From a virus, in IMG/VR virus record IMGVR_UViG_3300032316_000872, positions 1 to 30,152 of that record: 30,152 nt of DNA. The stretch is one strand, 5' to 3'. Below are positions 1-30,152 of this stretch, piece by piece. The notes under the pieces were generated by a model that was given only the letters and a program-made list of their open reading frames with translations, did no database searches and was not told the DNA's origin. Made by a program: the position numbers and the translations under genes. Each line of letters opens with the position of its first letter. The first letter of the stretch is position 1.

Positions 1-801
1 GATGCAAGCGCATTGGCAGGTGATGTTGTGATTCAAGCCGGTGGTACCTGGACTTTTGACGGGGATGGTAACCTCAACTTGCCAATGGGTGGTGTTGTTT
101 ATGAAACCAACATTCCGGACGGCGGACTTAGTGGTAGTGCCATTGCTTTAAAACCAACAGGTGGAACTAATGCTGATCAAGAGTTGTTGATTTATCCCAC
201 AGTCAATGATGCCAATCACTTGCACTTGACCACGGGCAACTTATACAACACAGAGTTGTTCTTAGGTGACGATAACCTGTACGTCAAACTGGCCAACACC
301 GGTAATATTGTTGTAAATGCCAACAACAACACAGGCAACTCGGCGCAGTGGACTTTTGGCACCAATGGTAACCTGACCCTGCCTGGCAACACATTTGCTG
401 TGAACTATGCCAACAACACACCGGTGGATGTAGTCACAAGATTTGAGGGATCTTGGACGGTGCCTGTGGGCAACAGTACACAGAGTTTCACCGTGACCGG
501 CAACAATTCATACCAGATGTGGGTAGAAGGCAACATACCCAATGGCATTATTGTGTGGAACGCCACGGGCACTGTCACCAACACCAACGTGCCAGTGATA
601 GGTCAACAGTTTGCCTGGAACTATGAAGGCGGTGGCAACATATTGATGTTTACCAGCATCCCTGCTCAAATCATTGGCACAGCCGGTGCTATCGCCAATG
701 CTCAACCTGTTGTGGCCAATACCAATGTGTTCTCTTTTGGTATCAACAATACCAGCGGCGGTAATGTCACTGTGCGTTACGGTTGGATCCAAATCAGTTA
801 A
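1..801 (+). CDS. Tail-fibre-like structural protein, 5' end missing
   Basis: The reading frame is open from base 1 and ends at TAA 799-801, so the N-terminus lies outside the window. The visible 266 residues are rich in Asn, Gly, Thr and Val with almost no charged stretches, as in beta-rich phage fibres. A motif of the form WTFxxxGNLxLPxG occurs twice, about 100 residues apart (near residues 18 and 118), which suggests a repeated fibre module. The last 120 residues begin with WTVPVG and end with VRYGWIQIS. They look like a compact C-terminal tip domain. Neighbours downstream are other adhesin-type genes. The likely role is host recognition as part of a tail fibre. The family assignment comes from composition and repeat style, not from a recognised catalytic or binding motif. 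Confidence 0.7.
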   Translation, partial: DASALAGDVVIQAGGTWTFDGDGNLNLPMGGVVYETNIPDGGLSGSAIALKPTGGTNADQELLIYPTVNDANHLHLTTGNLYNTELFLGDDNLYVKLANTGNIVVNANNNTGNSAQWTFGTNGNLTLPGNTFAVNYANNTPVDVVTRFEGSWTVPVGNSTQSFTVTGNNSYQMWVEGNIPNGIIVWNATGTVTNTNVPVIGQQFAWNYEGGGNILMFTSIPAQIIGTAGAIANAQPVVANTNVFSFGINNTSGGNVTVRYGWIQIS

Positions 802-811
802 CGGATCAACA

Positions 812-877
812 ATGATTATCCAAGGTGTAACAATTGGTCGCCTAACTTGTACAATTTTCCCAACAGGGTCTTTGTAG
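812..877 (+). other. 21-codon mini-ORF, possible remnant of a fibre gene start
   Basis: An ATG at 812 opens a 21-residue frame beginning MIIQGVTIGRL and ending at TAG 875-877. It lies in the 107-base gap between the fibre gene and the LamG-like gene. Its N-terminus loosely echoes the start of the next gene (MSLIIGPGWTIGPGW): hydrophobic, then Gly, then TIG. It could be the stub of a decayed or recombined adhesin gene, or chance. No good Shine-Dalgarno sequence is visible. Confidence 0.25.
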
Positions 878-907
878 TTGTATTTTTACAAGAAAGATAA
901 GTACATT

Positions 908-1678
908 ATGTCATTGATAATAGGACCAGGCTGGACCATTGGACCCGGGTGGGAGATCGCCGGGGGACCAAACTTGTACACTCCCCTGGCCGGCAGCCTT
1001 CAGTTCAACGGCTCCACCCAATTTCTTAGTTTGGTACCAGGCTTTGCATTGAGCACCGGAGCCTACACCATAGAAGGCTGGTTCTACAACAACGTCAACT
1101 ATACCTCTCAACGGGCGTTGGTTGCTCCACAGCATCCCAGCGGTGCCGCAGGTGCCCTAAGCCTATTCACCAATGATGCACAGTCATTTACTCTGGACAG
1201 CTACGGTGGGCTTGGTGTCAGGACCTATACCTTTCCCGCCAACACCCTGCAGGTCAACAAGTGGCAGTACATCATACTAAATCGCAATGCCAGCACCTCA
1301 GTAGAAACCATGTGGGTGGGCACTTTTGTTGATACTGATTCTGTGGTAACCTGTAGTCGTGCTACCGGTGCCACAGGCGGAACCAGTATCAGTGGCGGCA
1401 CACAGGTCAACACACTGAATTACTCGGGCGTGTGTAACAACATAGGCAAATTCTATGGAGGCTACTGGCCCGGCTTCATCACCAATCTTAGAGCCACTGT
1501 GGGCACAGCAGTTTACAACAGCACTGATAGCACAGTCACAGCACCAGTAGCACCCTTGACCAGCCTGGCCAACACCAAATACCTGATGTTGGGTGCAGCC
1601 GTGACCACAGACACATCGGGTACACAAACTGTCACAAACAACGGCACAGTAACACAGACTGCTACCAAGCCGTTTTAA
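908..1678 (+). CDS. LamG / concanavalin A-like lectin domain protein (putative adhesin)
   Basis: The protein has 256 residues from ATG 908. The TTG at 878 would add ten residues, but that extension (MYFYKKDKYI) does not fit the family style. A weak AGAAAG lies upstream of 908. After a Gly/Trp-rich leader (IIGPGWTIGPGW), residues 30 to about 240 have the order expected of a LamG or laminin-G-3 jellyroll: SLQFNGSTQFLSL, then YTIEGWFYN, then KWQYIILNRN, a central VxTxxxxxTGGT strand region, and YGGYWPGFITNLRATVGTAVY. Such domains bind glycans or proteins. In phages they are common in receptor-binding or virion-decoration proteins. Its place between a fibre gene and glycosyltransferase-like genes fits that role. 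No enzyme motif is visible. Confidence 0.7.
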   Translation: MSLIIGPGWTIGPGWEIAGGPNLYTPLAGSLQFNGSTQFLSLVPGFALSTGAYTIEGWFYNNVNYTSQRALVAPQHPSGAAGALSLFTNDAQSFTLDSYGGLGVRTYTFPANTLQVNKWQYIILNRNASTSVETMWVGTFVDTDSVVTCSRATGATGGTSISGGTQVNTLNYSGVCNNIGKFYGGYWPGFITNLRATVGTAVYNSTDSTVTAPVAPLTSLANTKYLMLGAAVTTDTSGTQTVTNNGTVTQTATKPF

Positions 1679-1710
1679 GTCCAAGATCCTAGTGAGTCGT
1701 TGCATACAAG

Positions 1711-2643
1711 ATGATATTTCATTTAGACCCCGCCAGACTCTACACCAATAGGAGCTATCTCCTACCCTGGCTCAAACAGGATACACTCATAGTCACTGAC
1801 AATGATTTTGAAAATCACGAGCATGCCAGGCACCTGCTGAGTCAGCATCCAATCACCCACCGACTGTACGACATTACCCACAACCCGTTCCCCGATCACT
1901 ATCTGGACCCGGCCTATACTCCAGTATTGACCAGCAACTTTGATCGTTGGTATAGTCCCATACCCGGGCATGTGTTTTTCCCAATATTTCCTTGGATTTT
2001 TAGCACTCAAAATTCTCAATGGTGGCAACCCTTGAGTTTTGACGCCGGCGCCCATAAAACCAAGGAAATCATGTGCCTGAATTACCATGCTCGGGACCAC
2101 AGGACACAACTATGGGCAGAATTCAATCGTAGACAAATCATACACCGAATGGTCTATAGTTTTAGAGATCCTGGCCCCGACTCACAGTACGCCTATGCTT
2201 ACCCTTTGCTGTTGCCCAGCGATCACACAGTCCAAACCTCGTTGGCCATGGGAGTCGAACACCCAGTATATGGCCAGACGGCGGTGAATCTGGTCACAGA
2301 AACCAGTGTCGATGTGCCATTCATCAGTGAAAAAACCTGCAAACCGTTTATGGCCAGACAGATACCCATTATAGTGGCCGTGCCGGGCATCAGTCAATTT
2401 TTACAAGACATTGGTCTAGACATGTTTGGTGACCTTGTGCCCTGGCACAGCTGGGATCAACAGACTGATTCTGTTGTGCGAGTCGGTATGATAGCCGAGT
2501 TTGTGGATCAATGGATCCGTGGCGGAACTATATTAAAGGATTACGAAACGGTACGGTCTCGAGTAGAAAAAAACAAGGCCTATTTTCACAGTGAAGAATT
2601 TGTGAATGTTGTTATGTATCAAATGCACAAGTTTAAATTTTAA
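1711..2643 (+). CDS. Putative glycosyltransferase-like protein
   Basis: This 310-residue soluble protein has no signal peptide or membrane segment. The C-terminal half contains VPFISEKTCKPF (S206-E207-K208-T209) followed by a hydrophobic strand, RQIPIIVAVPG, and then a region rich in Leu, Asp and Trp. The pattern of S/TEKTxKPF followed by a strand ending in a glycine turn resembles the nucleotide-sugar-binding half of GT10/fucosyltransferase-like enzymes and of many unnamed marine-phage proteins. The N-terminal half (to about residue 150) is rich in His, Trp, Tyr and Pro and was not recognised. The gene converges on the TPR/GT9-like gene and overlaps its 3' end by 11 bases. The pair may modify virion or host surface glycans. 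That function is inferred; the enzyme family and substrate are not certain. Confidence 0.45.
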   Translation: MIFHLDPARLYTNRSYLLPWLKQDTLIVTDNDFENHEHARHLLSQHPITHRLYDITHNPFPDHYLDPAYTPVLTSNFDRWYSPIPGHVFFPIFPWIFSTQNSQWWQPLSFDAGAHKTKEIMCLNYHARDHRTQLWAEFNRRQIIHRMVYSFRDPGPDSQYAYAYPLLLPSDHTVQTSLAMGVEHPVYGQTAVNLVTETSVDVPFISEKTCKPFMARQIPIIVAVPGISQFLQDIGLDMFGDLVPWHSWDQQTDSVVRVGMIAEFVDQWIRGGTILKDYETVRSRVEKNKAYFHSEEFVNVVMYQMHKFKF

Positions 2644-3781
2644 ACCAAGTTAGCTGTTGTTCAATACGACCAATCACTGTGACCCAGTCTCCTAGACCAG
2701 GTTGACGAAACAATCTGGCTGTGGGATACCAAGGACTTGAATCCTGGCCCAACAACCAGCGCCAGTCTACTCCATACCAGTTGAGTGGTATCCAGGTGGC
2801 ACGCCCCAAAGCCGCCGACAAGTGTGCCACGGCAGTGTCTACTGAAATCACAACATCCATGTGGTGTAGCAAGGCCGCAGTGTCGGCAAAATTACGTATA
2901 GTGCCCGGATACTGGGCAACTCCTACCTGTGCAAGACCCGCTGTGGTGTCTGCATCAGCCTCGACCTGTAGATTGATCCACTCGTAACCGGGATTGCGGG
3001 CTATGAGATCTTGTGCAACTTTAAACGGCATGCCCTTGTGTCGATTGATCCAACTATCAGGTCGCCCCGACCAACATATACCCACCCGCATGCGTGTTTT
3101 TGGTCCCAGGCGCTGGCCCCATGCTGCCACCAGATCAGGGTCAGCTGACAGATAACTCAACTCCTGTGACAGATTTGTCAAGGTCACACCCATGACACCG
3201 GGCAGGCTCATAATAGGCGACCAGTAGTCAAAGTTGGCCGCTGTGTCGGCATGATCAATAACAGCATGAACTGCCGGGTGGTGTTGGAACAAGGGCGCTA
3301 GATTTGGGTTGGTTTGCAGGATTACTCTGGCCCCGGATGCATGCAAGGGTGCTAGAAATCTAGAAAACTGTATCACATCACCTAGACCCTGTTCGCCCAC
3401 GACCAAGATGGTGCGACCTTTGAGATCTTGGCCAGTCCATCTAGGTTGCGTGAATTTGGGCAAGGTACCGGCCAGATGTTCAAATGTCCAGCGGTGCTCG
3501 TACTGCGGCCATCCGCGAGCATAATCACCTGCTAAGAGATAGGCCACTGCCAGATTGAAATTGGGAGTGGCCGCACCCGGAGCCAGTTGTATAGCACGTT
3601 GCAAAAATGGTATGGCTGCTTCGGGCTCGCCTATTTCTCTCAGCACATTGCCGTAGTTGTTGAAGGCTGATGCTGAGCCACGATCTTGCACAAAAGCCTG
3701 GGCATAATAGCTCAATGCGCCTTCGTAGTTGTTGTGTTCACGGCAAGCAGTGCCGGCATCAATAAGTTCTTCTGCTGTCAT
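2633..3781 (-). CDS. TPR protein fused to a GT9 (heptosyltransferase)-like domain
   Basis: The protein has 382 residues from the ATG at 3781. A longer frame starts at 3832, but a sigma70-like promoter at 3816-3845 overlaps that extension, so the shorter start is preferred. Residues 1 to about 95 form TPR-like helices (for example SASAFNNYGNVLREIGEPEAA). A linker leads to a Rossmann-type region with GRTILVVGEQGLGDVIQFSRFL, typical of GT9/heptosyltransferase N-domains. The C-terminal half has RVGICWSGRPD and then DVVISVDTAVAHLSAALGR, the usual sugar-nucleotide-site motif, followed by DWRWLLGQDSSPWYP. TPR-GT9 fusions are known in bacteria, where they transfer sugars to proteins or polysaccharides. 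Here it sits among fibre genes on the opposite strand. A role in glycosylating virion protein or altering host envelope sugar is plausible but inferred. Confidence 0.75.
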   Translation of the reverse strand: MTAEELIDAGTACREHNNYEGALSYYAQAFVQDRGSASAFNNYGNVLREIGEPEAAIPFLQRAIQLAPGAATPNFNLAVAYLLAGDYARGWPQYEHRWTFEHLAGTLPKFTQPRWTGQDLKGRTILVVGEQGLGDVIQFSRFLAPLHASGARVILQTNPNLAPLFQHHPAVHAVIDHADTAANFDYWSPIMSLPGVMGVTLTNLSQELSYLSADPDLVAAWGQRLGPKTRMRVGICWSGRPDSWINRHKGMPFKVAQDLIARNPGYEWINLQVEADADTTAGLAQVGVAQYPGTIRNFADTAALLHHMDVVISVDTAVAHLSAALGRATWIPLNWYGVDWRWLLGQDSSPWYPTARLFRQPGLGDWVTVIGRIEQQLTWFKI

Positions 3782-3815
3782 GGCAATATTTACGAATCTG
3801 TGCCCTAGCGCCCAT

Positions 3816-3845
3816 AATTTACCAAAACGCATAAATACTTGTCAA
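3816..3845 (-). promoter_or_regulatory. Candidate sigma70-type promoter for the TPR/GT9 gene
   Basis: On the minus strand TTGACA (3840-3845) is followed after 18 bases by TAAATT (3816-3821, 4 of 6 to TATAAT). Transcription would begin near 3809, about 28 bases before the ATG at 3781. It overlaps the plus-strand late-promoter octamer, so the two promoters are back to back. The -35 is exact and the -10 is weak. Confidence 0.4.
3830..3837 (+). promoter_or_regulatory. T4-type late promoter octamer (CATAAATA)
   Basis: CATAAATA differs from the T4 late consensus TATAAATA at one base. It lies about 90 bases upstream of the strongly initiated gene at 3928. The same CATAAATA form recurs before the sheath, the tube, gp14 and the gene at 25044. 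Confidence 0.6.
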
Positions 3846-3919
3846 CGCAATTCGGCGTTTTATGCAGGCTTTAACCCCCTGCGTAGTGGCTAGAACCCAC
3901 ATTGGGCTTCTTTAAGGAG
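3844..3919 (+). promoter_or_regulatory. Structured 5' leader with three small hairpins and a strong Shine-Dalgarno
   Basis: Three inverted repeats follow one another: AACGC/GCGTT (3844-3848 with 3855-3859), GCAGG/CCTGC (3864-3868 with 3878-3882) and GTGG/CCAC (3886-3889 with 3897-3900). TAAGGAG at 3913-3919 then sits 8 bases before the ATG at 3928, which is close to ideal. The hairpins may stabilise the 5' end of an abundant late mRNA, much as 5' stem-loops do for other phage structural genes. That effect is inferred. Confidence 0.5.
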
Positions 3920-3927
3920 AAAACAAA

Positions 3928-4722
3928 ATGGGACGTCCTCTCAAAATTAAAAAAATTATCGAAACCGGTGGCAACGGTAAAGACATTGGCTTTAATGCTC
4001 TTATCAGCTTGACCAATCCAGTGACTCCCAGCGATGTCTGGACAGGCACAGAATATCTTGGCGTAGTGGGCGGCGTACAGCCCCCGACTGTTGCAACTGC
4101 CGACTATCCTATTGTCAAGACTGAAGTCAACATTGCCAATAGTTCCAGCGGACAAACAGCAGGCTTGATCATACGTCAAAAAGGTTCAAGAAAATTCTTA
4201 GTAGCCACCACAGCTGGCATTGATCCTGAAAATGCGGTGATTGGTGGCTCGCCCACGGTGGCCTTGCGTATTCTTACAGTAGGCGACACCGACTGGTCAG
4301 CCATGGGTGCTCCAGTTGGATACGGTGTAGGCACACTGTTTACTCCTACAGCTGCTTCGGTTGCTGGCACAACAGGAACAGCTCAAGAAGTTGGCATCTG
4401 TGTTCTACAAAATGATCTTACTCCTACTGCTGGTAACATGAGTATTAGTTATTTTAGCAACGACAGTTCTGAAACTGCTGTCAGCAAAATTACCAACAAA
4501 TTCTTGCAGAACTTTGCTGGTGGTGGCGCAGGCGGATCGGCAAATACCGGTGATGTGTGGAACGCAACAGCCACAGTCAACAATGTGGTGTTTGCTGACA
4601 ACTTCTTCAGCGACGAAGGTGTTACAGCCAAGTCGGGTGCAGACGTAGAAACCTGGGCAGGTACCAACCAACTCAGCACAGGCAATCTGGACCTGGCCAT
4701 TGTGGAAAATTATACTTCGTAA
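3928..4722 (+). CDS. Probable abundant virion structural protein (MGRPLKIKK family)
   Basis: This 264-residue protein starts MGRPLKIKKIIETGG. It continues with low-charge sequence rich in Gly, Ala, Thr, Val and Asn, typical of beta-rich virion proteins, and has no signal peptide or membrane segment. Proteins opening with MGRPLKIKK are familiar to me from pelagic myovirus genomes as unnamed structural proteins. No enzymatic motif was found. The expression signals stand out: its own late-promoter octamer, a leader with three hairpins, a near-perfect TAAGGAG, and a strong intrinsic terminator right after the stop codon. It is therefore a monocistronic, probably highly expressed unit, as expected for a decoration or other high-copy head or tail protein. 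The exact place in the virion cannot be read from sequence. Confidence 0.65.
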   Translation: MGRPLKIKKIIETGGNGKDIGFNALISLTNPVTPSDVWTGTEYLGVVGGVQPPTVATADYPIVKTEVNIANSSSGQTAGLIIRQKGSRKFLVATTAGIDPENAVIGGSPTVALRILTVGDTDWSAMGAPVGYGVGTLFTPTAASVAGTTGTAQEVGICVLQNDLTPTAGNMSISYFSNDSSETAVSKITNKFLQNFAGGGAGGSANTGDVWNATATVNNVVFADNFFSDEGVTAKSGADVETWAGTNQLSTGNLDLAIVENYTS

Positions 4723-4737
4723 TTTTACTGTGCCACA

Positions 4738-4772
4738 AAAATCCCTGCAGATAAGTACTGTGGGGATTTTTT
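4738..4772 (+). terminator. Intrinsic terminator abutting the next start codon
   Basis: The 13-base arms AAAATCCCTGCAG (4738-4750) and CTGTGGGGATTTT (4758-4770) pair along their whole length with two G-T wobbles. The loop is 7 bases and the T run ends at 4772. The next gene's ATG is at 4773-4775, directly after the T run. Confidence 0.8.
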
Positions 4773-5378
4773 ATGACTCAAGCATTTGTGTTAGGCAATG
4801 GTATCAGTCGCAAAGCAGTTGCGTTAGAAAGCCTACGACCCTTGGGTACTGTGTATGGATGCAATGCCTTGTACAGAGAATTTACTCCCAATGTGCTAGT
4901 TGCGACAGATCGTCCCATAGCCACGGCCATACAGGAAAGCGGTTATGCTGCCCGGAATGTGTTTCACACACGCAGGCCCTTAGAAGGTAGCGGTGCTCAT
5001 CCAGTGCCTGCGCCGTATTTTGGCTACAGTTCGGGTCCTATAGCATGTGCCCTGGCCGCACAAGCAGGCCACACACCAATTTATCTAGTGGGATTTGACA
5101 TGGGCCCAGCAAAAAATCAGCAGTTTAACAATGTGTATGCTGGCACAGAATTTTATAAACCGCACACAGCCGCGCCCACCTTTACCGGAAACTGGATCAA
5201 GCAACTGATTAAAATAGCACAAGATTTTCCTTTGGCTAAGTTTGTGCGGGTACACGGGCCCACTACAGCTGAGATTACACAGTTTACTACAGTGCCAAAT
5301 TTAAAATCCATGGATTTATCAGCGTTTCTAAATCAGTTTGCAATTACGCCACAAACACAGACTGTTGCCAACAGCTAA
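4773..5378 (+). CDS. Rossmann-like protein resembling MptE/DUF115 or sialyltransferase-type enzymes
   Basis: The protein has 201 residues. It starts AFVLGNGISRKAV, a glycine-rich turn after the first strand. It continues with GTVYGCNALYREF, then NVLVATDRP, and later GYSSGPIACALAAQAGHTPIYLVGFDM. That order (a first strand and GNGxS loop, a CN near a second strand, xxATD, then SSG with a long helix and IYLVGFD) resembles MptE-like/DUF115 proteins. Those often accompany glycan-modification genes and relate to sialyltransferase-like folds. The last 25 residues are probably disordered. The gene starts immediately after a terminator hairpin, and its only ribosome-binding candidate (GGGG) is inside the stem, so translation may be low or regulated. 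It may act with the two other sugar-related genes. The substrate is unknown. Confidence 0.45.
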   Translation: MTQAFVLGNGISRKAVALESLRPLGTVYGCNALYREFTPNVLVATDRPIATAIQESGYAARNVFHTRRPLEGSGAHPVPAPYFGYSSGPIACALAAQAGHTPIYLVGFDMGPAKNQQFNNVYAGTEFYKPHTAAPTFTGNWIKQLIKIAQDFPLAKFVRVHGPTTAEITQFTTVPNLKSMDLSAFLNQFAITPQTQTVANS

Positions 5379-5381
5379 ATA
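5374..5381 (+). promoter_or_regulatory. Weak late-promoter-like octamer (GCTAAATA)
   Basis: GCTAAATA matches the T4 late consensus at 6 of 8 positions and overlaps the TAA stop of the previous gene. It lies 18 bases before the ATG at 5399, with GGAA between as a modest ribosome-binding site. It could start a transcript covering the fibre genes 5399-10651. Confidence 0.35.
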
Positions 5382-5398
5382 CTACAACAGGAACTCAA

Positions 5399-5872
5399 AT
5401 GGCAGATTATAAACGCATCAACGGCGATTACAACATACAGACACTGAATGCTGGTGACGAAATCAGGCTGACCACCAGCAATGTAGAAATCAACGGCAAT
5501 CTTGCGGTTTCTGGAAATATATCAGCCAGCATTGTTACTGCTTCGTTTTTCATTGGCAGCGGTCAATTTCTAACCAATGTTGTGGCCAACATTGGTGCAG
5601 CCAGCATTTTACAGAATGGGTTCAGCAACGTCAACATACCGGTAACTAACGGTAATATTATATTTGGTGTAAATTCGGTGGGCAACGTGGTTGTGGTCTC
5701 AACACAAGGTATTGCCGTAAACACAGGCACCGCATCAACCAGCAATGTGACTGGTGCTATTAGAGTTACGGGCGGAGTTGGCGTAGCCGGCAATGTTTAT
5801 GCGGATGCTGTGTTTTCTAATAATTTAGCGGTGTTGAATGTCAACAGCGTGATCAACGGTGGAACCTACTAG
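5399..5872 (+). CDS. Fibre-like structural protein with beta-strand repeats
   Basis: This 157-residue protein starts MADYKRINGDYNIQTL. It contains short repeated strands built on Asn, Gly and Val: EINGNLAVSGNIS, NGNIIFGVNSVGNVVV, GAIRVTGGVGVAGNVYA. The xVxGNIxxS/VxGGVGVxGNVxA style is the signature of the shaft of many phage tail fibres, where each repeat forms one turn of a trimeric beta structure. The protein is short for a complete fibre and ends after NSVINGGTY, so it may be a fibre subunit or an adaptor that joins the larger products at 5884 and 7568. It is followed after 11 bases by the next fibre gene, with an AGGA ribosome-binding site between. No receptor-binding domain is recognisable. 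Confidence 0.6.
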   Translation: MADYKRINGDYNIQTLNAGDEIRLTTSNVEINGNLAVSGNISASIVTASFFIGSGQFLTNVVANIGAASILQNGFSNVNIPVTNGNIIFGVNSVGNVVVVSTQGIAVNTGTASTSNVTGAIRVTGGVGVAGNVYADAVFSNNLAVLNVNSVINGGTY

Positions 5873-5883
5873 GATATTATAAG

Positions 5884-7227
5884 ATGGCTAATCAAATTTT
5901 ACTCAAACAAAGTTCAGTTGCCAACAGTGTGCCCACTACCAGCGACCTGGCATTTGGCGAACTGGCAGTTAACACAAACAACGGAAAAGTTTTTTTAAAA
6001 ATAAACCCTGGCACCGGTAACGTTATTGCCACTGTGGGTCTGCAGGAAGCTCAATATGTTTACTATGTCAGCAAGAGCGGCAATGATGCCAATGACGGAA
6101 AATCACTCAGCACTGCATTTTTGACTTTGAAAGCTGCAGTCACAGCGGCCAATGTGATTACCACAGCAGACGTTGCTGCCAAAGTTTGTATTTTTCTCAA
6201 AAGCGGCGACTACACCGAAGACAACCCTATCAGCATGGCACCCAGAGTGACCATTGTGGGCGACAATTTACGATCTGTCTCGGTACGTCCGGCCAACCCT
6301 ACTCAAGACATCCTGTGGGTACGCAACGGTTGCTATGTCACCGGTATCACCTTTAGAGGTCACTTGTCTCCTGGAGCTGCTGTGGCTTTTCCCAGCAATG
6401 GAACATCAGTCAACAACGTGATCAATACCAGTCCTTACATACAAAACTGTTCCAGTATCACCACCACTGGTGCCGGCATGCGTATTGACGGAGATCTAGC
6501 AGGCGGACTCAAAAGTATGGTATCCGACGCCTACACACAGATCAATCAAGGCGGTATTGGCGTGCATATCCTAAATGAAGGCTACAGTCAGCTGGTCAGT
6601 ATCTTTACCATCTGCACCAGCGACGGTGTTCTAGCCGAGTCGGGCGGATACTGTAGCTTGACCAACAGTAACACCAGTTTTGGTGACATTGGTCTAAGAG
6701 CCGACGGAGTCAGTCCTGTGCTATACACCGGATTCAGTGACGGAGTAGATCAGATTAGCAATTTTATTACTGTGGATGGCCTGTCCAATCGACCATTCAA
6801 CAACAATGCTGTCAGCTTTGACGGCGGCCTCACATATTTTACCATATACAATACCACCCCCTTGGTAAGTGGGCGTTCAACCTTGGAATTAGCAAGTGAA
6901 ATTATTGTTCCTTTGCCCGATAACACGCCGGCTATATTTGTTCAACGCAGTACCATCAACGCCAGCTCACACACATTTGAATATGTGGGCACTGGTACCG
7001 ACCTGGCCACAGCCTTACCGCAGGCTGGCGGCATTCCTATACAGGCCAACGAAGTGGTGCAGACCAACGGTGGCGAAGTTGTTTATACCAGCACAGACCA
7101 GCGTGGAGATTTCCGCATTGGTGACCAACTCACAATCAACAGTGTGCAAGGCACCATAACCGGCGAAGCCTTTGACCGAAGTCTTTTCGCTGTGATGACA
7201 CCATACATACTAGCTATCGAGGGATAA
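5884..7227 (+). CDS. Tail fibre/appendage protein with a beta-helix-like core
   Basis: The protein has 447 residues. The N-terminal 50 (MANQILLKQSSVANSVPTTS then LAFGELAVNTNNGKVFLK) form the attachment module seen in many T4-like marine fibres. Next comes YYVSKSGNDANDGKSLSTAFLTLKAAV, the usual opening of pectate-lyase-like right-handed beta-helix proteins. Evenly spaced Val/Ile-Gly turns continue to about residue 280. The C-terminus carries VVYTSTDQRGDFRIGDQLTIN and FDRSLFAVMTPYILAIEG, a conserved ending I associate with cyanophage-type fibre proteins. No catalytic residues of a depolymerase can be assigned, so binding rather than cleavage is the safer call. The next gene begins after 4 bases, which suggests translational coupling. 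Confidence 0.7.
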   Translation: MANQILLKQSSVANSVPTTSDLAFGELAVNTNNGKVFLKINPGTGNVIATVGLQEAQYVYYVSKSGNDANDGKSLSTAFLTLKAAVTAANVITTADVAAKVCIFLKSGDYTEDNPISMAPRVTIVGDNLRSVSVRPANPTQDILWVRNGCYVTGITFRGHLSPGAAVAFPSNGTSVNNVINTSPYIQNCSSITTTGAGMRIDGDLAGGLKSMVSDAYTQINQGGIGVHILNEGYSQLVSIFTICTSDGVLAESGGYCSLTNSNTSFGDIGLRADGVSPVLYTGFSDGVDQISNFITVDGLSNRPFNNNAVSFDGGLTYFTIYNTTPLVSGRSTLELASEIIVPLPDNTPAIFVQRSTINASSHTFEYVGTGTDLATALPQAGGIPIQANEVVQTNGGEVVYTSTDQRGDFRIGDQLTINSVQGTITGEAFDRSLFAVMTPYILAIEG

Positions 7228-7231
7228 TACC

Positions 7232-7564
7232 ATGGCATTTGGACTTAATATTTTTAAAACAGTAACAGCCGATCTAACCACAGTTGGAGACACAATCTAC
7301 ACAGCACCACCGTTATACAGTGCCATTGTGTTGTTGTGCCAGGTCACCAATGTGTCGGGCGGTACCGAAGAAGTCAGTGCGTCAGTTGTAAATCTAGATA
7401 GTAGTGAAACCAGCATAGCTGATAATTTTAGTATACCTGTTGGCGACTCGGCAGGCTTGCTTACTGGAAAACTAGTGCTGGAAGAAGGAGTTGGTTTTTC
7501 AGCATCGGCCAGCACCGACGGCACACTCAAGCTGGTATTAAGTATTTTAGAATCCAAGAACTAA
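7232..7564 (+). CDS. Small virion/appendage-associated protein
   Basis: This is a 110-residue beta-rich protein. The order TVGDTIYTAPPLYSAIVLLCQVTNV, then a Ser/Thr-rich strand pair, then FSIPVGDSAGLLTGKLVLEEG and a final LKLVLSILESKN resembles small proteins in cyanophage and pelagic myovirus fibre clusters. It has no transmembrane helix, signal peptide or catalytic motif. GAGGGA inside the end of the previous gene acts as the ribosome-binding site, and the next gene starts 4 bases after its stop, so the three genes 5884-10651 are translated as a tight set. A likely role is a structural partner of the fibre or appendage proteins on either side. That is inferred from position alone. Confidence 0.5.
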   Translation: MAFGLNIFKTVTADLTTVGDTIYTAPPLYSAIVLLCQVTNVSGGTEEVSASVVNLDSSETSIADNFSIPVGDSAGLLTGKLVLEEGVGFSASASTDGTLKLVLSILESKN

Positions 7565-7567
7565 CCC

Positions 7568-10500
7568 ATGGCACGATTACTATCAGGACGAGTTAAAAAA
7601 GTACCCGCCACTGAAGCGGATCCAGGCCGGTATGAATTTTTAGAACTGAGCCAGGCAGAACCAGATCTTGGAGTTCCGGCCACTGACGGTCAGGTCCTGG
7701 CAAGTACAACCACCGGCACACGCAGTTGGGTGGACCCAGATTTTGGGCCAATTGGAGCTACCGGTGCATCGGGCCTAGCCGGACCACAAGGACCACAAGG
7801 ACCACAAGGACCATCGGGTGCCACAGGACCAGACGGAGCCACCGGCGCCACCGGCATTGAAGGAGCCACTGGACTAACAGGAGCCACTGGCCTGGATGGA
7901 GCCACTGGAGCCAATGGCCTAGATGGAGCCACAGGATTAACAGGTGCAACTGGCCTAGATGGAGCCACAGGCGCAACTGGCCCAGAAGGCGCCACTGGTC
8001 TAGATGGAGCCACTGGACTAAATGGCGCAACTGGAGCCAATGGCCTAGAAGGAGCCACAGGGGTAACAGGAGCCACCGGACCAGACGGAGCCACTGGTGC
8101 GTCAGGCATACAGGGCGAAATTGGAGCCACTGGCGAAGGAGCCACTGGCGCAAGTGGAGTTCAGGGCGAAATTGGAGCTACTGGTGCAAGTGGTTTAACA
8201 GGCACAACAGGACCACAAGGACCACAAGGACCACAAGGATTTGAAGGTGCCACAGGTGCAAGTGGCATACAAGGAGAGATCGGTGCCACTGGTGCATCAG
8301 GTGTTCAGGGCGAGATTGGAGCAACTGGTGCGTCAGGACCACCGGGTGCCACTGGCCTAGGAGCCACTGGCGCATCAGGAGTTAGAGGGTCAACAGGATT
8401 TGACGGAGCCACTGGTGCTGCTGGCACATCAGTGACCATTATTGGTTCAGTACCAGATGTAAATGTTACTCCACCCAATAATCCACAGACCACACTTAAC
8501 GCGGCATTTCCGTCAGCTGTGGCAGGTAATGGAGTTATAGATGATGCAACTGGAAATCTATGGGTCTACGATGGCGCTGTTTGGAACAATGTGGGTCAAA
8601 TCAAAGGTGATCAAGGATCTACAGGAGCTACCGGCGCATCAGGCATACAAGGACCTACAGGCGCAACAGGTCTTACCGGTACGCCAGGAGCGACCGGAGC
8701 CACCGGACTAACCGGAGCAACTGGAGCAGGAGCTACAGGCGCATCTGGCGTTCAAGGCAATGCAGGAGCCACCGGATTAGAAGGAGCTACTGGTGCCGGT
8801 GGCACACAGGGTGATGTAGGTGCTACAGGTGCAAGTGGTTTAACCGGCACAACAGGACCACAAGGACCACAAGGACCACAAGGATCACAAGGATCACAAG
8901 GATCCACGGGTGCATCAGGACTTACAGGTGCATCAGGACCCACAGGACCACAAGGACCACCGGGTGCCACTGGCATCACAGGAACACCGGGTGCCACAGG
9001 AACACAGGGTGCCACAGGTGCATCAGGCGCAACAGGTCCCACAGGAACACCGGGTGCCACAGGAACACAGGGTGCCACAGGTGCATCAGGCGCAACAGGT
9101 CCCACAGGAACACCAGGTGCCACAGGAACACAGGGTGCCACAGGTGCATCGGGCGCAACAGGTCCCACAGGAACACCAGGTGCCACGGGTGCATCAGGGC
9201 TTGCAGGCGCGACCGGTATAGGGGCAACTGGCATAGAAGGAGCTACAGGTGCATCAGGAATTGAAGGACCACAAGGACCACGTGGACCACAAGGGCCACA
9301 AGGATCAACAGGTGCGTCGGGTCTAACAGGTGCAACCGGAGCAGGTGCAACTGGCGCATCGGGCGCAACTGGACCCACAGGCCCAACCGGTCCTACTGGT
9401 GCAACAGGGTCTGGAGCCACTGGCGCATCGGGCGCATCAGGTGCAACTGGCGCATCAGGTCTCGTAGGTACTACCGGCCCACAAGGACCACAAGGACCAA
9501 TTGGACCACAAGGACCTATCGGTCCTGCTGGTGCAACCGGAGCAGGTGCAACTGGCGCATCAGGCGCAACAGGTCCCACAGGTCCTACAGGACCACAAGG
9601 ACCACCGGGTGCCACTGGTGTAGGATCATCAGGCACAATTGGATCTACCGGAGCTTCTGGTCCACAAGGACCACAGGGTGCCACTGGTGTGGGATCAACA
9701 GGCACAATTGGATCTACCGGAGCTTCTGGTCCACAAGGACCACAGGGTGCCACTGGTGTGGGATCAACAGGCACAATTGGATCTACCGGAGCAACTGGAT
9801 TTCAGGGCGCCACCGGCACAATTGGAGCAACTGGAGCAAGCGGATTAGCCGGCCCTGGCAACACTATCCTAGCTACTGATACTACCGACAACTCAACATT
9901 TTATCCTGTGTTTGTGCCGGCAGTTAGTTCAAATCAAACTGTATTTGCTGACGATCCTAATTTGCGATACATACCTGCTACTGGTATATTTTTTGCCAAT
10001 GCTGTGTCGTTGGTAGGCAACGTTACTAGTGGAAACGTAATTGTTTCTAATAACATTAGCGGCGCCACACTGATTACTGCAACCACAATGTCGGCTTCGG
10101 GAAACATTACTGGCAATGCATTAATTTCAAACAGCTCTATTACCGGTACCAGCCTGTCAGTATCAACTGGCAGTATTACGGTGGGCAACATAGTCAATGC
10201 CAATGGCAATGGAGTGGGTAATATTGGCTCGTCCAGCACCTATTTCAATACCATATTTGCTCAAGCCACATCAGCACAGTACGCTGACTTGGCCGAACAC
10301 TACGAATCTGATGCCAACTATGTTCCGGGAACAGTAGTGGTGTTTGGTGGACACAAGGAAATCACGGTTACACAAATGCGGGCAGATGCCAGAGTGGCCG
10401 GGGCGGTGTCAACCCAGCCAGCTTATTTGATGAATACGCAGTGTGCAGGTTTACCAATAGCCTTGCGAGGTCGTGTGCCAGTGCAAGTAGTAGGTCCAGT

Positions 10501-10651
10501 GGCCAAAGGCGACAGCCTAGTCACCAGTACCGAATCTGGCTATGCCGAAAGTGTAGGACAAGATACATCCTACGGTCAGGCAGTGTTTGCTAAGTCTTTA
10601 GAAACTGATCTAGCTCCTGGCAAAAAAAACATTACAGCGGTGATATTGTAA
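7568..10651 (+). CDS. Collagen-like fibre protein with a C-terminal assembly-type domain
   Basis: The protein has 1027 residues. Residues 1-60 form a short head. From about 61 to 765 the sequence is almost entirely Gly-X-Y triplets, mainly GAT, GAS, GPQ and GPT, as in bacterial and phage collagen-like proteins that form trimeric rods. A non-collagen island at 286-345 ([14 protein letters not shown] to [14 protein letters not shown]) interrupts the rod. Short breaks such as GVGS add flexible points. Residues 766-900 are fibre-type beta repeats. Residues 902-1027 begin [12 protein letters not shown] and include [18 protein letters not shown], a conserved C-terminal domain of marine phage fibres that might help trimerise or fold the protein. 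A self-cleaving chaperone like peptidase G2 is possible but unproven. Two blocks of near-identical DNA repeats lie inside. The likely role is a long appendage or adhesin. Confidence 0.8.
8981..9196 (+). repeat. 63-bp tandem repeat, three full copies plus a partial one
   Basis: Copies at 8981-9043, 9044-9106 and 9107-9169 are nearly identical, and a partial copy reaches about 9196. Each encodes seven Gly-X-Y triplets (21 residues). The period is a whole number of triplets, so gain or loss of a copy keeps both reading frame and collagen register. Confidence 0.9.
9617..9817 (+). repeat. 69-bp tandem repeat, two full copies plus a partial one
   Basis: Copies at 9617-9685 and 9686-9754 are almost identical, and a third at 9755-9817 is diverged and shortened. 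Each encodes 23 residues starting GVGS[ST]GTIGSTG, so every copy brings a built-in break in the Gly-X-Y register. Confidence 0.88.
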
Positions 10652-10718
10652 CAGGTTAGCAGGCACAGTGATTGGCAAGGCTGTACAGGGCCATGCAGGT
10701 GGTGCTGTAATTATTGAG

Positions 10719-11147
10719 CTAGGTCTGCTGTTGTATAGTTTGAATTTTACTTTGTACAGCATCAAAATTCACAGTTGACCACAGACCAGGATGCATGGGT
10801 TTGGGCCATATGCCCGAAGCCAACCAGGCCCAGCCAGTGTGTTCGTGATTTAGATCAGGTACAAATTCCTGGGCTACACTGCAAAAAAAAGTATGATATG
10901 CAAAATGCTGGTCGCTAGTGGTAAATTTTTCTAACGGCACCAAACGGATATAGTTGGGCATGGCTCCTAGTTCTTCTTTACACTCTCTTGTGATTGTTGC
11001 CATCAAAGTTTCGCCAGGCTCGATACGTCCTCCGGGCAGGCCCCAAGAGTCAGGATGTTTGGCGTCATCACGCATGAGATACAGGTATCGACCTGTGTTG
11101 ACAGCATAAAACCAAACGCCAACTGCTGCTACAGCACTAGTCTCCAT
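10719..11147 (-). CDS. Nudix hydrolase
   Basis: This 142-residue protein starts at ATG 11147, three bases after a strong GGGAGG on the minus strand. The frame extends 18 codons further upstream, but that part lies inside gp15 and lacks a ribosome-binding site. The Nudix box GX5EX7REUXEEXGU is complete from G40: E46, R54-E55, E58-E59 and G61, with SWGLPGGR just before it. These residues bind the metal and catalyse hydrolysis of nucleoside diphosphates linked to another moiety. The substrate cannot be read: oxidised dNTP, ADP-ribose, dinucleoside polyphosphate and NAD- or RNA-cap-type substrates are all possible. T4 has a Nudix enzyme, NudE, but orthology is not claimed. The gene overlaps the 3' end of gp15 by 19 bases, so it is co-transcribed with neck genes and probably expressed late. 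It converges on the collagen-like gene across 67 bases with no clear terminator. Confidence 0.88.
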   Translation of the reverse strand: METSAVAAVGVWFYAVNTGRYLYLMRDDAKHPDSWGLPGGRIEPGETLMATITRECKEELGAMPNYIRLVPLEKFTTSDQHFAYHTFFCSVAQEFVPDLNHEHTGWAWLASGIWPKPMHPGLWSTVNFDAVQSKIQTIQQQT

Positions 11148-12535
11148 GTGCCTCCCGGATAAAGACCTTGATAACTTTTGATCCACGCGGTACCAGTCCA
11201 CTCGTACTGTATGCCTGTGGTAATATTTGTAACGTACTGCAGATTGTCTGGACTTGACGTTGATTCAAATGCCACAATCCACTTGGCACCGTCATATTCA
11301 ATTATGTCATTGGCTTGTGCCACTAGCGGTTGTCCATCATTGCCTTGCCAGATCACAGCGTTTCCCTGATTGTATGTACCTGTGGCCTCAGTCAACAGAT
11401 ACCTTTGTCCTGTTGCATCGAGTGGCAGTCCTGATCCTGGGCCCGATCGCAAAGGATCGATTACAGCAGTCACTGGATTAAGTGTGTTGCCCGGCACTGT
11501 GTCTTCGTCTACACTAAACAACAGGAACCGATCGTCAGTGGGGTCAAATGCCACGGTGCCAATTACTTCGGAACCGTCCTGTTGTTCCAGACGGATCTGG
11601 CTAATACCTGGTCTTAGCACACCATACAAGCCCACAATGCTGGGCCACAGTAGATTGCTGTCAGGCGAATCTGCTGGAGTTAAACTGGTGTTGGGTTCAT
11701 CCACGACCTGTTGTTGCCGTAAAGCCTGCAGTTGATTACCAATCAACAAGGTCTGATATGAATAAGGGGTAATGACCTGTCGTGTGCCCAACAACAGATC
11801 ATTGTCTAGGATAGCATTAGAAGCGTCTCCTTTGGCGTCAAATACATTGGCCACAATACGTTCGACCACACCCAGTTTCTTGACCTTGGCCGGACTGGAC
11901 AACCATATGGGCAGAGTAAATGTCAAGGTGCTGATGTCTATGGAATTGTCTGTGCCAATTGGTACAGTTCTACTACTCCATTTGGTGCTTTGTAGCTCGC
12001 ATACCGACAGGCTGGTCCAGTCAATGTAGTTGTCAGTGCCTTGTATTTCCAGGGCCGGATTGAACAGCACAAGAATCTGTTCCAACAGTTGGAATTTTTG
12101 ATTGGTATTTGAAGTCCAGATATCTAGATTCATGGTCAGTTTGTAAGGCACTGGCATGAGACGATCTATGGTAAATGCATTGCCCTGTGTGGTTTCATAG
12201 GTGTCAGTGTCCGCATCATAGGTGCGTTGACGCACAGCAATGGTGCTGATAAAATTGGGTTCTTGTATCCTGGGCCGATCATAGTCCAGTGCCGTGATAT
12301 AAAAGGTCATCATGGGTGTGGATGGCATGGTGCTGGCCGAGTTGTTGTTCAGCACAGTCTGTGCCTGTCGGCTCCAATCGCCATACTTGACCGGCACACG
12401 TATTAAGGTATGATTGGCGCCTTCTTCGTCACGTCCGTACTCCACATTGAAGTTTGAAAATATTCTAGCAAACTGCAACATGAAACGACGTATTTGTTCA
12501 TCGTAAAAAAAAGTTGGACCTGAAAATGTTGGCAT
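11129..12535 (-). CDS. 15: Tail terminator / sheath stabiliser (T4 gp15-like) with a C-terminal extension
   Basis: The protein has 468 residues; T4 gp15 has 272. The N-terminal 250 follow T4 gp15 in order: FFYDEQIRRFMLQFARIFSN, then TLIRVPVKYGDWSRQAQTVL, then the TFYITALDYDRPR strand, the PVPYKLTMNLDIWTSNTNQKFQLLEQIL core and the LTFTLPIWLSSP strand. gp15 forms the hexamer that caps the tail tube and sheath and docks to the neck. The additional 200 residues are not in T4. They hold two Trp/Tyr-rich modules (IIEYDGAKWIV at about 412-420 and YEWTGTAWIK near 447-456) and end GGTWRLVL. The ATG follows the gp14 stop codon directly, so the genes form an operon in the order gp14-gp15-Nudix. The extension probably faces outward as decoration. 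Confidence 0.88.
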   Translation of the reverse strand: MPTFSGPTFFYDEQIRRFMLQFARIFSNFNVEYGRDEEGANHTLIRVPVKYGDWSRQAQTVLNNNSASTMPSTPMMTFYITALDYDRPRIQEPNFISTIAVRQRTYDADTDTYETTQGNAFTIDRLMPVPYKLTMNLDIWTSNTNQKFQLLEQILVLFNPALEIQGTDNYIDWTSLSVCELQSTKWSSRTVPIGTDNSIDISTLTFTLPIWLSSPAKVKKLGVVERIVANVFDAKGDASNAILDNDLLLGTRQVITPYSYQTLLIGNQLQALRQQQVVDEPNTSLTPADSPDSNLLWPSIVGLYGVLRPGISQIRLEQQDGSEVIGTVAFDPTDDRFLLFSVDEDTVPGNTLNPVTAVIDPLRSGPGSGLPLDATGQRYLLTEATGTYNQGNAVIWQGNDGQPLVAQANDIIEYDGAKWIVAFESTSSPDNLQYVTNITTGIQYEWTGTAWIKSYQGLYPGGTWRLVL

Positions 12536-13897
12536 CTATCGTCCTGGTGGTCTAGGGTTGGGTGGCAGGTTGCCGCCAGCGTTGCCGTTGTCGGCCAGTG
12601 GTTTGAGTATTTCACTAAGACTCTGACGACTAGGTATGTTGCCTTGATCTGTAGTGGCCACAGTGTAGGGATTGTTTACAAAACTGGCACGCTGGGTCAG
12701 CGCACCTTGTGCCAGATCCAGATCGGTGCGTACATCTTCTTCAATCTTGATCCATCTGACACCGTCATAACGGAACAGGCGATTGGGAAAGTAGTCTAAT
12801 CGCAGAGCATAGTCACCAGGTGCTGGATTGGGCGGAAAGCTGACCCCGGGTGTGACCGGAAGGCCGTTGGGCGGAATAAGATATCCTGTTGCAGGATCCT
12901 TGCTACCGGTAAGATAGCCCATGGTATAGCCAAATCCCCGAGGAGTGACCCCCTCACCTGGTTGTTCACCCGAGGCTGTGGCTATACCGTCCGAAGTGAC
13001 CAGACCTGAACTGGCTGGTTCGCCGCCATTGGTGGGCAAGATGTAAAATTTACCGTTTTCGTATCCACTCAACGGCACTTCGGCATAGGCCTGTGTTAAG
13101 ATGGCATCGTTAATGGCTAGATCTTTGGGTCTGGTTGAATCCTTGTCGCCCACTGTGGCAGGATTGGCAATCACTGCCCAGTAGGTAGTATCGGTAATAG
13201 GAGTGCCAGCTGGCACAGGTCTAATGGCCTGATAAAATGCATCACCATCCTGTACTGTTTCGCCAGCAGGATAAAAATTTCCTGGATCCCAAATGTTGGG
13301 CGGCATAAATGGCCGATCCATGATCTGCTTGTATTCTTGTGCGTTGACCAAAGGTGTGGCCTGCACTCGCCACAGGTGTGGCAACCAGGTCTGACTAAAT
13401 CCTTCGCTGGCAAAATTGCCTTCTTGTACCACATAATATCTGGGTAAAGCACGACTTAGTCCAGTATCCAGTGGATTGTAATCCAACAAATTAGGCAGTT
13501 CAAACACATCACCTGCCATCAGCTTGCGACCAAATGTGTCAATCATGTCGTTGTAGTGGAAAGTAATGTACAGGGTGTCGTTGTTGAGAAACAGTCCAAA
13601 CTGTGTCAAGTTAAAATCAATATCCTGCACGCGGTACACACCGCGCATGACAAAAATGTCTGGATCATAGGCACGATCACGGTTTTCGCCCAGCAGCAGA
13701 TCTTCCACAAACAAGGGATTCTGTGTGTCATATACCGGCAAGGTAGCGTCAGCATCGCCTACATCACCGGTCTGCGGCCCTAGGTATTTGTGTACAAAAA
13801 TGTCAAGACCGCCCACAGTGTACATTTCACTGATGTTGCGATCAAGATATTGGTAATCTTTAGTGCGGTTGGGTCTGTAGAGTGACAGGCGTGGCAT
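12536..13897 (-). CDS. 14: Neck protein (T4 gp14-like) with CBM5/12-like insert
   Basis: The protein has 453 residues from ATG 13897, the start that follows a late-promoter octamer by 7 bases. The longer frame from 13936 reads through that promoter. The N-terminal 200 residues suit the neck family: LDIFVHKYLGP, then NPLFVEDLLLGENRDRAYD, DIFVMRGVYRVQD, NDMIDTFGRKLMAGDVFELP, and a final strand before WLPHLWRVQ. T4 gp14 (256 residues) joins head and tail with gp13. Residues 201-246 (NIWDPGNFYPAGETV to TTYWAVIANP) have the spacing of CBM5/12 chitin-binding-like modules: W, Y, GD-x-V, FYQA, then P and YW. A second Trp module sits at Y377-W382 (YDGVRW). The C-terminus is rich in Pro, Asn and Gly. 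The assignment is strongest by operon order with gp15. Confidence 0.75.
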   Translation of the reverse strand: MPRLSLYRPNRTKDYQYLDRNISEMYTVGGLDIFVHKYLGPQTGDVGDADATLPVYDTQNPLFVEDLLLGENRDRAYDPDIFVMRGVYRVQDIDFNLTQFGLFLNNDTLYITFHYNDMIDTFGRKLMAGDVFELPNLLDYNPLDTGLSRALPRYYVVQEGNFASEGFSQTWLPHLWRVQATPLVNAQEYKQIMDRPFMPPNIWDPGNFYPAGETVQDGDAFYQAIRPVPAGTPITDTTYWAVIANPATVGDKDSTRPKDLAINDAILTQAYAEVPLSGYENGKFYILPTNGGEPASSGLVTSDGIATASGEQPGEGVTPRGFGYTMGYLTGSKDPATGYLIPPNGLPVTPGVSFPPNPAPGDYALRLDYFPNRLFRYDGVRWIKIEEDVRTDLDLAQGALTQRASFVNNPYTVATTDQGNIPSRQSLSEILKPLADNGNAGGNLPPNPRPPGR

Positions 13898-13904
13898 AGT
13901 AGAG

Positions 13905-13912
13905 TATTTATG
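13905..13912 (-). promoter_or_regulatory. T4-type late promoter octamer for gp14-gp15-Nudix (CATAAATA)
   Basis: CATAAATA on the minus strand ends 7 bases before the ATG at 13897. In T4, late transcription begins about 5-7 bases after the octamer, so the mRNA would have essentially no 5' leader. No Shine-Dalgarno sequence is visible in the gap. Confidence 0.6.
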
Positions 13913-13919
13913 GGTCAAT

Positions 13920-13948
13920 TTGACCAACTGTCCCAAACACTGTATAAT
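13920..13948 (+). promoter_or_regulatory. Sigma70-type promoter (TTGACC-17-TATAAT)
   Basis: TTGACC (13920-13925), a 17-base spacer, and an exact TATAAT (13943-13948). The expected start is near 13955, immediately at the ATG at 13956, so the transcript should be leaderless. It is back to back with the gp14 late promoter. Confidence 0.8.
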
Positions 13949-13955
13949 TACAGGT

Positions 13956-14210
13956 ATGGATGAATTGTATACCAGACTAGATCAAGCAGAACGCAAAATA
14001 GCCCAGGTCACTAACAAAGTGGCCCGTAGAGATCTGCTGAAAATGGTGCAAACTATAGATCGTGCCATGGTGGCAGCTGATCAGGCCAGTGTGGAATGTC
14101 GTAGACTGCACAGGGAAACACTGCAATATCAGGAACTGGTAGCACAAGCACAGGCCCTGATCACAAATCTGGAACAGCATGTAACATTTGCGGTTCTCCT
14201 GGGTGGTTGA
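13956..14210 (+). CDS. Small coiled-coil protein of unknown function
   Basis: The protein has 84 residues from ATG 13956. The frame can be extended to 13920, but that would place the -35 and -10 boxes inside the gene. Nearly the whole chain (LYTRLDQAERKIAQVTNKVAR through LITNLEQHVTFAV) is rich in Leu, Ala, Glu, Gln and Arg with heptad-like spacing of hydrophobic residues, so one or two long helices forming a coiled coil are expected. No enzymatic motif, membrane segment or signal peptide is seen. Early-type transcription and its position ahead of the 383-residue unknown suggest a regulatory or nucleic-acid-related role rather than a structural one. No family was recognised. Its stop codon (14208-14210) lies within the next promoter's -35 box. 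Confidence 0.65.
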   Translation: MDELYTRLDQAERKIAQVTNKVARRDLLKMVQTIDRAMVAADQASVECRRLHRETLQYQELVAQAQALITNLEQHVTFAVLLGG

Positions 14211-14236
14211 CTCAAAACGGTCAACCCTGCTATACT
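14207..14236 (+). promoter_or_regulatory. Sigma70-type promoter (TTGACT-18-TATACT)
   Basis: TTGACT (14207-14212) and TATACT (14231-14236) are separated by 18 bases. The start is expected near 14243. The 18-base leader includes GGAGAG, three bases before the ATG at 14261. The -35 box covers the stop codon of the previous gene. Confidence 0.6.
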
Positions 14237-14260
14237 TGTAAAATAATCTGTGGAGAGTAC

Positions 14261-15412
14261 ATGAACGCACGAGCTACCAACGTAATAAAACCGTTGAATC
14301 CCAAAGGGGCAGAAACCAAATATGTAGGACACGAACCTGCGTGGAAAATCCAGCCAGAAGCCAACAATCGCATCAGTGCGTTCAGCAAGGCCTTTGCCTG
14401 GTATAACTACCACTATGGCAAGCGTGACGCCAAGGAGATGCTGTGCCAGTACCTAGAGATCAACAACAGAAGCCGAGATGCTAAAACCATGCGTGGCATT
14501 CCGGACAGTCAGATACGACTCACACCGGCCTGGGTGTGCAGAATGACTCTGATGGGTCTAGTGTTGAATGAACACGAACAAGGTATCATTGACGATCAAA
14601 TAGCCAACATGCTTAAGATTAAACAGGAAGCCAAACGTGAAAAATCCGAAGTAGATGCCGAAGCCGCAGTGGCCAAGCTGACCATTCAGGATCATCTACG
14701 TGAAAAGGTCAGTGAGTGCGCCGGAGAACTAGAAGGCATGTTTGATGAATTTATCCGGGCCGGCGCCAAGATGAGTGCCGACTGGAAACCCATTGCACAA
14801 ATCCGCGGCATGAACATCAGCCCCAACATGGTGGGTACCATTGGTGATGTGTGGAAGATCAAACTGGCAGAGTTTGAAGAAGTGCTAGAAGGTGCAGATG
14901 CCGATCTAGTGGAAGGCTACAGTCATCTAAGCAAAAATCAGCTCAAGCAGTGCGTGAAATTTATTGAGCAGGTTATTGCTGACTGTAGCAGTTATGTCAG
15001 CATCAAGAAAACTGAACGCAAACCTCGAGCTAAAAAAGCAGCAAATCCAGTCAAGGTAGTGGCCAAGTTCAAGTATCTTAGAGAGTTTGAAGAACTCAAA
15101 CTCAAGTCAGTTGCCTCAACTGATTTAATAAATGCCAGCGAAGCCTGGCTGTATGACACTGCCAAGCGCAAGTTGATTCATGTGGTTGCTGACAGCCACT
15201 TAGGCACGTTTACTGTTAAAGGATCTGCTATTATTGCGTATGACGCATCACAAACTGTGGCAAAAACTCTACGTAAACCAGCAGAGCAACTCAAAGGTAT
15301 TGTTGGTGCTGGTAAACCAGCTGCCAGGAAAGCGTTTGGTGATATTAAATCCACAGAAACCAAGTTCAACGGTCGCGGCAACGAGAATTTAGTTATTTTG
15401 AAGGCGTGGTAG
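14261..15412 (+). CDS. Unknown 383-residue phage protein, early-type expression
   Basis: The start is ATG 14261 with GGAGAG just upstream; a frame to 14207 exists but overlaps the promoter. Residues 1-90 are basic and aromatic (FAWYNYHYGKRDAKEMLCQYLEI). Residues 110-160 form a charged helix (LKIKQEAKREKSEVDAEAAVAKL). After a helical middle comes a basic linker (KKTERKPRAKKAANPVKVV). The C-terminal 110 residues start AKFKYLREFEELKLKS, pass through SEAWLYDTAKRKLIHVVADS, KGSAIIAYD and KTLRKPAEQL, and end NENLVILKAW. I have seen this C-terminal pattern in marine myovirus proteins without an assigned function. The basic linker suggests nucleic-acid or chromosome contact, which is inferred. The 3' end overlaps the convergent GIY-YIG gene by 24 bases. 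Confidence 0.65.
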   Translation: MNARATNVIKPLNPKGAETKYVGHEPAWKIQPEANNRISAFSKAFAWYNYHYGKRDAKEMLCQYLEINNRSRDAKTMRGIPDSQIRLTPAWVCRMTLMGLVLNEHEQGIIDDQIANMLKIKQEAKREKSEVDAEAAVAKLTIQDHLREKVSECAGELEGMFDEFIRAGAKMSADWKPIAQIRGMNISPNMVGTIGDVWKIKLAEFEEVLEGADADLVEGYSHLSKNQLKQCVKFIEQVIADCSSYVSIKKTERKPRAKKAANPVKVVAKFKYLREFEELKLKSVASTDLINASEAWLYDTAKRKLIHVVADSHLGTFTVKGSAIIAYDASQTVAKTLRKPAEQLKGIVGAGKPAARKAFGDIKSTETKFNGRGNENLVILKAW

Positions 15413-15973
15413 TTTCTTATATTTTCCACGCTTTTTTCCTAACTTAGCTAATCTAATTTTATCAATAGTAGATTGAGGCGTAACTTTACCTTTAAGAGAT
15501 TGACTAATATTAGCTCGCCATTGAGAAATCTCATCTGGGGTGCGAGCTAACATAGTAGCTTGTCTTTTAGCTTTTGTACTGACTGAATGAGGAGCAGTGT
15601 TTTTACCTTTATTACCTTTACTGATTTTATCGCGAGTCTCTTGCGTTCGTAATACTCCGGTGCCCCCATCGCCGCCGTCTGTTTTATTGTACAAAACGCC
15701 CGTATTATTATCTATTCTACCGTACCAGCGAATAAATTTACGTTCTAAGATAAATGCTCCCATCTCGAGTAATCCGTAACTTACTATAACGATTCTTGAT
15801 GTATCCTTGGGAGTTTGTATCCCGCCATATTTGCCAGTAGTTTTATTTTTTATTCTGTGAGTGACCCATGCTCTGATGTTGCAACCTTTACCACAATAAT
15901 ACGGAGTATCGTCTTCTCTTAGATAGAGATAAACGTAAAAGCCAGGCGGCGGATTATTTTTTGTAAATATCAT
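15389..15973 (-). CDS. GIY-YIG homing endonuclease with NUMOD3-like repeats
   Basis: The protein has 194 residues from ATG 15973, with GGAG nine bases upstream on the minus strand. The frame stays open a further 47 codons, into the gp13 leader and start, but without signals. Residues 11-35 hold the catalytic fold start: G11-F-Y-V-Y, then YYCGKGCNIRAW with the conserved Arg34. A helix LLEMGAFILERKFIRWYG supplies the catalytic Glu, followed by NNTGVLYNKTDGGDGG. The C-terminal 90 residues carry NUMOD3-like DNA-binding repeats (DKISKGNKGKNTAP and ISQSLKGKVTPQSTIDKIRLAK). Such enzymes nick or cut DNA at a target allele and spread their own gene. The gene is visibly more AT-rich than its neighbours and lies between gp14 and gp13, which are adjacent in T4. 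It appears to be a recent selfish insertion. Confidence 0.92.
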   Translation of the reverse strand: MIFTKNNPPPGFYVYLYLREDDTPYYCGKGCNIRAWVTHRIKNKTTGKYGGIQTPKDTSRIVIVSYGLLEMGAFILERKFIRWYGRIDNNTGVLYNKTDGGDGGTGVLRTQETRDKISKGNKGKNTAPHSVSTKAKRQATMLARTPDEISQWRANISQSLKGKVTPQSTIDKIRLAKLGKKRGKYKKLPRLQNN

Positions 15974-16035
15974 TGCTGATTGCTCCTTCAAAGCGTTAGA
16001 GTAGTTGGGAATTCCACTTCCGCGAACTACACCTT

Positions 16036-16043
16036 TATTTATA
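16036..16043 (-). promoter_or_regulatory. T4 late promoter, exact octamer (minus strand)
   Basis: TATAAATA on the minus strand lies 62 bases before the GIY-YIG start at 15973. It shares two bases (16042-16043) with the exact octamer on the other strand. Confidence 0.6.
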
Positions 16044-16049
16044 TAAATA
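16042..16049 (+). promoter_or_regulatory. T4 late promoter, exact octamer, for gp13
   Basis: TATAAATA at 16042-16049 matches the T4 late consensus at all eight positions. It sits 22 bases before the gp13 start, with GGAG between them as ribosome-binding site. Confidence 0.75.
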
Positions 16050-16071
16050 CAGGGAACACGGAGTTTCCTAA

Positions 16072-16851
16072 ATGACAGCCCAAAGTACACAAGCACAAAA
16101 CAGCCTAGAAACACTCAAACAACAACTGTTTGATTATGTACAACTGACCCTGGGTGGTCAGATTGTGGACCTTGAATTGGATGCCGATCACTATGAAACT
16201 GCTTATCAGCGCACTATTGGCACTTACCGTCAACGGGCACAAAATGCCTATGAAGAAAGCTACACCTTTATGGAGTTGGTCACAAACGTCAACATCTATA
16301 CCTTGCCGCAGGAAGTGATCACTGTGCGGCAAATATTCCGCAGAACCTTTGGCGACTCAACTGGCCCGTTTGCCAGCAATTTTGATCCATTCAGTCAGGC
16401 TTCGATGAACGTGTATCTCATGAACTTTAACGTGGCCGGTGGCCTGGCCACTTACGACTTTTACAGCCAGTATGTGGAACTGGCTGGGCGAATGTTTGGT
16501 GCTTATATGAACTATACCTGGAATCCTGTGACCAAAAAACTGCAATTGATCCGAGATCCAAAAGGCACCGGAGAGAATGTTCTGCTTTGGACATACAATT
16601 TGAAACCCGAAATAAACTTGTTAAGCGATTTTCAAATTAATCAATGGATCCGCGACTACATGGTTGCTGCTTCCAAAATGATTATTGGCGAAGCACGTGA
16701 AAAGTTTGGAGCCTATGCAGGCCCACAGGGCGGCAGCCAACTTAATGGTACACAACTCAAAACCGAAGCGCAAACACAAATGGACATTCAAATTGAAGGT
16801 CTCAAAAATTATATCGACGGCAGCCAACCAATTACCTGGGTAATCGGATAG
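16072..16851 (+). CDS. 13: Neck protein (T4 gp13-like)
   Basis: The protein has 259 residues from ATG 16072, with GGAG about 8 bases upstream. The N-terminal region (LKQQLFDYVQLTLGGQIVDLELDADHYETAYQRTIGTYRQR) follows the T4 gp13 opening LKDVILRRLGAPIINVELT with its conserved helix-strand-helix. The C-terminal region (NQWIRDYMVAASKMIIGEAREKFGAY, then QLNGTQLKTEAQTQMD) matches the gp13 order of NRWVKDYATALAKE followed by a Gly-rich turn and INGQRLIEEA. Both proteins end on a short hydrophobic G (TWVIG here, GILVG in T4). gp13 forms the ring between portal and gp14 that closes the filled head. Its partner genes 14 and 15 are nearby but face the other way, separated by about 2.1 kb, unlike the tandem 13-14-15 of T4. 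The middle of the protein is less certain. Confidence 0.85.
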   Translation: MTAQSTQAQNSLETLKQQLFDYVQLTLGGQIVDLELDADHYETAYQRTIGTYRQRAQNAYEESYTFMELVTNVNIYTLPQEVITVRQIFRRTFGDSTGPFASNFDPFSQASMNVYLMNFNVAGGLATYDFYSQYVELAGRMFGAYMNYTWNPVTKKLQLIRDPKGTGENVLLWTYNLKPEINLLSDFQINQWIRDYMVAASKMIIGEAREKFGAYAGPQGGSQLNGTQLKTEAQTQMDIQIEGLKNYIDGSQPITWVIG

Positions 16852-16852
16852 A

Positions 16853-16881
16853 TTGACACAGACCCGATGTAGTGCTATAAT
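16853..16881 (+). promoter_or_regulatory. Consensus sigma70 promoter (TTGACA-17-TATAAT)
   Basis: TTGACA (16853-16858) and TATAAT (16876-16881) are both exact, with the optimal 17-base spacer. The predicted start is near base 16888, the A of the downstream ATG, so the mRNA should be leaderless. The promoter begins just after the gp13 stop codon. Confidence 0.88.
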
Positions 16882-16887
16882 AGCACT

Positions 16888-17415
16888 ATGTCCAGCCATT
16901 TAATGATCGATATTGAAGGACTTGCTACAGGTCCTGACACCACTATATTAACTATAGCAGCCCAATCCTTTGACCCGTTTGCCACTGGATATTTTGATCG
17001 AAACTACTATGCTAGAATCACTCTGGAAAGTCAGGAAGATCGCGCTATTGATGATGGCACCTTGGCCTGGTGGGCCACGCAACCTGCAGCCGCACGAGAA
17101 GAAGCGTTTGGAGAAGATGACCGTGTTCCCCTGCCCGACGCACTGGATGAACTGTATCGATTGGCCTGGCAACATGATTATATCTGGGCCAATGGACCCA
17201 CATATGACATGAACATTCTGGAGCATGCCTTTAAAAGCCACAACATGGCACTGCCGTGGAAGTTCTATCGGGTACGTGATGCCAGAACAGTTTACAGCCT
17301 GTGGCCCGGCTGTCCTAAACCACCCACTAGTCATCATGCCCTGGAAGACTGCCGTAGGCAGATTGACATGTTACAGGCCACACTACGACACTTAAATGTA
17401 AAGGAAATACGATGA
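16888..17415 (+). CDS. DEDDh 3'-5' exonuclease (DexA / RNase T-like)
   Basis: The protein has 175 residues. The DEDDh catalytic set is visible: D8 and E10 in HLMIDIEGLAT, D107 in GPTYDMNILEHAF, and H149 with D154 in HHALEDCRRQIDML. These residues bind two metal ions and remove nucleotides from the 3' end. The order also resembles T4 DexA (FDFIIDFETMGS, then TIEWWKNQSPEAR, then FDFPIL, then HDSIHDC): here LAWWATQPAAARE fits the second element. The protein is shorter than T4 DexA (227 residues). DNA or RNA specificity cannot be read. It is transcribed from a consensus sigma70 promoter as an early-type unit and overlaps the dNMP kinase start by 4 bases (ATGA). The two may serve nucleotide recycling: exonuclease produces dNMPs, kinase re-phosphorylates them. 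Confidence 0.82.
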   Translation: MSSHLMIDIEGLATGPDTTILTIAAQSFDPFATGYFDRNYYARITLESQEDRAIDDGTLAWWATQPAAAREEAFGEDDRVPLPDALDELYRLAWQHDYIWANGPTYDMNILEHAFKSHNMALPWKFYRVRDARTVYSLWPGCPKPPTSHHALEDCRRQIDMLQATLRHLNVKEIR

Positions 17416-18056
17416 TCATTGGCATAGCAGGCTTTCAAGGCTCAGGCAAAGACACCATAGCAGATTATCTACAAAACATCTACGGATTCAAACGTGATAG
17501 TTTTGCAGCCACTCTTAAGGATGCTGTGGCTGCTGTATTTGGCTGGGATCGCAACCTGCTGGAAGGCCGTACAACAGAAAGCCGTGTTTGGCGTGAACAG
17601 GTAGATTCATGGTGGGCCAACCGTTTAAACATGCCCAACTTGACTCCACGCTTGGTATTACAAAAGTGGGGCACAGAGGTTGCTAGAAAATCCTGGCATG
17701 ACGATACCTGGATTGCCAGTCTTGAAAACAAGTTGACTCGATCACACAATGACATTGTTATTACAGACGTTCGCTTTCCCAACGAAATACAAGCAGTTAG
17801 AAATGCAGGTGGCATGGTAATTCGTGTGGTCCGCGGTCCTGAACCCGAGTGGTATGATTTGGCTATTGAAACAAATAGCGGCACATTCAATCACATGGCC
17901 CGAGCTTATCCCGAAGTACACCCTAGCGAATGGGCCTGGGTCGGTACACAGTTTGATGCAGTAGTTGACAACAATGCCAACGGCATGGATCATCTGTATC
18001 GGCAGATCAACGGTCTGGTTCTAGATCTCCGGGCCGCCACGGTAAATCAGACTTAA
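17412..18056 (+). CDS. 1: Deoxynucleoside monophosphate kinase (T4 gp1-like)
   Basis: The protein has 214 residues. A P-loop spans G7 to T15 (GFQGSGKDT), followed by the IADYL helix and the YGFKRDSFAATLKDAVAAVFGWD helix-turn that binds the monophosphate in this kinase family. Downstream are RLVLQKWGTEVARKSWHDDTWI, with a conserved Trp-Gly-Thr-Glu and an Arg, and VITDVRFPNEIQAVR, the strand-loop that follows the lid in T4 gp1-type dNMP kinases. The enzyme converts dNMPs (in T4 dTMP, dGMP and hydroxymethyl-dCMP) to diphosphates for phage DNA synthesis. Which base is preferred here cannot be read. It is co-transcribed and overlaps by 4 bases with the exonuclease. The 3' end overlaps the convergent HNH-like gene by 50 bases. 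Confidence 0.88.
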   Translation: MIIGIAGFQGSGKDTIADYLQNIYGFKRDSFAATLKDAVAAVFGWDRNLLEGRTTESRVWREQVDSWWANRLNMPNLTPRLVLQKWGTEVARKSWHDDTWIASLENKLTRSHNDIVITDVRFPNEIQAVRNAGGMVIRVVRGPEPEWYDLAIETNSGTFNHMARAYPEVHPSEWAWVGTQFDAVVDNNANGMDHLYRQINGLVLDLRAATVNQT

Positions 18057-18351
18057 CTATGTCTACCGCACAGTTTTGACATATAGTTTTTAAGTTGCGA
18101 ACTGTGGTGTTGTTCATATTGCCATCTACATGATATACCATAAGTTGAGCTGAAAACTTGGCCCTAAACCCACAGCGATCGCAAGTGGGTTTTTTCTTGT
18201 AGCCGGCAGTTTTCCATCTAGGATCAGACGGTTTGAGTTGGCGCCCACGCTTGATGCAACTTTCACACAATTTGCGGTACTGTATACGATCATCACGATG
18301 ATAAGCCACGGCTCTGGGTCGCTGATTACAGGCCTGGCACAAGGGTCTCAT
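18007..18351 (-). CDS. Small HNH-like zinc-binding protein
   Basis: The protein has 114 residues from ATG 18351; an upstream 13-codon extension would cross the candidate promoter. Cys pairs occur at C5/C8, C29/C32, C57/C60 and C91/C94, so two zinc sites are possible. The last 60 residues have CDRCGFRAKF, then VYHVDGNMNNTTVRNLKTICQNC. In HNH nucleases the order H-x-D-x-N...N-L-x-x-x-C-x2-C marks the catalytic and zinc region (H74, D76, N78, N80, N86 here). The first of the canonical paired histidines is absent, so nuclease activity is not certain. Similar short proteins starting MRPLC are common in marine phages. It may be a freestanding nicking endonuclease or a packaging-related HNH. A late-promoter-like octamer precedes it by 5 bases. 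Confidence 0.65.
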   Translation of the reverse strand: MRPLCQACNQRPRAVAYHRDDRIQYRKLCESCIKRGRQLKPSDPRWKTAGYKKKPTCDRCGFRAKFSAQLMVYHVDGNMNNTTVRNLKTICQNCAVDIVKSDLPWRPGDLEPDR

Positions 18352-18356
18352 GCAGA

Positions 18357-18364
18357 TATTTATT
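18357..18364 (-). promoter_or_regulatory. Late-promoter-like octamer (AATAAATA)
   Basis: AATAAATA on the minus strand differs from TATAAATA at one base. It ends 5 bases before the ATG at 18351, so transcription would begin at or next to the start codon. Confidence 0.45.
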
Positions 18365-18414
18365 GCTAACCCTACTGGATAGGGACGCAATCCAACCTAG
18401 TTTTTGCCATTCTC

Positions 18415-18422
18415 CATAAATA
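18415..18422 (+). promoter_or_regulatory. T4-type late promoter octamer for the sheath gene (CATAAATA)
   Basis: CATAAATA lies 26 bases before the sheath ATG. AAAGGA at 18437-18442 provides the ribosome-binding site, 6 bases from the start. Confidence 0.65.
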
Positions 18423-18448
18423 TCATTACTTAGAAAAAAGGATTTACC

Positions 18449-21400
18449 ATGGCACTAATATCACCTGGCGTACAAGTTACCATAATTGACGAAAGTCAAT
18501 ACATCCCGGCTGCTACCAATTCGGTTCCCTACATCTTGTTGGCCACTGCGCAGAACAAAGTATCGGGCGCAGGAGTAGGAGTTGCAGCTGGAACTCTGGA
18601 GGCTAATGCCAACAAAACTTATCTAATAACCAGTCAGCGCGACCTTAGCGCCACATTTGGTGTGCCATTCTTTTACAAAACCACAGCCGGCACTCCTATC
18701 AACGGCTACGAACTTAACGAATATGGTCTATTAGCAGCCTACAGTGCTTTAGGTGTGTCAAATCGTTGCTATGTGCAACGTGCCAATATTGATTTGAGCG
18801 AACTTACAGCCACCCTGGTTCGCCCCACTGGTAATCCTAACAACAATACCTATTGGTTGGATACTGCCAGCACTGTGTGGGGTATTTTTGAGTGGAATCA
18901 AACTACTGCTGCGTTTACCAACAGGGTTCCGGTTGTGATTACTGATCCGGCCGACTTGCAAACATCCAGCAGTGTTCCTTCTAATACCATTGGCAACATT
19001 GGTGATTATGCTGTGGTTGCAACGGACGAATATTCTCGTATTGCACTTTATTACAAACGCGGCGGCCCTACCTCTGCTCAAGCGCCAGGCTGGACTGCAG
19101 CCGATAACCTTATCAACACCTGGGTACAGATCGGCAACGACGATTGGAAAACTGCCTGGGCCACAATACAAGGCGCAAATGCTCCAACATCGCTCACAGC
19201 CGGCAATAGTATTGGCATCAACGACATTACAGTAGCAGTGCCAGCCAGCCCCAACAACACAGTTGCGGGTCTTGTTGCGGCTATCAATGCAGCACTCAAC
19301 ACCGACGGCGTATATGCCGCTGTAATTGGTGGACGATTAAATTTATACGCCGACAGTGAAGCTACCAACGACGCCAGCACACTGGGCACAGGAATTATTG
19401 CCATTGACAATGTGTCAGGCACACCTTTGGCCACCTTGGGAATTACTGCGGGTCAGTATGCTGCTCCAGATTATCTTAGTGCGTATAGCTTTCAAGTACC
19501 CCGTTGGAGAAGCACAGATACCACACCTGAGCCCACTGGATCGGTCTGGCTCAAAATCTCCAATGTGAATTTGGGAACCAATTTGGTAGTTAAGAATTTT
19601 GACTCAACCCTGGGTGTGTTTGTACAACAGGCCTGCCCGGTGTACTCAGGTGATACCGCAGCTCTCAATGGACTTGATCCCAGTGGCGGCGGCCAAAACA
19701 TTCCAGTTGGCTCAACCTATGCCCTGTCAGATCCAGACACTGTGGGTCAGCCATCAATACCCCCACTGGGTGGATTTGAAATTTTAGAAAGATTTGCGTC
19801 TGGTCCAACTATAATCACCGGCAACGACACTACACCTGGTCCGTTTGTTGCAGGTAACACATTCAGTTTGCAATATACACAAGCTGGCACAACAGTTGAT
19901 CCTATAGCACTAGTGACTCTGTCGGGTACCACTGTGGACGCTTTTTTGACTTCAGTTAGTGCTGCATTGCCTAGTGGCAGTCCGGTCAGTGTCTCGGTCA
20001 ACAGTTCTGGTGCTTTAGTATTCACTCATAGTGAAGGCGGAAGCATATTTTATTATCCAGGCAATAACGGATATGTGCCGTTGACCTCAGCTGGATTTGT
20101 AGCTGGAACCACCCGTGGTGTTAGACAAGCTAACCTAGATCAAACCTATGTGATATTAAGCAATTGGGTCACTGCACCAACATTTACCTATGCATCCAGT
20201 GACACCGCCCCTGACCAGGATCCAGCCGATGGCCAACTCTGGTACTATAGTGCCACAAACGAAGCTGACATCATGATACAAAACAATGGAGCTTGGCGTG
20301 GTTATCAAACTGTGTCCAATGATGTGCGTGGTGATAATCTGACTCTGACCAATGCCGCTGGCCCTATTTTTAGTGCGGTAGCACCCACAACACAAACCAA
20401 TGATTCACTGAGTCCGTTGCAGTATGGTGATCTATGGATTGATACCAGTGATTTAGAAAACTATCCAGTAATATACCGTTGGAGCACAGTTAACAACAAC
20501 AACGAGTGGGTGCAGATTGACAACACAGACCAGACCACCGAAAATGGTATCCTGTTTGCGGATGCACGCTGGGCCCCTAACGGCACTACCAATCCTATCA
20601 CAGACCCAATACCTCCCATTGCGTCGGGTACAACACCCTTGATTACCAGCAGTTATTTGGATCTGGATGCCCCAACACCAACTTTGTATCCACAAGGTAC
20701 TCTGTTGTTCAACACACGTCGCAGTGGATTCAATGTAAAATCGTTCCAGGTTAACTATTTTAACTCTACTACGTTTCCAGACGAAACTCTGCCTGCGCAG
20801 ACCAATGCCTGGGTTACTGCATCCGGCAACCGGGCCGACGGCAGTCCCTATATGGGTCGGCAGGCACAGCGTGCTATAATTGTAGCCGCACTCAAGAGTG
20901 GTATTGATACCAGTACCACAGCTAGAGAAGAGCAGTTGGTCTACAACTTGATTTCGTGCCCACAGTATCCAGAACTGACCCTAAATCTAGTGGCACTCAA
21001 CAACGAGCGCAACAACACAGCATTTGTTATTGCCGACACTCCGTTACGGTTGACACCAAACGAAGTGGTTGATTTTGCCACCAATAACAACGGACTGGGT
21101 CTGCCTGCTGAAGATGGACTTACTACCGGCAGTATCTATGCCGGCACATTCTACCCGTCATGCCAGACCACCGACCTGTCGGGCAGTCCTGTAGTACAAC
21201 CACCCAGCCACATGATGATTCGTACTATTATTCGTAGTGACGAAGTGGCATTTCCTTGGTTGGCACCAGCCGGAACACGACGCGGTGTAGTAGACAATGC
21301 CACACAGATTGGCTACATCAATGCACAAACAGGTGAATTTGAAAGCCTAGGTGTGCGTCAAGGCTTGCGCGATGTGCTGTACGAAAATCGTATCAACCCA

Positions 21401-21796
21401 ATCACCTTTGTGCCTGGAGTGGGTATCACCAACTTTGGTAACAAGACCTTGACCAGCTTGACCAGTGCATTGGATCGTATCAACGTGGCACGTCTGGTAG
21501 CATTTATTCGTGGACGTCTCGAAGTCATTGCCAAACAGTACCTGTTTGAACCCAATGATCAAATTACACGTAATGAAATTACCAATGCTATCACCAGTTT
21601 GATGATTGATTTAGTGGCCAAACGCGGTATCTATGACTATCTGGTTGTGTGCGATTTGACCAACAACACCCCGGCTCGTATTGACCGTAACGAACTGTAT
21701 GTGGACATTGCTATCGAACCAGTCAAAGCAGTTGAGTTCATTTATATTCCAGTTCGGATCAAGAATACTGGAGAAATTGCTAGTCAATCAGTATAA
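18449..21796 (+). CDS. 18: Tail sheath protein (T4 gp18-like), greatly enlarged
   Basis: The protein has 1115 residues; T4 gp18 has 659. The N-terminus (ISPGVQVTIIDESQYI, then AATNSVPYILLATAQ) is the sheath strand that hooks a neighbouring subunit. The C-terminal 250 residues carry the conserved sheath core: ITNFGNKTLTSLTSALDRINVAR, VAFIRGRLEVIAKQYLFEPND, and IYDYLVVCDLTNNTPARIDRNELYVDI, ending EFIYIPVRIKNTGEI. Between them sits about 700 residues with inserted modules, including W136, W367, W598 (GQLWYYSATNE), W663 and W687 (GDLWIDTSD to NEWVQID). These resemble small surface modules, not the contractile core. The gene is monocistronic by its 21800-21820 hairpin and the next late promoter. 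Sheath subunits contract to drive the tube into the host; the inserts should face outward. Confidence 0.9.
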   Translation: MALISPGVQVTIIDESQYIPAATNSVPYILLATAQNKVSGAGVGVAAGTLEANANKTYLITSQRDLSATFGVPFFYKTTAGTPINGYELNEYGLLAAYSALGVSNRCYVQRANIDLSELTATLVRPTGNPNNNTYWLDTASTVWGIFEWNQTTAAFTNRVPVVITDPADLQTSSSVPSNTIGNIGDYAVVATDEYSRIALYYKRGGPTSAQAPGWTAADNLINTWVQIGNDDWKTAWATIQGANAPTSLTAGNSIGINDITVAVPASPNNTVAGLVAAINAALNTDGVYAAVIGGRLNLYADSEATNDASTLGTGIIAIDNVSGTPLATLGITAGQYAAPDYLSAYSFQVPRWRSTDTTPEPTGSVWLKISNVNLGTNLVVKNFDSTLGVFVQQACPVYSGDTAALNGLDPSGGGQNIPVGSTYALSDPDTVGQPSIPPLGGFEILERFASGPTIITGNDTTPGPFVAGNTFSLQYTQAGTTVDPIALVTLSGTTVDAFLTSVSAALPSGSPVSVSVNSSGALVFTHSEGGSIFYYPGNNGYVPLTSAGFVAGTTRGVRQANLDQTYVILSNWVTAPTFTYASSDTAPDQDPADGQLWYYSATNEADIMIQNNGAWRGYQTVSNDVRGDNLTLTNAAGPIFSAVAPTTQTNDSLSPLQYGDLWIDTSDLENYPVIYRWSTVNNNNEWVQIDNTDQTTENGILFADARWAPNGTTNPITDPIPPIASGTTPLITSSYLDLDAPTPTLYPQGTLLFNTRRSGFNVKSFQVNYFNSTTFPDETLPAQTNAWVTASGNRADGSPYMGRQAQRAIIVAALKSGIDTSTTAREEQLVYNLISCPQYPELTLNLVALNNERNNTAFVIADTPLRLTPNEVVDFATNNNGLGLPAEDGLTTGSIYAGTFYPSCQTTDLSGSPVVQPPSHMMIRTIIRSDEVAFPWLAPAGTRRGVVDNATQIGYINAQTGEFESLGVRQGLRDVLYENRINPITFVPGVGITNFGNKTLTSLTSALDRINVARLVAFIRGRLEVIAKQYLFEPNDQITRNEITNAITSLMIDLVAKRGIYDYLVVCDLTNNTPARIDRNELYVDIAIEPVKAVEFIYIPVRIKNTGEIASQSV

Positions 21797-21799
21797 GGA

Positions 21800-21820
21800 A
21801 CAGGGCGGAATCCGCCCTGT
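21800..21820 (+). terminator. Perfect dyad hairpin after the sheath gene
   Basis: ACAGGGCGGA (21800-21809) and TCCGCCCTGT (21811-21820) are perfect inverted repeats around one base, four bases after the sheath stop. It forms a very stable GC-rich stem. No T run follows, so it is either a weak terminator, a stabilising 3' end for the sheath mRNA, or a protein-binding dyad. Confidence 0.55.
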
Positions 21821-21827
21821 ATCTCAG

Positions 21828-21835
21828 CATAAATA
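21828..21835 (+). promoter_or_regulatory. T4-type late promoter octamer for the tube genes (CATAAATA)
   Basis: CATAAATA lies 22 bases before the tube ATG, with AGGAGA (21845-21850) as the ribosome-binding site 7 bases from the start. Confidence 0.65.
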
Positions 21836-21857
21836 ACAGTATATAGGAGAAGAACAA

Positions 21858-22490
21858 ATGGCCGTTTCATCGTTAAGCAGAATGACAGTGCCCTTGGCAA
21901 GTGATCAAAGCAATCCATCGCAGGGCTTACTCATGCCCAAACTCAAATACCGCTTCAGGGTATTTTTTGAGAACTTTGGAGTTTCGAGTCCAACTACAGA
22001 ATTAACCAAACAGGTTATGGACTTTACCCGCCCCAGCGTAACTTTTGCTGATATTGATCTTCCTATCTACAATAGCACAATTAAACTGGCCGGCAAATAC
22101 ACTTGGGAAAATATCACATGCCAGGTACGCGACGATGCCGGCGGCAACGTAGCACGCTTGGTTGGCGAGCAATTACAAAAACAATTAGACTTTTTGGAAC
22201 AAAGCTCGGCTGCTTCGGGAATTGACTATAAGTTCTTGACCAAATTTCAAATTCTTGATGGTGGTAACGGTGCTAATGAACCTGTGGTATTAGAGACCTG
22301 GGACCTTTATGGTTGTTACCTGCAAGGCGTTAACTACAACAATATGGATTACGGTGTTAGTGAAGCTGTAACTATTGCCATGACCATACGCTTTGACAAC
22401 GCTATACAAAGCCCAGTTGGTGTTGGTGTTAGTGGAACAGTTGGAAGAACCCTAGGTGATGTGGCCACTGGTGTAGGAACCGCAAGTTAA
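21858..22490 (+). CDS. 19: Tail tube protein (T4 gp19-like)
   Basis: The protein has 210 residues; T4 gp19 has 163. After a short N-terminal arm, PKLKYRFRVFFENFG starts the barrel. FADIDLPIYNSTIKLAGKYTWENITCQVRDD matches the tube-family strand order of a proline-rich loop, then an IKLAGxxTW strand and the VTVxxD edge. VVLETWDLYGCYLQGVNYNNMDYGVSEAVTIAMTIRFDNA corresponds to the gp19 segment from the LW/Y strand through the IQTFEVTLALD end. Subunits stack as hexameric rings to form the inner tube. The last 25 residues are Gly/Val-rich. The gene follows the sheath and has its own late promoter and strong ribosome-binding site. It is followed after 6 bases by a second tube-family gene. Confidence 0.85.
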   Translation: MAVSSLSRMTVPLASDQSNPSQGLLMPKLKYRFRVFFENFGVSSPTTELTKQVMDFTRPSVTFADIDLPIYNSTIKLAGKYTWENITCQVRDDAGGNVARLVGEQLQKQLDFLEQSSAASGIDYKFLTKFQILDGGNGANEPVVLETWDLYGCYLQGVNYNNMDYGVSEAVTIAMTIRFDNAIQSPVGVGVSGTVGRTLGDVATGVGTAS

Positions 22491-22496
22491 ACTATA

Positions 22497-23702
22497 ATGA
22501 GCTACTTTGGCGAAGATTTCCTCAAAGGATTCTTCGGCGCCGACGGTCTTAAGGACTATAGTCATGCGGCCAAGACCTTTCGTACCAACGGCTACGAACT
22601 CACACCGCGTTACAAGTTTCTTTTTCATGTGTTTTTTACCATAAACACAGGACAAATTCCACAGTTGGCCAATGCATTTGGCGATGGCGATGTAGCCACA
22701 GTGGGGCTCATGGTCAAGACTGTGCAGTTACCTACCTACAGTATTACTGTGGACACTATGAATCAGTACAATAGAAAAAAACTGGTTCAAAGCAAGATCA
22801 ATTATAACCCAGTGCAGATCGTGTTCAACGATGATCAAAGCGACTTGATTCGTAACATGTGGTACAACTACTATCGTTACTACTATAAAGATTCAACCTA
22901 CAACTATGACAATGCAGCCAGTATCAACGGCAGCATTGGTCGATTACAAACAGAAACAAATGGATTTGGCTACGGCACTGGTGATATTTACGAAAACAGT
23001 CGTCAGGTCAACGACTGGGGTTATGCCGGTGAAGGCTATCAGGACGCTTTGGCCTTGCCTGGTTCCACAGTAAATCCCACTACCAAACCACCATTCTTCC
23101 GTGACATCAAGATCTACGGACTTAGTCAGAAAAAGTTTGCCAGCTATGTGCTGATCAATCCCATGATCACAGAATGGCAACACGACACCTATGACTACAG
23201 TCAAGGTGGTGCAACCATGACCAATAGCATGACTGTGGCATACGAAACAGTCAAGTATTTCAATGGTTATACAGGCGGCAATCAGCCCAGTTCGACCGTG
23301 GTGGGTTTTGCAGATCCTAACCGCTATGTTGTGACTCGTAGTGCTTTGGCTCGCCCAGGATCAACTTCCACAGTGTTTGGTCAAGGCGGTCTGGTTGATG
23401 CCGGTGTTGGATTGTTACAAGATCTCAATGCCTTGCAAACTGGACAGGGAGGCCTACAAAACGTGTTGGGTGCGGTACAGAAAGCCGGCACAGCATTTGA
23501 AACATTCAAAGGCAAAAACATTGCCAGCATAGCCAATCAAGAAGCTCGACAAGCAGCACCCCAGATTCTACAGGCTGCTCTTCCAGGTGCAGTAAGGCAA
23601 GCAATTAATGGGGCCAACGGACAGTTGTTTCCTAAAGCTCCTAGCCTAGGAACTGGAGTGGGCTCCGGTATCCTAGGCCCTAGTTCGCGGATTGGATTTT
23701 AA
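22497..23702 (+). CDS. Tube-family structural protein, candidate tube initiator (gp54-like)
   Basis: The 401-residue protein resembles T4 gp54. VGLMVKTVQLPTYSITVDTMNQYNRKKLVQSKINYNPVQIVFNDDQSDLIRNMWYNYY parallels the gp54 segment TGLTVYSVQMPENRLGYEMDKFHNAP followed by PLVISFRMDHQASNYRAMQDWV. NSMTVAYETVKYFNG near residue 250 matches the final barrel strand. gp54 is the tube-like protein that starts tube growth on the baseplate. The middle contains a long loop rich in Tyr, Asn and Gly (YRYYYKDSTYNYDN). The last 100 residues are Gly/Ala/Gln-rich. The gene sits directly after gp19, whereas gene 54 in T4 is in another block, so a divergent second tube protein is the alternative. Confidence is good for tube family, moderate for initiator function. 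Confidence 0.55.
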   Translation: MSYFGEDFLKGFFGADGLKDYSHAAKTFRTNGYELTPRYKFLFHVFFTINTGQIPQLANAFGDGDVATVGLMVKTVQLPTYSITVDTMNQYNRKKLVQSKINYNPVQIVFNDDQSDLIRNMWYNYYRYYYKDSTYNYDNAASINGSIGRLQTETNGFGYGTGDIYENSRQVNDWGYAGEGYQDALALPGSTVNPTTKPPFFRDIKIYGLSQKKFASYVLINPMITEWQHDTYDYSQGGATMTNSMTVAYETVKYFNGYTGGNQPSSTVVGFADPNRYVVTRSALARPGSTSTVFGQGGLVDAGVGLLQDLNALQTGQGGLQNVLGAVQKAGTAFETFKGKNIASIANQEARQAAPQILQAALPGAVRQAINGANGQLFPKAPSLGTGVGSGILGPSSRIGF

Positions 23703-24065
23703 ATGGGTACTACAGTCAACTACGCCAATCCCAACATTGACGGAACAGTTAAAATATTTGATCAGTTTTATGCCTATGAGGCCAATGTGCCACAACTTCA
23801 GTACGATGCGGTCAATAGCTACTTCCGCAGTGTGTTTGATACTGAAGAAGCAGCCGGCAATTTTACTGTGTCGGTGTTCAGAATTAGCGAAAGTAGTGGC
23901 ATACCGGTTATGACCTTGTTGCAGGAATTTCAAGGACAGTCAGCCCCAGAAATAACCCTGACCCTGGCCTACTATCTCAACAACACTCGCAGCAGTTCAA
24001 CCCTGCTGGGATTAAATGTTGCCACTCAACCTAACTTTTATGCCGCCAGGAATGTAAGGCAGTAA
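23703..24065 (+). CDS. Unknown virion-associated protein between tube and gp4 genes
   Basis: This 120-residue protein starts MGTTVNYANPNIDGTVKIFD. It has alternating strands and one helix (QLQYDAVNSYFRSVF), no signal peptide, membrane segment or Cys, and ends NFYAARNVRQ. The start codon directly follows the stop of the tube-family gene, and gp4 begins one base after its own stop, so all three are co-translated as one late unit. Its size and beta-rich make-up would suit a tail-completion or baseplate component. I could not match it to gp3, gp53 or another named T4 protein. No catalytic motif was found. Confidence 0.6.
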   Translation: MGTTVNYANPNIDGTVKIFDQFYAYEANVPQLQYDAVNSYFRSVFDTEEAAGNFTVSVFRISESSGIPVMTLLQEFQGQSAPEITLTLAYYLNNTRSSSTLLGLNVATQPNFYAARNVRQ

Positions 24066-24066
24066 C

Positions 24067-24507
24067 ATGTCCAACAAGTTCCGCCAGGGCTTTTACGAAA
24101 TAAAAAACATGCAAAAGTACGTGGGCAAGGGTCGCCCCAAGTACAGATCGGGCTGGGAAATGACTTTTATGATGTTTTTGGACAACAACGAACACATCAT
24201 ACAGTGGGCCAGTGAAAGCGTCAGTATACCTTATCGTAATCCCATTACCGGTAAAGCCAGCATGTATGTGCCAGATTTTTTGGTAACCTATCGCAATCGT
24301 GACAATACTGTGCGTGCAGAATTAATTGAAATTAAACCCAAAAGTCAAAGTATCATAGAAGAACGGCAAAGCCAGCGTGATCGTGCGCAGGTAGCTATTA
24401 ACTACGCCAAATGGGATCAGGCAGTAAAATGGTGCAGAGCCAACGGCCTGACCTTTCGCGTAATTACCGAAGATCAGATATTCCACCAAGGCAACAAGAA
24501 AAAATAG
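24067..24507 (+). CDS. 4: Head completion protein (T4 gp4-like)
   Basis: The protein has 146 residues; T4 gp4 has about 150. The alignment runs through the whole chain: KNMQKYVGKGRPKYRSGWEMTFMMFLDNNEHIIQWASESVSIPY matches T4 KNPQKYTGDP...VYRSSWELKCMMKFDKNPNIVNWSSEE. Then YVPDFLVTYRNRD corresponds to YFVDFFVKYRNAD, and ELIEIKPKSQS to TLIEIKPFKQT, followed by AKWDQAVKWCRANGLTFRVIT. The fold resembles TnsA-type nucleases (E, D and ExK positions: WExxxM, PDFLV, EIK). T4 gp4 (with gp50) is needed to complete filled heads before the tail attaches. Whether it cuts DNA is not known from this sequence. The gene is followed by gp16 after a 26-base gap, unusual for T4 order. Confidence 0.9.
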   Translation: MSNKFRQGFYEIKNMQKYVGKGRPKYRSGWEMTFMMFLDNNEHIIQWASESVSIPYRNPITGKASMYVPDFLVTYRNRDNTVRAELIEIKPKSQSIIEERQSQRDRAQVAINYAKWDQAVKWCRANGLTFRVITEDQIFHQGNKKK

Positions 24508-24521
24508 GCTCATGTTGTACC

Positions 24522-24529
24522 GGTAAATA
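24522..24529 (+). promoter_or_regulatory. Weak late-promoter-like octamer before gp16 (GGTAAATA)
   Basis: GGTAAATA matches the late consensus at 6 of 8 positions and lies 4 bases before the gp16 ATG. No Shine-Dalgarno sequence is seen. This may be a leaderless start or chance. Confidence 0.25.
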
Positions 24530-24533
24530 CGGT

Positions 24534-25022
24534 ATGACTAGAAAACTTGAGTCCTTGTTTGACCTACCACCTTCTGACGAGCCGGCAACCGCAACAAGTC
24601 CTGATATAATACGGGCTGATATAGTGGCCATCGATGCGGCCATAGACAAAATAGATGCTGCCTTGCCTGCTGTGCGTGATCTGGATGCCAGTGATCAAGA
24701 GCTGGATGACATAGCTGCCAAAGCCACAGAAACTTTTGAAAACTTAACCGATCTAGGATTCAATGTGGACAGTCGTTTTGCCGCAGAACTGTTTGCTGTG
24801 GCCGGAACCATGCTGGGCCATGCACTCACAGCCAAAACTACCAAGCTACAAAAGAAATTAAAAGTGCTGGATCTGCAGATGAAAAAACTCAAACTGGATG
24901 CAGATGCGGCCAAAAACACCGGAGAAGAGCCTATCCAAACTGCACATGCCCAGGTGCTGAGTCGCAATGATCTGCTGGAAATGATCAAAGGCAGTCGAGA
25001 CCAAAACAATACAAAAGCATAA
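24534..25022 (+). CDS. 16: Small terminase subunit (T4 gp16-like)
   Basis: The protein has 162 residues from ATG 24534. A frame from 24411 exists, but it would overlap gp4 by 97 bases. N-terminal MTRKLESLFDLPP is followed by an acidic arm. FAAELFAVAGTMLGHALTAKTTKLQKKLKVLDLQMKKLKLD is the long helical pair of gp16-type small terminases (T4: [28 protein letters not shown]). The C-terminal AHAQVLSRNDLLEMI corresponds to T4 NIQNATVFMGSPTELMDEI. The subunit forms rings that select DNA ends and regulate the large terminase gp17. No gp17 gene follows, although the two are adjacent in T4 and most relatives. The next gene begins the cluster with capsid-targeting-like leaders. Confidence 0.88.
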   Translation: MTRKLESLFDLPPSDEPATATSPDIIRADIVAIDAAIDKIDAALPAVRDLDASDQELDDIAAKATETFENLTDLGFNVDSRFAAELFAVAGTMLGHALTAKTTKLQKKLKVLDLQMKKLKLDADAAKNTGEEPIQTAHAQVLSRNDLLEMIKGSRDQNNTKA

Positions 25023-25025
25023 ATA
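25018..25025 (+). promoter_or_regulatory. T4-type late promoter octamer for the cargo-like cluster (CATAAATA)
   Basis: CATAAATA overlaps the end of gp16 and lies 18 bases before the ATG at 25044, with TAGGGA between as ribosome-binding site. It probably drives 25044 and the genes downstream, which are coupled by overlaps or short gaps. Confidence 0.6.
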
Positions 25026-25043
25026 TCATATAGGGACACAAAC

Positions 25044-25652
25044 ATGAAAAATTTTCAAGAATACCTGGCCGAAAGCCAAAGAACTTATAATTACAGAATC
25101 AAAATTGTGGGCGATGTTGCGCCAGATTTTGTCAAAATGCTGGAAGAAAAACTTCGACAATTTGATCCTGTAAAAATTTCAACCATTAAAAAAACACCCA
25201 TACAGGCCAAGCCTGCAGACTTTCCTGCTGCTGCCAATGAAAGCGTGGCCAGCATGGATGTAGAGTTTCGCTATCCAGCCATTGAGCCACAGATACAACA
25301 GCTGGCACAACTGCTGGGTCTAAATCCCAATCGTATCCGCTTGCTGACTACTGCTTACGAAGACAGCATGGCTGAAGAGAAAGACAAGATTGCGGATCAA
25401 AACAAAGACCTATTGACCGACACAGACTATCCTGCACCTGATGCAGAACAACGGGCACTCAGCAAGGACTATTCAGCTGATCCGTACAAGCATGCTGTGT
25501 TGAAAAATGCTTACCGCAGTGAATTCACTGTGGCTGGTGGTAAAACACCTCCTGCAGAAACCACAAACGATTTACCAATGGGTAACACCAGCCCAATGAC
25601 CAAAGTCAAGAGACCACCACGCCCTGCAACCGGCGCCAACCCAAGAGGATAA
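25044..25652 (+). CDS. Candidate head-internal protein with a T4 IP-type N-terminal leader
   Basis: The protein has 202 residues. MKNFQEYLAES resembles the capsid-targeting leader of T4 internal proteins (MKTYQEFIAEA), including LAE followed by a small residue, the gp21 protease consensus (L/I-x-E, then A/S/G). After possible cleavage at E10, residues 14-110 form a small alpha/beta region (TYNYRIKIVGDVAPDFVKMLEEKLRQFD, then VASMDVEFRYPAIEPQIQQLAQLLGL) with the strand-helix-strand order of a ferredoxin-like fold. The tail is rich in Pro, Thr and Asp and probably disordered. No known family was recognised. Late expression and the position directly after gp16 suit a head component, either an internal cargo protein or a core/scaffold factor. 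Confidence 0.65.
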   Translation: MKNFQEYLAESQRTYNYRIKIVGDVAPDFVKMLEEKLRQFDPVKISTIKKTPIQAKPADFPAAANESVASMDVEFRYPAIEPQIQQLAQLLGLNPNRIRLLTTAYEDSMAEEKDKIADQNKDLLTDTDYPAPDAEQRALSKDYSADPYKHAVLKNAYRSEFTVAGGKTPPAETTNDLPMGNTSPMTKVKRPPRPATGANPRG

Positions 25653-25657
25653 TTAGA

Positions 25658-27781
25658 ATGACATTTTTTTACGATCTCAACAAACGCCTGGCCGACTTGG
25701 CTAAAAAACAAGACCTCACTGAGTCTGTACAAAGTGAGGCTAAAACTAAAAGACTTCCGGGTTTGCCGATTACTCAAAAAGATGTAGAGAAAAAATTTGG
25801 TGGATCAATGATTAAAATGGCTCAAGCAGCCAAGGAAGCTGGGTTTAGTGATGCTCGCATTGCTCAAGCTATGGACGACTTAAAACAAGGTAAAAATCCT
25901 AATGATCTAGCCGAAGCCGATTACTCAGCTAAAAAAGCTGCCGCTGGTAAAGACATTGGCAAGCCTGGAAAAATGTTTAGTAAGATTGCCAAAAGTGCAG
26001 GCAAAGAATACGGTAGCAAAGCAGCCGGGGAACGTGTGGCCGGAGCTGTATTAAATAAGTTGCGTGCCAAAGAAAGTGTTGACAAAGCCGAAGTAGACGA
26101 AAGCGCACTCCAGGCCTACATTGGCGACAAAAAATATGGCAAGAAGGGCATGGATGCACTTCGCAAGGCCGGACGTGAAGGTGCCAGCAAAGACAAAATG
26201 AGTCAGATCCGCAATCGTTACGACAAAATGGACGAAGCCGACATGGAAGAAGGCAATGAGTTTAGTGGCGAGTTAGCGCAAGCCCGTGCGTCTGGTGCAA
26301 AAGAATTCAAAGTCGATGGCAAGTCATATCCAGTCAAGGAAGGCGGAACGCCAATGACACCTAAACAAAAATCATTTGCTAAACTAGCACCTCCTGCCAA
26401 CAAGATCACATTTGCTGACAAGATTGCCGGCGCCAAGAAAGAAGTTGATGAAATGTTGGGTGATGTGGCCGCAGAAGCAATTAAAAGTGCTGTTGGAAAA
26501 AAGAAAGAACCACGTAGCAAGGGCACAGCGTTTGATCCAGAAGTGCTCAAGACCATGACAGCTACAGACCGGCATCCACGCTACGATGTCAAAGATACAG
26601 GTTATTCAAAACGTTATACTCGTAAGGTCCAAGACGAACCTGCTGATGATGCAGAAGTCAGTACAGAACCCAAGAAAAAGGGTCGTCCAAAGGGACCAGA
26701 TCGTGGTCCTGAGCGTGTTACTGCCAAGAGTTACAAATACAAGTCCGGTCGTCCTGGCAAAGCTATGGAAGGCAATATGGATCCAGCTGATTCGGGCGAG
26801 TATGATCGCGAAGGTGACATGGCCAAAGAACAGATGCACACTATTATAAGTGCGGCCAAAGAACTGCACCGCATCCTACGTGATGATGAAAACTTGCCAG
26901 AGTGGGTACAGAAAAAGATCACTCTAGCCAAGGAATACATTGACACCGCCAGAGACTACATGCTGACACAACATGCCGAACGTGCAGAAGAAGAGCCCAT
27001 TGCTGAAAAAGCTGTAAGCAAAAAACAACAACGGTTCATGGGCATGGCACATGCCATGCAAAAAGGTGAAAAAATCAAAGGCGCCGGTTCTGAACTTAAA
27101 AAAGTTGCCAAGACCATGAAAAAAGGCGATGTAGAAGATTTTGCCAAGACCAAACACAACGGCTTGCCAGAAAAAGCCAAGGCCAAAAAAACTGAAGGAG
27201 CCAAACCAGACTTCTTAGACGTAGACAAAGACGGCGACAAAAAAGAGCCAATGAAAAAAGCCGCCGGTGAGAAGAAAGAAAAGAAAGTTGAAGAAACGTC
27301 CACTGAGTCAACAACCAGTAAAGGTGGCTACAACTTTGGTGGTGGTGTATACGAAAGCCTAGACCGCAAATTTCAACAGGCTCTTACTGAAGGCATGAAT
27401 GTGTCAGTAAACATGAGCACAGGTCAAGACGGCAACCCCACAAAGAACATCACAATCAGTGCCGACGGCGAAGATGCTGACAAATTGGCCGACCTATTAA
27501 AAATGGCCGGACTTGACAGTCAAGATTCTACATGCAACACTTGTGGATCGACACCTTGTGGCTGTGAGAGCTTGGATGAGAACTCACCTGACTGGCCAAC
27601 CAATACCGAAACATCAGACAATGCCATGCAGTATTCGGGCGGCCTTAACGGTCCTAAGAGCACAGGTCAAACAACTGTTCCTGTAATTGCCAGTCAGTTG
27701 CGTAGACAGGTCAGCATGGAAGAAGGCGTAAAAATTGAGCAGTCCCTGTTCAAGCTGTACAATCAATACAAGCTCAAATGA
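25658..27781 (+). CDS. Large Lys/Ala/Glu-rich virion protein with AT-hook-like and DUF3008-like regions
   Basis: The protein has 707 residues. MTFFYDLNKRLADLAKK is a familiar start in marine myovirus contigs. Possible prohead-protease sites are L20-T-E-S and L576-T-E-G. Residues 65-250 are helical and charged. K339-K-K-G342-R-P-K is a canonical AT-hook core and a second GRP lies at 364-366, so minor-groove DNA contact is possible. Residues 453-506 (VSKKQQRFMGMAHAMQKGE to FAKTKHNGLPEK) resemble DUF3008. D521-V-D-K-D-G-D looks like a Ca-binding turn. C626-xx-C629-xxxx-C634-x-C636 may bind metal. The C-terminus ends MEEGVKIEQSLFKLYNQYKLK. A head-core or packaged DNA-binding protein is the working idea. 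The start follows AGAGGA and couples to the gene before. Confidence 0.65.
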   Translation: MTFFYDLNKRLADLAKKQDLTESVQSEAKTKRLPGLPITQKDVEKKFGGSMIKMAQAAKEAGFSDARIAQAMDDLKQGKNPNDLAEADYSAKKAAAGKDIGKPGKMFSKIAKSAGKEYGSKAAGERVAGAVLNKLRAKESVDKAEVDESALQAYIGDKKYGKKGMDALRKAGREGASKDKMSQIRNRYDKMDEADMEEGNEFSGELAQARASGAKEFKVDGKSYPVKEGGTPMTPKQKSFAKLAPPANKITFADKIAGAKKEVDEMLGDVAAEAIKSAVGKKKEPRSKGTAFDPEVLKTMTATDRHPRYDVKDTGYSKRYTRKVQDEPADDAEVSTEPKKKGRPKGPDRGPERVTAKSYKYKSGRPGKAMEGNMDPADSGEYDREGDMAKEQMHTIISAAKELHRILRDDENLPEWVQKKITLAKEYIDTARDYMLTQHAERAEEEPIAEKAVSKKQQRFMGMAHAMQKGEKIKGAGSELKKVAKTMKKGDVEDFAKTKHNGLPEKAKAKKTEGAKPDFLDVDKDGDKKEPMKKAAGEKKEKKVEETSTESTTSKGGYNFGGGVYESLDRKFQQALTEGMNVSVNMSTGQDGNPTKNITISADGEDADKLADLLKMAGLDSQDSTCNTCGSTPCGCESLDENSPDWPTNTETSDNAMQYSGGLNGPKSTGQTTVPVIASQLRRQVSMEEGVKIEQSLFKLYNQYKLK

Positions 27782-28611
27782 AAACGCTAAAAGAATACAT
27801 TGCCGAATCTGAATCATGGATGCAAACACCAGCAGACGGTGATGTGTTTGCTATTGAATTTGAAGACGACACACTAGTAGAAACTTATATCATAGAAGTA
27901 GCCGACGACTGTATTTTGTTGGATGCTACCCCAGAAATCATGGCTGTGTTGGAACAATGGGCTGCACTGGAAGACACCGATGAAGGCGATTCGGGTGTGA
28001 TACTTGAGACCATGGGCTATGGCAGTCTTGTGGGTGAAGAAGATGATCCATACGCACAGTTGCGTAAAGATGCTGCCGCAATGACCGCACAGCAAATGAC
28101 ATCTAAATCTTCTGCGCCCAAACCTGGATTTATGGCGCAGGTCGGCGACAAGATCATAGGCGGAGTCAAAGGTGCTGCTAAAGGATTTGCAGGAGGCGCA
28201 ACCGCTGTAGAAGAAGGCGCCATGAAGCACGAAATGATGCAGAATGCTGAACGCATGAGCCTGGCGCAGTTTAAGGACCGCTATGGTGACGAAGATTGGA
28301 TCGAAGAATTTTGGAACGCTATCATGGGCGACATCGACGAAGCCAAGTATCAAGGCCGTGAGGTTCAGTTAAACAAGCCCATGGCCGGCGATGTAAAAAA
28401 ATCAAAAGTGTATGTGCGAGATCCTGCCACTGGCAACATCAAAAAAGTAAACTTTGGACACGGTGGCAAGACTGCCAAGCGTCTTGGTCAAAAGACCATG
28501 AAAATCAAAAAATCAAATCCTGCTCGCAGAAAGAGTTTTAGAGCTCGTCATAACTGTGCGAATCCGGGACCAAAAACCAAGGCGCGATATTGGTCGTGTC
28601 GTGCCTGGTAA
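27778..28611 (+). CDS. Candidate head-internal protein: leader, acidic half, basic Cys-containing tail
   Basis: The protein has 277 residues and overlaps the previous gene by 4 bases (ATGA). MKTLKEYIAES is even closer to the T4 internal-protein leader MKTYQEFIAEA, with IAE followed by Ser at the expected protease site. Residues 15-100 are strongly acidic (FEDDTLVETYIIEVADD). Residues 110-140 are Gly/Ala-rich (KIIGGVKGAAKGFAGGA). From about 190 the chain becomes very basic: KYQGREVQLNKPMAGDVKKSKVYV, then NPARRKSFRARHNCANPGPKTKARYWSCRAW. That ending, with two Cys and an Arg/Trp pattern, recurs in marine T4-like phage proteins of unknown role. The acidic and basic halves could contact each other or DNA. 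No catalytic motif was seen. Confidence 0.65.
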   Translation: MKTLKEYIAESESWMQTPADGDVFAIEFEDDTLVETYIIEVADDCILLDATPEIMAVLEQWAALEDTDEGDSGVILETMGYGSLVGEEDDPYAQLRKDAAAMTAQQMTSKSSAPKPGFMAQVGDKIIGGVKGAAKGFAGGATAVEEGAMKHEMMQNAERMSLAQFKDRYGDEDWIEEFWNAIMGDIDEAKYQGREVQLNKPMAGDVKKSKVYVRDPATGNIKKVNFGHGGKTAKRLGQKTMKIKKSNPARRKSFRARHNCANPGPKTKARYWSCRAW

Positions 28612-28628
28612 TATAAGGAAAAATAAAA

Positions 28629-28919
28629 ATGCCACAAGCCAACGTAATCAGCACAGCAGCAAATGCAACATGGTACACTGACAAAGCAGAAATTACTGCG
28701 TTAGATGATGCTGTTACCTATCAAGTATATGCCACAGCCCTGGGCACAGCCGCACCAGTGGGCAATATCTGGAGCAACGCTGTAGCAGTTGGCGCCAACA
28801 CCACAACACAGATTTATGTAGGGGCTGGCAACAAGCTCACAGTAACAGGAACATTTACAGCTGCCGAGTTAGGCACAGCCAGTTCAGCTCAAGAAGGTGT
28901 CGTTGGCGGAGGTGCCTAG
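28629..28919 (+). CDS. Small beta-rich virion protein
   Basis: This 96-residue protein starts after AAGGA (28615-28619) and a 9-base spacer. It is Ala/Thr/Val-rich with regular strands (TYQVYATALGTAAPVGNIWSNAVAV, then TQIYVGAGNKLTVTGTF) and ends FTAAELGTASSAQEG, a pattern I have seen in small marine-phage structural proteins. There is no Cys, signal peptide, membrane helix or protease-leader motif, in contrast to its neighbours. It could be a capsid decoration protein or a small fibre component; the sequence does not decide. Its last codons contain the GGAGG that initiates the next gene. Confidence 0.55.
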   Translation: MPQANVISTAANATWYTDKAEITALDDAVTYQVYATALGTAAPVGNIWSNAVAVGANTTTQIYVGAGNKLTVTGTFTAAELGTASSAQEGVVGGGA

Positions 28920-28921
28920 CA

Positions 28922-29287
28922 GTGCGAGCTCGAGAGTTTCTCATGGAGAAACACGCTGGTAAAATTGGACAACGAAAAAGTCAATCCACGGTTGGTCTTA
29001 ACAAGTTTAGCAATGTGTCCGATAGATATTACGAACTCAATCGAGTTATGATGGCCGTGGCCTCCACAGATGGTACATTTGTTCCAGACACAGATCACGA
29101 ATCTTGGGTAGGACATAACAATGTAGCCATGCCCTACACTGAAGTTGAACAACGCATGTTGGAAAAAGCATTCCAAGCAGTAGGAGTAGACTACAAAGAC
29201 CTCAACAATGGCGATTTAAAAAGTAAAGAATTAACCAGCACCAATATTCAAAGTCCAGTTACTGGATTCAAGGGATACCCTAGATGA
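28922..29287 (+). CDS. MRAREF-family candidate head-internal protein (GTG start)
   Basis: The protein has 121 residues from GTG 28922. The start is supported by GGAGG at 28908-28912, nine bases upstream, and by the MRAREFLMEK leader it gives. That leader has the same order as MKTYQEFIAE of T4 internal proteins (basic, then E-F-hydrophobic-x-E) with one residue fewer. Lys rather than a small residue follows the Glu, so protease cleavage is less certain here. The middle is basic at the start (KIGQRKSQSTVGLNKF) with a helix ending VEQRMLEKAFQAVGVDYKDL. It ends IQSPVTGFKGYPR, almost the same tag as the next gene's RSPINSFKGYPR. The two genes overlap at ATGA. Function is unknown. Confidence 0.6.
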   Translation: MRAREFLMEKHAGKIGQRKSQSTVGLNKFSNVSDRYYELNRVMMAVASTDGTFVPDTDHESWVGHNNVAMPYTEVEQRMLEKAFQAVGVDYKDLNNGDLKSKELTSTNIQSPVTGFKGYPR

Positions 29288-29667
29288 GAGCCCGTGAATT
29301 TGTCACAGAAAGCCGTGCAAAACTTCCGGTAGAGGCCAGTGCTCCCATGCACGACACCTACATGTTGCCAGGCTTAAGAAACAACGATGCATATCGTAGC
29401 TACAGATTTGGTGTGGCCATGGCCCGTGCCCGAGCTGACATAGGCGGCGACGGCAAAGATTTACCCAAGTGGAATACCGAAAGTGCCATGGGCATGTATG
29501 GTATTGTGGCCGGCTTTGACGAAACAGTAGATCCTGTGATTGATCTGGCGCTAAAAATGACCAACATACCGGGCGGCAAAATAGCTGTAAGTTCAGATGC
29601 TAGCGAAGAACCTGCATATGTGGACACACGCAGTCCAATAAATAGTTTTAAAGGATACCCAAGATAA
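29284..29667 (+). CDS. MRAREF-family candidate head-internal protein, paralogous tags
   Basis: The protein has 127 residues from ATG 29284, overlapping the previous gene by 4 bases. It starts MRAREFVTESRAK, with VTE then Ser, close to a protease site. It ends with the FKGYPR tag shared with its neighbour. The body between the tags (APMHDTYMLPGLRNNDAYRSYRFGVAMARARADIGGDGKDL, then TESAMGMYGIVAGFDETVDP) shows no clear similarity to the upstream gene. There is a helix rich in Ala and Arg and a Gly-Asp-Gly turn. Its TAA overlaps the next ATG by one base (TAATG). The pattern suggests modular cargo built on common end tags. No enzyme motif was recognised. Confidence 0.6.
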   Translation: MRAREFVTESRAKLPVEASAPMHDTYMLPGLRNNDAYRSYRFGVAMARARADIGGDGKDLPKWNTESAMGMYGIVAGFDETVDPVIDLALKMTNIPGGKIAVSSDASEEPAYVDTRSPINSFKGYPR

Positions 29668-30152
29668 TGGCAAGCCCACCACCACCATACGACGACATTA
29701 CCGGCATAAGCCGTGCTGTAATGAAGGACAACGCACAAGAAACCATTGCTAATTATAATGGCGTTGCTAGACCTAGTGAACTAGTAGTCAATCAACTGAC
29801 ACAAGATATCTATGTGGGTAATGTAAATGGAAATATAAATTTGGTCGCCTACGGATCTGGTGTTACCAGCACCACATCATTCAACCCACAGTTTCGCGAT
29901 GGATCTAACACATTTGCTGGTGGCACTGCCACAGCATCTTTTGTGCGTATGGGCCCTCTGATGTACATACATGTGTATTTGGATTTTGCAGGGGTCACCA
30001 ACTTTGGCAGCACAGGATATCAGATTACACTGCCTACCCCCGCAATAAACACATTTAGACTGGCCGGCGGCACCCTGCATCAAACAGCTGGTGCTGGTTC
30101 TCCTGCCTTATACCATATTGCCGGAATTGTAGACACGGTTGACAGCACCACA
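29667..30152 (+). CDS. Fibre/adhesin-like virion protein, 3' end beyond the window
   Basis: The ATG at 29667 overlaps the previous stop codon by one base and the frame stays open to the window end (162 residues). It starts MASPPPPYDDITGISRAVMK, then has AQETIANYNGVARPSELVVN and DIYVGNVNGNINLVAYGSG. This is the same style of attachment module seen at the start of the fibre gene at 5884 (GELAVNTNNGKVFLK). Next comes a jellyroll-like run (FVRMGPLMYIHVYLDFAGVTNFGSTGYQITLP) typical of phage surface or tip domains. It is likely the first gene of another fibre cluster. No function beyond virion structure can be given, and its C-terminal part, which would define receptor binding, is missing. Confidence 0.7.
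   Translation, partial: MASPPPPYDDITGISRAVMKDNAQETIANYNGVARPSELVVNQLTQDIYVGNVNGNINLVAYGSGVTSTTSFNPQFRDGSNTFAGGTATASFVRMGPLMYIHVYLDFAGVTNFGSTGYQITLPTPAINTFRLAGGTLHQTAGAGSPALYHIAGIVDTVDSTT

Follow-up and report, generated by a model that had tools for sequence, protein, structure and literature searches.

Genes A (28922..29287; GTG start, 121 amino acids) and B (29284..29667; ATG start, 127 amino acids), both on the plus strand of the window, a 30,152-base record of one uncultured virus, are most likely tandem paralogues of uncultured T4-like phages whose products are loaded into the prohead as internal proteins, carrying a capsid-targeting-like leader clipped after Glu9 and a family-specific tail. 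The two genes overlap by 4 bases (ATGA, the start of B lying over the stop of A). Both open reading frames were found in place, and the MRAREF starts and SP-x-x-x-FKGYPR ends that the initial annotation had reported for the two proteins were confirmed. Specifically, the leaders, MRAREFLME in A (28922..28948, read from the GTG start) and MRAREFVTE in B (29284..29310), each have a predicted gp21-type cut after Glu9. They are followed on the same strand by cores of about residues 10-110 in A (28949..29251) and about residues 10-116 in B (29311..29631), and by the C-terminal tails SPVTGFKGYPR (29252..29284) and SPINSFKGYPR (29632..29664). Structure predictions of fair confidence (pTM 0.60 and mean pLDDT 81.6 for A; 0.57 and 83.5 for B) place helices at residues 35-48 and 74-87 together with short strands in the core of A, and helices at residues 36-53 and 82-93 in that of B. 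The model of A yielded no PDB match and no useful viral match in a fold search, and that of B matched one uncultured-phage protein. Neither protein had a convincing match in PHROGs, Pfam, NCBIfam or PDB sequences, and relatives were absent from the cultured phages among 50,697 phage records searched. Both proteins are near neutral (net charge +1 for A and -1 for B; family median 0).

The centres of the two proteins had initially been described as lacking clear similarity, and a core swap between shared end tags had been proposed. However, BLASTP on the complete proteins, with their tags, already pairs A with B along the entire sequence (27%, E 6e-9). With the tags cut off, single linkage of BLAST matches (E<1e-4) unites 178 of the 180 family cores, and a profile-profile comparison of the A and B cores, again without tags, aligns 97 columns with a probability of 98% (E 2.5e-13), as against at most 4.6% for the controls (12 column-shuffled and one reversed B profile). 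The core-only tree resolves three clades, A, B and an additional type C, each as a single group (support 96/94, 99/90 and 100/99, respectively). A core-only HMM, built without either tag, recovered 247 open reading frames in the loci fetched with both proteins, mostly as pairs and with 2-4 in most loci; the tandem family is present in about 110 uncultured phage loci, in 2-4 copies. The features of tandem duplication are thereby found together, the neighbours being homologous over their full length and on the same strand, with a copy number that differs among relatives. Sensitive alignment had been named beforehand as able to refute the cassette idea; it returned homologous cores and hence duplication. 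Because the tag-free cores are homologous over their full length and belong to distinct clades, each well supported, within a single family, we regard A and B as paralogues and not as swapped cores; judged from their sequences, they represent an ancient, strongly diverged and otherwise ordinary duplication.

A cassette system, in which recombination would have swapped unrelated core modules of A and B between end tags that stay conserved, is thus very improbable: it is refuted for the window pair by the full-length homology and single family tree of the cores, and tags and core co-occur in nearly all members. The idea does hold elsewhere, in a tandem copy at L023:6369-6722 that carries both tags around an unrelated core, a bacterial transporter-suffix domain (NF033684, E 2.6e-16), with a near-identical copy at L025:6369-6722 (L025 is 99.99% the same as L023). 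On sequence grounds this is a natural core replacement, by one event; because that event lies in near-identical phages, core swapping is possible but its routine use is not established. Recombination at the tags, when tested, left as its sole outcome a likeness of synonymous codons in the C-terminal tag that is somewhat greater within a locus (0.531) than between loci (0.464; permutation p 0.007, several tests having been made), a weak sign of occasional conversion.

The tail itself, SPVxxFKGYPR, is confined to the family (140 of 144 pattern matches, the other 4 being fragments or short frames), and some members end otherwise after SPV, for example with SPVAKPKKNKYGV. The suggestion that it forms a second packaging or protease signal was not borne out, the tail being family-restricted, devoid of the [ILV]xE form and replaced by other endings in some members; as a protease site it was rejected on the last two grounds. 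It is best taken as an inherited, family-specific segment, whose role is most likely that of a binding or folding element common to the paralogues. As for the similar DNA noted at both stop codons, it derives mostly from conserved residues and from start/stop overlap coding (an Arg codon plus TGA over the next ATG, or TAATG); the ATGA overlap occurs in 88 of 178 members and a TAATG-type overlap in 29 of 178.

At the other end of the protein, Met1, Arg2, Ala3 and Glu9 are invariant in the 178 members, whose selection used Met-Arg-Ala and partly Glu5/Phe6, Glu9 being no part of it, and position 7 is Ile, Val or Leu in at least 98%. The last three residues of the resulting family pattern, MRAxEF[ILV]xE, correspond to the [ILV]xE shape of gp21 sites. 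Among the 247 open reading frames of the core-only search, 236 carry the leader; the exceptions are three MRAQEFITISE variants, truncations at contig edges, MKAKDVIGES (L034), MRFREIMEQ (L110 and L111), and L078:7032-7328 and L079, where the leader gives way to a signal-peptide-like start and the second half of a B core follows.

The leader is portable: in these phages, many unrelated proteins also start with it. When DNA was scanned for exact matches to MRAxEF[ILV]xE, blind to the downstream sequence, at least 120 loci were hit; among the matches listed, 151 leaders comprise 79 on family members, 69 on other cores and 3 on incomplete frames, and the C-terminal tag occurs on none of these 69 non-family cores. 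The looser pattern M[RK]A.[EDQ]F[ILV].E stands at 150 non-recruiting starts, versus 0-1 for seven scrambled versions, across the 93,023 start codons of the fetched loci, which puts the leader well above chance, and the reversed pattern was found in none of 37 records. Over all fetched loci, at least 90 leader-bearing non-family proteins (among them those of L023 and L043, met in the first scans, and a few that came up in the scan for the C-terminal tag) fall into 33 core groups by BLAST with the leader removed, one of which, with 41 proteins, was probably chained via shared domains. Their Pfam matches include GH19 chitinase, GNAT, M23, LysM, ADP-ribosyltransferase exoenzyme and, weakly, Kinase-PolyVal. 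T4-like contigs that carry A and B contain further leader genes with unrelated cores, far from A and B. Of the initial proposal that a targeting leader is kept while cores change, the wider part is therefore supported, given the 69 non-family frames among the matches listed and the T4-like motif, and the part concerning the A/B pair falls. Two local arrangements were also seen: at L043:991-1833, MRAKEFLSE precedes an unrelated 280-amino-acid protein that lacks the C-terminal tag and adjoins family members, and in L147, L206, L224 and L227 leader genes with differing cores are clustered in contigs in which no S77 gene was detected. No account of a comparable leader in metagenomic phages turned up in the literature that was searched, an outcome that does not establish that none exists.

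The leader resembles the propeptides of T4 internal proteins. IPIII and IPII of T4 start with MKTYQEFIAEA; in IPIII the first 10 residues are enough for packaging, while processing depends on residues 8 and 10 (PMC9026906). The matching positions in the A/B leader are 7 and 9, and hhalign sets REFLME on QEFIAE unprompted, with the low probability of so short a match. The leader thus has those features of a capsid-targeting peptide that can be read from sequence, namely a length of about 10 residues at the N-terminus, a hydrophobic residue two positions ahead of the Glu at the predicted cut, the same leader on unrelated mature parts, and an S77 (gp21-type) protease in the phage group. That protease exceeds the cut-off in 9 of 20 contigs carrying A and B; among 30 contigs from the leader scan, which bear mostly non-family leaders and are mostly fragments, only 2 show an S77 gene. 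Of 11 related contigs, the majority picked for having S77, 10 encode a T4-like Gp23. In all 10 capsid proteins the propeptide junction, at the place of FLTE|A in T4 gp23, reads L-x-E, a likeness that is no more than supportive, because the alignment contains a long gap. The 30-kb window, itself a fragment, shows no protease or capsid gene.

The surroundings of A and B are structural. T4-like neck, head-closure and other structural genes lie upstream of them in the window, with putative sheath and tube genes assigned by position and length from gene order and the order in phage PA5oct. Two upstream genes with unrelated cores carry T4-like leaders in versions of MKxxxEY[LI]AE, namely MKNFQEYLAES (25044..25652, plus strand) and MKTLKEYIAES (27778..28611, plus strand). 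Matches to the leader shape [KR]x..E[FY][ILV]xE across the loci retrieved with A and B are concentrated in three gene families of one cluster, with 241, 73 and about 24 of 347 matches, and these families are A/B and those of the two upstream genes. The PA5oct homologue of the gene at 25044 lies in a similar gene order and carries a structural-protein annotation from ESI-MS/MS, although the x-E cut form is missing from its N-terminus. The C-terminal 90 residues encoded at 27778-28611 form a domain ending in YWSCRAW that recurs in Pelagibacter, Roseobacter, Methylophilales and Flavobacterium phage records. Elsewhere in the window, a minus-strand frame at 15389-16114, adjoining the neck gene, resembles a GIY-YIG homing endonuclease, and another at 10719-11201 (minus strand) a Nudix hydrolase, both by sequence appearance only; a long collagen-like Gly-x-y repeat protein at 7568-10651 probably lies in the tail-fibre region.

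Two other readings of the shared start can be weighed against packaging. It could be an uncleaved address for somewhere other than the head, such as a phage-nucleus or tail-assembly signal, as might be expected from the scattered loci at which lysins, acetyltransferases and further enzymes carry it and from the many carrier contigs without a detected S77 or Gp23 gene. We consider this unlikely, since the leader matches the T4 capsid-targeting motif together with the [ILV]xE cut form, A and B adjoin other genes with T4-like leaders in a structural region, and the L-x-E junction occurs in capsid proteins. Retention of the start for translation initiation or overlap coding, rather than as a peptide, would fit the many copies in which ATGA overlaps the previous stop, but has next to no probability: the leader is kept as a peptide, its residues fixed while synonymous codons vary freely (AGA/CGA, GAA/GAG, TTT/TTC), which contradicts that reading, and scrambled-residue controls give only 0-1 matches.

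A and B are therefore best viewed as probable head-internal proteins with a cleaved leader. Under this scenario, an old duplication would have produced the tandem pair in a group of uncultured T4-like phages; the nine-residue propeptide MRAxEF[ILV]xE would dock the protein in the prohead core, the phage gp21-type protease would then cut after Glu9, and the mature protein would stay inside the head, possibly to be ejected with the DNA. Peptidoglycan hydrolases, matched among the leader-bearing proteins, would be an unusual head cargo and count against packaging.

Since these leader features are present and the mature parts are not homologous, A and B may work like a T4 internal protein without being members of IPI-III. 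The likeness to T4 IPI, IPII and IPIII lies in a short propeptide with E-F-I-x-E and a hydrophobic-x-Glu cut form on small proteins, a leader common to dissimilar mature parts, and S77 and Gp23 in the phage group. By contrast, the A/B leader MRAxEFIxE is one residue shorter, and the mature domain is unrelated to T4 IPI-III (hhalign probabilities 0.7, 15.8 and 0.1). T4 internal proteins are also basic (PMC9026906), unlike the near-neutral A and B, which as tandem paralogues also share a conserved tail at the C-terminus. The matches of some leader-bearing proteins to ADP-ribosyltransferase, to GNAT and, weakly, to Kinase-PolyVal models recall T4 Alt and polyvalent proteins, which are head-packaged, injected effectors; A and B, however, match no such domain, and their packaging is a prediction. 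The ejection proteins of the giant phages SPN3US and phiKZ, reported to be head proteins that a prohead protease cuts and that are then ejected, offer a further parallel, although they belong to another phage group and have no established sequence relation to A and B.

Beyond the A/B family, the chances are about even that in a widespread group of uncultured T4-like phages MRAxEF[ILV]xE acts as a general head-import address for many unrelated proteins, enzymes included, with new cores placeable behind the leader and, once, between both tags. If the leader is a capsid-targeting propeptide, this nine-residue pattern would allow head-packaged and probably injected proteins to be recognised from sequence alone in uncultured phages, where almost none of these proteins has a name. 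The T4 internal-protein principle would then reach beyond the cultured relatives of T4, and a leader scan would list the injected proteins of phages never grown, providing a concrete set of candidate early effectors.
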